DNA of 64,000 nucleotides from Iphinoe sp. HA4291-MV1 (lineage in GTDB: Bacteria > Cyanobacteriota > Cyanobacteriia > Cyanobacteriales > Nostocaceae): NCBI GenBank assembly GCA_019359415.1, contig JAHHHH010000010.1, positions 62,001 through 126,000 of the forward strand, in the 5' to 3' direction. The notes under the pieces were generated by a model. The model saw only the letters and a list, made by a program, of their open reading frames with translations. It was not told the DNA's origin and did no database searches. The position numbers were made by a program, and so were the translations under genes. How positions within the stretch are numbered: the first letter of the stretch is position 1; the number at the start of each line of letters is the position of its first letter. Of this stretch, positions 1-64,000 are shown in pieces.

Positions 1-377
1 TCCCCATAAAATCTGTCCTGATACACGCATTTCATGGGGAATATTTTTAATATAGTATCCGGCTTTTGAGATCCTTGGTTCTGTAGTCCGTTTATGTGGG
101 ATTTATTCATCTAGCCTCAAGTCTTCTAACTAAGACAGAAGCAGGTTTTTAACTAAATATAGTAAGCGTCTACCTGTCTCTTTTACTGTTGAGTTTCGCG
201 CTTCGCTTTATTTGTTGACTAAGTTATGGAAGCAAAACAATAATTCTCTCTTGAATTAAGTATTTATACTGATATTTTTCCGGGATGAAAAAATGTATGT
301 AAAATGCATATTATTAATGATAACTATATTGCGATTAATAGGGAAAAATTAATTTAGAGCTGGTTAAATAAAAATTT
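1..377. other. AT-rich intergenic region
   Basis: I see no coding region, RNA gene or clear repeat here. The stretch is AT-rich and probably carries the promoter of the ATPase gene that starts at 378. I cannot assign promoter hexamers with confidence. Confidence 0.5.
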
Positions 378-2708
378 ATGACTCAAAACAGCATCGCAAC
401 AAACATCCTGGAGGAAATGAGTGGTCAACTGGTAGTTGGAAATTGGATCATAAACATGAATTCGCCTCACGGTGCTAGCGTGAAGATAGCAACCGAGGAA
501 GAAAAACCGACTTTGCGATTGGCTGAGTCTCTTTCGGGACATACTGGGTGCTGGCGTTCCACCCCATTCATACTTCAGCAACCCGATTATAATTTGCTGG
601 ATCGACAAGAATCTGTCAAAGAAGCTATTACTGCCTTTCAAGCTGGACAATCGGTAGAATTTTACAGTCCATCTGGTTTGGGAAAAACAGTTTTATTGCG
701 TTACTTAGTACACGACCATCAAGTAAAATCACTTTTCGGTGATGGTATCGTTAGCTTATCTCCTCTCCATCCAAATGTAGAAGATTTACTTCAGTCGATA
801 TGGGATGTTTTTTATGAAAGTAACATTCCCTATAAACCAACTTATCATCAAATCTGTCAACAACTTCACCAAAAACAGGCTCTTATTGTACTGGATGATG
901 ATGGACTCATCCAAGAGGAATTGCAAGAGTTGATGAATGCAGCGCTCAAGTGCACCTTTCTTATTGCTTCGTCAACTAGCCGTGTGCAGAAAAATGGGCG
1001 CTCATTAACGCTTTCTGGACTTTCCATCAATGATGCTCTAGCTTTGATGGAAAGGGAATTGCAACGTCCTTTGAACACAGAAGAACAACCTGCGGCAAAA
1101 TTGCTGTGGACTCTTTTGAATGGACACCCAATACACCTGGTGATAGCAATGGCAAGCATACTGGAAGAAGGACGCTCCCTTGGCGAAGTTGTCAGTCAAT
1201 TGCCAACCTCTGGTGCGGGCAACTATCTGCTCCAACAAGTAGTGGCGTCGTTATCAACATCAGAAAGAACTATTCTGGAGCTATTAACAATTATGGGTAG
1301 TGTCGGGCTTGAAAGTGAACAGGTTACCGATATCACACAAACTTCTGATGCTTTTGATACGCTTGAGAAATTACGTAGGCGTTATCTTGTGCAGCTTGAT
1401 GGTTCTCGATATAAGGTCAGTAAGACTATATTAGAAATTCTAGCACCAGAATGGAAGTTGACAGTAGCTCTGGAAAAAGCGATCGCCTACTTTGTGGATT
1501 GGGCTGAACGTCACCAACAGCAACCCAACATTTTGTTAACAGAAATGGATGCGATAGCGAAGCGCTGCTGCGAAGCGCAGATCGCGCAAATCTTGGAGGT
1601 GGCAGTTAAAGATAGTCGTTGGAAAGATGTCTTGCGCTTGGTAAAAGCAGTGGAAGGTACACTCGCTTTAAGTAAGCGATGGGGTTTGTGGGGACAAGTG
1701 CTCCAAAGGGGACTACAAGCATCTCAAGCCGAAAGAGATAAAGCCACGCAAGCTTGGGTGTTGCATCAACTAGGAACTCGTGCTCTTTGTTTGGAAGAAA
1801 ACAGCACAGCTAAGAATTACCTTACTAAAGCAATACAGTTACGAGAATCCCTTGATGATGGGATGGGAGTTGCAGCAACTCGCCACAATCTTAATTTGTT
1901 GGACAATTCTCCATCTTCACAAACTCACAGCAGTCAGCAAAAAAATTTGGAAGACTCAGCAAAAGAGGATGACTACTCCCAGCCATACCCAGTTCAGCGC
2001 TTGGTAACTCGAATGAATATAGTCTCATCAGAGAACACGTTTATTGGGGGGAAACGTGTCAACCAAAACGTTTGGTTTTCTCCAACAAGAGTCATCACAA
2101 CTGGAATTTTAGCCTCAGGGGGATTGCTAGCTTGGTTTAACTGGCATCGTTTCATACCCGCACCCTCAGCAAAATCCACAAGCGAACCGACAACGACTGT
2201 CAAACCGTCGTCATCTGTTCCCAAATCTAAACCCAGAGTAACCGCGCCGTTACCAATTATCGAACCTCCATCCACAAGAATTGTTCCGCTATCACCTCTT
2301 CCTCCAGCTACAAACACAGTCAGTCCACCAATCACACCAAATTTAGAAGATCAACAGCCAACAGTTTCCAAACACGAGAAGTCAAAAAGAAAACTTACAA
2401 CAGCACCTGTGACATCAGATGCACCCACATTCATACAACCCACTCCAGACGTAACTATAGTACCAACACCGACGGCAGAAGCGACGCCTGCTCCAACTTT
2501 TACGCCGTTGGAGACACCCAATGTTAAACTTAATCAACCAACCGTAGAAACGACACCTACTCCGACTTTTACACCAATTCCAACTCCAGTACCGACACCA
2601 CAAGTTAAAGCTATACCTACTCCAGAGGTTACAATAACACCAATCGCGGAACCGCTAAACTCAACGATTGAGAAGAACACAGAACGCAGAACGCAGAACA
2701 CACAATAA
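378..2708 (+). CDS. STAND/NB-ARC-like P-loop ATPase with TPR-like region, one TM and Pro/Thr-rich tail
   Basis: A 776-residue protein. Residues about 95-290 look like a STAND/NB-ARC nucleotide-binding module: Walker A GLGKTVLL near residue 103, a Walker B-like LIVLDDD near 170, a sensor-like strand LIASS, and a GHPIHLV segment resembling the GxP motif. A helical region with a TPR-like stretch (about 460-510) follows. A single hydrophobic segment near residues 575-590 (TGILASGGLLAWF) is probably transmembrane. The last 180 residues are almost entirely Pro/Thr/Ser with repeated TPTPTFTP-like units. Known STAND ATPases act as signal-responsive switches. The specific role here is unknown. The ATG at 378 follows an AT-rich leader without a strong Shine-Dalgarno. 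A small GC-rich dispersed repeat (about 1555-1590) lies in frame inside the gene. Confidence 0.7.
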   Translation: MTQNSIATNILEEMSGQLVVGNWIINMNSPHGASVKIATEEEKPTLRLAESLSGHTGCWRSTPFILQQPDYNLLDRQESVKEAITAFQAGQSVEFYSPSGLGKTVLLRYLVHDHQVKSLFGDGIVSLSPLHPNVEDLLQSIWDVFYESNIPYKPTYHQICQQLHQKQALIVLDDDGLIQEELQELMNAALKCTFLIASSTSRVQKNGRSLTLSGLSINDALALMERELQRPLNTEEQPAAKLLWTLLNGHPIHLVIAMASILEEGRSLGEVVSQLPTSGAGNYLLQQVVASLSTSERTILELLTIMGSVGLESEQVTDITQTSDAFDTLEKLRRRYLVQLDGSRYKVSKTILEILAPEWKLTVALEKAIAYFVDWAERHQQQPNILLTEMDAIAKRCCEAQIAQILEVAVKDSRWKDVLRLVKAVEGTLALSKRWGLWGQVLQRGLQASQAERDKATQAWVLHQLGTRALCLEENSTAKNYLTKAIQLRESLDDGMGVAATRHNLNLLDNSPSSQTHSSQQKNLEDSAKEDDYSQPYPVQRLVTRMNIVSSENTFIGGKRVNQNVWFSPTRVITTGILASGGLLAWFNWHRFIPAPSAKSTSEPTTTVKPSSSVPKSKPRVTAPLPIIEPPSTRIVPLSPLPPATNTVSPPITPNLEDQQPTVSKHEKSKRKLTTAPVTSDAPTFIQPTPDVTIVPTPTAEATPAPTFTPLETPNVKLNQPTVETTPTPTFTPIPTPVPTPQVKAIPTPEVTITPIAEPLNSTIEKNTERRTQNTQ

Positions 2709-3302
2709 GAAACTTCCAAATAAAAAATATCCAACTATTAACTCTTGTGGAGGCAGACGTCTCGCCTACCTCTGGATAAAAGCAGGCAGGACAACCCACC
2801 CCACAAGATGGATAATTTATTTCTTGGAAATCTTTTAACCTGAAGTTCTCCCGTACAGATGTACTAAAATAGACTGCGAAGCTTATCAGACAATGAATAG
2901 CAGCTTTAATCTTCCCATTTTTGACCCATGTATTTTAGGTTTTCTTAAGACTTTGGTCTCTTATATGGCAGCTTTCTTCTATTCTCTGCTGTGCCAACCA
3001 ATAGAAAAATTCTTAAGAGAAGGAGCAATTGTTGTACGAAAAATTACCAGGTTAATAGTTGACTTAATAGGGGAACTGTGTTAAATATGAACTTTGTAGT
3101 TAGTTAACAGAAAACACTGCTCTGTAAGCTAGCTGTTCGAGTTTTAGGAGACAAATTCAATGGAAGGTTCTGGCAGTAGTAGCCAGTTCATATTTAGTAA
3201 AAGCTTGATAACTGAGAAGTTCCAAAATGAAGCTTCTCAGGATTGCAAGTTGGCGGCTTCTTTGATGAATCTGTCTGGACTGGCTTTTGCTTGAAGTCCA
3301 AC

Positions 3303-3357
3303 CGTTCACCTCGGAGCCGTCAGCGAGTTAGACGGCTACCGAAAAAGGAGATGAACG
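3303..3357 (+). ncRNA. Candidate structured RNA element upstream of ABC transporter
   Basis: A two-tier helix can be read directly: outer stem CGTTCA/TGAACG, an asymmetric internal loop (CC opposite AAAAGGAGA), then an 11-bp inner stem TCGGAGCCGTC/GACGGCTaCCGA with one bulged A and a 9-nt loop. The internal loop contains AAGGAG, placed 7 nt before an ATG (3358) that opens an 8-codon ORF. Folding could therefore hide a ribosome binding site. I do not recognise a known riboswitch class. The glutamine riboswitch was considered and does not fit. Confidence 0.35.
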
Positions 3358-3384
3358 ATGAAACGACTAATGATAAGGCTCTAG
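3358..3384 (+). CDS. Possible 8-residue leader peptide
   Basis: The ATG at 3358 opens MKRLMIRL followed by TAG. It has a good Shine-Dalgarno (AAGGAG at 3345-3350) sitting inside the hairpin element. An overlapping ATG at 3351 opens a 12-codon ORF in another frame. Either could be a leader peptide for the downstream transporter operon, about 270 nt away. Short ORFs of this size occur by chance, so this is a weak call that rests on the ribosome binding site and its position. Confidence 0.2.
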   Translation: MKRLMIRL

Positions 3385-3657
3385 CCTGACTGTGTAAATG
3401 TCTTGCGATCGCTACAGCAAGGACGACTGTAAGCAGGCTGGAAGTTTATGAGTTGTTGTTAGGTACTGAAGCAGTATCCAGTTCTTAAATATTTTAGCGT
3501 TCAGCTTCTGGTTGAAACGCTCTGTTTGCATTTGCCTTAAACCGATGTTACATCATGAGTGCAAGGCAGCTGTAGCTAACCGATTGTGTATATCAGAGAC
3601 TGGCTGTGCCTTGAGCTAAACCCTTATATATCTTGCTCTTTCTGTCATTCCATCTGT

Positions 3658-5391
3658 ATGCTAAAGCGAACTTTTCCTTCACCAGAGGCACTCCGACGTT
3701 TCCCCTTTGGACTGGCGGATATTGCTGTTATTTTTGGCACATTAGTGTTACTGGCGCTGATTGCTCGGATTGGTGCAGGTACAATAGTACGCTTTGTACC
3801 TCCTGATGTCGTACCAGGTATCAGTCTTGACCCTAGACATCTGCCCTACTACGCTGGGCGCTCAACATTGCGGATGTTTATTGCGCTAGGTTGTTCAGTC
3901 GTGTTCACCTTAGTATATGGTTATATTGCTGCAAAAAGCCGCCGCGCTGAGCGGGTCATGGTTCCATTGCTCGACATCTTGCAGTCAGTTCCAGTGCTAG
4001 GTTTTCTGTCTATCACCGTCACAGGCTTTATTGCTCTGTTTCCTGGTAGCTTGCTGGGGTTAGAGGCAGCTTCTATTTTTGCCATCTTCACCAGTCAAGT
4101 CTGGAATATGACCTTTTCATTTTACCAGTCGCTGAGAACAGTGCCGCGTGAACTGGATGAGGCAGTGACGCTCTATCGCTTGTCGGACTGGCAGCGGTTC
4201 TCCCGACTGGATGTGCCTTCTGCTACGATCGCACTCGTCTGGAATGCAATGATGAGTTTTGGAGGCGGCTGGTTTTTTGTTGCTGCGAGTGAAGCAATTA
4301 GCGTACTGAATCAGAAGTACACTTTGCCAGGAATTGGCTCCTATGTAGCAGCCGCTTCCGCTGCTAAGAATTTACCTGCTTTGGGCTGGGCATTGCTGAC
4401 AATAGCGGTGGTGATTGTGCTGGTAGATCAACTGTTCTGGCGACCAGTCATCGCTTGGGCAGATAAGTTTAGACTGGAGCAGACTCAGGCAGTAGAAGTT
4501 CCCCAGTCCTGGTTGTTAGATTTGTTCAAAGCAGCTCGCCTTCCCCGTCTTATAAGGCAGGCACTAGCTCCAGTCAGCGACATCATTAATCGTATCCTAT
4601 CGTCTCTGACTCCATTGCACCCACCACGTACAGTCGAGCTGCAAAGGCAGAAACTGGGCGATCGCATTTACAACTTTGTACTGCTGATACTGATTGGAGG
4701 ACTGGTAGCTGCTGGGTTGCACTTCATTTTAACGACTGTTGGATTGGCGGAGGTAGTGAAGGCATTCCTGCTTGGGTTGGCAACTCTGGGACGCGTGTTG
4801 GTACTCCTTATTATCGCAACCTTTATCTGGACACCCATCGGCGTTGCCATTGGGTTCAATCCACGACTGGCACGCCTGCTACAACCTGTTGTGCAGTTTT
4901 TGGCATCGTTTCCAGCAAATTTTATTTTTCCCTTCGCCACGCTCTTCTTCATTCGTGCCAACATCAGTATCGATTGGGGCAGTATCCTGCTCATGTCACT
5001 GGGGGCACAGTGGTATATCCTATTTAATTCTATTGCGGGAGCTATGAGCATCCCAACTGACTTACGGGAAATGGCAGCAGATGTGGGGCTAAGCGGATGG
5101 CGGCTGTGGCGGAGGTTAATCATCCCTGGCATTTTTTCTGCTTGGGTAACGGGTGGCATTACTGCTAGTGGTGGTGCGTGGAACGCCAGTATAGTTTCTG
5201 AAATTGTCTCGTGGGGACAGACAACCCTTACTGCAACAGGGCTGGGGGCGTATATCGCTCACGCAACAGAAGTGGGTGATTGGTCACGGATTACACTGGG
5301 TATCGGTATGATGAGCCTGTACGTAGTTGGGTTGAACCGAGTGTTTTGGCGTCGATTGTATCAACTTGCAGAAACAAAATACCATCTATAG
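3658..5391 (+). CDS. ABC transporter permease, two fused BPD_transp_1 domains (NitT/TauT type)
   Basis: A membrane permease of about 577 residues built from two tandem BPD_transp_1 domains, so one polypeptide can supply both membrane halves of an importer. The first half (about 50-280) and the second half (about 350-570) each have five or six hydrophobic segments and an EAA-like loop: LDEAVTLYRLSDWQRF in the first and LREMAADVGLSGWRLW in the second. It is followed after 15 bp by its ATPase. I chose the ATG at 3658 over the GTG at 3586 because residues before it look non-native, but neither start has a good Shine-Dalgarno. Family members import nitrate, sulfonates, taurine or similar anions. 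The substrate cannot be read here, and no periplasmic binding protein gene lies nearby. Confidence 0.85.
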   Translation: MLKRTFPSPEALRRFPFGLADIAVIFGTLVLLALIARIGAGTIVRFVPPDVVPGISLDPRHLPYYAGRSTLRMFIALGCSVVFTLVYGYIAAKSRRAERVMVPLLDILQSVPVLGFLSITVTGFIALFPGSLLGLEAASIFAIFTSQVWNMTFSFYQSLRTVPRELDEAVTLYRLSDWQRFSRLDVPSATIALVWNAMMSFGGGWFFVAASEAISVLNQKYTLPGIGSYVAAASAAKNLPALGWALLTIAVVIVLVDQLFWRPVIAWADKFRLEQTQAVEVPQSWLLDLFKAARLPRLIRQALAPVSDIINRILSSLTPLHPPRTVELQRQKLGDRIYNFVLLILIGGLVAAGLHFILTTVGLAEVVKAFLLGLATLGRVLVLLIIATFIWTPIGVAIGFNPRLARLLQPVVQFLASFPANFIFPFATLFFIRANISIDWGSILLMSLGAQWYILFNSIAGAMSIPTDLREMAADVGLSGWRLWRRLIIPGIFSAWVTGGITASGGAWNASIVSEIVSWGQTTLTATGLGAYIAHATEVGDWSRITLGIGMMSLYVVGLNRVFWRRLYQLAETKYHL

Positions 5392-5406
5392 AGGAGGGGT
5401 GCAAGC

Positions 5407-6756
5407 ATGACAACAATAACACAAGCAACTCATGAGGTACTGATTGCTGTCGAGCAAGTTAATAAGAGTTTTCCGCTGCCAGAAGGCAAAGGAGAATTTA
5501 CGGTTCTCCGCAATATTAACCTAACGGTTCGTGCGGGTGAGGTCATGGCGTTGCTGGGACGCAGCGGCAGTGGTAAAAGTACATTACTACGGATTATGGC
5601 TGGCTTGATTTCCCCAAGTGAAGGGCGGGTCATTAGTAATGGTAAACTCCTCCAAGGAGCTAACCAAGATGTGGCAATGGTCTTCCAGAGCTTCGCGCTG
5701 CTACCTTGGCTGACGGTGCAAGAAAATGTAGAGTTGGGGCTGGAAGCGCAGGGAATCAGTCGGGAGCAGCGACGACAACGGGCGCTCAGAGCAATTGACT
5801 TGGTGGGTTTGGACGGCTTTGAGAGTGCTTACCCCAAAGAATTGTCCGGTGGCATGAAGCAACGGGTTGGCTTTGCACGGGCATTTGTGATTGAGCCGCA
5901 AGTGCTGTTTATGGATGAGCCATTCAGTGCCCTGGATGTGTTAACTGCCGAGAACCTGCGAGGTGAAATCGACGATTTGTGGAATGCTAAAACATTTCCG
6001 TCCAAAAGCATTTTGATTGTCACCCACAACATTGAGGAGGCGGTTTTTTTAGCAGATCGGGTGATTATTTTAGGAGCAAATCCGGGGCGCGTTCGGGGTG
6101 AAGTTGTCATTGATTTGCCGCGTCCCCACGATCGCACAAGTAACCGCTTCAAGGCGCTGGTGGATTACATCTACACGGTGATGACTAATCCAGAAGTTGA
6201 AGTGACAACAGAACTTGTGGGAGTCTCAACTGAAACCGAACAAAAGGCGCGATCGCCTTACGCACAAGTATTACCTCATGTAAGAGCAGGTGGTATCAGC
6301 GGTTTGCTAGAACTGATTGTGGAACAGCCAGAGGGCAAGGAAGATATTTTCCGACTGGCTGAACGTATTCAGTTACAGGTAGACGACTTGCTGCCCATCC
6401 TGGATGGGGCAGTGCTGTTAGGCTTTGCTGAAGTTGAGTCAGGAGATGTTTTACTCACAGAGATTGGGCGAGATTTTGCGACAACTACCATTCTCCGGAG
6501 TAAAGACCTATTCCAGCAACAAGTGCTGGTGCACGCGCCGATGGTGGCGAGCATCCTACAGACGCTACGAGAAAAGCAGAATAAGTCAATGCGGGCTGAT
6601 TTCTTCTTGGATTTACTGGATGAGTACTATCCCCATGCAGAAGCTGAACGACAATTTGCCACAGCGGTTGACTGGGGTCGCTATGCAGAACTATTTGAGT
6701 ACGATGCCAGCGAAGAGCGGCTGTATCTACCAGAACCAGTAGCTACACCAGAGTAG
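5407..6756 (+). CDS. ABC transporter ATP-binding protein with C-terminal AAA-associated domain
   Basis: A 449-residue ATPase partner of the preceding permease. Residues about 10-260 form a complete NitT/TauT-type ABC domain: Walker A GRSGSGKST, Q-loop at QSFALLPW, signature LSGGMKQR, Walker B VLFMDEP and switch His in IVTHN. Residues about 295-440 match the AAA-associated C-terminal domain found on some of these ATPases, which is likely regulatory. The start at 5407 has a strong Shine-Dalgarno (AGGAGGGG) and the gap to the permease is 15 bp, so the two genes form an operon. The substrate is unknown. Confidence 0.88.
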   Translation: MTTITQATHEVLIAVEQVNKSFPLPEGKGEFTVLRNINLTVRAGEVMALLGRSGSGKSTLLRIMAGLISPSEGRVISNGKLLQGANQDVAMVFQSFALLPWLTVQENVELGLEAQGISREQRRQRALRAIDLVGLDGFESAYPKELSGGMKQRVGFARAFVIEPQVLFMDEPFSALDVLTAENLRGEIDDLWNAKTFPSKSILIVTHNIEEAVFLADRVIILGANPGRVRGEVVIDLPRPHDRTSNRFKALVDYIYTVMTNPEVEVTTELVGVSTETEQKARSPYAQVLPHVRAGGISGLLELIVEQPEGKEDIFRLAERIQLQVDDLLPILDGAVLLGFAEVESGDVLLTEIGRDFATTTILRSKDLFQQQVLVHAPMVASILQTLREKQNKSMRADFFLDLLDEYYPHAEAERQFATAVDWGRYAELFEYDASEERLYLPEPVATPE

Positions 6757-6880
6757 AGAACAACCCTGAAAAATGAGCAATTGCAGTATCAGGTGTTAAA
6801 TCAGTCACAGTGAACAGTAAGAGCGTAAACAGGCGTATGGTCACCGGACTTAAACCCAAGTTAAGATAAGCTGATCACTG

Positions 6881-7786
6881 TTAAAATCCCAATTTTTCCA
6901 AAACTGGTTTAGTAGAAACAATATGCCGTTCTAAACCGAGTTCCTTCGGACTAATGTCAACTGCTAAAGCAATCAACTGGGGTAAATGCAGTACTGGTAA
7001 ACCGAGTTTCCGTCCAATAACTTTTTCCACCTCGCTTTGACGAGAATCCAAATTGAGGTGGCAAAGAGGACAAGGTGTCACCATACAATCAGCACCAGCT
7101 TCTATGGCTTCTTGAATGTGCATTCCTGCCATTTTAAAAGATTGGGTCGTGGCATAACTAGAAAGAGGCCATCCGCAACATTGCGTACGACCTCTGTAAT
7201 AAATAGGTTCTGCTCCTACTGTACGAAAGACATTTTCCATCGCCTCTGGTCGAAAAGGATCATCATAGGGCATGGACTTTTGGGCACGGAGGAGATAGCA
7301 GCCATAAAAAGCTGCGCATTTCAATTCAGTTAACTTACGGGTGACACGTTTTTGAATTTCCTCTAAACCATAATCGGTTACTAGAGCATAGAGGAGATGT
7401 TTTACCTCTGTTGTTCCTCGATAGGGTAAACAACCTTCTTTTTGTAGCAAGCCGTTCACCCGTTCAACGTACGCTGGATTTGTTTTTTGGCATTCTTTTA
7501 GGTGTTCGTCAACATGACCAATAACACCCTGACAAGTACTGCAATGCGTTAGTAGTGGTAGATTTAACTCTTCTGCTAAAGCAATGTTCCGTGCATTAAC
7601 CGTATCTTCCAAGATTTGGGAATCTTCTTTATATGTGCCGGAACCACAGCAAGCAGCTTTTTTGAGTTCAACCAGTTCGATGCCTAGCGCTTGAGTTAGG
7701 GCAACAGTTGATTGGTGAAGCTCCCGGCAAGCTCCTTGGGCAACACAACCTGGGAAGTATGCGTATTTCAATGTATGGGTTAGCAT
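6881..7786 (-). CDS. HdrB-like Cys-rich (CCG domain) protein
   Basis: A protein of about 301 residues resembling heterodisulfide reductase subunit B and the SdhE-type succinate dehydrogenase subunit. It has two CCG-type Cys-rich domains. The first holds YFPGCVAQG, AACCGSGT and CSTCQG; the second holds FYGCYLLR, QCCGWPLSS and CPLCHLNLD. In characterised relatives these cysteines bind an unusual iron-sulfur cluster used in thiol or quinone redox chemistry. In cyanobacteria the electron partner is unclear. I prefer the ATG at 7786; an upstream TTG (7804) would add six residues. It is convergent with the ABC operon and sits alone. Confidence 0.82.
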   Translation of the reverse strand: MLTHTLKYAYFPGCVAQGACRELHQSTVALTQALGIELVELKKAACCGSGTYKEDSQILEDTVNARNIALAEELNLPLLTHCSTCQGVIGHVDEHLKECQKTNPAYVERVNGLLQKEGCLPYRGTTEVKHLLYALVTDYGLEEIQKRVTRKLTELKCAAFYGCYLLRAQKSMPYDDPFRPEAMENVFRTVGAEPIYYRGRTQCCGWPLSSYATTQSFKMAGMHIQEAIEAGADCMVTPCPLCHLNLDSRQSEVEKVIGRKLGLPVLHLPQLIALAVDISPKELGLERHIVSTKPVLEKLGF

Positions 7787-8254
7787 AGTATTTTGGTTAG
7801 TCAATAACTGTTTTATCGAAGAAAGGAATAGGGAACAGGGAACTCTTAACAGTTTTCCTGTTCCCTATTCCCTCTGGGAGCCGGAGACCCCGACTTCTAT
7901 AAGTGGTACGTTTCAAGTGGGGTCTAAATCCCCATTTGAAACAGTCTGTTGCCTGTTCCCTGTTAAGAGTTCCCTCTTTAACATCATTAGTTAATGTTGG
8001 TGGTAAAGTTGTCGATACTGAAAAATGCACATTCTTTAATAAATGTTTAACAGATATGTAGCACGCCATACTCTTCAATCCCTGCTTGAGTGGTTATCCC
8101 GTCTCAACAATAGAATGGAACGAAATATAGATTTTCAGCAAAGAAAATCCTTTAACAGTATACGGGTGCTCGTGCTTTCCGATAAGATGAATATGCCCAA
8201 AAAGATATCCCCTATAAACAGCGGATTACAGCAACTGGTTGAGGAATTTTATCT
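7787..8254. repeat. Intergenic region with dispersed inverted repeats
   Basis: No convincing gene. Around 7825-7875 there is an inverted repeat made of GGAATAGGGAACAGG and its complement CCTGTTCCCTATTCC. A related unit, CCTGTTCCCTGTTAAGAG, recurs near 7951-7968. These are typical of dispersed repeats in filamentous cyanobacteria. The right end carries the acpP promoter and the ribosome binding site GAGGAA. Confidence 0.5.
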
Positions 8255-8506
8255 ATGAGCCAAGAGAAAATTTTAGAAAAGGTCAAAGAAATTGTTGCCG
8301 ATCAACTCAGCGTTGAAGCCGAAACTATCACACCACAATCTAATTTTGCCAACGATTTAGGGGCTGACTCCCTTGATACTGTTGAACTTGTTATGGCTTT
8401 GGAAGAAGAGTTTGACATCGAAATTCCTGATGAAGCCGCTGAAAAAATTACAACCGTTCAAGAAGCTGTGGAATACATTAACAATAAAGTTGCCGCATCT
8501 GCCTAA
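8255..8506 (+). CDS. acpP: Acyl carrier protein
   Basis: An 83-residue acidic protein, the usual length. It carries the phosphopantetheine attachment motif GADSLDTVE with the modified Ser near residue 39, and the typical helix [16 protein letters not shown] holds growing acyl chains for type II fatty acid synthesis in the cytosol. It is followed by fabF and tkt, an arrangement common in cyanobacteria, although a 710-bp repeat-rich gap separates acpP from fabF here. The ATG at 8255 follows a GAGGAA ribosome binding site. Confidence 0.96.
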
Positions 8507-9216
8507 CAGGGTTTAGGGAATGAGGAAGATGAGGAGGCAGTGCGTGAGGGGTCCAGCACTGTTCGCGTTAGCATCTCCAAAGGAAAAGGCGGGTTTTCTG
8601 TAGCAGGCGACTGGTGAGTCCAGTTTTGTGCCTCCTAAAGGAGGAACTACGAATTGCGCAAGAGCGTTGCCGCAGGCATTAGGCAGGTTTCCTGCGCCCG
8701 CTTAACTGGCGTGCCTCTTTCACCAGGAGCAACGCTGGCGCTTCGCCTCCTCCTTGAGGAGCTAACGCGCTCTGGCGCCAGCGCTCAGCATGAGCGTTCC
8801 GCAGCATATCCCAAAGGACAAGGACATAGGAGATACCCGAACGCGAGTGCGTCTGTGCTCTTGAGAAGGTGTTTCCCGCGCCCGCTTAACTGGTGAGACC
8901 AGCACAGTGCAGGCGGTGAGACAACCTGCTGCACGCCTAGGTAACCCTGCCGTAGGCAATTAGTGAACCCGTTCTTTGTAAGTAAGTCCTGCGGACAGGC
9001 TTGCGCTAACAAAGCAGCATCTCCCTTAGAATAAGGGGGGTCTCCTCTGAGAAAGTGCAAGTGGCGTGCGACTCCGTTCCCTTGAGTGCAACTGCTGTGG
9101 AGATGAGGAAGATAGCAAGATAAAGAAGTTGAGAAGAATAAGGGCATTATTCCCTCATCCCCCTTATTCTCATCTTCTTTGTTATGCCTGTATCAAGAGC
9201 CATCATAACTATCGAT
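8507..9216. repeat. GC-rich mosaic of dispersed palindromic repeats
   Basis: About 700 bp between acpP and fabF are much richer in GC than their surroundings and are built from short repeated palindromic pieces. The unit CGCCCGCTTAACTGG occurs near 8696 and again near 8880. CTCCTCCTTGAGGAG, GCTCTGGCGCCAGCGC and TTGCGCTAAC-type modules also occur. Close to fabF, AGAATAAGGG and CCCTTATTCT form a hairpin at about 9135-9173. Translated ORFs here look like repeat artefacts. The region may still carry the fabF promoter. Confidence 0.6.
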
Positions 9217-10470
9217 ATGACTGATTTTATACGTAAACGCGTTGTTGTCACTGGTGTTGGTGCGATTACACCGATTGGTAATACACCAGCCGAATATTGG
9301 GAAGGCTTGATAAGCGGACGTAATGGTATTGGTGAGATCACCTTGTTTGATGCGTCTCGTCATGATTGTCGCATTGCTGGTGAGGTAAAAAACTTCGACC
9401 CGCATAAATACATGGATCGCAAAGAAGCCAAACGCATGGATCGGTTTGCCCAATTTGGCGTTTCAGCTTCCAAACAGGCTCTAGCGGACGCACAGTTAGT
9501 TATCAATGACCTAAACGCAGAACAAATTGGCACCATCATTGGTTCTGGCGTTGGTGGTATTAAGGTCTTAGAAGACCAGCAAATAATTTACCTCAATCGT
9601 GGAGGTCCGGATCGCTGTAGTCCTTTCATGATACCTATGATGATAGCCAATATGGCAGCCGGATTAACAGCAATTCATACTGGTGCGAAAGGACCAAATT
9701 CTTGCTCGGTAACTGCCTGTGCCGCTGGCTCAAACGCCATAGGAGATGCTTTTCGCCTCATACAGGGGGGATATGCCCAAGCAATGATTTGTGGAGGGTG
9801 TGAAGCGGCAATTACACCCTTGTCTTTGGCGGGATTTGCCGCAGCCAGGACACTTTCGACTCGTAATGATGACCCCGCTCATGCTAGCCGTCCGTTTGAT
9901 AAAGACCGTGATGGATTTGTGATGGGTGAAGGTGCAGGCATATTAATCCTAGAAGAAGCTCAGCATGCCCTCAGTCGTAAAGCCAGGATTTATGCAGAAA
10001 TTGTTGGCTATGGCATGACTTGCGACGCTTACCATATAACCTCTCCTGTACCAGGAGGCGAAGGTGCAGCACGAGCGATCCAACTGGCACTCAAGGACGC
10101 AGGAATAACACCAGAACAGATTAGCTATATTAATGCCCACGGTACAAGTACTCCGGTTAATGATCCGACGGAAACTGCCGCAATGAAAAGAGCTTTAGGT
10201 AACCATCTTTATAAGATAGCAGTCAGCTCCACCAAATCAATGACAGGTCACTTGCTGGGTGGTTCTGGTGGCATTGAAGCAGTCGCAACAGTATTGGCGA
10301 TCGCTAATGACTGGGTTCCACCGACCATTAATCTAGAAAACCCAGATCCTGAGTGTGATCTGGATTACGTCCCCAACACCAGCCGGGAAGTAAAAGTTGA
10401 GGTGGCACTATCCAATTCTTTTGGTTTTGGCGGTCATAATGTGACACTAGTCTTTAAGAAGTATGTCTAG
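9217..10470 (+). CDS. fabF: 3-oxoacyl-[ACP] synthase II
   Basis: A condensing enzyme of fatty acid elongation, 417 residues from the ATG at 9217 (MTDFIRKRVVVTGVG). An in-frame ATG at 9184 would add eleven atypical residues. The KAS catalytic triad is visible: Cys in SVTACAAGS, His in INAHGTSTPVND and His in KSMTGHLLGG, plus the terminal SFGFGGHN. It elongates acyl-ACP with malonyl-ACP. It lies between acpP and tkt, as in many cyanobacteria. Confidence 0.95.
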   Translation: MTDFIRKRVVVTGVGAITPIGNTPAEYWEGLISGRNGIGEITLFDASRHDCRIAGEVKNFDPHKYMDRKEAKRMDRFAQFGVSASKQALADAQLVINDLNAEQIGTIIGSGVGGIKVLEDQQIIYLNRGGPDRCSPFMIPMMIANMAAGLTAIHTGAKGPNSCSVTACAAGSNAIGDAFRLIQGGYAQAMICGGCEAAITPLSLAGFAAARTLSTRNDDPAHASRPFDKDRDGFVMGEGAGILILEEAQHALSRKARIYAEIVGYGMTCDAYHITSPVPGGEGAARAIQLALKDAGITPEQISYINAHGTSTPVNDPTETAAMKRALGNHLYKIAVSSTKSMTGHLLGGSGGIEAVATVLAIANDWVPPTINLENPDPECDLDYVPNTSREVKVEVALSNSFGFGGHNVTLVFKKYV

Positions 10471-10762
10471 GGTTGGAAATTTGAGATGCGTGGATTTGAC
10501 CTAAAAGCATGAAACTCAACAATAGTGTGCATTTAGGAGCTAGGGCAGAAATCCCGGTAATTCAGTTGATTCGGCAACCGATAATAGAGGAAAGCCCTCA
10601 TAAAATGAATCCAAAATCCCAATCAAAAATCCCAAAATCTGCGACTTGTCCGTCAACAAGCACCAATGGGATGATGATGAGGGACTGCCAAAGGGGATCT
10701 GATAAAAAACCCGCTTGGTGATGCTCAAAGAGTGCTAACCCGTCGTAAAGAACAATTTTATT
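10471..10762. other. fabF-tkt intergenic region
   Basis: 292 bp without a convincing gene. The 70-codon ORF at 10509-10721 is Ser/Pro/Lys-rich with no family resemblance and no ribosome binding site, and I regard it as chance. The tkt promoter is presumably here. Confidence 0.5.
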
Positions 10763-12775
10763 ATGGCTGTTGCAACCCAAACCCTCGAAGAACTTGCTAT
10801 TAACTCGATCCGCTTTCTGGCAATTGATGCTGTAGAAAAGGCAAAGTCTGGTCACCCAGGACTGCCAATGGGTGCAGCGCCAATGGCGTTTGTGCTGTGG
10901 GATCGCTTTTTGCGGTTTAACCCCAAAAATCCCAAGTGGTTCAACCGCGATCGCTTTGTCCTGTCTGCTGGTCATGGCTCTATGTTGCAGTATGCCCTGC
11001 TGTACCTGACAGGCTTCGACAGCGTGAGCATTGAAGATATCAAGCAATTCCGTCAGTGGGAATCCAAAACCCCCGGACACCCCGAAAACTTCATGACTGC
11101 TGGTGTGGAAGTTACCACCGGACCTCTGGGGCAAGGAATTGCCAATGGAGTCGGTTTGGCGATCGCAGAAGCGCACCTAGCCGCAAAGTTCAACAAACCC
11201 GATGCCAAGATTGTTGACCATTACACCTACGTAATTTTGGGTGATGGTTGCAACATGGAAGGCGTTTCTGGTGAAGCTTGTTCTTACGCGGGGCACCTGG
11301 GATTAGGCAAACTCATCGCTCTGTACGACGACAACCACATCTCCATCGATGGTTCTACAGATCTAGCATTCACCGAAGATGTTTCCAAGCGCTTTGAAGC
11401 TTACGGTTGGCACGTACTGCACATTAAAGATGGCAATACCGACTTAGAAGGAATCGCCAAAGCAATTGAAGAGGCAAAATCCGTCACCGATAAGCCTTCT
11501 TTCATTAAGGTAACAACCACCATTGGTTACGGTTCGCCCAACAAAGCAAACACTGCTGGTGTTCACGGTGCTGCCCTTGGTGGCGACGAAGTGAAACTCA
11601 CCCGCAAAAACTTGGGTTGGGAATACGAGCCTTTTGTCGTTCCAGAGGATGCTCTTAAGCACTGGCGCAAAGCTATTGAGCGCGGCGCAAACTACGAATC
11701 AGAATGGAACAAAACCTTTGACACCTACAAAGCCAAATATTCTCAAGAAGCGGCTGAATTTGAACGTTACATTAGCGGCAAACTGCCCGATGGTTGGGAG
11801 AAGGTACTACCTACCTACACCCCAGAAGACAAAGGAGTCGCCACCCGCAAACACTCGGAAACCAGCCTCAACAAACTAGCGGCAGTTTTACCTGAGCTGA
11901 TTGGTGGTTCGGCTGACCTAACTCACTCGAACCTGACTGAAATTAAGGGCTTCGGCGACTTTCAGAAAGGACAATACCAAAACCGCAACATCCACTTTGG
12001 TGTGCGGGAACACGGTATGGGCGCAATCTGTAACGGTATAGCGCTGCATCATTCTGGATTAATTCCTTACGGCGCTACCTTCTTGATCTTCACAGATTAC
12101 ATGCGTGCTGCCATCCGCTTATCCGCCTTGTCCCAAGCTGGCGTGATTTGGGTGATGACTCACGACTCCATTGGACAAGGCGAAGATGGTCCAACGCACC
12201 AACCCATTGAAACTCTAGCTTCCCTGCGAGCCATTCCTAAGCTAACAGTGATTCGCCCCGCAGATGGTAACGAAACCTCCGGCGCTTACAAAGTGGCAAT
12301 TGAGAAGGTAAAGCAAAACGCTCCCACCCTATTGGCGTTCACCCGTCAGCCTGTTCCAAACTTAGCAGGTACATCTATTGAGGGCGTAACAAAGGGTGGA
12401 TACACGGTGGTCGATAGCGAGGGTACGCCGGATCTGATCCTAATTGGTACTGGTTCCGAATTGAGCCTCGCCGTCACCGCAGCCGAAAAACTTACGGCTG
12501 AAGGTAAGAAAGTCCGTGTTGTCTCGCTACCCTCGTGGGAACTGTTTGAAGCACAAGATGCGGCTTATAAAGAATCTATTCTGCCTAAAGCCGTCACTAA
12601 GCGTTTGTCTGTAGAAGCTGGCGCTAGTTTCGGCTGGCACAAGTACGTCGGCACTGAAGGTGATACTGTTAGCATTGATCGCTTTGGTGCTTCAGCTCCT
12701 GGCGGTATCTGTCTGGAGAAGTTTGGCTTTAGTGTTGATAATGTGTTAGCTAAAGCGAAACAATTGTTGGGTTAA
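10763..12775 (+). CDS. tkt: Transketolase
   Basis: A full-length 670-residue thiamine diphosphate enzyme of the Calvin cycle and pentose phosphate pathway. It moves two-carbon units between ketose and aldose phosphates. Visible features: substrate His in [10 protein letters not shown], the GHGSMLQY segment, [13 protein letters not shown], the ThDP motif [13 protein letters not shown] through DDNHISIDG, and the Pyr domain with [25 protein letters not shown] and the C-terminal domain with SVEAG. A good intrinsic terminator follows at 12805-12832. Confidence 0.97.
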
Positions 12776-12804
12776 TTAGCAACAGACTATTCTCTTTCTT
12801 TTTT

Positions 12805-12832
12805 AAGGTGGGCTTTATTGCCCACTTTTTTT
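12805..12832 (+). terminator. Rho-independent terminator after tkt
   Basis: The stem GTGGGC/GCCCAC (12808-12813 with 12820-12825) closes a TTTATT loop and is followed directly by seven T residues, 30 bp after the tkt stop codon. Confidence 0.85.
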
Positions 12833-12944
12833 ATAACTCATTGCTCAGGATTCAAGAGTTTGAAAACCTTTGGCAATAAGTGCCATAGTTCGCCATCTAA
12901 CCGCAAGTTAGTATGGACGTGAGAGTTGCTTGAGACGTCAGTTT

Positions 12945-13631
12945 ATGACAAGTGCTGTGAAATCTCCATATACCAGCGAACAAATTGCCGCTTGGCTGCG
13001 TGGACTCCTTACGATCGCTTGGGCTGATGGTGACTTCGATCCCCAAGAACAGGAATTAATTACCACCATCACCGAGGATGAACTCGCTCCTGGCATCAAA
13101 ATAGAGTCATTAGAGCCAATAGAACCAGAGGAATTAGCTTTAGTCTTAGGGAAAGGTACAAAAACAGCAGAAAATTTCTTACGTACAGCAGTATTAGTCG
13201 CGATCGCAGATGGTACATATTCTTCCAGCGAAGACTATCTGCTGCACCAGTTGTGCGAAGCACTAGAACAGCCAGAGAATCTCTTAGAAGCCCTCCGCCA
13301 CACCCTGGAACAGCCACAGCAGCAGGTTTCTACAACGACTTCTCCCTTACAAGCCGCACCTACAAAGCATCAAGTAGATGCACTGCACCCTATGCGTGAC
13401 TGGCTTGATAAGCTAGACATCCAAGACCCCAGAGTGGCTCGCTTTTTATGTAAGATGATACCTTCGCAGTGTCCTTTCGAGCGCGATGTCACGCTATTTG
13501 GACGCAAAATCGTTCACATTCCGCCATTGTGCAAACTCAACCCACTCTATGAGCAACTTGTAGGCTTACGTTTCCGCGCTCTATCTTACCTTGCAGATGA
13601 TTGTGGTGAGGATGTTTCGCCGTATATTTAG
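12945..13631 (+). CDS. TerB-like protein with Mo-dependent nitrogenase C-terminal domain
   Basis: A 228-residue protein from the ATG at 12945 (an in-frame TTG at 12930 would add five residues). The N-terminal half (about 8-125) has a TerB-like helical pattern with acidic metal-binding motifs: AWADGDFDPQEQE and then AIADGTYSSSED. The C-terminal 80 residues match the Mo-dependent nitrogenase C-terminal domain known in cyanobacteria (MRDWLDKLDIQDPRVARFLC, QCPFERDV, IPPLCKLNPLYEQL). Despite the name, the domain occurs in stand-alone proteins of unknown function. It is monocistronic after the tkt terminator. Confidence 0.75.
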   Translation: MTSAVKSPYTSEQIAAWLRGLLTIAWADGDFDPQEQELITTITEDELAPGIKIESLEPIEPEELALVLGKGTKTAENFLRTAVLVAIADGTYSSSEDYLLHQLCEALEQPENLLEALRHTLEQPQQQVSTTTSPLQAAPTKHQVDALHPMRDWLDKLDIQDPRVARFLCKMIPSQCPFERDVTLFGRKIVHIPPLCKLNPLYEQLVGLRFRALSYLADDCGEDVSPYI

Positions 13632-13911
13632 TCATTAGTCATCAGTCATTGGTAAGCATTCGTAACAAGTTAAAGTCATCGCACGTTTGTCAACAAGTAA
13701 TTGAACTCAAAACTCTCCTCAAAAAGTGGTAGAAAACATAATTTTTGAGAGAGCAAGCGCGTAATATTTGCCACTCATCATCCACTTTTGCACTGAAGCT
13801 AGGTATTATGGTGAGTTGAATAGCACAGTTTTGATTTTAATTTCAGCATAATTTCTAGTTGACAAAAGCCATGTTATTTTAACTTGTCACGGATGTTGGT
13901 AAGGATGAAAA
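13632..13911. other. Intergenic region with a diverged dispersed repeat
   Basis: 280 bp without a gene. It begins with STRR-like words (GTCATTAGTCATCAGTCATT). The part at about 13789-13890 resembles 52310-52420, sharing TGAAGCTA, CAGCATAATTTCTA and TTGACAAAAGC in the same order. It probably includes the promoter of the next gene. Confidence 0.45.
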
Positions 13912-14283
13912 ATGTCAAGTAGGAGGTTTCAAGAATTGCGGGTTTATCAATTGGCAGAACGATTGGCTGATGACATCTGGAAAATTGTTGAGGAATGGCA
14001 GTCACTGCCCAAAGATACAGTAGGCAGACAAATTATCCGTGCAGCAGATAGTATTGGGGCAAACATAGCAGAGGGTGTAGGAAGAGGGTCTTATCAAGAC
14101 AATCGACGATTTGTAAAAATAGCAAGAGGATCTTTATATGAAACGCAACACTGGCTTAGACGAGCATATAATCGTAACCTGTTAACAGGTGAACAAGTAG
14201 ATGCACTAAAGCTAATCATCAGTGACCTAGCACCCCAATTAAATTCATACCTCAAGTCAATAGGTAATATTCCAGAAGACTAA
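13912..14283 (+). CDS. Four-helix bundle protein (S23/IVP family)
   Basis: A 123-residue protein of the four-helix-bundle family first described as an insert in 23S rRNA. Family signatures: FQELRVYQLAERLADDIW, RQIIRAADSIGANIAEG, and SLYETQHWLRRAYNRNLL near the end. Related proteins form pentameric bundles. Many belong to diversity-generating retroelements, but I see no reverse transcriptase here, so the function is unknown. AAGGA precedes the ATG at 13912. Its TAA stop is the first unit of the tandem repeat that runs to obgE. Confidence 0.85.
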   Translation: MSSRRFQELRVYQLAERLADDIWKIVEEWQSLPKDTVGRQIIRAADSIGANIAEGVGRGSYQDNRRFVKIARGSLYETQHWLRRAYNRNLLTGEQVDALKLIISDLAPQLNSYLKSIGNIPED

Positions 14284-14345
14284 TGACCAATGACTAATGA
14301 CCAATGACTAATGACCAATGACTAATGACCAATGACTAATGACTA
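14279..14345. repeat. Short tandem (STRR-type) array before obgE
   Basis: Alternating heptamers TGACTAA and TGACCAA give a 14-bp period running from the stop codon of the four-helix-bundle gene to 3 bp before the obgE ATG. Heptanucleotide STRR arrays are an established feature of heterocystous cyanobacteria. The array occupies the whole 65-bp gap. Confidence 0.85.
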
Positions 14346-14348
14346 ACT

Positions 14349-15383
14349 ATGCAATTTATCGATCAAGCAAAAATTGAAGTTGAAGCAGGAAAGGGAGGCG
14401 ATGGTATTGTCGCCTTCCGGAGAGAAAAGTATGTCCCCGCTGGTGGTCCCTCTGGTGGGAATGGGGGAAAAGGCGGTTCAGTGTTGTTAGTTGCTGTGGA
14501 AAACTTGCAAACGTTGCTTGACTTTAAATACAACCATCGCTTCAAGGCAGAAAATGGTTCTCGTGGTGGACCAAATAATCGTACAGGGGCAAATGGCAAG
14601 GATTCAATCATTGAAGTTCCCTGCGGAACCATTGCCTATAATGTTGAAACTGATGAGATACTAGGAGACTTAGTCGAACCTGGACAAACTTTGCTAGTTG
14701 CGAATGGTGGTAAAGGTGGACTGGGAAACAAATATTTTTTGAGTAACCGCAACCGCGCTCCTGAGTACGCCCTCCCTGGACTACCAGGGGAAATCAAATC
14801 ACTTCGTCTAGAGTTGAAACTTCTGGCGGAAGTAGGAATTATCGGGTTGCCTAACGCCGGAAAATCGACCTTGATTTCAGCTTTATCAGCCGCACGTCCC
14901 AAAATTGCTGACTACCCATTTACAACTTTGATTCCAAATTTGGGTGTCGTACGGAAGCCCACTGGAGATGGCACGGTTTTTGCTGATATTCCCGGACTCA
15001 TTGAGGGTGCTTCGCAAGGAGCAGGGCTGGGACACGATTTTTTGCGTCATATTGAGCGTACACGTGTGCTGCTACACCTCATTGATGCAACTAGTGAAGA
15101 TGTAATGGTAGATTATAATACAATTCAACAAGAATTACAAGCATACGGACGGGGTTTAGCAGAGCGTCCGCAAGTTCTGGCGCTGAACAAAATTGATGTT
15201 GTTGACAGGGAAACAAAGGATTTGGAAGCATTGGCTACGCAACTCAATCACCTCTGTTACTCTCCTGTTTTCCTCATCTCGGCTGTTACAGGGAGTGGTT
15301 TAGAACCGATGTTACAGCACATCTGGTCGGTTCTCGATCAACTCAATGCTGCTGGAGCTAACCACACTGGAATTACAGGATAG
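14349..15383 (+). CDS. obgE: Obg family GTPase
   Basis: A 344-residue ribosome-associated GTPase involved in 50S maturation and stress signalling. Residues 1-158 are the glycine-rich Obg fold ([31 protein letters not shown]). The G domain follows with G1 GLPNAGKST, the switch segment DYPFTTL, G3 [10 protein letters not shown]4 NKID and G5 ISA. It ends shortly after the G domain and lacks the OCT extension of some homologues. The ATG lies directly after a tandem repeat, with no clear Shine-Dalgarno. Confidence 0.95.
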
Positions 15384-15529
15384 AAGTGATCGCACTTCAA
15401 CCCAAAATAGCCTGTAAAAGGTTTTGCAACGTCAGACAGTCTGCTTCCTCAAGCCTTCCTAACTTACTAATGACGTGCGACTAGTTTGTCGCCTTACAAT
15501 CGCTGTCCATTAAATAATTATTGTCTATT

Positions 15530-15650
15530 TTACAGCGGTTTTCTGTAAGGTGGGCATTGCTCACCAATATCTCAAATGTCTATCACATAAGCTTTTCTGA
15601 GCAATGCCCACCCTACGATTTGTGGTCTATTCATATGAAAACCGCTGTAA
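15530..15650. mobile_element. MITE-like element with 14-bp terminal inverted repeats
   Basis: A 121-bp element. The perfect 14-bp ends TTACAGCGGTTTTC (15530-15543) and GAAAACCGCTGTAA (15637-15650) enclose a second perfect 15-bp inverted repeat, GGTGGGCATTGCTCA (15549-15563) with its complement at 15598-15612. TCTAT lies on both sides (15524-15528 and 15651-15655), which may be a target duplication. No transposase is encoded, so it is non-autonomous. The right copy of TCTAT contains the stop codon of the sensor kinase on the minus strand. Confidence 0.7.
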
Positions 15651-15651
15651 T

Positions 15652-18600
15652 CTATCTCAATCTAATCGGTTTTACGTTTAGAAGATTGGTAATAGCTTGT
15701 ATTAACTGATCAGGATCTACTGGCTTGGCGATATGGTGTTGAAACCCTGCGGCAAATGCCTGTTGCTGATTCATTTCCCCAGCGTAGGCAGTAAGAGCGA
15801 TCGCCAAAATCTGGCTATTTTGCTCGCTTTGCATTGCCCGAATTTGCCGTATTAGCATGTAGCCGTCCATGTCGGGCATGCCAATATCACTTACTAGCAC
15901 ATCGAACTCAGTCTGTGCTATGATTTGGAATGCTTCAATCGCAGAAACCGCTCTTGTGACACTCCCTCCAGCCTGCTCCACAATGAAGGCTATTAACTCT
16001 CTTGTGTCCATCTCATCATCAACCACAAGTATCTGTACACCAGTGAGAGGTAATATGTCAAGCGTGTGAAGTGAAGATTTATCTTCATTTTTTATACTTT
16101 TGTCTTGCTTTAAAAGCGGCAAACAGACAGTGAAAGTCGCTCCTTGCCCTTCCCCTGGACTTTCGGCTCGAACAGTACCACCATGTAGTTCGACCAAGTG
16201 ACGGACGATCGCCAGCCCTAACCCCAGTCCACCAAACTTGCGGGTGGTTGCGCCATCTTCCTGACGAAAATACTCGAACACGTGCGGCAAAAAGTCAGGA
16301 TGAATGCCTTTGCCCGTATCGCTAACAGTGATTTGGGCATTGGGAATTGGGCATTGGGAATTGAGCATTGGGAATTGGGCATTGGGCAATGGGCAAAAAT
16401 TATTCTTCTCCTCTTCTCCTCTGCTCCCCTGCTCCCCTGCTCCTCTGCTCCTCTGCCCCCCTTGCCCCGTTTCCGCCTTCAGACGCACCTCAACTCGTCC
16501 GCCAGACTCAGTAAATTTCACGGCGTTGGTAAGCAGATTCCAAATCACTTGCTGTAACCGAGTAGAATCACCTAAAACCTGTCCGATATTTGGGTCAAGC
16601 ACTGTCTGAATCTGAATTGACTTGGCTTGCGCTGCCAACTGCACTGTTTCAATAGCCGCCTCAATCGTTGATACCAAATTAACACCAGCCATGTTGAAGC
16701 TGAGTTTGCCACGCAAAATGCGAGAGACATCTAACAAATCTTCAATGAGTTGCGCTTGGAGTTTGGCATTGCGTTCAATTGTTTGTATCGCCTGAGTCGT
16801 TTTTATGGCATCCAACTTGCCATTGAGGAGCAACTTAGACCAACCCAGGATAGGATTGAGGGGCGATCGCAACTCGTGGGACAGCACGGCTAAAAATTCA
16901 TCTTTTATGCGGTTGGCGGTTTCAGCTTGGCTTCGGGCAACTTGCTCTTGCTCGAAAAGCTGCTGGCGCTGTTGGTCGAGTTGTTTTTGATTTTCGATAT
17001 CTGTTGCTGTGCCAAACCATTTAATCACCTGACCCTGCTCATTTTTCAGGGGTACGGCTTGGTGCAAATGCCATCGATAGGTTCCATCTGCTCGTCGCAT
17101 CCGACCTTCAGCTTGATAGTGTGTACCCGCTTGTTGAGCCGCCGCCCAATTCTGGATGAGAAGCGGTAAATCATCAGGATGCACAATCACTTGCCAACCT
17201 TCAGCTTTGGCTTGGGCAAGGGTTAACCCGGTGAAGTGTGACCAGCGTTGATTGACATCGGTGAGCATTCCATCGGCATCAGCAGTCCATACCAGTTGCG
17301 GAATCGATTCTGCCAAATACCGATAGCGTTCTTCACTTTGCCGCAAGGTTGCTTCGGCAATTTTGTGATCGGTGATGTCCTGAAAGATGAGCACGATCGC
17401 ATTGACGCTTCCAGATTCATCGTAGAGTGGAGCCGCCGAAATACTGACGATTACCGTTGAAGCATCACGCTTACAGCGATAGGTTTCCACGCCAGCAAAA
17501 ATTTCTCCCTTCGCCACTGCTGCTCGCACCTGACGGCATTCTTTCCGTTTCTCTTCCGGAACAATCGGAATGGGTTGACCCAAGACCTCGGTTTCACTCC
17601 AACCAAATAACCGCTCTGCCGCCGGATTCCAAAGCTGTACCGTCATGTCAAGTTCAATGACAACGATCGGCACTGGGGAAGCTTTAATGAGCGTGCTCAG
17701 GGTTTGTAAGGTTTGCTGGAGTTCCTGTTGCGCTTGTTTGCGATCAGTAATTTCTGTAACTAGAATCGATACTCCATCGTCAGTGGGGTAGATGCGGTTC
17801 TCAAACCAGCGATTCCAGTGCGGATAGAAATACTCAAATTGCACGGGCGTTTGCTCGGAGACAACCTGATGCGCTTGGGTGTATAATTCACTGCCTATGA
17901 GCTCAGGAAACAATTCCCAGATACTTTTGCCGAGTACGTCTTCTCTACGTATTCCTGTTACTTCTACTACCTGAGCGTTGACATAGGTGTAGCGCCACTC
18001 GCGATCCAAAACTAAAAACTGATCCTTAATGCTGGCTAAGACGTTCTCTAGAGTTGCTTTGGCAGCTTCAGCCGCCTGTTGTGACGCAACGCTGAGCGAT
18101 CGCAGTTCTTGTTCGCGCTGTACTGCTTCTTGTCGCAACCGAGCCATCTTTAAGTTTGCTTCTACCCGCGCCAGCAGTTCCCGCGCCGAAAACGGCTTAA
18201 TCAAATAATCATCGGCTCCTGCTTGCAGCCCTTCTACTCGCGACTCTTCCCCAGCGCGAGCAGATAAGAGAATAATCGGAATTTCTCTTGTCGCCGGATC
18301 AGAACGCAGCGATCGCAGCAACTCAAATCCATCCATCAAAGGCATCATCACATCGCTCAAGATCAGATCCGGCTTGTGCTGACGAATAGCCGCTAATGCC
18401 GCCACCCCATCTGCAACTGTTTCCACCTCATATTGCTGACTGAACAACCGCTTGACATAATCACGCATATCTGCATTGTCGTCAGCTAGGAGAATTCGAG
18501 CAGAAGAAGGCAGAGGGGCGGAGGAGCGGAGGGGCAGAGGGGAATTAGAAGCTCTTTTCTCCCCTGCTCCCCTGCTCCCCTGCTCCCCTGCTTCTTCGGG

Positions 18601-20460
18601 TAGCCACCGCAACACTTCTTCCACGTAAGGGGCGGCTCCAAGTGCAGTGGACGCTAGCGTCCGGGTTGCGCTAATACGGTCTTGAGGCAGATGAGAAGAT
18701 CCTGTGGGAATCGACACGGTAAAGCAACTGCCTTCGCCAAGCATGCTCTTTGCTTCAACTGTTCCGCCATGTAGCTTCACCAATTCTTGTACCAGTGACA
18801 GCCCAATACCCGATCCTTCAAACGTGCGTCCCTGTGCTCCTTTGACTCGATAGAACCGTTCAAATAAATGAGGTAGTTCTTCAGTGGGAATACCGATGCC
18901 CGTGTCACATATTGAAAGTTCAACGCCATCGCCCTGATATTGCAAGCTGACAGTTATTTCACCCTCAAAGGTGAACTTAAAGGCATTGGAGAGCAAGTTT
19001 AACATAATTTTTTCCCACATTTCCCGGTCTACATACACAAGTTCGGGAAGTGGGGGACAATCAACTTGTAAACGCATACCTGCTCGTTCAATGGCAGAGC
19101 GGAAAACACTGGCTAACTCGCGGGTATTGGTTGCTAAATCGGTTGGTTCGTAAACTGCCTGAATCCGTCCAGCTTCAATTCGGGAGAAATCGAGTAGGGT
19201 GTTGACCAGTTTGAGTAAGCGCAGACCATTGCGATGTACCATTTCTAACGGCTGCCGTTGCGTGGCAAATGGGGTATCATCAGCAACTGCTAGCATCTCC
19301 TCTAAAGGACTGAGCATCAAAGTCAGGGGTGTACGAAACTCATGCGACACATTACTGAAGAACACGGTTTTGGCGCGATCAAGTTCTGCTAACGCTTCAG
19401 CGCGTTTGCGTTCTTCTTCGTAAGCCTGAGCGTTGGCGATGCTAGCTGCGATCTGAGCTGCAACCAGGTCGATGAATCCTCTATAGTTGTCGTCGAAGAT
19501 TCTGAACGGGTTCAAACCAACAATCAGTATACCGGCTCTTCCCGTTTGACCGGATGGTGCGATCGGCATTACTACCGCTTGATGCGGCGGCTGCTGCCAA
19601 GCGCCTGTCGGCAGGCTGCCAAAAGACACTTCTAAATCAGAAACCAGGCTTACCTTCTGCGTTCTGATGATTTCCGCAAAAGGCCAAACCGAATCGGAAT
19701 CGAGATCGACTATTTCCGGAACTGCCGTGTGATACCGCTCAATGCCGCATGTCCCAGCCAGAAAAACGTGCTGCTTATCTGGCTCGACCAGATAAATCAT
19801 CGCAAAGGGTTGGTCGTAAGGGTTGGTTTCCAGACAACTCGCACTCAGTGTGCAAGCTTCATCGAATGTCCGCGCATCTGCCGTCCTGGCTGCAAGTTCA
19901 CGCAACAGTACCAACTGACGCTCACCAATGATGCGCTGCGTGTCGTCTGTGTTGGCGCAGATAATGCCACCCGTGCCACCTTGGTCATTAGGAACCGGGC
20001 TATAGGAAAACGTGTAATAGGTTTCCTCTGGGTAGCCGTTGCGTTCCATGATGAGCAGCAACGCTTCGTCGTAGGTACCTTCATTCTTCAGCATCGCTGA
20101 TTCTGCCCGAGGTCCAACTTGATCCCATATCTCTCGCCACACATAGGAAGCTGGCTGCCCAAGAGCTTCCGGATGTTTGCCACCGACAATAGCCTTGTAA
20201 GCGTCATTGTAAAGGTTAATGAGTTCTTCGCCCCACCAGACAAACATGGGTTGGCGGGAGGTCAGCATAATCCGCACGCAAGTCTTCAGACTCTGCGGCC
20301 ATTGTGATACTGAACCCAAAGGCGTTTGTGACCAGTCAAGCGATCGCATCAACACACCCATTTCGCCACCGCCTGCAAAAATATCTTCAGGAATAGTCGC
20401 TTTTACTGGGTCAGTCACAATTTCTACCCCGCTTCTAAAAATATTTGGTGAGGAGGTCAA
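15652..20460 (-). CDS. Hybrid sensor histidine kinase with two kinase cores and two receiver domains
   Basis: A 1602-residue, apparently soluble sensor kinase. Order: PAS-like (about 40-175), GAF (about 185-345), HisKA with His373 in [12 protein letters not shown], HATPase ([22 protein letters not shown]), receiver 1 (about 657-775, phosphoacceptor Asp in LILSDVMMP), three PAS domains (about 815-1180), a second HisKA (SHELRSP near 1193), a second HATPase ([22 protein letters not shown]) and receiver 2 (about 1475-1596, Asp in [10 protein letters not shown]). Two low-complexity inserts of repeat DNA sit in frame: before receiver 1 (about 18506-18597) and inside HATPase 2 (about 16330-16480). 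The listed start is a TTG. A GTG at 20418 is an alternative, and neither has a clear ribosome binding site. Confidence 0.9.
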
Positions 20461-20642
20461 AGCCCGTGTTTGTGTAACTTTGGCTTTGGCGAATTGCTCA
20501 AATCTTCTAACACTGCTTTAATTTGCTTGAGTGCCAGTAGAGATGAAAGAGGTACAAATGTTTATCTATTGAGATTATAGTAATGTTCTAGACCTGTGGA
20601 TCAGGGTAAGAAACCCAAGGCGGAAACCCACAACAATAATAA

Positions 20643-20716
20643 TCGGGATGACTGGATTCGAACCAGCGGCCCCTTCGTCCCGAACGAAGTGCGCTACCAA
20701 GCTGCGCTACATCCCG
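20643..20716 (-). tRNA. tRNA-Pro (anticodon CGG)
   Basis: Read on the minus strand, the acceptor stem CGGGATG/CATCCCG, D-arm GCGC...GCGC, anticodon stem CTTCG/CGAAG with loop TTCGGGA (anticodon CGG) and T-loop GGTTCGAATCC form a complete cloverleaf. The discriminator base is A, and no CCA is encoded. It lies between the hybrid kinase and lipA. Confidence 0.95.
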
Positions 20717-20849
20717 GCACAGTATCTCCAAAATTATATATACAATATCACAAAGATTGATAAATGGGAAAGTCGTATGCAAATTCATTCACCAATCGAT
20801 GAAGCTTGCTACGATTTACAAGTACAAATGTAAGTGGTAGAAGCAAATT

Positions 20850-21761
20850 GTGACTGTTAAACCAGACTGGTTGCGGGTAAAAGCGCCGCAGTGGGAGCGT
20901 GTTGGTAACGTTAAAGAAATTTTGCGGGATTTAACCCTCAATACGGTTTGTGAGGAAGCATCCTGTCCAAATATTGGTGAGTGCTTTAACGCTGGGACAG
21001 CCACGTTCTTAATTATGGGACCAGCTTGCACACGTGCCTGTCCCTACTGCGATATTGACTTTGAGAAAAAACCCAAACCCCTAGATCCCACAGAACCCGC
21101 ACGACTGGCAGAAGCAGTACGCCGCATGAAACTAAATCATGTGGTTATCACCTCTGTAAACCGAGATGACTTGCCAGATGGTGGAGCTTTGCAGTTTGTC
21201 AGATGTATTGAAGCTGTTCGCACTATCTCCCCTCACACAACCATTGAGGTACTCATTCCCGATTTGTGCGGTGATTGGCAAGCGCTAGAGTTCATTCTCC
21301 AAGCACAACCAGAGGTTCTCAATCACAATACAGAAACGGTGAAGCGTCTCTATCGATGGGTGCGTCCGCAAGGGAACTATGAGCGGACAATGGAATTATT
21401 ACAACGTTCCCACCAACTTGCTCCTTGGATTTACACCAAATCCGGTATTATGGTGGGACTTGGCGAAACTGATGAGGAAGTCCGCCACCTTATGCGGGAT
21501 TTGCGATCTGTGGATTGCGATATCTTGACTGTTGGGCAATACCTCCAACCCAGCCAAAAGCATTTGAAAGTCGATGAATTTATCGCCCCAGAGCAATTTG
21601 CTGCTTGGAAAGCCTTCGGTGAAGAACTGGGATTTTTACAAGTTGTTTCTTCTCCCTTGACAAGAAGTTCATATCATGCAGAGCAAGTGAGAGAATTAAT
21701 GGAGCGTTACCCCCGAAGAAAAGATGAGGGAGATAAGAGGACAAAGGGACAAGGGGATTAA
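20850..21761 (+). CDS. lipA: Lipoyl synthase (radical SAM)
   Basis: A 303-residue enzyme that inserts two sulfurs into octanoyl groups on lipoyl domains. It has the auxiliary cluster Cys set [12 protein letters not shown] (three Cys), the radical SAM motif CTRACPYCD, the GG-type strand [10 protein letters not shown] and the C-terminal RSSYHAE segment whose Ser ligates the auxiliary cluster. The GTG at 20850 is the start consistent with the family N-terminus. The last 17 residues ([15 protein letters not shown] and nearby) are charged and low in complexity; they arise from repeat DNA running past the usual C-terminus. gpsA follows after about 20 bp. Confidence 0.94.
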
Positions 21762-21781
21762 TAGCTTTTGACTCTTGAGTG

Positions 21782-22702
21782 ATGAGTGATCCAAAATTAG
21801 TAGCAATTCTTGGTGCGGGTGCTTGGGGAACAACTCTTGCTGTTCTGGCAAAGACGAATGGTCAGAAAGTGCGTGTATGGTCGCGTCAGGGTTCACAAAC
21901 GCTGGCGGAGGTCGTACAAGATGCCAAAATTGTCCTTTCTGCTGTTTCAATGAAGGGCGTGAGAGCCATAACCTCTCAACTACAGTCTTTACCCATTTCC
22001 CCAGAGACTATTTTTGTTACGGCGACGAAGGGTTTAGACCCCCAAACCACTTGCACACCATCACAAATTTGGCAAGAAGCTTTCCCCACCCACGCTATTG
22101 TTGTTCTCTCAGGTCCTAATTTATCTAAAGAGATACAAAAAGAATTGCCAGCAGCAACAGTTGTTGCTAGTAATGTTGACACTGCAGCAGAATTGGTGCA
22201 AGTGGTGTTTTCTTCTAATCGTTTTCGAGTTTATACCAATTCTGATCCCTTGGGAGTGGAACTAGGGGGGACACTGAAGAATGTCATGGCGATCGCTGCT
22301 GGTGTTTGTGATGGCTTGCAGTTGGGAACCAACGCCAAAGCAGCTTTGGTTACTCGTGGGCTAACAGAAATGGTTCGTATTGGTGTCCATTGGGGTGCCA
22401 AACTAGAAACATTTTACGGTTTGTCCGGCTTGGGCGATTTGTTAGCAACCTGTAACAGTCCCTTAAGTCGCAATTATCAAGTTGGTTACCAGTTGGCTGG
22501 TGGGAAAACACTAGCAGAAACGCTCGCTCACATAGAAGGAACTGCTGAGGGAATCAACACCACTGAGGTTTTGGTACAGCGAGCCAAGCAGCAAAATATT
22601 CCTATGCCAATTACCGAGCAAGTTTATCGCTTACTCCAAGGTGAAGTCACACCCCGACAAGCGCTTTTAGAACTGATGCTGCGGGATATGAAGCCGGAAT
22701 GA
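21782..22702 (+). CDS. gpsA: Glycerol-3-phosphate dehydrogenase [NAD(P)+]
   Basis: A 306-residue enzyme reducing dihydroxyacetone phosphate to sn-glycerol 3-phosphate for phospholipid synthesis. Motifs: the nucleotide-binding GAGAWGTTLA at the N-terminus, GPNLSKEI, the catalytic Lys in GGTLKNVMAIAAG, and GLSGLGDLLATC. I use the ATG at 21782; the GTG immediately before it is also possible. It lies about 20 bp after lipA, so the two are probably co-transcribed. Confidence 0.95.
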   Translation: MSDPKLVAILGAGAWGTTLAVLAKTNGQKVRVWSRQGSQTLAEVVQDAKIVLSAVSMKGVRAITSQLQSLPISPETIFVTATKGLDPQTTCTPSQIWQEAFPTHAIVVLSGPNLSKEIQKELPAATVVASNVDTAAELVQVVFSSNRFRVYTNSDPLGVELGGTLKNVMAIAAGVCDGLQLGTNAKAALVTRGLTEMVRIGVHWGAKLETFYGLSGLGDLLATCNSPLSRNYQVGYQLAGGKTLAETLAHIEGTAEGINTTEVLVQRAKQQNIPMPITEQVYRLLQGEVTPRQALLELMLRDMKPE

Positions 22703-23301
22703 GAGAGAAGGGGGCAATGGGCAATGGGCAATGGGCAATACCCCTTCTCCTGTCGGAGACGCTGCGCGTTGGCGTAGCCTGTCCGCAGGACTTACGCTTA
22801 ATTCAAAATTCGCTCATTCAAAATTCACGCATTAAGAATCCAATTTCCAATTTCCGATGCCCAATGCCCGATGCCCATTGCCCAATTCCCCAAATCATAT
22901 GACTAATTATTTTTGAAGGAAAATTAGTAAATCTTCAGGAAAGCACTTGGAGACTCATGTAGATATGACTATGTCATAAAAAATAGGACTTTTCACTGAT
23001 ATATGTTTATACTTTGCTGCCCAAGTGACAGTCAAAATTATGTGAAGGTTCAAATTTTAATGAGGTCATTTGTAATTTAACGCCCTGTCGGGAATTTGAA
23101 TAGCTATTGGTTCATGGGAAAGCTACTGCAACCGAGGTTTCGGAGGCACTGTGTTAATAAAAACCAGTAGGTTTTTTTGAAAAAAAAACCCTAAATGGAA
23201 CCCTCAACCGTGTTAGTTCTTCAAGAATCACGGGAACAATAGCAACAGTTAATTAGCTGACCGTAATCTATTGTTACCTGGAGCCATTGAGACGAATATT
23301 T
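22703..23301. repeat. Intergenic region with dispersed repeats and sigC upstream region
   Basis: No gene seen. The first 200 bp consist of dispersed repeats: GGGCAATG units near 22715-22738, a GC-rich mosaic (GGAGACGCTGCGCG, GTCCGCAGGAC) near 22755-22795, and TTCAAAATTC and GCCCAATGCCC words after 22800. The remaining 400 bp are AT-rich and should hold the sigma factor promoter. A short A/T-tract structure (AAACC/GGTTT) lies near 23160-23190. Confidence 0.5.
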
Positions 23302-24552
23302 ATGCCAGCAACATCTTTTTACGCAGATGCCGCTTACAATAGCAAACAGTCCCACCAGGTCTTTGACCCGGAACTCACAATTGACGAAAGTGAGTTTCCG
23401 ATAGATGAACTGGATGAGCTGGAGATAACTTCACCTGAGTCTGCAAGCTTGGGTGCAAATCTTAACCGTCGCAGCACAGATCTAGTACGTCTATACCTTC
23501 AAGAAATTGGTCGGGTTCGCTTACTAGGACGGGATGAAGAAGTTTCAGAAGCCCAAAAAGTCCAGCGCTACTTGCGGATGCGAATACTTCTGTCTAACGC
23601 CGCTCAGCAAGAAGATCAAGTCATTGCACCATATTTTCGACTGATTGAAGTTCAGGAACGTTTAGCATCAGCACTAGGACATCGTCCTTCTCTTGAACGA
23701 TGGGCTCGTACTGCTGGTGTAGACGTGTTCGAACTCAAGCAAATGATCGGACAAGGGAAACGGCGTTGGGCTGAGATTGCCAAAATGACTGTAGAAGAGC
23801 TGGAGAAAATTCAAAGCAATGGACTCCAAGCAAAAGAACACATGATTAAGGCAAATCTTCGCCTTGTTGTCTCTGTCGCTAAGAAGTATCAAAATCGCGG
23901 TTTGGAATTGTTGGACTTAGTCCAAGAAGGGACTCTTGGTTTGGAACGAGCCGTTGAGAAATTTGACCCAACCAAGGGTTATCGTTTTAGCACCTACGCC
24001 TATTGGTGGATTCGTCAAGGAATCACACGGGCGATCGCGACTTCTAGCCGCACTATCCGTCTACCTGTTCACATTACAGAAAAGCTGAACAAAATTAAAA
24101 AAGCTCAGCGTAAAATTGCACAAGAAAAAGGTCGCACCCCAACTTTGGAAGACCTTGCTCAAGAGCTAGAAATGACACCTGCACAAGTCCGGGAAGTTCT
24201 GTTGCGGGTTCCTCGTTCTATTTCTCTGGAAACAAAAGTTGGTAAAGACAAAGACACAGAGTTAGGAGAATTACTCGAAACTGATAATGTTACTCCAGAA
24301 GAGACATTAATGCGAGAATCTTTACAAAGAGACTTGCAAAATCTTCTATCAGATTTAACTAGCCGGGAGCGTGATGTGATTCTGATGCGGTTTGGTTTGG
24401 CAGATGGTCATCCTTACTCGTTGGCAGAAATTGGACGCGCTCTTGATTTATCACGGGAACGGGTAAGGCAAATTGAGTCCAAAGCGTTGCAAAAGCTGCG
24501 CCAACCAAAGCGGCGCAATCTTATTCGTGACTACTTGGAATCTTTGAGCTAG
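23302..24552 (+). CDS. sigC: Group 2 sigma-70 family factor, SigC-like
   Basis: A 416-residue RNA polymerase sigma factor. Region 1.2 begins at DLVRLYLQEIGRVRLL, region 2 holds NLRLVVSVAKKYQNRGLELLDLVQEG and YAYWWIRQGI, region 3 follows, and region 4 holds LDLSRERVRQIESKALQKLR. The N-terminus MPATSFYADAAYN and the length match what I remember of Anabaena PCC 7120 SigC. The neighbouring furA is also its neighbour there, as I recall, which supports the assignment. Group 2 factors are non-essential regulators; SigC responds to nitrogen limitation in Anabaena. I use the ATG at 23302; an upstream in-frame TTG would add five residues. Confidence 0.85.
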   Translation: MPATSFYADAAYNSKQSHQVFDPELTIDESEFPIDELDELEITSPESASLGANLNRRSTDLVRLYLQEIGRVRLLGRDEEVSEAQKVQRYLRMRILLSNAAQQEDQVIAPYFRLIEVQERLASALGHRPSLERWARTAGVDVFELKQMIGQGKRRWAEIAKMTVEELEKIQSNGLQAKEHMIKANLRLVVSVAKKYQNRGLELLDLVQEGTLGLERAVEKFDPTKGYRFSTYAYWWIRQGITRAIATSSRTIRLPVHITEKLNKIKKAQRKIAQEKGRTPTLEDLAQELEMTPAQVREVLLRVPRSISLETKVGKDKDTELGELLETDNVTPEETLMRESLQRDLQNLLSDLTSRERDVILMRFGLADGHPYSLAEIGRALDLSRERVRQIESKALQKLRQPKRRNLIRDYLESLS

Positions 24553-24910
24553 TTAGTCGATAGTCAATGGTTACCAGTCAAAAAACTTATACATTCTACA
24601 CAGAAGGCAAAATGACTGTCCTACAAGACTTTTAACTTAGGACTGTTGACTAACTTCATCCCCGTTCCCAAACTTTTTTACTAACTTATGGCAAGTTATT
24701 TTCATCTAATTGCATAAGAACATTTCCATCCTTTCTTTAGGATATTTATCATTTATGTAGGACGGGGATCACTTGTTTTTTTACAGTGCTTAAGGTTTCA
24801 TGATTGACCTTCAACATTTAGTAATAGTTCTCAATAGGGTTTCATTATTGCAAATTAGTCCAAACTTTTGCTATATTCGCAACTAATGGGATTTGTTGAG
24901 AAAAATTAGT
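24553..24910. promoter_or_regulatory. sigC-furA intergenic region
   Basis: 358 bp with no gene. It is AT-rich, especially in the last 200 bp, as expected for the furA promoter, which is autoregulated in Anabaena. I cannot mark a Fur box with confidence. Confidence 0.4.
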
Positions 24911-25366
24911 ATGACAGTCTATACAGCAGCCTCATTGAAGGCAGAACTCAATGAACGGGGTTGGCGTTTAACACCCCAGCGCGAAATAATTCTACACATT
25001 TTTCAAGAACTTCCGCAAGGAGAACACCTCAGTGCTGAAGATCTTTACGAAAGGCTAGAATCCGACAATGAGGGAATTAGCTTATCGACGATTTATCGCA
25101 CTCTCAAATTGATGGCGCGGATGGGAATCTTACGGGAACTGGAATTGGGAGAAGGGCATAAACACTACGAACTCAATCAGCCCTACCCCCATCACCACCA
25201 TCACCTCATTTGTGTTAGATGCAACACGACAATCGAGTTCAAAAACGACTCAATTTTAAAAATTGGAGCGAAAACAGCTCAAAAAGAAGGTTTTCACCTG
25301 CTTGATTGCCAATTAACAATCCATGCTGTTTGTCCCAAGTGCCAAAGAGCACTCATGCCACTGTAG
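24911..25366 (+). CDS. furA: Ferric uptake regulator FurA
   Basis: A 151-residue Fur-family repressor, the length of Anabaena FurA. It has the winged-helix DNA-binding region (RLTPQREIILHIF; ISLSTIYRTLKLM), the His-rich metal-site stretch PHHHHHLICVRC and a second Cys pair in CPKCQRAL. It represses iron uptake genes when loaded with Fe2+, and in cyanobacteria has wide roles in iron, redox and heterocyst control. The ATG at 24911 is chosen over the TTG at 24893. The convergent gene 146 bp downstream is the same family reported to give a furA antisense transcript in Anabaena. Confidence 0.93.
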   Translation: MTVYTAASLKAELNERGWRLTPQREIILHIFQELPQGEHLSAEDLYERLESDNEGISLSTIYRTLKLMARMGILRELELGEGHKHYELNQPYPHHHHHLICVRCNTTIEFKNDSILKIGAKTAQKEGFHLLDCQLTIHAVCPKCQRALMPL

Positions 25367-25503
25367 CACCTGGTTTTACAATTAGGGAAAGCACTCGCTG
25401 CAATTGAATATTTTGGTAATTTTCACCTAAATTTCACCAGCAGCTTTCAACTTGTTGTTATGGGAGGTTGGCAAACTGTTAGGTATCAACACCGGTAACA
25501 CCT

Positions 25504-25528
25504 AAGCGGATGCTAAAAGCGTCCGCTT
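25504..25528. terminator. Hairpin between furA and the convergent gene
   Basis: A perfect 7-bp stem AAGCGGA/TCCGCTT with an 11-nt loop. It overlaps the stop codon of the minus-strand peptidoglycan-binding gene. There is no U-tract, so if it is a terminator it is weak, which would fit readthrough into furA. Confidence 0.35.
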
Positions 25529-26646
25529 CTCACATCACTCAGACTGATACCGTAGAATTGTTGTGCTTGTTTAATAGCTTGCTTTGTCTCGTCCCCCATA
25601 ACACCGTTAAGAGCACCTTTGTAGAAACCTCGCTCCCGTAATCGTCTTTGAATCTCCAAAACATTAAAATCACCACTTTTGGAAGCCGTATTTACCATGC
25701 TGTATAATTTTGCCCTAGTGGTTGGACCAGCAATACCACTTGCAGCGAGGTAATTCTCTGCTTGGAATCGCCGTACAGCATCTGCAGTGTAAGGACCAAA
25801 GTAACCGTTTGGCTCTCCTTGTAAGTATCCTGCCTTGATTAATTGTTCTTGAAGAACTCTGACTGCCTCACCACGGTCTCCTAAGCGAAGTTTATCTCCA
25901 GTCGTGCGTGGTTTACTAGGTGCATCTTCTCCAGAACCAATAGAGAGTGGTGGGAGTTTTGCTTGCGTTGCTGGTCCTACAATCCCATCAGAAGCTAGAT
26001 TATAAGTCTCTTGGAAGCGCTTGACAGCATCTTCAGTAATTGGACCGTATATCCCTGTTGCGTTACCAGTGTAAAAACCTGCGATTCGCAATTGTTCTTG
26101 CACAACTCTGACATCCTCACCTTCATCTCCTCTTTGGAGAAAGTTAGAAGTGTGGCGCTTGGTAGCTACTGATGATGAATCCTCAGAACTGGTTTTTCTG
26201 GCTTGAGAACTTTCAGTGCTAATTTTTGTGACTTGAGAACTTTGACTAGAGGTACGCCAACCTTCTAATTTTTGTACAGTGGCAGATCCAGCAACACCAT
26301 TAACATCCAAGCCAGCAGATTTTTGAAAGCGGCGCACAGCAGCTTCTGTTGTGGTGTCATAGACTTGAGTGATGGGAGCTTGATAAAAGCCTGTCTTTTT
26401 CAACTGTTGTTGTAAATTTCTCACAGAAGGACCGCGATCGCCTTTCTCAAGTGCTAGGGCGCTGCTCACGCTACCAAGAACAGACAAAGCAAGGGCTAGG
26501 GGTAACATATATTTCCAAGCCCTACCAGACAGACGTTTCCAGTCAGGTGCAGCGGCTTGCTTAAACAAACGACTGAGGGAGATCAATTCACTAGGGGGTA
26601 AGTCCTCGTAGATAGATGCTACGTGTAAATACGCAAGATGCTCCAT
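25513..26646 (-). CDS. Membrane-anchored protein with four peptidoglycan-binding domains
   Basis: A 377-residue protein. A hydrophobic segment near residues 48-65 (MLPLALALSVLGSVSSALAL) is a signal anchor or late signal peptide. Four PG_binding_1 repeats follow, each with a pattern like GDRGPSVRNLQQQLKKTGFY and AVRRFQ: about 68-130, 172-235, 253-315 and 325-375, separated by a Ser/Thr-rich linker. It probably binds cell wall in the periplasm. It matches the gene next to furA (alr1690) described in Anabaena as a cell-wall-binding protein whose transcript extends antisense over furA. A cobN remnant lies 8 bp upstream of its start. Confidence 0.82.
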   Translation of the reverse strand: MEHLAYLHVASIYEDLPPSELISLSRLFKQAAAPDWKRLSGRAWKYMLPLALALSVLGSVSSALALEKGDRGPSVRNLQQQLKKTGFYQAPITQVYDTTTEAAVRRFQKSAGLDVNGVAGSATVQKLEGWRTSSQSSQVTKISTESSQARKTSSEDSSSVATKRHTSNFLQRGDEGEDVRVVQEQLRIAGFYTGNATGIYGPITEDAVKRFQETYNLASDGIVGPATQAKLPPLSIGSGEDAPSKPRTTGDKLRLGDRGEAVRVLQEQLIKAGYLQGEPNGYFGPYTADAVRRFQAENYLAASGIAGPTTRAKLYSMVNTASKSGDFNVLEIQRRLRERGFYKGALNGVMGDETKQAIKQAQQFYGISLSDVRSGRF

Positions 26647-26654
26647 AGTTTTTT

Positions 26655-26805
26655 CTACACCACTTGTTTCTCTTCAATAGCTGCTTCAGCTTGATGAACA
26701 ATATTTCGCAAATGTTCCAGTGTTTGTATATTTACATCGTGCCATAAACCGCGCTTGTGTGCTTCTAATAATCTTTCAGCCATGTCACGCAAAGCATGAG
26801 ATTTC
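26655..26805 (-). pseudogene. cobN 3' end remnant
   Basis: On the minus strand this encodes ALRDMAERLLEAHKRGLW and then HDVNIQTLEHLRNIVHQAEA, ending in a TAG at 26655-26657. The first 18 residues equal the intact CobN segment near its C-terminus, and the rest is a diverged version of the CobN end. At the DNA level 26742-26797 matches 55594-55649 at 55 of 56 positions, then identity drops. No other part of cobN is present here. It could be translated as a 42-residue ORF from an internal ATG, but a displaced 3' end is more likely. Confidence 0.85.
26742..26797 (-). repeat. Left copy of the 56-bp direct repeat (att-like)
   Basis: It is 55/56 identical and in the same orientation as 55594-55649, with one T/C difference. 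The two copies bracket the contractile injection system locus, 28,852 bp apart. Flanking sequence differs on both sides, which defines the repeat ends sharply. Confidence 0.85.
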
Positions 26806-27080
26806 AACAGCTAATCTCCTTACCTTTTACTTCTTTCCCGATCCAAGAATAGCCAATTTTTTTTTAACGAACGAGTAATTTGGTTACGCGATAGAGTGCA
26901 GGCGTCTTCCGCATCGCTCCCACAAAAATTATGTTTTTACCACGTTTTTGGTAGCATTTTTAAGTGATTTTACTTATTGACAAAATTACCATAATCTTAA
27001 CCTCTCACAGATGCACCCTTGGTAGGGGCGCAAGGCCTTGCGCCCCTACTCGAAGGGTTGGGCACGGTAGTTCAAAGAGT
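26806..27080. other. Intergenic region with a 28-bp palindrome
   Basis: No gene. A perfect 28-bp palindrome (GTAGGGGCGCAAGG and its complement) lies at 27022-27049, downstream of the last fibre gene on the minus strand. It may end transcription of the injection-system operon. Related palindromes lie at 43830-43857 and 45823-45850. Confidence 0.55.
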
Positions 27081-29126
27081 TTAAGAGTTAGCTTTTGCCA
27101 CTGGATCTGCGGGGACGGACTGTGGGCTGACAGCTTTTATATCATTTATATCAAGACTCGCAGTCATAGGCGTTGCAAAAGCGGTGAAACCTTTGGTAAC
27201 GACTGGACTAAAGTCCTCTAACCCCTGGCGAACCCCTGCTACAAAGTAATCAAACTCGTACTCGCCCTCCCCCTGCCAAAGCTCTCTTACTGAGAAGCCA
27301 CGTTCTGATTGATCAATCACCGCTAGCCCTTTTGACTCAGCAGAGCGGGGAGTTAGCTGGATAGTGAGAGTGGTGGGATTGACTACTAGAGAGAAATGGT
27401 CAGGAAACACAATTTCAGCTTGTCCACGGCTCAGTGTAGCTTTTCCACGAATATAAGCAGCGCATTCTGGTCCTTCAATTGCCGCATAGATGATATTTTT
27501 ACTCTCATCTTGTGGGTGAGGTATAACAAAGTTCTTTATTACAGCGTTAATTGAGCCATCGCTACTCATCCAAGCCTTTGCTTGGCCATCTTTATCATAA
27601 ACTCCAACAAACCCGTTACCAGTAATCCAAGCCCCTAATTTGCCATCTCCACCAAAAACTTGAATAGACCCATCTGAATTTCCAAACGTATTGATTTGTA
27701 CTGCTGGTGTGCCATCCTTCGTTTTCGTCCCTATGAAGCCGGCACCAGCATTGTTTCTCCATAATTCTGTGACTCTATTCCCATCTGAGTTCAATGTATA
27801 AAGATTTTGAAATCTCCCGATACCTGCGACATCAAGCAACTCCTGAGGGTTTTGTGTCCCGATGCCAACATTGCCGTTAGATTGAATTCTTAACCTTTCT
27901 TTTAGTGGATTTTCACGATGCTCTGGCTCTTTCGTATAAACAGCTATATGACTGGAAAAGTTGCCGTCATCAATAGATTGTATTCGGGCTGTTGAGGGAT
28001 TTTGATCTACATCATACCCATTAAAATCAATTGCTGCTCCAGCACCTGCTTGACCTGAACCGTTTTGTAGAGTTAGTACAGGTCCTAGTCCTGCTTGTAC
28101 ATCTTTTCGGATTTCTAAAAGTGATTTTGGTGTTATCGTACCAATGCCAACGTTGCCATTGCTGTAAGAGATACTGCCATTGCTACCATCTACCCACTGA
28201 CTACCACCTGGGGTGAAATCTAATCTATCTTGAGATATCGACCGTGGTTTAATCTTTTTACCAGAGATAGTATTGCCATCAATATCATCATCTGTAATTT
28301 TCCAGAGTTTACCGTTTTTGTTGAACTGCGTAGCATTGATGGTGCCTTGAACGTCGAGGTTAAAGCTGGGAGATTTGCCGAGACCAACGTTGCCATTGCT
28401 GTAAGAGATACTGCCATTGCTACCATCTACCCACTGACTACCACCTGGGGTGAAATCTAATCTATCTTGAGATATCGACCGTGGTTTAATCTTTTTACCA
28501 GAGATAGTATTGTCATCAATATCATCATCTGTGATTTTCCAGCGTTGACCGTTTTTGTTGAACTGCGTGGCGTTGATGATGCCTGCAACGTCGAGGTTAA
28601 AGCTGGGGTTAGAATTGCCGATACCGACGTTACCACTGTTGTAAGAGATACTGCTACTGCTACCGCTGACCCATTGACTACCGCCTGGGGTGAAATCTAA
28701 TCTATCTTGAGATATCGACCGTGGTTTAATCTTTTTACCAGAGATAGTATTGTCGTCAATGTCATCATCTGTAATTTTCCAGAGTTTACCATTTTTATTG
28801 AACTGCGTAGCGTTGATGGTACCTTGAACGTCAAGGTTGAAGCTGGGGCTGGTTGTCCCAATACCAACATTGCCATTATCGCTGATGTAAATTCCAGAAA
28901 ATTTGCTTTGGTTGAGGTTTGCTTGGAGTTGGAGAGGACGGTTACCACTAGTGCCAATGGTAGCAATTGTGGAGTTTACAGTTACCTGAAGCAAGTTACC
29001 GCCCGATTCTAAATAGATTTTGCCATCTTTATTAGTTGGTGAAATGTGCAGTTGGGTTTCTGGTTCTGGTCGCTCAGTACCAATACCGATTCGATCTGCA
29101 ACGAGAAGTGTCTGAAAGTCGTTCAT
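27081..29126 (-). CDS. Repeat-rich tail-fibre-like protein of the injection system
   Basis: A 681-residue protein from the ATG at 29126, which follows a strong AAGGAG ribosome binding site. It resembles phage and CIS fibres: many NGNVGIGT strands (triple-helix or collar-like fibre repeats) and three nearly identical units of about 79 residues (ATQFNKNGKLWKITDDDID, NTISGKKIKPRSISQDRL) at about 28150-28870. The C-terminal region (about 540-660) has a different character: NIIYAAIEGPECAAYIRGKA and LTIQLTPRSAESKG resemble C-terminal modules of other cyanobacterial fibre-like proteins. As the last gene of the locus it is a candidate target-recognition fibre. Confidence 0.7.
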   Translation of the reverse strand: MNDFQTLLVADRIGIGTERPEPETQLHISPTNKDGKIYLESGGNLLQVTVNSTIATIGTSGNRPLQLQANLNQSKFSGIYISDNGNVGIGTTSPSFNLDVQGTINATQFNKNGKLWKITDDDIDDNTISGKKIKPRSISQDRLDFTPGGSQWVSGSSSSISYNSGNVGIGNSNPSFNLDVAGIINATQFNKNGQRWKITDDDIDDNTISGKKIKPRSISQDRLDFTPGGSQWVDGSNGSISYSNGNVGLGKSPSFNLDVQGTINATQFNKNGKLWKITDDDIDGNTISGKKIKPRSISQDRLDFTPGGSQWVDGSNGSISYSNGNVGIGTITPKSLLEIRKDVQAGLGPVLTLQNGSGQAGAGAAIDFNGYDVDQNPSTARIQSIDDGNFSSHIAVYTKEPEHRENPLKERLRIQSNGNVGIGTQNPQELLDVAGIGRFQNLYTLNSDGNRVTELWRNNAGAGFIGTKTKDGTPAVQINTFGNSDGSIQVFGGDGKLGAWITGNGFVGVYDKDGQAKAWMSSDGSINAVIKNFVIPHPQDESKNIIYAAIEGPECAAYIRGKATLSRGQAEIVFPDHFSLVVNPTTLTIQLTPRSAESKGLAVIDQSERGFSVRELWQGEGEYEFDYFVAGVRQGLEDFSPVVTKGFTAFATPMTASLDINDIKAVSPQSVPADPVAKANS
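28150..28870. repeat. Three tandem intragenic repeats of 237-240 bp
   Basis: The unit containing GTGGTTTAATC recurs at 28244, 28481 and 28721, spacings of 237 and 240 bp. Copies are nearly identical over long stretches and encode the fibre repeats. Such repeats allow copy-number change by recombination. Confidence 0.85.
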
Positions 29127-29193
29127 GGTTGTCTCCTTTGTAGAATATTTTTTTAAAAAAAGCGAGTTATGCAACACAGCCCTTGGCTATTGG

Positions 29194-30747
29194 CTATTGG
29201 ATATTCACAAATACAGAAATTTCGCCAGTTCCTTTCTCAAGCGGCTGCAATGCTTTGCCAATAATGCTACCTAGTTTCGGCTCTGTGGCTTTTTTAGCAT
29301 GACCGGGGTTTTTAGAAGTTGTCAACAAATCACCCACTTCTATTGGGGCTTCAGTGGCATCAACTTTACAGTGAGCAAATACCCCTAGAGTAACAAGGTA
29401 TAAGTCTTCACCATCCTCAATGAACGCTGATTCCGATTCCAGCTTAGTATCAGGCAAAGCGTTATCTCGGAAGGCTTTACCATCGACAATGCCAATTGCC
29501 AACGTATCATTTTCTCTATCTGCCAGGGTAACTTCTGCTATGGGAGCCTTATTTTGCTGTCCCCGAAAACGAGTCACCGGAGTGCCTTTGAGTTTAACCA
29601 CATCTCCTGTTGTTAATCTCTGCCCACTGGCATTGATGAAAGTGTCCACAATATGGGTGCCACTGAGTTTTCCATTAATCAAGGCAGTTCCATCTACATT
29701 CAGAGCTGGTGTGCCTGTATTAGAACTAGCATAAATGCCATGAACCTTGTCAAACGATGCAATTCCCACTATGGCAGCTGGAGGAATATTTTTTTGCAGA
29801 GGCACGTCGTCGTCCGTTGCTGAAATTTTTGCTACTAAAGCATAGGAATTTTTATCAGTATTTACTACGAATAAAGACCCTGTGTTGGAGATTTTATTAT
29901 TTCCATCGAATACCCCCGGTACCTTTATTTTGACAAAAGTTCTGCCCAAAACATCTAGCCTACCAGGATTATCAATTGTCACATTTCCTTTGACTGTGCC
30001 GCCATTTAACGATAAGGCATTAACATCCGCCGCTGTAGTGTTGTGGGGATTGCGATTTTCAGGCAGTTTTAAGTCACCCAGATCTAGATTACTATGTTTG
30101 AGCTGGGCACCATTTCCGAGTGTGTGGTCGTGTAGGTTGCCCCGCTTTACGAGTTGATCCCGCACAGCCTGTGTTAAAAGAGTTTCATCGATGGAGTCTT
30201 GAGTGATAGCGGTTTTGCTTCCGGCTATTTTGCGACCTTTGGTATTTACAATATTGACTTTGCCATTTTCACCAATTTCTAGCTGTGCCAACCGTAAGAA
30301 AATTTCATCATCACCAGGAACACTGCCAGAGTCGAAACAATCAAACTTCGCTTGTTCAAGCCACCTTGTTGCCCCTGGACCACCCACTGTGGTAGGGTCG
30401 GATTCCACTTCGGGTTCAGTATAAGACATCACCAGGAATACCGATTGCCCTTGTTTGAAAAGTTCGCCTTTGCTATCTTTGACATCTACTGAGTCAATTT
30501 GGGGCACGAGAATTTGCCTACCCTTGCCATCTATAGCTGTACCGGGGCTTACCTGTACCTGAGTGGTACCTGTAATTGTAACGTCCAGACCATCAGCAAC
30601 ACCGGCGCTGTGCAGCAGCCGATTGTGGCGTCGTTGTCTGTCAACGTGGTAGTTTTGCTCGTCTATGAAATCTTGTTCTTGCAGAAACTGGTTATTAAAG
30701 TAACGTAGCCGCTTGGTAACGTAATCTGGCAACTTGTAATCTGCCAT
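29194..30747 (-). CDS. Injection-system fibre or baseplate-associated protein
   Basis: A 517-residue protein encoded between the gpI-like gene and the fibre gene. The N-terminus (LPDYVTKRLRYFNNQFLQEQ; YHVDRQRRHNRLLHSAGV; GTAIDGKGRQI) recalls phage and CIS proteins that attach fibres to the baseplate. The middle is beta-rich. The C-terminal region (TTGDVVKLKGTPV, DLYLVTLGVFAHCKVDA, GDLLTTSKNPGHAKK) looks like a fibre-tip or peptidase-like module. A strong AGGAGGT precedes the ATG. No precise function can be given. Confidence 0.6.
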   Translation of the reverse strand: MADYKLPDYVTKRLRYFNNQFLQEQDFIDEQNYHVDRQRRHNRLLHSAGVADGLDVTITGTTQVQVSPGTAIDGKGRQILVPQIDSVDVKDSKGELFKQGQSVFLVMSYTEPEVESDPTTVGGPGATRWLEQAKFDCFDSGSVPGDDEIFLRLAQLEIGENGKVNIVNTKGRKIAGSKTAITQDSIDETLLTQAVRDQLVKRGNLHDHTLGNGAQLKHSNLDLGDLKLPENRNPHNTTAADVNALSLNGGTVKGNVTIDNPGRLDVLGRTFVKIKVPGVFDGNNKISNTGSLFVVNTDKNSYALVAKISATDDDVPLQKNIPPAAIVGIASFDKVHGIYASSNTGTPALNVDGTALINGKLSGTHIVDTFINASGQRLTTGDVVKLKGTPVTRFRGQQNKAPIAEVTLADRENDTLAIGIVDGKAFRDNALPDTKLESESAFIEDGEDLYLVTLGVFAHCKVDATEAPIEVGDLLTTSKNPGHAKKATEPKLGSIIGKALQPLEKGTGEISVFVNIQ

Positions 30748-30772
30748 AAGAGACCTCCTGAATCCAAAATTC

Positions 30773-31519
30773 CTAACTACTGGGTTGAGCTGTTGAGCTA
30801 TTTGAGGGTATCTCGCCGAGAAAAGTGTTTACCCCAATGGTTGCTCGTGGTTGTACCCCAACTTGGATGGTGCTTGGTACTTCAATATCTAGGTGATAGA
30901 AGGTGTGAGCTGGTTTTTCCTGGTCAATAATTGCTTCGGCAATCTGTCTTTTACGGTTAAGGTCCAGATCTTCTAGCTTTTGCAAAATGATTTTGACTTT
31001 AAAGTAGTGAGGTAGCCCCTCACTAATCCAGGTGTCTATCCCGACGGTGGAAGTCACACCAATTTGCAGTGGTATCTTGAAATCGTCTTTAACCTCAACG
31101 CCCATACCTGTGTATGTCTTGAGCATCTCTGTCATTCCCGCCTTAGTCCCGCGCTGTTTGTAAAGAGAGACAATTCGACCAATAAATCGACGTTGGGCGT
31201 CTTCTTCCCAGTCATCGCGAAGACTCAGAGCAACCCAGCCAGCCAACCAGTTGAGAAATTCTTTTGGCGTGCGTTGCTCTTTACCATCTCCGATGGGGTC
31301 AAAAAAGATAGCAATTGAAGCGATCGCTTCTTCCAATCCTTTATCTTCCCATCCTTTAGGTTGAAACTTAATGTCATCCGTTGGTTGTGGAAATGGTATA
31401 TTATCGTCAATTCCCAGTAATACTTTTTCAAATGCCAACAGAAACTGACCAACAAACGGATCTTCCTGGTAGATAGCAGGTAGATAATTCAGTAAACGAT
31501 GAGGCGATCGGACTGGCAT
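30773..31519 (-). CDS. gpI-like baseplate wedge protein (phage tail protein)
   Basis: A 248-residue protein similar to phage tail protein I and the CIS baseplate component next to the gpJ-like proteins. Typical N-terminus HRLLNYLPAIYQEDPFVGQFLLAFEKVL, followed by FLNWLAGWVALSLRDDW and KQRGTKAGMTEMLKTYTG. It links wedge proteins to fibres. Only 2 bp separate it from the upstream gpJ-like gene, and its GGAGAAT ribosome binding site overlaps that gene's end. Confidence 0.82.
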   Translation of the reverse strand: MPVRSPHRLLNYLPAIYQEDPFVGQFLLAFEKVLLGIDDNIPFPQPTDDIKFQPKGWEDKGLEEAIASIAIFFDPIGDGKEQRTPKEFLNWLAGWVALSLRDDWEEDAQRRFIGRIVSLYKQRGTKAGMTEMLKTYTGMGVEVKDDFKIPLQIGVTSTVGIDTWISEGLPHYFKVKIILQKLEDLDLNRKRQIAEAIIDQEKPAHTFYHLDIEVPSTIQVGVQPRATIGVNTFLGEIPSNSSTAQPSS

Positions 31520-31521
31520 TA

Positions 31522-32589
31522 TTATTCTCCGGCGTCTGATTCATTGGCGAGTTTGATGGTAATATCTCCCTTGTTAAACTGGAAATTTACCAATTCATGG
31601 TCGTTAACTTTCACGGCACTCAGTTGGTCATTGACTATTACTTTGCGCTGTTCGCTATCATTGGAAATGACTTTCACTTCCTCCAGTGTCTTTTTTCCAT
31701 CTTTATCTTTTCTTGGGATGACATAATCAACCCCAGGTAGCCTGTCTAGTAATTCGTATATTTCTGAAATGTAAATATTGCGACCAAATTCCCATCCCTT
31801 CCCTTGCAATCCACCAGTTAACGGATCAAAAAAGTTATTTAGCGCTTCTTGTACTTTATCTTTGACAGTATCTTCTTTGGCTCCCGCTTTCAGTACGATG
31901 GCAATATTCACTTGGATTGTCAAAAAACTTGCTCTTACTACGTGTAGTCTTGTCGTCAGCAGCCTGCGGGGTTCCAGGTAATTCTTAACGGCTTCAAGCA
32001 ATTTTTCAGTTGGTTGGAGTTCCAATTGTGATGGAGAATTGGCTGGAGCTGTTGGAACAATAATAACGCTAACATGACCAGGTTGTTCTAGCTCAACTGC
32101 GCCAGGAGTTGGTGATTCTAAGTTCCGACGAGGAAGACAACGAGCACGGGCTACTTTCTGCTGTTGCTGGAGTTTCTGCACTGCTTCGGTTTCATTAACA
32201 GCCATTGCCAAATCCTCAAAGTCTTTGCTGCTAACAGCACGGTTTGCTTTGCGAAGATTGACAATTTCTGTACGGATTTTGTCATTCAGCGTTTTCTCGT
32301 CTAAGGGTTGCAGTTCTCCTTTCTCATTGATGAGGGGGTATTTATTCTTGCCACTTAGATCCTTCTCGCTAATTAGATTCAGAAAAGCCTGCTTGTTAGC
32401 ACTTGTTACCCGATTTAACCGATAAAGTAGCATTTCAGTGAGATAGGCAAACAATTCAATCAGCGTAATACCGGGATCGGAGGGGTTATGATTTGTCCAC
32501 TCCGGGGCGTAGGTGGGAATTAAGCTCAGAGCTTCTTGAACTAAATCGTCGTAGGTGCGATCGTCGAGGTTGGGGAGTTGGAGAGGCAT
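31522..32589 (-). CDS. gpJ-like baseplate wedge protein, shorter copy
   Basis: A 355-residue baseplate J/gp47-like protein. The N-terminal motif TYAPEWTNHNPSDPGITLIELFAYLTEMLLYRLN is typical, and the C-terminal part has LEPRRLLTTRLHVV and NNFFDPLTGGLQGKGWEFGRNIYISEIYELLDRLPGVDYV. This corresponds to the second, smaller wedge subunit of contractile systems. It shares the FDPLTGG...GWxFGR...LL signature with the 1063-residue wedge protein upstream. Confidence 0.85.
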   Translation of the reverse strand: MPLQLPNLDDRTYDDLVQEALSLIPTYAPEWTNHNPSDPGITLIELFAYLTEMLLYRLNRVTSANKQAFLNLISEKDLSGKNKYPLINEKGELQPLDEKTLNDKIRTEIVNLRKANRAVSSKDFEDLAMAVNETEAVQKLQQQQKVARARCLPRRNLESPTPGAVELEQPGHVSVIIVPTAPANSPSQLELQPTEKLLEAVKNYLEPRRLLTTRLHVVRASFLTIQVNIAIVLKAGAKEDTVKDKVQEALNNFFDPLTGGLQGKGWEFGRNIYISEIYELLDRLPGVDYVIPRKDKDGKKTLEEVKVISNDSEQRKVIVNDQLSAVKVNDHELVNFQFNKGDITIKLANESDAGE

Positions 32590-32654
32590 GGTTTTTTGGA
32601 GATGGGGATAAGGGGGGACAACAGGAGATATTTCACAATTTAAATAAGATTGCT

Positions 32655-35600
32655 TTAGCTATTTTCATAGAACAAGTTGATGGTGTGTCTGCCGGAGTAG
32701 ACTAGAAAGCGTTTTGTATTGAAGATTGTTTTAATATTGTCTGGTAAGTTTTCGTCATCATGATCGGGATTGACATTCAAGCTGCGAATATAATCAACGC
32801 CAGTGACTGCTTCCAGCAAAGCATAGAAGTCTGATTTGTGGGGTATTCGACCAAAAGTCCAACCTAGTCCATCCAAACCGCCAGTCAGAGGATGTAAGAA
32901 ATCGCTCAAGACTTTGCTAACATTTTGTTTGACTGCGCTGGCTCTTTCCAAAGATATTGGCACGATTTCTACGGTGACGCTCACTTCGACATACACTGGA
33001 CCAACTACCCAGATTTTTGCTGTTGCAATGGCGTGGGTTTCCAGATAGTCCCGGACACGCTCGATGAGTTCCTGGCTGGGCAAGGGTTTGGGGTCTTCTG
33101 AACGCGGTACAATAATTATGCTCACTTCTCCAGGAGCTTTGGGAAACTGGGGATATGGATTTTGAATCGCCAGTGCGTTATCGTGCAAGTTGAGCAAGGG
33201 AACGCATTTTGCTCGCGCTACCTCAGGTGTTGCTAGCATTGCCAGGTCTTGATAGTCTTCAAAGGTAACGCTTCTAGTGCTGTGGCGAATTGTGCGCGGT
33301 GCTCGTTCTATTAAGGATTCTATGATTTCGGCATCGGCTCCTCCTGTTGAGGCTTGTGGATTGGTGGCGCTGTCAATGTAAGGAATGGTGGTTTTGAGTT
33401 GGATAATGGTGTTTTCGGCTCGGTTACCGACTATACCGCCACCCGTTTGATACTGAGTCATCCGCACATTTGCGATGCCAATTGGCGGAATCAGCCCGTT
33501 GACGCCATCGCCAAAGCGAATCTCCCCAGTCATGCGATCGATAACATAGTGGCGTTCTGCCTTTGGCAGCAGCGCTTCGCGATCGCGTGGTTGTGATCCA
33601 TAAAAATCTGGCACTTCACTCCAGCGCACCCAAATTTCTTCAGATCGTCCGGTTTCATCAAGAGTTTCGGAAATAGCATTCTCACCATGTACTTTCTTGA
33701 TACTTTCTTGTTCTTCAAATGAGGGCATTTCTGGCTCTCTAATTTCTAAATATTCACCTTTTAAAATTGGCGATCGCGTTGTGCGAAAAATTTGATTTTG
33801 TGTACCATCGCTAGAACCCAGAATTTCGTTGCGGATGGTGACGGCTTGGATAGCAGTTGTCGTGTTGAGTAGGACTTTTTTTAATTGGGGTTCTACAATA
33901 TATTCACTTGTATTTGGTTCCTTATACACCCGCAACCAGTAAAGTTTCTCCTGTAAGTTAAAATTAGGTTTGATGAAAAAATCTTCAGGTGGTAGCAATT
34001 CCACTTTGGCAACAAAATCTTCGGGCGGTAGCAATTCCACTAATCCCGAATGGGTAAAGGCTTGAGTGTCATCTTGCTCTTGCAGCTTTTCCCAGTTGTT
34101 GCTTTTGCTCCAGTACTCCCAACTGAAGCGTGGTTGTGACGAAGATGAGGAATTTTTAGGCTTTAAATCTGGATTATAGACTGGATCATAGACAATATCT
34201 GCCAACTGGAAGTAGATGCTAAGGGTGCTATTCGGAAAACTGCTGCGACTTGCAGGTAAACTAAAACCCAAATACAGAGTTGGTTGAGAATCGGTAATGC
34301 GTTGAAACGGCTCAAAAGAACCGGAAGGAACTTGAAAACTAAAATCGTTATGGGTGACTATCTTCTCTGGCTGCTGCTCTGTCGTCGTTAAACTATAATC
34401 AACTTTTAACGAGTTAATTAAGGGTGGCTTGAAACTTGAAGGAATGAAAATATAACCTTCTGTTCTCTCGTCCCTTTCGTATCTAGCCTCTTCACCGTAA
34501 TTGCCAGATTTAATCCGCACTCTCAACCAAAAACTTTCAATTCCATTAACGATTTTTGCCTGAGGATTTCCAGGTAAAATGAACTCTACGACTTGATCAG
34601 AGCCAGAGACGGTGAAAGCTTTTGTTGTGTCCCGAAACTTGACTTCTTGTGACAAAAGTGCATCAGGATCATCACGCGTGGAAGTGCCAATATGAACCCA
34701 TCCCCCAGAAGTCCAAAGTTCCCATTCCAGTATTGGCTTGCGATCTGTCTCTCTTCCTGGTAAAGGTATTCCAAGATCTGCAAGATTTGCTAAGTCTACA
34801 TGAAGGGTGACACGTGCACCACTTTTGGAAAAGGCTTCCCGATTTGCCAAATACAGTGTGTCTCCAAACTGGGGCTTTTCGCTAAACGGAAAGAAAGGTT
34901 TGCTTAAATCAATAGGTAATAAGTTAATAAATGCTTCTTCTATAGGTTGTTCTGTACCGCCCAAATTAGCAGAGAGAGTGACACTACGAATTGACGGTAG
35001 TTGACTGAGCTGGCTAATGGGTGTTTGCAATCGACAACCGAGCCATCGCTTTTTGTCTGAAGGAACAACTTTTTTGAGAACTTCGATAAAATGATTAAAA
35101 TCGACTGTGCCACTTGTAGTCAGATTGTTTGTTTCATCCCTGATGCTAGAAACTGGGATAGGAAGGCGTTGATATTCAGAGCAAATTTCCCATTCTACAG
35201 TGCGAGAATCTGGGTTTTGGAGATTTTCCTCCAGTGTGAAGAACAAGGTCAAAGTTTGCAAATTGGAAGAGTTCAGCAGAGTGTCACTAGCAATGTAAAA
35301 ACTATGGTCAATTGGATCTTTGCCTTGAAAAGCTTCAACAGCAACAGTTGCTATTTCACTGTTGTATTTAGTAATATCACTGTAATTAGCGTATAAATCT
35401 TTTTTGGGATCGCGGACAAAAATAGACTTTAACTGTGCTGCCGTAACGACTAACTCGCGTTCTGTTTCAAAAATCACCGGCTCATTTTCACCCTCGGCAG
35501 GTAGTGCTGCCACCTGAGTGCCAGTTGGGACAATGGTATCAACCTCAGTACCAGTTGCAAGAGTAAATAACAACGGTACTCTGGCGGGTTGGGGTGGTAA

Positions 35601-35846
35601 GCGGGAAGCACCCAGCAAATCTAAAAACGCCAGAAAATTTTTATACGGTACTGAGTTCAGCCGCTGAATGATGATTTCGGCGTAACGGGCAAATACACCA
35701 ATCAGTGCAGCACTTATACCTTTGGGCTTTTGTGTATCTGGATCAAATTCTTGCCAATCAGGCACGTATTGCTGTAACAGATTTTGCACCTGTTTGGCAA
35801 TATCTGTTGCAGTACGCTCATCAATTGGAGGTGGTTTTTTTGCCAT
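32655..35846 (-). CDS. Large gpJ-like baseplate assembly protein
   Basis: A 1063-residue protein, the large baseplate wedge subunit (Afp11/gp6-like). The N-terminus resembles the smaller wedge protein (YVPDWQEFDPDTQKPKGISA; FARYAEIIIQRLNSVPYKNF). A long beta-rich insert follows (about 150-650). The gpJ core (about 680-1040) holds RHYVIDRMTGEIRFGDG, TRSVTFEDYQDLAM and DFLHPLTGGLDGLGWTFGR. Its ATG overlaps the gp25 stop codon by one base (TGATG), so translation is probably coupled. Confidence 0.85.
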   Translation of the reverse strand: MAKKPPPIDERTATDIAKQVQNLLQQYVPDWQEFDPDTQKPKGISAALIGVFARYAEIIIQRLNSVPYKNFLAFLDLLGASRLPPQPARVPLLFTLATGTEVDTIVPTGTQVAALPAEGENEPVIFETERELVVTAAQLKSIFVRDPKKDLYANYSDITKYNSEIATVAVEAFQGKDPIDHSFYIASDTLLNSSNLQTLTLFFTLEENLQNPDSRTVEWEICSEYQRLPIPVSSIRDETNNLTTSGTVDFNHFIEVLKKVVPSDKKRWLGCRLQTPISQLSQLPSIRSVTLSANLGGTEQPIEEAFINLLPIDLSKPFFPFSEKPQFGDTLYLANREAFSKSGARVTLHVDLANLADLGIPLPGRETDRKPILEWELWTSGGWVHIGTSTRDDPDALLSQEVKFRDTTKAFTVSGSDQVVEFILPGNPQAKIVNGIESFWLRVRIKSGNYGEEARYERDERTEGYIFIPSSFKPPLINSLKVDYSLTTTEQQPEKIVTHNDFSFQVPSGSFEPFQRITDSQPTLYLGFSLPASRSSFPNSTLSIYFQLADIVYDPVYNPDLKPKNSSSSSQPRFSWEYWSKSNNWEKLQEQDDTQAFTHSGLVELLPPEDFVAKVELLPPEDFFIKPNFNLQEKLYWLRVYKEPNTSEYIVEPQLKKVLLNTTTAIQAVTIRNEILGSSDGTQNQIFRTTRSPILKGEYLEIREPEMPSFEEQESIKKVHGENAISETLDETGRSEEIWVRWSEVPDFYGSQPRDREALLPKAERHYVIDRMTGEIRFGDGVNGLIPPIGIANVRMTQYQTGGGIVGNRAENTIIQLKTTIPYIDSATNPQASTGGADAEIIESLIERAPRTIRHSTRSVTFEDYQDLAMLATPEVARAKCVPLLNLHDNALAIQNPYPQFPKAPGEVSIIIVPRSEDPKPLPSQELIERVRDYLETHAIATAKIWVVGPVYVEVSVTVEIVPISLERASAVKQNVSKVLSDFLHPLTGGLDGLGWTFGRIPHKSDFYALLEAVTGVDYIRSLNVNPDHDDENLPDNIKTIFNTKRFLVYSGRHTINLFYENS

Positions 35847-36244
35847 CAGCCCGCACCCCTTTCTAGATAGAAGGGATAAACTAGGTTAAAGGCGTTATTT
35901 GTTGCCCGCACTTCATAATCAATGCTAATGAGGAGTTTGGAACCGTCACTGTCAAAAACTGATGTCACCTGAACATCTAACACATCAATGCGCGGTTCAA
36001 ACAGTAGCAACGCCTCCCGCACAGCTTGAGAAACCTTCCCAGCCGTTGAAGCCGAATCCACTTCAAACACCAGTTCGTAAATTCCGCAGCCAAAATCTGG
36101 GCGCATTATCCGCTCACCTTTGGCAGTACCAAGGATGATCCAAACTGACTGGCGAATGCTTTCTTCATACTCTGCTGGTGCGATTGCACCATTCGGTACT
36201 GTCACCGGAAAGCCTACACCTTTTCCCAGAAAGGCTTTAAACAT
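35846..36244 (-). CDS. gp25/GPW-like baseplate protein
   Basis: A 132-residue baseplate component of the gp25 family, which links the sheath initiator to the baseplate. Family pattern: FLGKGVGFPVTV, YEESIRQSVWIILGTAKGERIMRPDFGCG, and FEPRIDVLDVQV. I choose the ATG at 36244 because GGAG lies 7 nt upstream and the family starts there; the longer start at 36286 would overlap the PAAR gene. Confidence 0.88.
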   Translation of the reverse strand: MFKAFLGKGVGFPVTVPNGAIAPAEYEESIRQSVWIILGTAKGERIMRPDFGCGIYELVFEVDSASTAGKVSQAVREALLLFEPRIDVLDVQVTSVFDSDGSKLLISIDYEVRATNNAFNLVYPFYLERGAG

Positions 36245-36257
36245 ATCATTCTCCGTG

Positions 36258-36650
36258 TTAACCGATAAATACTGTGCCTGTTGCAATGACTCGTCCTATG
36301 GGTAAGTCTATTGGATCGTTGCAAGTAAGAGCCATGTCGCCAGCTCTTGCAGCCATTTTGCCGTTAATTCTGACGGTGGGGCTACCAATTCGGATTGTGG
36401 CTTTGTTAGATGGTGGTTTTTGGAAGGTTATGGGGGGGATTGGAATATGGGGTGGTGTGTTAAAAGCGGTACTATCTACTGTGGCGGCTGGCATTCCCAT
36501 GATTTTGACGTTGCGGCTGAGATTGCCGTTAATGATGCCATTAAATGGAAAAGGCATTGGTACAGGTGATATTAATGGTGGCGGTACAATCACTAGATGT
36601 ATGTCTATGGCAAGGATTTTATCGCCGTATTTTGCTGCTGGTAGTCCCAT
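36258..36650 (-). CDS. PAAR-like spike-tip protein
   Basis: A 130-residue protein with the repeating beta pattern of PAAR proteins, which sharpen the tip of the VgrG/gpV spike. Visible elements are PAAKYGDKILAIDIHLV near the N-terminus, VKIMGMPAATVDST, TIRIGSPTVRINGKMAARAGD and CNDPIDLPIGRVIATGTVFIG. It lies between the gpV spike gene and gp25, the usual place. Effectors are often attached to such tips, but this one carries no extra domain. Confidence 0.85.
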   Translation of the reverse strand: MGLPAAKYGDKILAIDIHLVIVPPPLISPVPMPFPFNGIINGNLSRNVKIMGMPAATVDSTAFNTPPHIPIPPITFQKPPSNKATIRIGSPTVRINGKMAARAGDMALTCNDPIDLPIGRVIATGTVFIG

Positions 36651-36766
36651 AGTGATGTTGTTGGTTAGGAGTGAGAGCTATTTTCAGGTAAATGAACTAC
36701 ATTTTTTGCCTCACGCAAAGTCGCAAAGGCGCAAAGGATTAAGATCGCAAAGGAGTTTGCTGTTAG
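36651..36766. repeat. Dispersed repeat between gpV and PAAR genes
   Basis: The words GCTATTTTCAGGTAAATGAA, TCACGCAAAG and GCAAAGGCGCAAAGGA at about 36680-36740 recur in diverged form at about 47294-47355. It is a small dispersed repeat inside the operon. Confidence 0.55.
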
Positions 36767-37414
36767 TTAATTGAGATTTATCATTGCACCTTTGATATTT
36801 GTTGTGGCTTTAGCTGTGATATCTATTCTGGTGTTTGCGTTGATGTTGGTGTTAGTTGAAGATTTGATATCTATTGTTTGAGCATCTAGTTTGATGGTGC
36901 CTTTGGGAGCAGATAGTGTAATATCTTTTGCTGATGTGATGGTAATTGTGTTTTGGGCGGTATCGAATTTGAGGCTGTTATTGTTGGTTTTGTCGATGAT
37001 TTCGATGGTTTCTTTGCCGTTTTCGTCATTTAAACGAATCACATGACCGCTGCGTGATTTTATCAGGCGGATGTTGTTTTTACCGTCGGCGTTAGTCTCT
37101 GGAGGTGTGTCTATACCATTCCATAAACCACCAATGATGTAGGGAAAACGCACGTCTCCTTGTTCAAATATGACTAGCACTTCGTCGTTGATTTCTGGTA
37201 GAAAATAAATGCCCTTTTGCTTTCCTGTCATTGGGGTGGCGATGCGTGCCCAGTTGCTTTCATCTGTGTCACTCAACCAGGGAAATTTGACTTTTACTCG
37301 TCCAAGTTTTTCGGGGTCTTGGTTGTTTGTAACAATGCCAACGACTACTCCGAAAATTCGGTCTTGCATTGTGTTTTGAGCATGGGTGTCAATCAGAATG
37401 TCCAAAAAATTCAC
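36767..37414 (-). CDS. gpV-like spike (baseplate assembly protein V)
   Basis: A 215-residue protein. The N-terminal OB fold is typical of gpV/VgrG spikes: RIFGVVVGIVTNNQDPEKLGRVKVKFPWLSDTD, then MTGKQKGIYFLPEINDEVLVIFEQGD. The C-terminal 90 residues are a beta-helix needle (SGHVIRLNDENGKETIEI; ITLSAPKGTIKLDAQTIDIKSS). It forms the central spike together with the phage-D hub and the PAAR tip. The GTG at 37414 is the listed start; the ATG at 37366 (MQDRIFGVV) is an alternative. Confidence 0.88.
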   Translation of the reverse strand: MNFLDILIDTHAQNTMQDRIFGVVVGIVTNNQDPEKLGRVKVKFPWLSDTDESNWARIATPMTGKQKGIYFLPEINDEVLVIFEQGDVRFPYIIGGLWNGIDTPPETNADGKNNIRLIKSRSGHVIRLNDENGKETIEIIDKTNNNSLKFDTAQNTITITSAKDITLSAPKGTIKLDAQTIDIKSSTNTNINANTRIDITAKATTNIKGAMINLN

Positions 37415-37476
37415 TTTGCTTTTTATCCTTTTTAAGAATTTTTAAAATTGTTAGTTGTTGGTTTTCTTAGTAACTA

Positions 37477-38580
37477 TTAGAAGGCATTCCTCCTGGCTGT
37501 AAAATGGGTATGGTAACCACCGCTACCGTTGTGGCTACCTCTGGCGTTGAAGCGATGACTGACTGAGGTAACATAGTACTGACCTCTGTACTGTTTACCG
37601 ATGCGATCGCCATCAATTTTGATGACTTTGCCTGCCCGTATATCGGTGCGTCCTTTACAGATTCCTTCGGCTGTCATTAGGGTTAGCACTCCGGAATTGA
37701 AGTTGGCTTTGGCAAGTTGATCGGCTTCTGCTTGGGTCATAATTGGGTGATAGCTTATCGCTCCTGTCGCATTACCGAAGGCGCTCTGACTAAGGGCTGC
37801 GCCACTGTTTTTTCCTCCCATTTTGGAAACTTCGCTTCCTGCGATCGCTTGTCCAAGGATTTTATCTTTTTTTTTGAAGTCCCACCCTCGCACGGTGGTT
37901 TGAGCAACTTGACCGCTGGCGGTGACGCGGGGGTAAAATTCTAGCAGGTCTTCTTTAAAAGTTAAGGTTAAAATTTCGGGCTTGGCATTGCCCACCGGGC
38001 GGAAAAACAGTGTTTTGTCTTCCACTACGACTTCATACTGAATCTGGCGGGCGCGGGTTTGCAAAAATTCCATGTCGGTTTGGTTTGCTTGCAGCACGTA
38101 ATCGTGAATCACTTTGCTGTCTGTCGTCTGGGGGGTTAAGCCTGTATCGCTTGCAATTCGTTGTGCAATTTGGCTGTCTTTGAGTTTGAGAAACGAGCGA
38201 GTTTTGCGTCCCCTTTGCAAGCGATGACGGCGATCGTAGCCCCGCACTGTTAAGCTGGGGGGATGGCTGAAGTGAAATTCTGGCTCTAGTGCGGTGATTT
38301 CGCCTACCATCAAAAGGTCTAATTTATCCTCGAAGTAACCAAGTTTGACTTTAACCTCTTTGCCGATCGCAAATTGTTGAGGCTCATCAATAAACTGAAT
38401 GTCAGTTCTAGGAAACTCGTCGTCTAATCCAGCAAATTCTAAAGTAAACATGCTGGGTAAATTCACGTCTTCATCAAGATAAACGCGCACTAGTTCCATT
38501 TCCGCCTCTTTAGACAAGGGCGAGCCGTTGATGCTGACGTTAAAACGTGGTAGATAAAGTTGGTCGTTGTCGGTTGACAT
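37477..38580 (-). CDS. Phage late control D / hub protein
   Basis: A 367-residue central hub protein (gp27/gpD, the N-terminal part of VgrG). Evidence: LYLPRFNVSINGSPLS start, DIQFIDEPQQFAIGKEVKVKLGY, FSHPPSLTVRGYDRRHRLQRG, SDTGLTPQ, TDMEFLQTRARQIQYEV and a C-terminal GRTDIRAGKVIKIDG...YYVTSVSHRF. The VgrG function is split into two genes here, hub and spike. Confidence 0.88.
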   Translation of the reverse strand: MSTDNDQLYLPRFNVSINGSPLSKEAEMELVRVYLDEDVNLPSMFTLEFAGLDDEFPRTDIQFIDEPQQFAIGKEVKVKLGYFEDKLDLLMVGEITALEPEFHFSHPPSLTVRGYDRRHRLQRGRKTRSFLKLKDSQIAQRIASDTGLTPQTTDSKVIHDYVLQANQTDMEFLQTRARQIQYEVVVEDKTLFFRPVGNAKPEILTLTFKEDLLEFYPRVTASGQVAQTTVRGWDFKKKDKILGQAIAGSEVSKMGGKNSGAALSQSAFGNATGAISYHPIMTQAEADQLAKANFNSGVLTLMTAEGICKGRTDIRAGKVIKIDGDRIGKQYRGQYYVTSVSHRFNARGSHNGSGGYHTHFTARRNAF

Positions 38581-38601
38581 AGTTTCTGTTGATTAGCCCC
38601 C

Positions 38602-39303
38602 TCATATTAGTTCTGGAATGCTTAAAAGTGTTCCAATATCTAGGTGACGCGGATCATCTAGGTGGTTGGCTTCTGCAATGATGCGCCAACGTTTCGGATC
38701 TCCGTAGAGTTGAGCTGCAATACTGCTCAAGGTATCACCACGTTTGACGATGTGGGTGGTGAGTTCTGGATCTGTCTGGCGTTGATCGTCTAATGGTTTT
38801 AAATATTCTCTAAAGGTGACACTCAATTTAGCCCGAACTGGAGTACCATCTCTTTTAAAGAGCGTGAAGGTTTGTGTGAGACTCGTGACGACTCCCTTAA
38901 AAGGAAAGTCGGAACCGCTTGGAGCATTCCCCCAAGTTACGAGACAGACTGGCGGCTTTTTGGTAGCTCGTTCGATGCGGGTGAGTGCGACAAGCTCGTT
39001 GGTTTTTTTGCGAACATCATCAATTTTTACACCATTAATCGGTTCGGTGACATCAAAGAAAAGTTCCGAAAAAGTCAGTTCACGGCTTGCACCACCACCA
39101 AATCTTAATGTCGGAGCATTCAGTAATTCTTCTGATTCAGTTTTCTCTCCAGTCGAATTGTTTGCCGTATTCCAAATAACTGTCTTTGTAATCGAATAGG
39201 AATTGGGATTGAAAGATACTTTAATTGGTTTGAGGGCAGATGGTGACTGTGGTGTTATTTCTAACTTTGCCACGCTTTGCGATGTCGCTCCTCCTAGTAC
39301 CAT
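38602..39303 (-). CDS. LysM-domain CIS tube-baseplate adaptor
   Basis: A 233-residue protein corresponding to Afp7-like components that join the inner tube to the hub. The N-terminal domain has the family pattern (PIKVSFNPNSYSITKTVIWN; LRFGGGASRELTFSELFFD; GVVTSLTQTFTLFKRDGTPVRA) and the C-terminal LysM is complete (HIVKRGDTLSSIAAQLYGDP; LDIGTLLSIPEL). Its start overlaps the upstream 835-residue gene by 10 bp, suggesting coupling. Confidence 0.87.
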   Translation of the reverse strand: MVLGGATSQSVAKLEITPQSPSALKPIKVSFNPNSYSITKTVIWNTANNSTGEKTESEELLNAPTLRFGGGASRELTFSELFFDVTEPINGVKIDDVRKKTNELVALTRIERATKKPPVCLVTWGNAPSGSDFPFKGVVTSLTQTFTLFKRDGTPVRAKLSVTFREYLKPLDDQRQTDPELTTHIVKRGDTLSSIAAQLYGDPKRWRIIAEANHLDDPRHLDIGTLLSIPELI

Positions 39304-41801
39304 AAGTTCATCCCCCGACGCTCATGTTCAATGGTTAACTGACGATAAAGAATGCGGCTCACTTGTTCGGCAATCTTTGCCACGTTGACTTCACTGGCGA
39401 CTTTTGTTGTTTGTGCTGTTGACTCAGTACTTGCAGACATGGTGTTTCCCATCTCTGCGGCTGCGTCATCGGTAGGGTTTGATGTGGATAAAGTTTGACG
39501 GGCAATTTGTCGTCCCTGAACACTCATTGGACTGATTGCGCTCGTCTTTCCAGTCTGAGTGCTGTTATTGCTGACATTAGAAAACAAGTTTTCCCTTGAG
39601 CCTGTGCTAGCACTTTTACGCCAGATCATGTTCTGTTGTCCCACAGAGTTTACAGCTACAGGAATTTCTGGGGCGATTGCCGAAGGCATTGCGCTCTGCG
39701 CCATCGCCCTTTGGGCAGCTCCCTTGGGGAGCATCGCCATAACAGAAGTCTTCAAATCTCTCTGTTTCCATGTCCCTATGTCCTCACGTCCTGTTTGTTG
39801 TGTCGTTATTCCTCTCGTTAAGCTGACACTCTCAGCAGAACTTCTAAAAGCTTGGGAATCAGGTATACCTGGTTTGTATAAAGAACTAAGATTTTCAGAA
39901 TGACTGGTATTTTCAGAAATGCGTTTGGGTAAAATCAAAGATTGAGAAAGCGCCTGGTTTCTACCTTCTTCTGATGCAATCTCTGGAGCTATAGCCGGTT
40001 CAAAATCAGGAGTTGGAATTGCTTGAGAGATATTTTGATTGTCATCAGATGTTACTTTCATCCCTGCTTCTGGTGAATAACTGGAATTTTCCGAATTGTG
40101 AGTTTTTTCATCAATGGGTTTTGCCAAAATCAGGTTTGGCTCTGACTGTAGAGATTGATAGATTGATGCAATTTCTAGAGCGACTAGTGATTGGTTTTGA
40201 ATTGTATTATCCTGTTGGGTTAAATTTCCTCTAGATGAGTGTTCAATGTTTGTAGTTGATGTATGACTAGAATGAAAAGAACCGCTTTGATCAGCTTGTG
40301 AAGTTTCTCGTTGGCTGAGTTTGGGTAGAATCAAAGATTGAGAAAGCGCCTGGTTTCTACTTTCTTCTGATGCAATCTCTGGAGCTGTAGCTGGTTCAAA
40401 ATCAGGAGTTGGAATTACTTGAGAGATATTTTGATTGTCATCAGATGTTACTTTGATTTCTGGTTCTGGTAAAACACTGGGATTTTCCGAATTGTGAGTC
40501 TTTTCATCAATGAGTTTTGCTAAAATCAGGTTTGGCTCAGGTTGTGGTGATTGATAGATTGATGCAATTTCTGGAGCGACTAGTGATTGGTTTTGAGTTG
40601 TATTATCCTGTGGGGTGAAATTTCCTCTAGATGAGTGTTCAATGTTTGTAGTTGATGCCTGACTAGAATGAAAAGAACCGCTTTGATCAGCTTGTGAAGT
40701 TTCTCGTTGGCTGAGTTTGGGTAAAATCAAAGATTGAGAAAGCGCCTGGTTTCTACTTTCTTCTGATGCAATATCTGGAGCTGTAGCCGGTTCAAAATGA
40801 GTTGGAATTACTTGAGAGATATTTTGATTGTCATCAGATGTTACTTTCATCCCTGCTTCTGGTAAAACACTGGATTTTTCCGAATTGTTAGTATTTTCAT
40901 CAATAGGTTTTGCCAAAATCATGTTTGGCTCCGACTGTGGAGATTGATGTATTGATGCAATTTCTGGAGTGACTAGTGATTTGTTTGGAGTAATAGCATC
41001 AGGGTATTTTGCAACATTCTGTTGATCTGAATCTTTTTTCAAAAATGACTGTTCACTTTCAGTTTTTGATGAAATGCTAACATCTACATAATTGTTAGCA
41101 GAAATTTGCGATTTTTCATTTTCATCTATTATGCTGCGTTTTGGCAAAATCAAAGATTGCCCAGGCTGTTGAGATTGATCTAAAGTAGATGCAATTTCCC
41201 CAGCTACAGGTGGTTGATTTGAGGGTTCCGTGGGTGAGGAGATTTCCTGAGTATCATGACGATTTGCTGGAGTACTCGCAGGGGATAACGAACCTGACTC
41301 AGTTGGGGATGAATTGCTCGCATCCACTTTGGCTAAGGGAATTGCCTTGCGGCTAACCGGAAATTTGCCCTCAGAATGAGAATCGGAAGTATTGGCTGGC
41401 GTAACGGGTTTGGCGTAGACGGGAGGCGACGCATCACGAGACATCGCTAAAGAAGATGGTGCTGCTGTTTGATTTGCTGTCTGATTTGCTGTTTGATTTC
41501 CTATTTGATCTATTGTTTGATATACAGTTGGTAAACTTAAAGTTGGTTGCCTAGGAACTGGTTGGGATGATACAGCAAGTACTAGGTCTTCCTCCTGTGC
41601 TGAGGCATTTTCTTGGCTGTAGCGTCTTTGTAATTGGTCCAGCAATCTAGAACGCTGCACCATCCACCCTGGTACACGGGCAAACTGAGAGTCAAATGGG
41701 CGCACGTCAACCACTCCGGAAGGTTCGGTGCGACGGCGTTGGAGACGCTGCATCAGTGTGGCAGAGTGTTCGGTCACAGGTTGTTTTGATGAATCTGTCA
41801 T
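39294..41801 (-). CDS. Long repeat-rich hydrophilic protein of the injection system
   Basis: An 835-residue protein, mostly Ser/Gln/Asn/Pro-rich and probably disordered. The ends look more conserved: N-terminal VRPFDSQFARVPGWMVQRS and C-terminal VAKIAEQVSRILYRQLTIE followed by HERRGMNLWY. The middle has 132-residue repeats (SLILPKLSQRETSQADQSG; EPNLILAK; VTSDDNQNISQ) at about 39920-41000. It lies between the second tube gene and the LysM gene. No other gene here looks like a tape measure, so this is the best candidate for a length-setting or connector protein, although it lacks the hydrophobic and coiled-coil look of classical tape measures. Confidence 0.55.
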   Translation of the reverse strand: MTDSSKQPVTEHSATLMQRLQRRRTEPSGVVDVRPFDSQFARVPGWMVQRSRLLDQLQRRYSQENASAQEEDLVLAVSSQPVPRQPTLSLPTVYQTIDQIGNQTANQTANQTAAPSSLAMSRDASPPVYAKPVTPANTSDSHSEGKFPVSRKAIPLAKVDASNSSPTESGSLSPASTPANRHDTQEISSPTEPSNQPPVAGEIASTLDQSQQPGQSLILPKRSIIDENEKSQISANNYVDVSISSKTESEQSFLKKDSDQQNVAKYPDAITPNKSLVTPEIASIHQSPQSEPNMILAKPIDENTNNSEKSSVLPEAGMKVTSDDNQNISQVIPTHFEPATAPDIASEESRNQALSQSLILPKLSQRETSQADQSGSFHSSQASTTNIEHSSRGNFTPQDNTTQNQSLVAPEIASIYQSPQPEPNLILAKLIDEKTHNSENPSVLPEPEIKVTSDDNQNISQVIPTPDFEPATAPEIASEESRNQALSQSLILPKLSQRETSQADQSGSFHSSHTSTTNIEHSSRGNLTQQDNTIQNQSLVALEIASIYQSLQSEPNLILAKPIDEKTHNSENSSYSPEAGMKVTSDDNQNISQAIPTPDFEPAIAPEIASEEGRNQALSQSLILPKRISENTSHSENLSSLYKPGIPDSQAFRSSAESVSLTRGITTQQTGREDIGTWKQRDLKTSVMAMLPKGAAQRAMAQSAMPSAIAPEIPVAVNSVGQQNMIWRKSASTGSRENLFSNVSNNSTQTGKTSAISPMSVQGRQIARQTLSTSNPTDDAAAEMGNTMSASTESTAQTTKVASEVNVAKIAEQVSRILYRQLTIEHERRGMNLWY
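39920..41000. repeat. Intragenic repeats of about 396 bp
   Basis: The motif CGCTTTGATCAGCTTGTGAA occurs near 40281 and again near 40677, 396 bp apart, with long nearly identical surroundings. Partial units extend on both sides. The repeats encode 132-residue units of the long hydrophilic protein. Confidence 0.8.
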
Positions 41802-41817
41802 ATTAAAACTCCAAAGT

Positions 41818-42300
41818 TCAGCTCAGCCCTTTGTGAGCAAGTTCCACACTCTCAAAGGCAACGTTTCCAGAATCTGCCTTGAGTTCTGGTCCCGTCCACT
41901 TGTAGGGGAAAGCATCTTTAAAGTTCCAATACTTCATCGGAATTTTTTGCTGGTTTAACAAGTAAATGGTGCCGTTTCGACGTTTAAACTTGCCTGTGTC
42001 AATTGCTTTGCTCACCTCTTGATGCCATTTCCACAGACCATCAATAAAGGTAAGCCCGTGTTTGAGGATAAGTGGTTGATATTTGGTTGGACCGATAAAG
42101 CGGTGTACGTATTCATTCACGCCCCCTTCACGGTAATCATAGTATTCAGTTTCCACTTGCAAACCGCTGCACTCAGAGAAGCCTCCCACCAAAATGCCTT
42201 CAATTTCAATCAAGAAATTAAAAGCTCCAAAAGGATCTAAAGAAACACCTGCGGCACTCGTGGCGGCGGTAAAGGCAGTATTCACGCCCACAGAAGGCAT
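41818..42300 (-). CDS. Inner tube protein, copy 2
   Basis: A 160-residue phage tail tube-like protein (Afp1/Afp5, Hcp-like fold). Signatures: LDPFGAFNFLIEIEGILVGGFSECSGLQVETEYYDYREGG, YVHRFIGPTKYQPLILKHG and PYKWTGPELKADSGNVAFESVELAHKG. It lies downstream of the assembly protein and next to the 835-residue protein, so it may be the baseplate-proximal tube subunit. AAGGAG precedes the ATG. Confidence 0.9.
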   Translation of the reverse strand: MPSVGVNTAFTAATSAAGVSLDPFGAFNFLIEIEGILVGGFSECSGLQVETEYYDYREGGVNEYVHRFIGPTKYQPLILKHGLTFIDGLWKWHQEVSKAIDTGKFKRRNGTIYLLNQQKIPMKYWNFKDAFPYKWTGPELKADSGNVAFESVELAHKGLS

Positions 42301-42331
42301 TTTCTTGGCTCCTTATAATTAAACTTGATAA

Positions 42332-42493
42332 TTAAACTTGTTCGTTAAAGCGTTGATTGATATCAGCAATCTCTCCAACCCAGCGTAAGCGTTCTGTATG
42401 TTCCAGCGCTAGGATATGTTCGTGCGACCAGTGGAAGTGATAAGCAATATAGGCTACCTCCTTATACAGCCGCTCCAAGGGGTAGCCGCTTAT
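42332..42493 (-). CDS. DUF6760-like extension reached by -1 frameshift
   Basis: A 53-codon open frame, ISGYPLERLYKEVAYIAYHF onward to TERLRWVGEIADINQRFNEQ, ending at TAA 42332-42334. It matches the small DUF6760-type protein I know from CIS loci. It has no ATG or GTG start: in frame, a TAG lies four codons upstream and only ATA or an internal TTG is available. It lies exactly in the -1 frame of the preceding gene and begins at that gene's slippery GGGGGGA. I infer it is made as a C-terminal extension of the tail assembly protein. Confidence 0.75.
   Translation of the reverse strand: MSGYPLERLYKEVAYIAYHFHWSHEHILALEHTERLRWVGEIADINQRFNEQV
42452..42487 (-). promoter_or_regulatory. Frameshift-stimulating hairpin
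   Basis: On the minus strand GGCTACC (42487-42481) pairs with GGTAGCC (42458-42452), and the adjoining CCTT pairs with AAGG across one bulged A. The result is an 11-bp stem with a 13-nt loop. It begins 5 nt after the slippery heptamer, in the spacing range of known -1 frameshift stimulators. Confidence 0.7.
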
Positions 42494-42852
42494 CCCCCCG
42501 CGCTACTGAGTTCCACATCAAACTGTTTCTCACAGTAGGGGCATTGGGTACGCACCCGGTCGTGTCCATTTTGATTGATGCGACAGTAGAGGTCTTGCAA
42601 ATACCCCAAATCGCCTGCAAACAAACCCTCAATGACTTTAGGGTTGATGTGCTCAAGCGTACCGAGTTTAGTGATAACTCGTGAGAGCAAAATCATCAGC
42701 AAATATGCCTGATTGCTACGCACGCGCGGATCTTTGAGTGGGGCAATTTCATCTAGAGCGGTTGCTAAACGCATGACACCTTCTCGATGCAGATTACCGT
42801 CGGCATCAACATAGCCCATTGGTAAAGTGAAGGAAAATTCGGTCTGTAGCAT
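42490..42852 (-). CDS. Phage tail assembly protein (chaperone-like), zero frame
   Basis: A 120-residue protein from the ATG at 42852 (MLQTEFSFTLPMGYVDADGN); a longer start at 42882 adds ten non-typical residues. The family pattern includes HREGVMRLATALDEIAPLKD, QAYLLMILLSRVITKLG and a C-terminal CPYCEKQFDVE with a zinc-knuckle look. It lies between the two tube genes, as tail assembly proteins do. Its last codons GCG GGG GGA TAA contain a perfect X XXY YYZ slippery site (42499-42493), giving an alternative longer product that continues through 42332. Confidence 0.82.
   Translation of the reverse strand: MLQTEFSFTLPMGYVDADGNLHREGVMRLATALDEIAPLKDPRVRSNQAYLLMILLSRVITKLGTLEHINPKVIEGLFAGDLGYLQDLYCRINQNGHDRVRTQCPYCEKQFDVELSSAGG
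42493..42499 (-). promoter_or_regulatory. Slippery heptamer G GGG GGA
   Basis: On the minus strand, zero-frame codons read GCG GGG GGA TAA. The heptamer G-GGG-GGA fits X XXY YYZ exactly and is immediately before the stop codon. Slippage by -1 leads into the 53-codon extension without meeting a stop. Confidence 0.75.
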
Positions 42853-42918
42853 AAGCAGAAAGTTGGGAGTGTGGGAGATCATTGACGAATGGCATGCTCA
42901 TTCAAATGCGATCGCGCT

Positions 42919-43716
42919 TCATGATGTGCTGCACTTTGGACCTGGCTGTTCTTCCACCAAGTCTGCAAACGTCTCATACCAAGGGGGTAACTCAATATGA
43001 GTTGCGCCCGTCGTTGCGTAATTTGACGAGTAGTACCAGAAGCCGCCAAGACTCTGGAAGGTTTTCCTACGATTTAGGGCTTCCTTCGCGTCGGACGCTG
43101 CTTGCTTTGCCGGATCGCCCTGAACCGCCAGCCAACGCCAGGACGCAATGCTCGGATCGGATGGAAGCTTCTGGTTATATTGGTTTTCCACACTGACGAT
43201 ATCGGCATAATCAAACACTGAACTAGGGGGCGACGCAATACCTGGATTGACGAGCACTAGTTTCGATTTTCCAAATGTTCGGACTTTCTGAGCACGCTCG
43301 GTATTCCAGGATATCTTTGTCGGGTCGGTTTCGTCGAAGAAGACGCCATCATAACCTGCATTCATCGCCTGAGTGATTTTGGCATCAACAACATCGCTTG
43401 GTTCGTTACCAGAATTCAGCCGGATATACTGAATCGCCCGTCCATGACTCTGATGCACATAGCTAGGGATGTCGCTACGACCCTCAAGAGTGTCGCCAAA
43501 GATGATAAAGTTCGGCTGTTTGCTCGTGATGGTCTTCAAAATCGAATCTTCTGAAGCAGGGTTACTAATAGATCCGTAGTAAAGCACGAACAGTCCGTTG
43601 CCATCAGGACAGCTTCCACTGTATGCATAGGCAGAAGCCGGCTGCCATATCATCATAATCCCAAGAATGAGGGCAGTGACAAAAGCAACTAATGGCAGCA
43701 GTGTACGTGTTTTCAT
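42919..43716 (-). CDS. Exported spherulin-4/GH135-like protein
   Basis: A 265-residue protein with a clear N-terminal signal peptide (LLPLVAFVTALILGIMMIW, cleavage probably after ASA near residue 30). The rest resembles spherulation-specific family 4/GH135 and GH114-type TIM barrels: GLFVLYYGSISNP, NFIIFGD, AMNAGYDGVFFDE with acidic residues at a strand end, and KLVLVNPGIASPP. Members hydrolyse galactosamine-containing polysaccharide in fungi; activity here is unproven. It interrupts the order tube, assembly protein and tube, and lies beside a MITE. It could be an acquired gene or a CIS-associated wall-active protein. Confidence 0.6.
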   Translation of the reverse strand: MKTRTLLPLVAFVTALILGIMMIWQPASAYAYSGSCPDGNGLFVLYYGSISNPASEDSILKTITSKQPNFIIFGDTLEGRSDIPSYVHQSHGRAIQYIRLNSGNEPSDVVDAKITQAMNAGYDGVFFDETDPTKISWNTERAQKVRTFGKSKLVLVNPGIASPPSSVFDYADIVSVENQYNQKLPSDPSIASWRWLAVQGDPAKQAASDAKEALNRRKTFQSLGGFWYYSSNYATTGATHIELPPWYETFADLVEEQPGPKCSTS

Positions 43717-43761
43717 TATCTCTCCTATCTTAAGTATTATTAACTGTGTTATTGCTAAATA

Positions 43762-43957
43762 ATTAGGACTTACGCACGCTCACAAATTGACCATCATATG
43801 CATCAACGGATAATAATCGTTTCAGGCTTGTAGGGGTGCAAGGCCTTGCGCCTCTACGGTGGGTAATAATAGTTTCATGCGTTAAAAAATCAAACGTTGA
43901 GGCGCTAAAAATGCCTACTGCATATCTGACGTTTTCTGTCAATGCGTAAGTCCTAAT
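43762..43957. mobile_element. MITE-like element with 15-bp terminal inverted repeats
   Basis: A 196-bp element with perfect ends ATTAGGACTTACGCA (43762-43776) and TGCGTAAGTCCTAAT (43943-43957). It encodes no protein and carries internally a 28-bp near-palindrome (43830-43857). Ends of this type (AGGACTTACGCA) are common on non-autonomous elements in cyanobacteria. It lies upstream of the spherulin-like gene and downstream of tube copy 1. Confidence 0.75.
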
Positions 43958-44009
43958 AATGAGCAGCAATTGCATCTTAGGAAATGAACCAGATTCGAGC
44001 GGCTGTTGA

Positions 44010-44429
44010 CTAACCTTTGACGACTTCCTCATGGACTATTTCCAAGGTTTCAATAGCGACTTCGTTACTGGTAGAGTTAAACGTGGGACCTGTCCACTTG
44101 GAGGGCCATGCCTTCCGCAGATTCCAGCGCAATTTCTCCTCTTGGGCTTCGTTGTACAAGACGACTGACACGTTTTTACGTTCAGTTTTGCCATCAATCA
44201 CCTTTTGCCGCCATTGCCAAAGTTTATCAGAGTCGGTAATGCCGCGTTTGAGTGTGATGGGTGCATATTTGTTCAATCCGGTGAGTTGACGCACGTGATT
44301 CGGGTCAGTACCTTCCCGGTATTCTACTGGATCGGTAGTAGCATCCAGACCGCTGCATTCCTGGAAGCCTGCTTCGCTGATGCCATCAATTTCAACTTTA
44401 AAATTAAAGCCACGATACGGATCAGGCAT
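44010..44429 (-). CDS. Inner tube protein, copy 1
   Basis: A 139-residue tube subunit: DPYRGFNFKVEIDGISEAGFQECSGLD, YREGTDPNHVRQLTGLNKYAPITLKRG and WPSKWTGPTFNSTSNEVAIETLEIVHEE. It follows the sheath gene, so it is probably the main inner-tube protein. It shares the fold and spacing of copy 2 but with clear divergence. AAGGAG lies 8 nt before the ATG. Confidence 0.92.
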   Translation of the reverse strand: MPDPYRGFNFKVEIDGISEAGFQECSGLDATTDPVEYREGTDPNHVRQLTGLNKYAPITLKRGITDSDKLWQWRQKVIDGKTERKNVSVVLYNEAQEEKLRWNLRKAWPSKWTGPTFNSTSNEVAIETLEIVHEEVVKG

Positions 44430-44460
44430 GGAAAGTCTCCTTAGGTTCTAAGTTTGGTGA

Positions 44461-45801
44461 TTATATGATTTCGACTGCGCCGACGCGGTGAATAATACGG
44501 ACAATGATAAATTCGGCTGGTGAACTGGGAGCTAGACCAATTTCGGTGATAATTTCTCCGGTTTCACGACTATCTGATGGATTTGTTTCGGCATCACATT
44601 TTACATAAAATGCCTGCTCGCTAATTTGTCCCAACAAAGCACCAGCCCGCCACAGTTCTTCGAGATAAGCACTCAGTTCTCGCTCAATTCGCATCCATAA
44701 AAACGAGGTGTTAGGCTCAAAGGTTACCCAGAGCATATTCCGGTCAATCCAGCGTCCCAGAGTGAGAAAGAGCCGACGAACGTTGATGTAACGCCAGTTC
44801 TCATCCTGACTCAGTGTCCGTGCTCCCCAAACGCGAATGCCTCTGCCTGGAAAAGCCCGTAAACAGTTGATGCCGAGAGGGTTCAACTCGCCTTGCAAAG
44901 TATTGTCAACCGCAACTTCTAAATCGAGAGCATCAAAGATTTCTTCGTTGGCTGGGGCTTTGAATACGCCACGGGAGCGATCGCTACGGGCAATAATACC
45001 AGCAATGTGTCCACAAGGTGGCACTAAGTGACCTTTGACAAATTGGCCAGGGCGATCGCGCTGGGGATAATCTTGAGAATTTTTGATCCAAGGGTAGTAG
45101 AGTACTCCGTTGGCAGGTTCGTGTTGATTTGCTGCTAATTGATCACGTTGGTCTTTAATATCTCCCATGTCGGTGTGCCATGCATCAAGTATGGCAATGC
45201 GATCGCCCAATTTGGCGCAGTGAGAGAGTGTTGCTTGCTGTACCCGAATGATAGCATCTGGCTCTGTCAGAGTCATCGCATCAGGAATTGCCACCAAGTC
45301 CAAGTCGTTCAGGGGTTCCAGGTATTTCAAAGCATTCTTCAGAGCATCTTCCGGCTTTTGATTGAAATCAGCGCAAACCACATAGCAACGTGTACCGCCA
45401 TTTTCAAAAAAGCCTGTGATGGCGTCTGTTAGATAGCTTCCAGATGTGCTCTGGTAGTGGTTAGTAAATTCTTGCTTGCGATGCAGGCTCAACACAGTAT
45501 TTTGAGAATTTTCAAACAATGATGTTATTGCCAACTGAAATGTCTTGTCTGACGATAGCTTCAGCAATTCATCTCTAGCTGCAACAGACATCACGCCTTT
45601 AAAAACCAGCAGCTTGTTGTCAGAGTCGTAATTGATACCCTTCAAAGACTCAGGAAATTGCACCTCTTGGGGCAACCTTGTGAGAACAGCTTGAGCTTCT
45701 ACAAACCCAAGAAATCCCGGAATGCCGGTGGGCAACGTAGTTTGGGGTTGCAAAAAAAACTCTTCTTTATAAACCCCTGGAGTTTTATAAACGACTGGCA
45801 T
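44461..45801 (-). CDS. Contractile sheath protein, copy 2
   Basis: A 446-residue tail sheath protein starting at the ATG 45801 with a GGAG ribosome binding site; an in-frame upstream ATG at 45834 is less likely. The N-terminus (VVYKTPGVYKEEF) is the strand that interlocks neighbouring subunits. The C-terminal half has the conserved sheath core: DIVA-like GILDAWHTD strands, PPCGHIAGIIARSDRSRGVFKAPANE, NPLGINCLRAFPGRGIRVWGARTLS, YINVRRLFLTLGRWIDR and CDAETNPSDSRETGEIITEIGLAPSSPAEFIIVRI. It is a paralogue of the sheath upstream. Confidence 0.92.
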   Translation of the reverse strand: MPVVYKTPGVYKEEFFLQPQTTLPTGIPGFLGFVEAQAVLTRLPQEVQFPESLKGINYDSDNKLLVFKGVMSVAARDELLKLSSDKTFQLAITSLFENSQNTVLSLHRKQEFTNHYQSTSGSYLTDAITGFFENGGTRCYVVCADFNQKPEDALKNALKYLEPLNDLDLVAIPDAMTLTEPDAIIRVQQATLSHCAKLGDRIAILDAWHTDMGDIKDQRDQLAANQHEPANGVLYYPWIKNSQDYPQRDRPGQFVKGHLVPPCGHIAGIIARSDRSRGVFKAPANEEIFDALDLEVAVDNTLQGELNPLGINCLRAFPGRGIRVWGARTLSQDENWRYINVRRLFLTLGRWIDRNMLWVTFEPNTSFLWMRIERELSAYLEELWRAGALLGQISEQAFYVKCDAETNPSDSRETGEIITEIGLAPSSPAEFIIVRIIHRVGAVEII

Positions 45802-45822
45802 AGGCTGTCTCCATTTTCGCAA

Positions 45823-45850
45823 GTAGGGGCGCAACGCCTTGCGCCCCTAC
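45823..45850. repeat. 28-bp palindromic repeat between sheath genes
   Basis: A near-perfect palindrome (GTAGGGGCGCAA and its complement, one central mismatch) that abuts the stop codon of the upstream sheath gene. Copies lie at 27022-27049 and 43830-43857. It could form a hairpin that adjusts expression of the two sheaths. Confidence 0.75.
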
Positions 45851-47244
45851 TATTGATTAGTAGCGGAAAACTGGCTGATGCGGAAGATGACAAATTCAGC
45901 CGGACGCACAATCGCTACTCCAATTTCCGTGACGACTTGACCTAATTCCCGTAATTCTGGAGGATTGGTTTCGGCATCACATTTCACATAAAATGCTTCC
46001 TGCTGCGTATTGCCAAACAGTGCCCCGTCACGCCAGACGACGGTTAGAAAAGCTGAGACATTGCGAGTAATTTTTTTCCACAGTTCTGGGGTATTTGGCT
46101 CAAAAACAGCCCACTGTGTTCCTTCGTCGATGGATTCTCGCAAAAATAACAGTGTGCGGCGGACGTTGATATATTTCAGGTCTTGGTTATCGTCTCCGCC
46201 AATCGTCCGTGCGCCCCACACTAAAATATTATCATTCAGAACTCGAATACAGTTGACACCTTTGGGGTTCAGTCTATCCTGTTCAGCTTTACTAATCCGC
46301 TGGGTGACATCCAAAGCACCGAGAATTGCTTCATTTGCTGGAGCTTTATACACACCGCGTTCAGTATCTACACGGGCGTAGATCCCAGCTATGTGACCAC
46401 TAGGTGGTACATCCAAGGAGCCATTGCTCACTGGATCGAATACCTTGATCCAAGGAAAATACCAGGCAGCAAGGTCAGTTCTTTTCGGCATTGAACCGGA
46501 ATCGGCAGCAATTTTTGTCAATTTGAGCAGATCGCTCTCACTTTGTGGTCCATCAAGAATTGCAAAGCGATCGCCTGTTTCATTACAATGTATCACCAAT
46601 TTGTCACGAGTGATTTCATCGATTTTTCCCGGCATGGCAACAAGAGCAATTTCATCAATTCTTTCAAACTCATCCAGGGCTTGTTGTAGGTCTTTATCTT
46701 CTTTAATCCGTATGACATAGCAACGGCTACCACCGTTTTTGAAAAATCCATAGACAGCATGAGCTAAAATGTTATGCCCTGAATCAGAGGAAAAGTCACC
46801 GAAGAACTTTTTGAACTGGCTAAAGTTGGTGCATAGTTTAGCCTTACCAACTTCTATTGGTTCAAATTGAGGTTGGTAATCTGCCGTGATCTCTGCCTTA
46901 TCTGCCGGAGATACAGAAAACTTCACTTGTGAAAAGTGCTTTGTCTTATCAGGATCTGCCTTCTCATTTGAGAGAGTGACTGTCATCTTGTCAGCAGGGG
47001 CACCACCTACTCGGATCTCAAATTTTGCATCCGTTTTTACAGGGTAATAGTTCAGTTTGAAGGTGGCTATCTTACCATCGCCTGTACCAATTCTCTCATT
47101 TTTCACAGCAAGCAGGGGCTGATCGAGTATATCTGGCACAATCATCCCGATGAATCCTGCTGTACTAGTGCTAACTCCTGCGATCGCTTTAATTGCTGAC
47201 GGTATTTCCTCAACGTAAACACCAGGCGAAAAATATTGAGGCAT
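45850..47244 (-). CDS. Contractile sheath protein, copy 1
   Basis: A 464-residue tail sheath protein with a strong AAGGAGG before its ATG. N-terminus YFSPGVYVEEIPS, an extra beta domain (about 50-115), then the conserved core: HNILAHAVYGFFKNGGSRCYVIRI, PPSGHIAGIYARVDTERGVYKAPANE, LNPKGVNCIRVLNDNILVWGARTIG, YINVRRTLLFLRESIDEG and CDAETNPPELRELGQVVTEIGVAIVRPAEFVIF. Two sheath types in one locus are usual in Afp/PVC-like systems. Confidence 0.93.
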   Translation of the reverse strand: MPQYFSPGVYVEEIPSAIKAIAGVSTSTAGFIGMIVPDILDQPLLAVKNERIGTGDGKIATFKLNYYPVKTDAKFEIRVGGAPADKMTVTLSNEKADPDKTKHFSQVKFSVSPADKAEITADYQPQFEPIEVGKAKLCTNFSQFKKFFGDFSSDSGHNILAHAVYGFFKNGGSRCYVIRIKEDKDLQQALDEFERIDEIALVAMPGKIDEITRDKLVIHCNETGDRFAILDGPQSESDLLKLTKIAADSGSMPKRTDLAAWYFPWIKVFDPVSNGSLDVPPSGHIAGIYARVDTERGVYKAPANEAILGALDVTQRISKAEQDRLNPKGVNCIRVLNDNILVWGARTIGGDDNQDLKYINVRRTLLFLRESIDEGTQWAVFEPNTPELWKKITRNVSAFLTVVWRDGALFGNTQQEAFYVKCDAETNPPELRELGQVVTEIGVAIVRPAEFVIFRISQFSATNQ

Positions 47245-47519
47245 AACCCCTCCTTTGAAAGAAATGATGTTGGGTGCGTTGCTGAATTTGACTTACAGCT
47301 ATTTTCAGGTAAATGAACCACATCTTTAATTTGTCTCATGCAAAGATGCAAAGAGGAGCACAACAGTGGCTTCTCTTGTGAATTCTTAATAGTTGTCACT
47401 GAAATCAACTTATGCAGTTGATCAAAGGTGATTTATAAAAAAAGTGAAAAATTTAAAGGTCGTCAGCTAACTGCAACAGTTTGCAATTGGGTGCGATACA
47501 GGTTGTAGGAGCAGACTGC
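47245..47519. other. Gap before the sheath genes
   Basis: 275 bp without a gene. It carries a diverged copy of the dispersed repeat seen at 36680-36740 (GCTATTTTCAGGTAAATGAA). It may hold an internal promoter for the sheath and tube genes. Confidence 0.4.
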
Positions 47520-48137
47520 TTAGACCACAGTTCCCGTTAAAGGTACTGGCACGAGATTGAAATCATCAACAGGTGTTTTTTTTCCTGCAGTCAGTGTCAC
47601 TTTTTGGCTAGATATCTCAAACCCATTGAGCAAAACCTGGACGTTAGGCTGACTTGCCACGATGCCGGATAAAATATAGTTGCCCTCCTTGTCAGTAAAA
47701 GTTTGGGTTTCGCTGCCGCGCAGTTGAACTAGAGCGTTATGGATTGCCAGACCATTATCCTTACGCTTAACCTTTCCAACCAATTGTGTAGGAGATAGTT
47801 TGATCTTCGCTTTCAAGTCGAACTCCGGTGGTTTGCCATCTTCGACTTGTTTGACAATGACATTCGCTACAGTCGCTGTACCATAGCGGGTTCCTAGATT
47901 TGGGGCTGAAACATTCAAAGTATACTCCCCAGCTGGCAGATCTATGAAATAGAAGAAGCCATCTTCACGAGTTTGGGTTTGCAGATTGTGTTCCACAACT
48001 TCAACCACCACAACCGCAATGGGCTGATTGGTCACTTCGTCGGTTACAGAACCTGCGATCGCTACTCGGTGACGAGTTTCTTCAAATGCTGCTTTTGGTG
48101 TTGCGGCAACACTACTGAGTGAATTTTCTGTAGCCAT
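47520..48137 (-). CDS. Carboxypeptidase-regulatory-like beta-sandwich protein
   Basis: A 205-residue protein with two Ig-like/CarboxypepD_reg domains. The first (about 25-110) has VAIAGSVTDEVTNQPIAVVVVEV and REDGFFYFIDLPAGEYTLNVSA. The second (about 115-200) has LVGKVKRKDNGLAIHNALVQL and TDKEGNYILSGIVA. No signal peptide. It is sandwiched 6 bp from the DUF4255 gene and upstream of the sheath, so it is probably a structural accessory of the tail end, but its exact role is unknown. Confidence 0.65.
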   Translation of the reverse strand: MATENSLSSVAATPKAAFEETRHRVAIAGSVTDEVTNQPIAVVVVEVVEHNLQTQTREDGFFYFIDLPAGEYTLNVSAPNLGTRYGTATVANVIVKQVEDGKPPEFDLKAKIKLSPTQLVGKVKRKDNGLAIHNALVQLRGSETQTFTDKEGNYILSGIVASQPNVQVLLNGFEISSQKVTLTAGKKTPVDDFNLVPVPLTGTVV

Positions 48138-48143
48138 TTTACA

Positions 48144-48737
48144 TCATCCTGAACCTTGCTTTTGTTCCAATTTAATGGCTGTTTCAGTAACCAAATAAAC
48201 CTCATCTGGTGTAAAGGGTTGAACGGGAATTGTCACCACGTAACTCAAACCAGCTTTCAGCCCTCCTTCAAAAGCAGACCAAAATTCCCAGCCATTCGGA
48301 ATGCGTTCGGGTTGAGAGACCCACGCACGCAATGGTGGCATCGGTGGTACCGAGGGATTGTTTTTGGGATCAAATTCTCCTTGGAGTATCTCTGAGGGCA
48401 AAATGGGATAGCGTAGCAAAGCTTTTAAAAGATTTCCTAAAAGCCAATGCTCATCCGCAACTTCTTTTGTCCAGACAGTGATCATATACGACAAATCCAT
48501 GCGAACAGGATCTCTGGTTTCGCTGCCCATGACCCCATTGCGGGTAAGAAATCTTTCATTACTCCGCAATTCATGGTTTTCGCGGATATCGTAGAGAAAA
48601 AGATTAATTTTTGGCTTCTGTGGCTTGGTTTCCCAGTCTTTATCCGGCATCTCAAATGTGATGTCGGTTTCGGTGGTCTTAATCGGCACTTTCTGAATCA
48701 ACAATTGTTTCAGGGTCTCATCAAGGTCTTGAATCAT
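48144..48737 (-). CDS. DUF4255/Pvc16-like tail terminator protein
   Basis: A 197-residue protein of the DUF4255 (Pvc16 N) family, which caps and terminates the tube and sheath in PVC/Afp-type systems. Family pattern: MIQDLDETLKQLLI, KPKINLFLYDIRENHELRSNE, DPVRMDLSYMITVWT, DEHWLLGNLLKALLRYPILP. GGAG precedes the ATG. It heads the compact structural gene run that continues to the fibres. Confidence 0.88.
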   Translation of the reverse strand: MIQDLDETLKQLLIQKVPIKTTETDITFEMPDKDWETKPQKPKINLFLYDIRENHELRSNERFLTRNGVMGSETRDPVRMDLSYMITVWTKEVADEHWLLGNLLKALLRYPILPSEILQGEFDPKNNPSVPPMPPLRAWVSQPERIPNGWEFWSAFEGGLKAGLSYVVTIPVQPFTPDEVYLVTETAIKLEQKQGSG

Positions 48738-48799
48738 TGGTTGCTCCAGAGTTAATAATTAATGATGATTGAGAAGCTCGCGCTTGGTAGGCAGTTTTG

Positions 48800-48848
48800 G
48801 ATAAGCGCGATCGCCCAAGAAAGACTGCCGGAGGCGATCGCGCTTATC
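48800..48848. terminator. 16-bp perfect inverted repeat between xisI and DUF4255 gene
   Basis: GATAAGCGCGATCGCC (48800-48815) and its exact complement (48833-48848) flank a 17-nt loop. It contains HIP1 octamers. It separates xisHI from the structural operon and could attenuate transcription. No T-tract follows, so termination is uncertain. Confidence 0.45.
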
Positions 48849-48874
48849 TATAAGTAAGAATTATCGAGATCTTT

Positions 48875-49213
48875 TCACGAAATAGCAAATTCTGTATGTT
48901 TTCGTTCTTCGAGTGATTTGAAGCTCAAGACGATATGGTCTTTGGGAATTCCAGCAGCAACTAGCTCACCTGCGATGCCTTCTTCTGTACCATCATGCTG
49001 AATCCAGAGCATGTTATTAATAATATCAATGTGCAATAAAGTTCCGTAGATGCGATAACCATTTTGCCAGCCAGTTTCTACTAAAAGGTAGCGATCGCGC
49101 TGTTGATCAAACACCAATTCGACTTGAACCTGGTCATCATTACCGAGAAAGTCAGCATAGTCCTTGAGGATTTTTTCAACAACATCACGATACTTGGTAG
49201 TCAGTGAATCCAT
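48875..49213 (-). CDS. xisI: XisI family protein, copy 2
   Basis: A 112-residue protein matching XisI, one of the fdxN-element excision controlling factors: YRDVVEKILKDYADF, DQQRDRYLLVETGWQ, HIDIINNMLWIQHDGTEEGIAGELVAAGIPKDHIVLSFKSLEERKHTEFA. It overlaps xisH by 13 bp. XisH/XisI pairs are widespread in cyanobacteria, and their molecular function is not settled. Confidence 0.92.
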   Translation of the reverse strand: MDSLTTKYRDVVEKILKDYADFLGNDDQVQVELVFDQQRDRYLLVETGWQNGYRIYGTLLHIDIINNMLWIQHDGTEEGIAGELVAAGIPKDHIVLSFKSLEERKHTEFAIS

Positions 49214-49620
49214 TGAACGATCGCCTCCTTTGTGGGATCGAAGGTAACTAAACGAATAACGCCATCTTCAATTAAGGTCTGACCTGCTTCTTCTTCAAAG
49301 ACTCTTTTTCGGGTGTCTTCATTTACTGCCAGATACAGTGTATAGTCAGGATAGTAACGTTTCAACAAGCGAGCGTACAGAACGAACTGACCGACGGCTT
49401 CTTCCAGGTCTTTCATATCTGAAGGACGGGTGAAACTCTTGACCTCAATTGCTATCTTTTCGGTTAAGCGTTCGGCTGCTAGCAACTGCTCTGCACCTAA
49501 ATCCACAAACAGGTTTCTTCCACGAGCTAGACGAATCCGCAATGGGTCATGGGTGATTGTCCAGCCATCTTTAATGAGAGCGTTTTTAACCGTGTCGTGA
49601 TAGATGTCTTTGGCAGGCAT
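49201..49620 (-). CDS. xisH: XisH family protein, copy 2
   Basis: A 139-residue XisH protein: MPAKDIYHDTVKNALIKDGW, DPLRIRL, FVDLGAEQLLAAERLTEKIAIEVKSF with an ExK motif like that of PD-(D/E)XK nucleases, and FVLYARLLKRYYPDYTLYLAV. The upstream Asp in FVDLGAE could complete the motif. It was named for its need, with XisI and the recombinase XisF, in fdxN element excision in Anabaena. Here it lies downstream of the DUF4157 gene. Confidence 0.92.
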   Translation of the reverse strand: MPAKDIYHDTVKNALIKDGWTITHDPLRIRLARGRNLFVDLGAEQLLAAERLTEKIAIEVKSFTRPSDMKDLEEAVGQFVLYARLLKRYYPDYTLYLAVNEDTRKRVFEEEAGQTLIEDGVIRLVTFDPTKEAIVQWIH

Positions 49621-50078
49621 AGTGTCTTTATTGTATCGTAGCTGTTATTTGGCTTGGCAAGGATAGCTCACTCTTTTGGTTGTCAAAGCAATTCAGACGC
49701 GATGCGTCTGCGGGGCGCACTCTGTACCATCGCATACTTGAAACTCAAGGCGATCGTTCCTATGTTCCCAAAACCCAATCACAAAGCGAGCGCATTCTTA
49801 ATCACCAAAGCAATTGCCAAGCGATAACTACACTCACGCTGCCCTAACGCACATCTTCTCATACCAATCTGTAGGTTGGGGAGCCACTTGTGGTGGGCGG
49901 GTTTCCCTCCTTTTTGCAAAGTGGCGTTAGAGCGGTAGCGACACCCCACTTTTCCTACGGTATGAAGGCATTAGTTAAAGTAAACCGTAATGTTTCAGGA
50001 ATGTGTGAAGATTGAGTTGTTGGGTTTCATACTTCAACCCAACCGAAGGGCGATCGTACTATATGGTTGGCGATTACA
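49621..50078. repeat. Intergenic region with dispersed GC-rich repeats
   Basis: 458 bp without a gene, between xisH copy 2 and the DUF4157 gene. It contains HIP1-related words (GGCGATCGT), GACGCGATGCGTC near 49691, and a hairpin-rich stretch at 49870-49970 (GTGGGCGGG, CCCTCC, GTGGCGTTAGAGCGGTAGCGACACC). xisHI therefore probably has its own promoter. Confidence 0.45.
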
Positions 50079-52016
50079 CTACCTCATCTCTATGGAGAGC
50101 ACTGGGTTGAGGAACGACCCTGTTCCGATCTGAGCCATGTGCCATGTTTGGGTGCCCACAGCTGTGCCGTACATCTTGAAGAAGAACAGTGGGTCGCCGC
50201 TTGACAGGGTTGTACCTGCATCTCTCCTCACGTAGTTTTCCATCGTAATATAATCTCCTCCATCCTTGGCCACAACTGTTCCCCAGTGATACTCGAATAA
50301 GTCTCTGCCTTGTCCTTGTGCAGCCTGCACTTGCTGTGGTGTGGCCAGGCTCACTGTCGTTATGGCGCTCCCTATTCTCGGATTCATCAATTGATTGATA
50401 TTTAGCTCTTGTATTGCAATACCTATGGCCTGGTCATTTGCTCGACTTCTTCCTAATTGTTCTATTTCTCCCGCTACCAAATCCATAAAATTAGTGTATG
50501 CATCAATGTCATCTTGCACTCGGTTTGCTTTTGAGGCGTTCAGGAACTTGTTTTGGTATTCTGCACTGTACGTCGGCTCTCGTTGCGGCGCCACTTTATC
50601 CAATAACGCTATGGCTTTTTTGTTCGCCTCATTTATCGCTGAACTCCCTGTTACTCCTCTGTTTCCCGACACGAATTGCGCCATTTGGTCACACGCCTGC
50701 GGCGTCGTTACTTCCAAGCCCTCCTGCTTCTGCTGCTTAACAATCGGCTCCACCTTGTACAATTTTTTCGTCTTACCGCTCGTTAGGGCTAGATATTCTC
50801 GACCCTTGCTGAGCAAGACACTACCGTGTAGCAATTTGTTTGCCTCTTGAACCTTTTCTACAGTGGCAAAGAAGATCTTCGCTTCTGGCGTATCCTCAAT
50901 CGCTAGATCGCTATTTTGTGATATCCTCAACGGTACTCGGCCGTTGTATATCAGGTTGACTTCCCCTTCTTGATTAGTCCATCCTCCTGTGTTGTACTCT
51001 TCCTGTCTTACAAAGAATGATTCATCATTTTGAACGTCCTTGCTTCTTAATGTGTCGAACTTCTTCTTTCTCTTGGTGGGATAGTTAGGCGCAGAGGGTA
51101 GGATTGTTGTGTATCGTTGTAGCACCGCGTAATCGGCGCGTCCTTGCGCGATGTCTTTCTTTGTCCTCGTTTTTGCTTGTGCTGAAGTAGTTGAAGACCC
51201 TGGTTGCTCCCGTATCAACTCATCCCCCAGCAAGTACTGTGATCGCTGCACGCCCGTTCCATTCTGCTGCACCACATGCGTCAACTCATGAGCAATCAAC
51301 TCCTGCCCCTCTTGACTCCCAGGATTATATTCCCCCTGTCGAAAAAACACATCCTGCCCCGTCGTGAAAGCACGAGCCTGAATTGATTGATTCAACTGGT
51401 TAGATTGAGCACCCGTGTGAACCTTCACCCCACTAAAATCAGCACCAAACGCCTGCTCCATCGGCTCCCGGATATTATTTGCAAGGGGCACTCCACTACC
51501 TCGCGCCTGTTGAATGCCATCTTCTATACTTGAGTCAACGGTTGTTGCATCACTCGTAGCCATCCGTTGAATATCCGGTTTCATTTGTGCTTTTTCTTCT
51601 TCCTCTGGCTCCATCCGCTGCACTGGCTGTTGACTTGCAGATGAAATATTGCTCACCACTTTTTTCGCTACCCGATCCGCTTCTTGTTCATACCTATCAC
51701 CCACAGCACCAAGGCTGAGTTTAGCTTGAATCTTGGAACGCTCTGTTTGTCGCGCTTGCTGCACCACCTGCTGTACGTAGCGATTTCCGTACTGTCTTTG
51801 CAACTGTAGCAGAACGTGTCTGCTGTGAACAGGGGCGCGATTGAGGATGTCAGCATGGGCTTTTGGCGAGGGAGTGTTGCCAATGCGACTCATTATCTGC
51901 TTGCTTTGGGCTGAGGCGGTACTCTGTTGAGCTAATGATTCTGTTTCCTGCAACCGGGCTTGTTGCAGATGGTGGGACTTGCTTTTGGCAAATGTTTCCT
52001 GCTTTACCTCGCCCAT
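50079..52016 (-). CDS. DUF4157 putative injection-system cargo (toxin-like)
   Basis: A 645-residue protein from the ATG at 52016, which follows a GAGGTG ribosome binding site (an upstream TTG at 52040 is possible). An N-terminal linker has a helix typical of these proteins (LLQLQRQYGNRYVQQV). The DUF4157 domain lies at about 180-255, with VKVHTGAQSNQLNQSIQARA, DVFFRQGEY and the zincin-like HELTH at 243-247. DUF4157 is known as a common leader domain of eCIS cargos. The C-terminal 390 residues are unrecognised but hold QACDQMAQF (Cys442), YHWGTVVAKDG (His577) and TMENY (Asn594), an order compatible with a papain-like Cys-His-Asn triad. Both flanks are xisHI pairs. Confidence 0.75.
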   Translation of the reverse strand: MGEVKQETFAKSKSHHLQQARLQETESLAQQSTASAQSKQIMSRIGNTPSPKAHADILNRAPVHSRHVLLQLQRQYGNRYVQQVVQQARQTERSKIQAKLSLGAVGDRYEQEADRVAKKVVSNISSASQQPVQRMEPEEEEKAQMKPDIQRMATSDATTVDSSIEDGIQQARGSGVPLANNIREPMEQAFGADFSGVKVHTGAQSNQLNQSIQARAFTTGQDVFFRQGEYNPGSQEGQELIAHELTHVVQQNGTGVQRSQYLLGDELIREQPGSSTTSAQAKTRTKKDIAQGRADYAVLQRYTTILPSAPNYPTKRKKKFDTLRSKDVQNDESFFVRQEEYNTGGWTNQEGEVNLIYNGRVPLRISQNSDLAIEDTPEAKIFFATVEKVQEANKLLHGSVLLSKGREYLALTSGKTKKLYKVEPIVKQQKQEGLEVTTPQACDQMAQFVSGNRGVTGSSAINEANKKAIALLDKVAPQREPTYSAEYQNKFLNASKANRVQDDIDAYTNFMDLVAGEIEQLGRSRANDQAIGIAIQELNINQLMNPRIGSAITTVSLATPQQVQAAQGQGRDLFEYHWGTVVAKDGGDYITMENYVRRDAGTTLSSGDPLFFFKMYGTAVGTQTWHMAQIGTGSFLNPVLSIEMR

Positions 52017-52446
52017 AATACACCTCGTTTGTGACAACAACTGAAAAATGCAATGCTAAAACGATTGGGTGAATTCAATGCAATTCAACAACTGCAACAA
52101 TCATGAGTTAGCTTGAGCTAAAACTCTCTATCTAAATAGCTGCTAGTACAATTAACTCATGCAGTCACACAGTTGAGTTAGCGATAAAAATAAAAATTAT
52201 GGCAGCAGATATGCTATTGCTCCTAAAGCGCGATGTAGAAGCCGCCGCTGCGCGATGGCACGAAGTGCCCGCCAAGGGCGATCGCCTAATCTTTGTGTTC
52301 ATCATTCATCTTTGTGCTGAAGCTAAGTACACATCTTAGTTTGATACCTTGTCTTTTCCTGATTTTTCAGCATAATTTCTAATTGACAAAAGCAGTATTA
52401 CCTTAAAATATTCCGAATGGATCATAATCAGAAAAAACCTGGTTTG
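52017..52446. other. Intergenic region between xisI copy 1 and the DUF4157 gene
   Basis: 430 bp without a gene. It holds a GC-rich dispersed repeat (about 52225-52285, with GCCGCCGCTGCGCGATGG and GGGCGATCGCC) and a diverged copy (about 52310-52420) of the sequence seen at 13789-13890. The DUF4157 promoter should be in the first 120 bp. Confidence 0.45.
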
Positions 52447-52782
52447 TCACTCTACAGCGTAAGAAGTAAATTGACGTTTAAACGGGGAATAAAAACCGAT
52501 AACTATATCTGAGGAAGGTATACCTAACTCAACTAACGTCTCGGCAATAAGTTCTTCTGTACCATTATATTGAATCCATATCTTTCCATTTTGGATATCA
52601 AAATGCATTATGGGGCCAAATACTCGCTTGTCACCCTGCCAACCTACATAAGCTAGTTGATAGTGGTCGTTTTCATTGTCAAAGATTAGTTCTGGCTTAA
52701 TAGTATCGGTATTAGAGCTGATTTGTGCATGTTCTGTTAAGATTTGTTTGATGATTTGTCGATAGCGTTCTATTTTATCCAT
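52447..52782 (-). CDS. xisI: XisI family protein, copy 1
   Basis: A 111-residue XisI homologue: MDKIERYRQIIKQILTEHAQ, DNENDHYQLAYVGWQGDKRVFG, HFDIQNGKIWIQYNGTEELIAETLVELGIPSSDIVIGFYSPFKR. It shares the family pattern with copy 2 but is well diverged in sequence. It overlaps xisH copy 1 by 13 bp, exactly as in the other pair. Confidence 0.92.
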   Translation of the reverse strand: MDKIERYRQIIKQILTEHAQISSNTDTIKPELIFDNENDHYQLAYVGWQGDKRVFGPIMHFDIQNGKIWIQYNGTEELIAETLVELGIPSSDIVIGFYSPFKRQFTSYAVE

Positions 52783-53186
52783 TGCCGAATCTCCTCGTTT
52801 TTGGGATCGTAAGTTACTAATTTAACTTGGTGACGTTGAAGCGTGCGTTGGACAAAAGCAAGTTGGAAAAAATCTAAGTAGGTTTCATGTGGAACTGCTA
52901 AGTAGACAATTCGGTCGGGTTCATTTTCCTCCAACGCTTGACAGTAATTAAGGTATTGACCAAGGGCTGTGTGAAATTCATTGATATCAGAACCTGCAAT
53001 AAAACTTTTAATTTCAACCGCGATTTTTTCGGTATCGCGTTCTGCTGCGAGCGCACTTTCTGCTGCTAAATCTATTTGTACTTTAACTGCATCACTAATA
53101 CGAATATATAAAGGATAATTGGTAATTCTCCACCCATCTTTGATTAAGGCATTTTTTACCTGTTGATGGAAAACATCTTTAGCCAT
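52770..53186 (-). CDS. xisH: XisH family protein, copy 1
   Basis: A 138-residue XisH homologue: AKDVFHQQVKNALIKDGWRI, VQIDLAAESALAAERDTEKIAVEIKSF (IDLAAE plus ExK, as in PD-(D/E)XK folds), LGQYLNYCQALEENEPDRIVYLAV, and VKLVTYDPKNEEIRQWI. It lies 197 bp downstream of the AAA+ ATPase gene and upstream of the DUF4157 gene. The two XisH copies are similar but not recent duplicates. Confidence 0.92.
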   Translation of the reverse strand: MAKDVFHQQVKNALIKDGWRITNYPLYIRISDAVKVQIDLAAESALAAERDTEKIAVEIKSFIAGSDINEFHTALGQYLNYCQALEENEPDRIVYLAVPHETYLDFFQLAFVQRTLQRHQVKLVTYDPKNEEIRQWIK

Positions 53187-53383
53187 TAAGTATTTTATTT
53201 ATTTTCATGTATATGAAAGAAAACGAGATTCTGGTAAACAAAATTATACTTCAATGCGGTTGGTGTTAGAGCTAAAAACCTGATGCATGCGTAGGTTGGG
53301 AAGTGTCCTCCCCAACCTACACCTTATCCGTATTACCTTATATCTATTAATAGCTCTCAACAAAATCAACTCATGCATTTTTG

Positions 53384-55498
53384 TCAAAAATCTTCTTCAT
53401 TCACCAAGCGTCCCATCTTCTGAAACTCCCGCTTTGTCGCCTGGAGTAAGTACTTCATCGCCACACATTCACCATCTTCTGCAGCCAGAAAAGCTGCAGC
53501 CAAAGCAATATTGCGAATATTTCCTCCAGCTAATTTAAACTTTTGCGCCATCAGCTTCAAATCCACATCTGTTCCTAACGGTGTTTGCTGGGGAAAAATC
53601 TTCTGCCATATTTGCAGGCGATAGTCTGCTTCGGGAAAGGGAAATTCAATAATAAAGCGGATGCGGCGGGTGAATGCTTCATCTAAATTTTGGCGTAAAT
53701 TAGTAGTCAGAATTGTGATGCCTTCGTACTCTTCCATTTTTTGCAGTAGATAGGCAATTTCTAAGTTAGCATAGCGGTCATGGGCGTCTTTTACCTCAGA
53801 ACGCTTACCAAACAAAGCATCGGCTTCATCAAATAATAAAATGGCATTGGCATCAACAGCTGCTGTGAAGACGCGATCCAAGTTCTTTTCTGTTTCGCCA
53901 ATATACTTGCTAACAATTTGCGATAGGTCTATTTTATAAAGATCCAACTGCAACTCGTTAGCAATAACTTCCGATGCCATTGTTTTGCCTGTACCGGGTG
54001 AACCGGAAAAAAGTACGTTGACACCCTTACCTAAAGAAAGCTTTTGCTCAAATCCCCACTGTTCGCAGACTATGTGATGATACTTTACCTGATTGCAAAT
54101 CTCTCGCAGTTGCCTGAGTTGGTCGCTTGGTAGGATGATATTATCCCAAGTGTGCTTTGGTGAGATTTTGCGTGCTAGTCCGGTTAAATCTTGCCCTGAT
54201 TGCTTGCGTGCGGCTGCGAGCAATTCGTGGAGGGTTGGTTGCACATGTGACTGAGTGAGAGTTTGAGCAAAAGCAGCATTCTTCCAGCGAGTTTGGTTGC
54301 AAGCAGTGGCGATCGCTCCATCAATTTGTTCTGGTGTTAAGCGAAAGCGATCGCTTAATATATCAATATCTTGTTGATTGAGTACAATACCCATCTTCAC
54401 CAAATTCGCCTGCCAGTAAGCTTGACGTTGAGCAAAGTCTGGCATGGAAAATTCGACAGCGATCGCATTCATCAAGTTAATTTTGTCTGCATCCCACGCT
54501 TTTGTACTCGCTAAAATTGTTATTCCTTTAGTTTCCTGGAGAATGGCAAGTAGTTGCTGATACACAGCATATTGCCCCTGCTCAAGTAAAACATCTAATC
54601 CAGTCAAATATACTATTGCTTTTTGGAATTGCACTTCTCGGAATAGTGATTTCAAAGCAGTATTAAAATCAACTTGTATTTTTAATAAAAGCAGTAAATC
54701 TGCGGTAATAAGAGGAACACCAAGTCGGGAGGCGATCGCAACAGCTGTGCGTTGTTTCCCAACCCCATGGGGACCATAAAAATAGAGCCTTAGTGGTTGT
54801 TGAGTTTCCCAAGCCTGTACCATCAATGCTTCCAGGGAGCGCTTGAGTGCCATATCTAACGGTAGTTGTTCTAGGGAAATGGCAGGAGTAAGATGGAGTT
54901 GGCTAAAGTGACTTAATCGCGAATCGAGTGCTTGATGTCCCAACAGCCAACGGATAATTTGTTCATCAAGTTTGAGATAATAAGCTAAGAGTGGTGGTTG
55001 AGTTCGATTGGGATCTGGAATTAACTCAAGTAACCCCTGCCGAATCAACGGAGCATCGGGAGCAAAATGAAGCCATCGCGACAACTTTGCTGATTCTGAA
55101 GCGCAAAGTAGATTGAAAGCTAACTCTATAGTAGGTCGCGATCGCGTAACATCATCTTGCAGATAAGCGTAGATTCTTTCGTAACGTAGATCAATTTCGG
55201 GTGCTAAAGCAATAATTATCACAGCCATATCAAATGCCGATAGTTCAAACGCCTCTTGCAACCTTTTGAAGTTGGGATTGTGTTGTATTTCTTCAAACAA
55301 GAATTCCACATGATCATCACTCGCCAAAAAATGTGAAACTCCAGGCTCTCGTTCCAATGAGCCTTCTACATCATCTTGATTGACATATAAACCTCGGTAA
55401 GGGTCTCCTGCTGCATCTGAACCATAGACAACCTGTGCTTTAGATACCGCTTGTTGAAGAAGTTTATCGAGCGATCGCAATACTAAGCTCATGTGCAT
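53384..55498 (-). CDS. AAA+ ATPase of the contractile injection system
   Basis: A 704-residue protein corresponding to the Afp15/Pvc15-like ATPase found in eCIS loci. The N-terminal 200 residues are family-specific (winged-helix-like). The first AAA module (about 230-420) is degenerate: Walker A YGPHGVGKQR has Gln after the Lys, and no clear Walker B acid pair is present. The second (about 480-690) is canonical: Walker A SGSPGTGKTMA near 502, Walker B LLFDEADALFG, sensor 1 TTNLRQN and arginine residues in AFTRRIRFIIEF. It starts 11 bp after the cobN stop codon, so it can be read from the cobN transcript. Confidence 0.85.
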   Translation of the reverse strand: MHMSLVLRSLDKLLQQAVSKAQVVYGSDAAGDPYRGLYVNQDDVEGSLEREPGVSHFLASDDHVEFLFEEIQHNPNFKRLQEAFELSAFDMAVIIIALAPEIDLRYERIYAYLQDDVTRSRPTIELAFNLLCASESAKLSRWLHFAPDAPLIRQGLLELIPDPNRTQPPLLAYYLKLDEQIIRWLLGHQALDSRLSHFSQLHLTPAISLEQLPLDMALKRSLEALMVQAWETQQPLRLYFYGPHGVGKQRTAVAIASRLGVPLITADLLLLLKIQVDFNTALKSLFREVQFQKAIVYLTGLDVLLEQGQYAVYQQLLAILQETKGITILASTKAWDADKINLMNAIAVEFSMPDFAQRQAYWQANLVKMGIVLNQQDIDILSDRFRLTPEQIDGAIATACNQTRWKNAAFAQTLTQSHVQPTLHELLAAARKQSGQDLTGLARKISPKHTWDNIILPSDQLRQLREICNQVKYHHIVCEQWGFEQKLSLGKGVNVLFSGSPGTGKTMASEVIANELQLDLYKIDLSQIVSKYIGETEKNLDRVFTAAVDANAILLFDEADALFGKRSEVKDAHDRYANLEIAYLLQKMEEYEGITILTTNLRQNLDEAFTRRIRFIIEFPFPEADYRLQIWQKIFPQQTPLGTDVDLKLMAQKFKLAGGNIRNIALAAAFLAAEDGECVAMKYLLQATKREFQKMGRLVNEEDF

Positions 55499-55509
55499 TG
55501 TACAGTAAA

Positions 55510-58500
55510 CTAAGAGTGTTTTCCTTCAATGACCGCTTCAGCTTCATGCACTAAGTTTCGCAGTTTTTCTAGTATCTCACTTTTAACGTCTTTCCATAAA
55601 CCGCGCTTGTGTGCTTCTAACAATCTTTCAGCCATGTCACGCAAAGCATATGGGTTCTTTTGATAAATAAATTCCGAAACAACTGGATCAAACACATACG
55701 CCTGTGCTATTCCTTGGTACATATAATCTTCTACACATTTTGTCGTCGCATCGTAAGCAAATAAATAATCCACAGTCGCCGCCATTTCAAAAGCACCCTT
55801 GTAACCGTGGCGCATCACTCCTGCAATCCATTTAGGATTCACAACGCGAGAACGATACACCCGTGCGATTTCTTCTCTCAGTTGACGGACTCGCGGTTGA
55901 GCAGGAATGGAATTATCACCAAAATAGGTTTGGGGATTTTCTCCCCGTACAGAACGTATCGCAGCAGTTAAACCCCCCTGAAATTGATAGTAATCATCAG
56001 AATCAAGCAAATCGTGTTCGCGATTGTCTTGGTTTTGTAACACTATCTGCATTTGTCGCAACCGCATTTCAAACGCTTCTGGCGCTGAACGTCCTTGTTG
56101 AAGGGGTGAAGGGGATGAGGGAGATGAGGGAGATGAAGGAGGAATTTCTCCCCCTGCTCCTCTTCCACAAGAATAGGCATAGCAACTCCAGTTAATATAA
56201 GCACGAGCCAAATCTTGGTCATCTGTCCAATTTTGCGCTTCAATTAAACCTTGAAGTCCTGCACCATAAGCACCGGGTTTAGAACCAAAGATACGGTAGC
56301 GCGATCGCACTCTTGCTTCTGGTAAACTTAAACCAAGTTTTGTCCAAAAATCAGTCTCTTGATGAACTTGTGCGGCGAGAGGATTTTCCTGTGGCGGTTC
56401 GTCTAAAGCTGCTACTGCTTGCACAGCCGAGTCGAATAAATCAATCAAGTTAGGAAAAGCATCCCTAAAGAAACCAGAAATTCGCAACGTCACATCCACA
56501 CGGGGACGTCCCAAAACAGAAAGCGGCAAAATTTCAAAATCCACCACCCGCCGCGCCACACCATCCCATACAGGCTGCACTCCAAGTAAAGCTAACGCCT
56601 CAGCAATATCATCACCTCCAGTCCGCATTGTCGAAGTTCCCCACACAGATAACCCTAGTGTTTTCGGATACTCACCTTGCTCTTGTGCATAACGTTCAAT
56701 GAGCGCCTCAGCTGCTTTTCTACCAACATCCCAAGCAGTTTCTGTTGGGATAGCACGGATATCGACAGAATAAAAATTTTTACCAGTTGGCAGGACTTCC
56801 GGACGTCCCCGTGTTGGTGCGCCAGCGGGAGCACTTGGGATATATCCGCCATCCAGTCCGTGTAACAAATTGGTAATTTCTTGGTGAGTTTGTTGTAAAG
56901 AAGGAAGAAGAGTCGTGCGTATCCAGTCGAGGACGGTTCTGAGTTCTGTTAGCGTAGCGGGGCGAAGCCCGTTCTGAGTTCTGAGATTTTCTACGAGTTC
57001 GGCGGCTTGTTGTTCTAAAAATTCGACTGCATCGCCGACAGTGCGACAGGAGTGTTGAGTTTTGTCAGCTAAAGTCTGAATATCTTGGACTGATAGCTGA
57101 GTACTGAAATCAGCAGTGAGGGGGTCAAAATCTAAGTTCAAATCTTGAGCCAAAGCACGAGTCAATCCGATATGATGGCGATTGGGATGACGCGCGATCG
57201 CGACAATTAAATCTCGTAACTGTCGCCCTTGAGGACATTGTCCAAAAATATGCAATCCATCGCGGATTTGAGCTTCCTTTAATTCACAAAGATAACCATC
57301 AAGTGAAGGTAAAAGCGAAAAATCAAAATTCAAGACAGAAGATTCCTGTTTTTGCTGAATACCTTTTCCCTTTTGCTTCAATTCTAAATCCAAGAGAAGA
57401 TTTTCTTTAACGATGAGTTCGCGTATGCGATCGCGAATGATTGTTAAACGAGATGGATCTAAACTCTCCGCCTCATAATACTCATCAATCAAATTTTCCA
57501 ACTCATGCAAAGAACCATAAAGTTCTGCACGAGTTAGAGGCGGCGTCAGATGATCCACAATCACTGCTTGAGCGCGACGTTTCGCCTGCGAACCCTCACC
57601 AGGATCATTCACAATAAACGGATACAAATGGGGAAGACTTCCCAAAGCCACTTCCGGATAACATTGACTCGACAAAGCCACACTTTTCCCTGGTAACCAT
57701 TCCAGATTTCCATGCTTCCCCACATGAACCACAGCATCAGCACCAAAACATTCTCTCACCCAATAATAAAAAGCTAAATAATCATGAGTTGGTTCCAAAT
57801 CCGGCGCATGATAATTCAAACTTGGATCAACATCATACCCCCGCGCCGGTTGAACTCCCACAAAAATGTTACCAAGTTGAATTCCCGAAACCGCAAAACT
57901 CTCCTCCCTCTGTTCCTCTGCGCCTGTGCGGTTCGTTTCAAAAACACCTCCCCACCTCTCGCCAACACTTTTCTGCACGGCTTCCGGTAACGAAGCAAAA
58001 AACTTCTCATACTCCGCCAAAGAAACACTTTGCATCACCGGACGTAACTGTCGAGCTTCCGAGTCATTCGTGACTCCAGAAGTCAGACATTGAATCAACT
58101 CATCCCCAGTAGCAGGAATATTTTCCACCCCATACCCAGCCAACTGCAGAGCCTTAAGAATTTCTACACAACTCGCTGGCGTATCCAACCCTACACCATT
58201 TGCAAGGCGTCCATCACGGGAAGGATAATTTGCCAAAATCAGCGCCACGCGACGTTCTTGAGGTGGTTTACAACGCAAACGTACCCAGTTAGCAGCTAAA
58301 GAAGCGACAAACTCAATGCGATCGCTCACTGGTTCATAAACCACCACATCAGTTTCCAAAGAGGAATTGCTACTTTGTACCGCCTTAAAAGACACAGCAC
58401 GACTGATAATTCGCCCATCCACTTCTGGAAGCGCCACATTCATTGCAATATCGCGGGGTGAAAGCCCTTGAAATTGCGCCTCCCACTGCTCAATCGAACC

Positions 58501-59445
58501 ACCACTGAGGATAACTTGTAACACCGGCACATCCAATTTTTGCCACAAATCAATCTGTGGTATTTCTGTTTCCAACTGCGCTAGAGAAAAACTAGTTGTA
58601 TTCAGCAGCAGCGCTATTTGCCGAGTGTCCTTGGGTTGAAAAAACTCACACAACTCCGTTTGAACATCAACATCACGCAAAGAAGAAACAAAAATCGGCA
58701 CAGGTGTCAGATTTCGCTTTACCAAAGCAGCGCAAAAAGCATCAATAACCTTAGTATTTCCCGCCAAATAATGAGCACGGTAGAAAAGAACGCCTACTTT
58801 AGAAGTCATCGGGAATTGGGAACCGGGAACTGGGAACTGGGAATTGGAAACCGAGCATTGCCCATTGCCCATTGCCCATTGCCCATTGCCCATTGCCCAC
58901 TCATACAACCCTACGCGAGGAACAATTCGCGGTGCTGGAGGATTAAAAGAAGTTGAAAAGCAAGTATCACAGATAAACTGGAGAGCGTTGAGAATATTTT
59001 CGACTCCACCCTCGTAAAAGTATCGCCATACCTGATTCACAGTCTTCAGAGGTAGGGTAGAATCCAAGATAAAATCGGGGTCTATTGCGTCGTCTCCTGG
59101 TATTACAATGAGGGTTGTACCATTACGTTGCACAATTTCCTGCACAACTTCTAAGCCATAAGCCCAGTAAGAACGTCCTCCTAACAGGCGGAGAATAATA
59201 ACCTGAGCGAACTCTAAAACTTTTTCGGCATAGCTATCAATACTGACTTGTTGCTGTAATTGCAGCAGGTTGGCAACTCTTAAAGCAGGAAATGTCGTGG
59301 GTAATTTAGGTACAGCAGCCGCCAGAGTTTGAATGTCGGTATCAGCAGACGTAAGAAACACTATGGGAGCAGGGGTTTGTTCTAGAAAAATGATACTTTC
59401 CGATTGAGGATTCCATCCTCCCGATGTAGCATTAATACGATGCAT
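55510..59445 (-). CDS. cobN: Cobaltochelatase subunit CobN
   Basis: A 1311-residue CobN/BchH-type large chelatase subunit for metal insertion into the corrin or porphyrin ring. Visible family segments: VALILANYPSRDGRLANGVG, VVHVGKHGNLEWLPGKSV, DPGEGSQAKRRAQAVIVDHL, YPKTLGLSVWGTSTMRTGGDD and FQGGLTAAIRSVRG. Two low-complexity inserts of repeat DNA are in frame: residues about 180-215 (WAMGNGQ repeats, 58800-58905) and about 1095-1117 (PSSPSSPSSPSP, 56096-56160). The last 140 bp contain the 56-bp repeat shared with the remnant at 26655-26805; after that repeat the two C-termini differ. The ATG at 59445 has AGGA upstream. Confidence 0.93.
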   Translation of the reverse strand: MHRINATSGGWNPQSESIIFLEQTPAPIVFLTSADTDIQTLAAAVPKLPTTFPALRVANLLQLQQQVSIDSYAEKVLEFAQVIILRLLGGRSYWAYGLEVVQEIVQRNGTTLIVIPGDDAIDPDFILDSTLPLKTVNQVWRYFYEGGVENILNALQFICDTCFSTSFNPPAPRIVPRVGLYEWAMGNGQWAMGNGQCSVSNSQFPVPGSQFPMTSKVGVLFYRAHYLAGNTKVIDAFCAALVKRNLTPVPIFVSSLRDVDVQTELCEFFQPKDTRQIALLLNTTSFSLAQLETEIPQIDLWQKLDVPVLQVILSGGSIEQWEAQFQGLSPRDIAMNVALPEVDGRIISRAVSFKAVQSSNSSLETDVVVYEPVSDRIEFVASLAANWVRLRCKPPQERRVALILANYPSRDGRLANGVGLDTPASCVEILKALQLAGYGVENIPATGDELIQCLTSGVTNDSEARQLRPVMQSVSLAEYEKFFASLPEAVQKSVGERWGGVFETNRTGAEEQREESFAVSGIQLGNIFVGVQPARGYDVDPSLNYHAPDLEPTHDYLAFYYWVRECFGADAVVHVGKHGNLEWLPGKSVALSSQCYPEVALGSLPHLYPFIVNDPGEGSQAKRRAQAVIVDHLTPPLTRAELYGSLHELENLIDEYYEAESLDPSRLTIIRDRIRELIVKENLLLDLELKQKGKGIQQKQESSVLNFDFSLLPSLDGYLCELKEAQIRDGLHIFGQCPQGRQLRDLIVAIARHPNRHHIGLTRALAQDLNLDFDPLTADFSTQLSVQDIQTLADKTQHSCRTVGDAVEFLEQQAAELVENLRTQNGLRPATLTELRTVLDWIRTTLLPSLQQTHQEITNLLHGLDGGYIPSAPAGAPTRGRPEVLPTGKNFYSVDIRAIPTETAWDVGRKAAEALIERYAQEQGEYPKTLGLSVWGTSTMRTGGDDIAEALALLGVQPVWDGVARRVVDFEILPLSVLGRPRVDVTLRISGFFRDAFPNLIDLFDSAVQAVAALDEPPQENPLAAQVHQETDFWTKLGLSLPEARVRSRYRIFGSKPGAYGAGLQGLIEAQNWTDDQDLARAYINWSCYAYSCGRGAGGEIPPSSPSSPSSPSPLQQGRSAPEAFEMRLRQMQIVLQNQDNREHDLLDSDDYYQFQGGLTAAIRSVRGENPQTYFGDNSIPAQPRVRQLREEIARVYRSRVVNPKWIAGVMRHGYKGAFEMAATVDYLFAYDATTKCVEDYMYQGIAQAYVFDPVVSEFIYQKNPYALRDMAERLLEAHKRGLWKDVKSEILEKLRNLVHEAEAVIEGKHS
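55594..55649 (-). repeat. Right copy of the 56-bp direct repeat (att-like)
   Basis: It lies inside the cobN coding region near its 3' end and matches 26742-26797 at 55 of 56 positions in the same orientation. It marks the right border of the injection-system block. Confidence 0.85.
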
Positions 59446-59540
59446 AATCCTGTCTTACCATCTTAAACTGTTGGTTAGGACACAGTACCAAAAATTTTTG
59501 AGTAACAGCAAATAGCCTCCTTTAACTTCTATTTCTAACG
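59446..59540. promoter_or_regulatory. Divergent promoter region cobN / sensor kinase
   Basis: 95 bp between two divergent start codons must hold both promoters and leaders. I see no cobalamin riboswitch; the space is too short for a full one. Confidence 0.5.
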
Positions 59541-61652
59541 ATGTCTAGTTCTGCCGATTTGAGCTTCTCTCAAACTTTGCCTAGTAATGTGTTTGATCAG
59601 CTTGGGGAATTATTGCAGCAGATGGCTCAAGCAGTAGGAAAGGCGGCTTTAGTACTCACAGAAGCTGTGTTGATACCAATTGATATTCCCCAAAAATGGC
59701 AGACACAACGGTTTACCATAGTGGTTTCTGAACAGTTTAGTGTCCTGCTTGTTGGTTCCCCAAAGGAAAGATGGGGAGATGAGGGAGATGAGGTAGCAGG
59801 AGAAGAAAATACTCCTTCATCCCCATTGTCCTTTTACTCTGAGTACTTAGTCCTGAATGTAAGTTTGACATTTCACCCAGAAGCGATCGCCTCGTTCCTT
59901 TTGAACTTGAAAGATTTATTTGATCGAGATTCCCATACCTACCGAAAGCTTGAACAATATCGTCAAATTCCCGTTCTTAATGATGCCCAGCTTCAAAGTC
60001 AATTCTCACTTTTGTTATTAAAGTATTTTTTCCCACAACCAAATAGTGAAGTAACAGAATTATCATCTTCAACTTATCCTCACGTCTGTGTTTGTCAACC
60101 AGTAGAACAAGCCTTGAAGAAACAGATTGCTCAAGAGCGATTGTTAAATCAGGTGACAACTCAAATCCGTAAAAGTTTGGATTTGCCAGTCATTATGGCA
60201 ACAGCAGTTGAACAAGTACGAGAATTTTTAGAATTGGACAGGCTTGTCGTTTACAAATTTGAAACATCAAGAATCAACACTCAACACTCAACAACTTCCC
60301 CAACCCTACCCTTCAAAAATGCCTACGGCGAACGGGAAGCCGTCCGGAAGGCGTCTACACCCCATCTGTCCATTTTCCCGTCCCTCCATCTTCCCATCTT
60401 CCCAAACTCCTTTCAAGACACTGCGCAAACACCTCACCTCCCCATCTTCCCATCTTCTCAAGCCCCTCAGCAAGACTTACCCAATCCAACAGGTCGTATT
60501 ATATACGAAGTTCGTGCTAACGATGAGATTTCGTCAGTTCTGGATGACAAAGAAGAAAATTGCTTTACGCAAACAACCCATGTTTGGAAAAAATATCACC
60601 AAGGCTTAACCTTAGCAGTGGATGATGTGGAGAAAACTTATGCTTTGGAAGAGTGTTTGTTGAATTTTTTAAGAGAAGCCAAAGTCCGGGCAAAGTTAGC
60701 TTCCCCAATTATGTATGAGGAAAAACTTTGGGGATTGTTGATTGCTCATCAATGTAATACTCCACGCCACTGGACTGAAAGTGAAAAAAATTTACTCAGT
60801 TCTGTTGCTGAACAACTTGCAGTCGCTATTCACCAAGCAGAGTTAATGCGATCGCTCACTCAAGAAAAACAAACTCTGGAGCAACGTATTGTTGAGCGTA
60901 CAATGGCGTTACACGACGCGCTCGTTGCTGCTGAAGCCGCTAGCCGCCTCAGAAGTGAATTTCTTGCTACGATTAGCCATGAACTGCTTACACCTCTAAC
61001 CTACGTCATCGGTATGTCTTCCACTTTATTACGCTGGTCTTTTGGTGAGTTGACTCAGCGTCAAAGAGATTATTTACAAACCATCCACGATTGTGGAGAA
61101 CACTTATTAGAAATGATTAATGACATTCTTGATCTATCTCAAATTGAAGCGGGCAAAGCAGTTTTAGATATCAAAGAATTTTCATTAATAAATATAGCAG
61201 AATCCACAGTTAACACGCTCAAAGAAAAAGCAAATACTCAGCGAGTCAATCTCATACTTGATGTGCAACTTAACCCACAGCATGATACATTTGCTGCTGA
61301 TACAAGGAGAGTGCAACAAATTTTATGGAATTTGTTAACTAATGCTATAAAATTCACACCAGAAGGTGGCAATGTTATTTTACGTCTTTGGATAGAAGAC
61401 AGTACCGCTATGTTTCAGGTAGAAGATACTGGCATAGGCATTCCAGAAGAACAGTTATCACTCCTGTTTGAGAAATTCCACCAACTCGATACACCCTACC
61501 GTCGCCGTTATGGAGGAACTGGACTAGGTTTAGCTCTAACTAAACAGCTGGTAGAACTCCATCGAGGTCGAATTGAAGTAGAATCCACTGTGGGAGTTGG
61601 CTCAGTTTTTACCGTCTGGATACCAGCACAAGCCTTCTCCAGTACTGAGTAG
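59541..61652 (+). CDS. GAF-domain sensor histidine kinase with N-terminal DICT-like domain
   Basis: A 703-residue soluble sensor kinase. The N-terminal 170 residues have the pattern of the cyanobacterial DICT-like sensory domain (FTIVVSEQFSVLLVG; YLVLNVSLTFHPEAIASFLLNL). A phytochrome-type GAF follows (QIRKSLDLPVIMATAVEQVREFLELDRLVVYKFE ... SPIMYEEKLWGLLIAHQC), then HisKA (LATISHELLTPLTYVIGMSS) and HATPase (LLTNAIKFTPEGG; DTGIGIPEE; GTGLGLALTKQLV). There is no receiver, so phosphotransfer goes to an unlinked regulator. Two in-frame repeat inserts are present: 59757-59822, and about 60270-60485 inside GAF (HLPIFP repeats), adding about 70 residues between the conserved GAF halves. Confidence 0.87.
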   Translation: MSSSADLSFSQTLPSNVFDQLGELLQQMAQAVGKAALVLTEAVLIPIDIPQKWQTQRFTIVVSEQFSVLLVGSPKERWGDEGDEVAGEENTPSSPLSFYSEYLVLNVSLTFHPEAIASFLLNLKDLFDRDSHTYRKLEQYRQIPVLNDAQLQSQFSLLLLKYFFPQPNSEVTELSSSTYPHVCVCQPVEQALKKQIAQERLLNQVTTQIRKSLDLPVIMATAVEQVREFLELDRLVVYKFETSRINTQHSTTSPTLPFKNAYGEREAVRKASTPHLSIFPSLHLPIFPNSFQDTAQTPHLPIFPSSQAPQQDLPNPTGRIIYEVRANDEISSVLDDKEENCFTQTTHVWKKYHQGLTLAVDDVEKTYALEECLLNFLREAKVRAKLASPIMYEEKLWGLLIAHQCNTPRHWTESEKNLLSSVAEQLAVAIHQAELMRSLTQEKQTLEQRIVERTMALHDALVAAEAASRLRSEFLATISHELLTPLTYVIGMSSTLLRWSFGELTQRQRDYLQTIHDCGEHLLEMINDILDLSQIEAGKAVLDIKEFSLINIAESTVNTLKEKANTQRVNLILDVQLNPQHDTFAADTRRVQQILWNLLTNAIKFTPEGGNVILRLWIEDSTAMFQVEDTGIGIPEEQLSLLFEKFHQLDTPYRRRYGGTGLGLALTKQLVELHRGRIEVESTVGVGSVFTVWIPAQAFSSTE

Positions 61653-61727
61653 GGAGCAGAGGAGCAGGGGAGCAGAGGAGCAGGGGAGAAGAATAATTTT
61701 TGCCCCTTGCCCCTTGCCCAATTCCCA

Positions 61728-61818
61728 ATGACTAATGACTAATGACTAATGACTAATGACTAATGACTAATGACTAATGACTAATGACTAATGACTAATG
61801 ACTAATGACTAATGACTA
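61728..61818. repeat. Thirteen-copy heptamer array (STRR) before nanE
   Basis: ATGACTA is repeated 13 times without error. The last copy supplies the nanE start codon. Every unit contains ATG, and stops (TAA, TGA) arise in all frames, so only the final ATG opens a long frame. Confidence 0.95.
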
Positions 61819-62483
61819 AATTAATTCAATCTCTGCATCACGGACTCATCGTATCTTGTCAAGCGCCTGTTGACTCGCCACTGCACGAACCAACAGTTAT
61901 AGCAGCAATGGCGCAAGCCGCTGTTAACAATGGTGCAGTTGGAGTCAGGATTGATACTCCTGCTCACATCGCTGCTGTACGTCAAAGAGTGCAAGCACCA
62001 ATTATTGGACTGTGGAAACAAGTTGTACCTGGTTATGATGTGTATATTACACCACAGTTTCATCATGCAGTTGCTGTGGCAGAAGCGGGAGCAGACATCA
62101 TAGCCATAGATGCGACTGCCAGAAATCGCTCAGGCGGTGAAGTCATGGCAAATATTGTTGCCCAAATTCATCAAGAGTTGGGTAAACCAGTTATGGCAGA
62201 TGTCGATACAATCGAGGCAGCAAGAGCAGCTGTAGCGGCTGGTGCAGATATTGTGGGAACAACTCTTTTTGGTTACACTGCTTCAACTAAGCATCTTTCT
62301 CCCCCAGGATGGGAACTCCTCAGACAGATAGTGCAGCAAGATGTTCCAGCTATTTGTGAAGGAGGTATTTCTTCACCTGTGATGGTTCGTCGCGCTCTTG
62401 ATTTAGGAGCTTACGCTGTTGTTGTTGGTACTGCTATCACTGGTATTGATTATCTTGTGAAAGCATACGTCAAAGAATTGTAA
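61812..62483 (+). CDS. nanE: N-acylglucosamine-6-phosphate 2-epimerase
   Basis: A 223-residue NanE-family TIM barrel, converting ManNAc-6-P and GlcNAc-6-P. Signatures: HHGLIVSCQAPVDSPLHEP, AQAAVNNGAVGVRIDTP, IIGLWKQ, the catalytic Lys/Asp context IIAIDATARNR, VMADVDTIEAARAAVAAGADIVGTTLFGY and CEGGISSPVMVRRALDLGAYAVVVGTAIT. It stands alone; no sialic acid genes lie nearby, so amino-sugar recycling is a more likely role. Its start codon is the last unit of the heptamer array. Confidence 0.92.
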   Translation: MTKLIQSLHHGLIVSCQAPVDSPLHEPTVIAAMAQAAVNNGAVGVRIDTPAHIAAVRQRVQAPIIGLWKQVVPGYDVYITPQFHHAVAVAEAGADIIAIDATARNRSGGEVMANIVAQIHQELGKPVMADVDTIEAARAAVAAGADIVGTTLFGYTASTKHLSPPGWELLRQIVQQDVPAICEGGISSPVMVRRALDLGAYAVVVGTAITGIDYLVKAYVKEL

Positions 62484-63053
62484 ACTTTTTGCTTAATTTT
62501 CTGTAAATTCAACTAGAGTTTTAATTCTTATTGTACTATACTATATACCTCTTCTAAAGAAGTGCCGACAAAACATAACGACTCCGGCACAGATAATAAA
62601 GTATTGCCCAGAAGAATCTACCTTAATCTGAATCAATCTTTAAGTCTTCCATTGTTGATGGTGTCACTAACAAATGAGGTGTGGACTACTAAGTAGTATC
62701 CACACCGTTGCAACGATTTCTTACGATCGTTTGACAACTTCGACGAATCAAACCTTAAAATAATCTTGACCAAAAAAAATAATCTTGACCAAAAAAGTAG
62801 TCAGGAGTCAGAAGCCAGGAGTCAGAATGACGAGTGTGCACGTTTTCGGATGACTTGCGGGTATCAAGCCCCACCAAATCGTTGGTGCAGCCTCTCCAAA
62901 GGAGAAGATTTGGTGGTATCCAATCAGTGGCGGGTCTGAATCTCCCACTGATTGATTCTGAATTCTGAATAGTGAATTCTTCTTCAACAAAATATTGGTT
63001 TGAGATGAAGTGGCATCCGACTGAAATTTATTAAAAAAAGGAAATTAATATCT
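62484..63053. other. Intergenic region with a hairpin and a short direct repeat
   Basis: 570 bp without a gene. A hairpin GTGTGGA/TCCACAC with inner CTACT/AGTAG lies at 62679-62705. AATAATCTTGACCAAAAAA is duplicated near 62757-62794. A stretch near 62800-62975 has repeat words (GTCAGGAGTCAGAAGCCAGG; CTGATTGATTCTGAATTCTG). The end carries the promoter and ribosome binding site region of the DUF4347 gene. Confidence 0.5.
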
Positions 63054-64000
63054 ATGTTACAGATGCATAGCGTGAATCGTAACCCCATTATCTTCATCGA
63101 CGCTAACGTTGACGACTACCAAAGTTTAGTACTCGGTGCAATCCCATCTGCACAAGTGATAGTGCTAGACAACAACAGTGATGGCGTCGCACAAATTACA
63201 GCAGCACTGGTTGGACGCAGCGATATTTCTGTTATCCACATTGTTTCTCATGGTGCACCGGGCTGCTTGTATCTGGGTAATACACAGCTAAGCTTGGATA
63301 CCATCGACTCTTATCGCACACAAGTGCAAACTTGGGGTTCAACTCCCATTCAACTTTACGGGTGTAACGTCGCCAGTGGAGATGCTGGTGCAGAATTTGT
63401 TGATCGAGTGCAGCAATTGACACGAGCGAGTATCGCCGCCTCCAGAGAACGAGTTGGGAATGCAAGCTTGGGAGGGAGTTGGCAATTAGGAGAGTGTCAG
63501 ACAACAGAGGCATTTACACCAGAACTGATGCACAACTACAGTGGGGTATTTGCCCTCAGTTTTGCTGCTGCGAGCAACTTTGGGGTGGGGGACGCTCCCA
63601 ATTCCGTAACCACAGGGGACTTCAATGGTGATCGCAAACCTGACTTGGCAACGGCGAACGCAGTCTCCGACAACGTATCAGTGCTGTTGGGTAACGGGAA
63701 TGGGACCTTTGCTGCTGCGAGCAACTTTGGGGTGGGGGACGCTCCCCTTTCCGTAACCACAGGGGACTTCAATGGTGATGGCAAACTTGACTTGACAACG
63801 GCGAACATTTTATCCGACAACGTATCAGTGCTATTGGGTAACGGGAATGGGACCTTTGCTGCTGCGAGCAACTTTGGGGTAGGGGACGGTCCCCGTTCCG
63901 TAACCACAGGGGACTTCAATGGTGATGGCAAACTTGACTTGGCAACGGCGAACACAATCTCCGACAACGTATCAGTGCTGTTGGGTAACGGGAATGGGAC
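63054..64000 (+). CDS. DUF4347 and FG-GAP/VCBS repeat protein (3' end outside window)
   Basis: The ATG at 63054 opens a frame that stays open to the window end (315 codons so far). Residues about 10-165 match DUF4347: NPIIFIDANVDDYQSLVLGA, ISVIHIVSHGAPGCLYLGNT, IQLYGCNVASGDAG with the caspase-like His/Cys pair (SHG, GCNVA), and LMHNYSG. Then 49-residue FG-GAP/VCBS repeats begin (NFGVGDAP, VTTGDFNGDGKLDL, NVSVLLGNGNGTF) with 147-bp period and nearly identical DNA. Such proteins are large, secreted or surface-located, calcium-binding beta-propellers. There is no classical signal peptide, as usual for type I-secreted proteins. Confidence 0.88.
   Translation, partial: MLQMHSVNRNPIIFIDANVDDYQSLVLGAIPSAQVIVLDNNSDGVAQITAALVGRSDISVIHIVSHGAPGCLYLGNTQLSLDTIDSYRTQVQTWGSTPIQLYGCNVASGDAGAEFVDRVQQLTRASIAASRERVGNASLGGSWQLGECQTTEAFTPELMHNYSGVFALSFAAASNFGVGDAPNSVTTGDFNGDRKPDLATANAVSDNVSVLLGNGNGTFAAASNFGVGDAPLSVTTGDFNGDGKLDLTTANILSDNVSVLLGNGNGTFAAASNFGVGDGPRSVTTGDFNGDGKLDLATANTISDNVSVLLGNGNG

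Follow-up and report, generated by a model that had tools for sequence, protein, structure and literature searches.

In phage lambda, as would be the case in the locus described below, ribosomes that slip by −1 shortly before a small tail gene ends make a minor, C-terminally extended form of its product, and the two proteins, gpG and gpGT, have a chaperone role in tube polymerisation (relevant passages of PMC5009743). In the phage data of the PRFect paper, all of about a thousand “fivetwo” motifs are GGGGGAA, with a G:U re-pairing logic given in the relevant passages that is the same as the one used below, and the terms “contractile” and “injection” are absent from the main text (PMC10885494). 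Recoding in a non-viral contractile machine is on record for the type VI secretion gene tssM of Citrobacter, in the form of transcriptional frameshifting (PMC4256274). Our literature search, with preprints and most subscription papers outside its scope, found no report of a tail-chaperone frameshift in contractile injection systems and no mention of “DUF6760”; no such frameshift is described in the relevant passages of PMC8718954, PMC8528098, PMC9022992, PMC13222765 and PMC10269795, and the word “frameshift” is absent from the main text of the injection-system papers PMC8213781, PMC10066040, PMC8894135, PMC11566945, PMC10598620, PMC12237407 and PMC12998442. Streptomyces coelicolor particles are uniform in length, and the study describing them reports the cluster to be without a gene for a tape measure (relevant passages of PMC12237407), nor is one reported in the corresponding passages of a Streptomyces and a haloarchaeal study (PMC10066040, PMC11566945).

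The window, the whole 64,000-nucleotide stretch of Iphinoe sp. HA4291-MV1 DNA that we analysed, carries on its minus strand a contractile injection system gene cluster, recognised by Pfam and profile matches. It encodes two sheath proteins, two gp19-type tube proteins, a CIS tube/LysM protein, a hub, base V, PAAR, gp25, baseplate J and Pvc16 proteins, an AAA ATPase and a protein with the eCIS core domain. Sheath, tube, baseplate, Pvc16, AAA ATPase and eCIS core thus stand together as in an extracellular contractile injection system, and a Pfam scan of 27 ORF translations found no capsid family. The gene of interest, “G,” lies downstream of the first tube gene (44010–44429, minus strand; PF06841, 3.6e-52), from which two ORFs (43763–44032 and 42919–43716) separate it, while the second tube gene (41818–42300, minus strand; PF06841, 7.6e-38) is the next gene 3′ of DUF6760. 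The ORF at 42919–43716 (minus strand) is Spherulin4-like. Elsewhere on the same strand, the VgrG-like spike (36767–38580) is divided into two genes, a hub GPD part and a base V part, which match consecutive parts of one VgrG-related model, and two XisH–XisI pairs lie within the locus (48875–49620 and 52447–53186).

G (42490–42852, minus strand) encodes a protein of 120 residues, MLQTEF…SSAGG, matching phrog_508, and its reading frame ends GCG GGG GGA TAA. Within this end, G GGG GGA (42493–42499, minus strand) forms a slippery heptamer that fits the X XXY YYZ register, and nearly all relatives have a slippery site, often of other letters, at the same place. The zero-frame stop TAA (42490–42492, minus strand) follows directly on the 3′ side. 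Five nucleotides after the heptamer (spacer 42492–42488) begins a stem-loop of 11 bp with a bulge (42452–42487, minus strand), whose arms are GGCTACCCC...GGAGGTAGCC. A stretch of 53 codons plus a stop is open in the −1 frame (42332–42493, minus strand) and matches DUF6760 (PF20546, 1e-18), so that a slip would give a predicted G-T fusion of 173 residues with the junction peptide QFDVELSSAGGISGYPLER. A TAG in the −1 frame (42505–42503) stands one codon ahead of the heptamer, no ATG, GTG or TTG precedes the conserved domain, and in the DUF6760 frame such a codon occurs only once, as TTG at 42478, where it encodes Leu in the conserved YPL motif; the extension is startless, in the −1 frame and joined to G at a slippery site. 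The initial annotation had described each of these parts: its heptamer and adjoining stop are exact to the base, its bulged stem is placed exactly and forms the core of the RNAfold minimum-energy structure, its 53-codon DUF6760-like frame is confirmed by the Pfam match, and the missing ATG or GTG start and the in-frame stop just upstream were both seen.

Relatives were collected from two directions. G was present in 25 of 60 genomes, its own included, and from a scan for G across many phyla the best 80 of 89 confirmed loci were used. In the G-searched loci, some of them repeats, DUF6760 lies behind G in 107 of 110, in the −1 frame every time (107/107); the three without a DUF6760 match are L072, which has a truncated T, and L087 and L089, in which a short ORF with the candidate-ruler motif discussed below takes its place. 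A second search began from DUF6760 rather than G, to avoid a bias toward G, and gave the same picture, with matches in 28 of the 292 genomes searched from the window's phylum, in 138 of 249 from the Streptomyces family (133 over the cut-off), in 6 of 349 from the Caballeronia phylum, of which 3 exceed the cut-off, in 15 of 246 from a haloarchaeal phylum and in 12 of 291 from a clostridial class. In the 30 loci of the window's phylum, G is always adjacent, and 29 of them have the −1 frame (in L115 G itself is broken, and its last piece was counted as G); 72 further loci comprise 68 in −1, one in frame 0 and three weak matches without G, junctions of the Streptomyces family having been examined in 30 loci out of that family's matches. 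Retaining T matches at E ≤ 1e-8, which dropped L184, L185 and L186 (weak matches, no G nearby), and merging identical junctions left 185 distinct DUF6760 junctions. G is directly upstream in all 185 and the −1 relation holds in 183, the exceptions being accounted for in L134 by a disrupted frame within G and in L211 by the missing start of T. The −1 junctions with a slippery site span at least 11 named phyla. The arrangement is not confined to cyanobacteria, the multi-phylum scans having found it in other bacteria and in archaea.

An in-frame slippery site is present at the end of G in 181 of the 183 −1 junctions, as against 6, 23, 25 and 11 of 183 when the search was shifted 60, 120, 180 and 240 nt upstream, which is more than chance would give. 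The two junctions with no listed site are L028, which has no start, and L200, which has an ATG and GGGGAAA; DUF6760 with a start of its own and no slippery site, the finding that would have spoken against the initial annotation, is thus rare among these junctions. By class, the 181 sites are five Gs and an A (127), six or seven Gs (23), AAATTTT (18), GGGAAAN (7), TTTTTTN (5) and one other, the CCCGGGA of L188 having been chosen by the script where the following codon yields GGGAAAT as well, the site found in the relatives of that locus. The archaeal loci L187–L191 and L215 have the lambda-like GGGAAAN at the same junction. The heptamer letters vary between lineages while the −1 relation is constant; the fewest class changes on a tree of G (175 rows, C-terminal region left out) number 14, a figure weakly supported because many forks of the tree are unresolved and its columns are few, and starred branches force fewer. 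The strict heptamer claimed for the window is there, but most relatives have five Gs (GGGGGAA or GGGGGAG, 127 of 183), and GGGGGAR is not strictly X XXY YYZ because a middle G:U pair is needed in the A site. Through such a pair tRNA-Glu can re-pair with GGA.

The stem in the window is not striking against dinucleotide shuffles (z −1.57, 18 of 200 folding as well). A second comparison set the folding energy of the 45 nt behind the site against 200 resamplings of the DUF6760 frame with synonymous codons at local usage; here the window stem does stand out (z −3.83), in a control that is coarse because codon use was drawn, with a pseudocount, solely from G and the remainder of T in the same locus. 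Over all junctions this control gives a mean z of −3.15, and 10 resamplings or fewer fold as well in 146 of 181. The signal is found in 74 of 76 GGGGGAA, 46 of 51 GGGGGAG, 15 of 15 GGGGGGG and 5 of 8 GGGGGGA sites; outside the G runs it is weak or absent (6 of 18 AAATTTT sites, and none of 13 T-run, GGGAAA and CCCGGGA sites together). In 107 distinct stems picked by their GCTA 5′ arm, a choice that favours pairing, the six core pairs are formed in 99.2% of 642 cells, compared with 79.8% when the partner is slid to −3 and 17–46% at other slides. Unselected G-run junctions are paired in 85.4% of 792 cells, compared with 71.5% at −3 and 19–47% at the other slides (the motif anchor is absent in 3 of the 181 junctions of the pair count). 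Alternative arms also pair, ACGTACGCG with CGCGTACGT in Streptomyces L086 and GCTATC with GATAGC in L128. Among the 107 GCTA stems, 101 have GTA as the Val codon of the 3′ arm, as against 17% GTA in the same ORFs, and in loci above 58% GC the stem Val is GTA in 20 of 23 cases and the other Val codons in only 4 of 247. Such a bias points to selection on the RNA and not on the protein, and for the stem behind G-run sites to selection beyond the demands of the protein.

Judging from these comparisons of sequence, programmed −1 frameshifting, producing G and G-T as a chaperone pair, is very probably the best explanation of the junction. A separate DUF6760 protein could instead arise by termination-coupled reinitiation: the G run would then serve as a ribosome binding site, and translation would restart near the stop, at an ATG or GTG or at a non-standard codon. 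Of the 181 junctions, 49 do have an ATG or GTG after the site and ahead of the domain, about half of these from the Streptomyces family and some archaeal; in 26 Streptomyces-family loci a GTG overlaps the stop, GGGGGAATCGTGA spanning the overlapping stop and start, and the G run might there bind the ribosome, and Haloferax larsenii (L215) has an ATGA overlap start at the junction. Annotations also list DUF6760 as a separate gene; in a RefSeq-derived plasmid table, which shows no incomplete-gene flags, it begins at ATA in Nostoc plasmid pn3 and at a TTG inside the conserved domain in Rhodococcus pWB1. The other 132 junctions, however, have no ATG, GTG or TTG between site and domain, so that the claim of a startless DUF6760 stands for these, and in the 49 separate initiation or dual use may occur; in the window, moreover, a stop lies just upstream. 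Sites such as AAATTTT, TTTTTTT and GGGAAAT do not resemble ribosome binding sites and yet are slippery, and selection on the stem behind G-run sites, beyond the protein, also speaks against reinitiation, which we hold to be improbable.

Slippage could also take place at transcription, a mixed mRNA pool then making the extension. Runs of five to seven Gs or six to seven Ts form 155 of the 181 sites, and tssM of Citrobacter offers a precedent in a type VI secretion system (PMC4256274). However, AAATTTT and GGGAAAN contain no such runs, and the downstream stem would be needless. Transcriptional slippage usually needs runs longer than five to seven, and we judge it very improbable here. Finally, two overlapping frames, the second without a start, are what a frameshift mutation or an assembly error would leave of one split gene, with nothing programmed about it. 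This is already refuted by the conservation of the arrangement, found in 183 of 185 distinct junctions and at least 11 named phyla; the nearest named relatives, L031 and L032 (G 92% and 91% identical), share the window's heptamer, and the next, L033 (90%), has GGGGGAA, leaving an error with practically no chance.

The case for programmed frameshifting is strengthened by the likeness of both halves to phage proteins: G and DUF6760 appear, from profiles, to be remote relatives of proteins with recorded frameshifts, Mu gp41 and P2 E′. All 49 aligned G relatives match the tail assembly chaperone family phrog_508 (E ≤ 0.01), which also includes phage Mu gp41 and to which G can thus be assigned. Among five AlphaFold models of G (best mean pLDDT 82.8, the rest 64.8–70.9), the model is closest to YqbN and the HK97 tail assembly chaperone, with middling Z. 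DUF6760 aligns with the P2 E′ extension (phrog_1756/6416/10636; hhalign 82%, P 1e-5), and 6, 3 and 14 of 42 DUF6760 members weakly match these three families (hmmscan, E ≤ 0.1, best 0.00068). With tblastn, neither G nor DUF6760 matched any of 50,697 phage records, so the phage link is one of profiles, and the G and T profiles gave nothing relevant among PDB sequences. The suggestion made at the outset, that this injection system uses the G/GT device of phages with a DUF6760-type protein as the T-like extension, thus gains support from the conserved junction, with its −1 relation in 183 of 185, and from the profile likeness of the two halves, P2 E′ included. Several loci of L011–L030 have tandem G genes, the first copy matching only about residues 1–95 and lacking the C-terminal CxxC part; DUF6760 lies behind the second copy in the loci where the two were found together.

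In the mechanism we propose, most ribosomes would read G to its TAA and give the 120-residue tail assembly chaperone, while a minority, held by the stem, would slip back by one base on G GGG GGA, enter the DUF6760 frame and give the 173-residue G-T. G would then bind a ruler protein, as lambda gpG does, and G-T would recruit tube subunits, as lambda gpGT does, leading to a tube of set length. We infer the frameshift and its efficiency, and the roles of the two proteins in assembly by analogy with the phage relatives.

A candidate for the ruler, or tape measure, is the product of 39294–41801 (minus strand), an 835-residue, Ser/Gln-rich protein with internal repeats and a shared C-terminal motif, its last ~28 residues recurring at the ends of ORFs behind G-T in other loci. 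An ORF with this motif was found in 27 of 85 sources (profile, E ≤ 0.05), with lengths of 238–835 residues except for a 62-residue mini-ORF in L087, and in 8 of 73 later loci, of which three repeat earlier sources (L213, L142 and L145) and some have E of about 0.02–0.03. These ORFs are of low complexity and lie behind G-T or behind the second tube gene. In Streptomyces clavuligerus, which also carries the G and DUF6760 pair, a Pro-rich open frame of 1,383 codons stands between DUF6760 and the second tube gene; it ends in a similar motif by eye only, the profile having reported none. L087 and L089 are Chloroflexota, and their ORF after G is a mini-protein with only the C-terminal motif of the ruler (in L089 by eye). 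The product of 39294–41801 may, from its sequence features, be an overlooked tape measure. That systems said to lack a tape measure carry a complete phage-type length-control module, consisting of G, G-T and, close behind, a low-complexity ruler of variable length that only its conserved C-terminal motif gives away, is a tentative proposal that we consider possible but somewhat doubtful. Should these readings be true, the classic recoding of phage tails would extend to the non-viral injection machines of bacteria and archaea, DUF6760 would gain a function and its gene a corrected annotation in many genomes, and length control in such systems could be tested directly through the hidden chaperone and ruler module.

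The slippery site of lambda is GGGAAAG, whereas the sites described here are mostly five to seven Gs with a conserved stem and belong to a non-viral machine. Mu gp41 is, like G, a phrog_508 member placed after sheath and tube genes, and its frameshift is verified; the Mu record, however, gives a −2 shift as opposed to −1 here, and the Mu extension, unlike that of the window, has no DUF6760 match and no resemblance to it. In P2, E/E+E′ involves a −1 shift as here, the E′ part appears from profiles to resemble DUF6760, and E is flanked by the tube gene and by one noted as a putative length determinator, but unlike G it belongs to PHROGs 103 and 166. The “fivetwo” motif of SEA-PHAGES, GGGGGAA, is the majority slippery motif of our junctions, theirs being found in phage genomes (relevant passages of PMC10885494). 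With tssM of the type VI secretion system the present case shares recoding in a non-viral contractile system, but tssM encodes a membrane-complex component and is recoded at transcription (PMC4256274).
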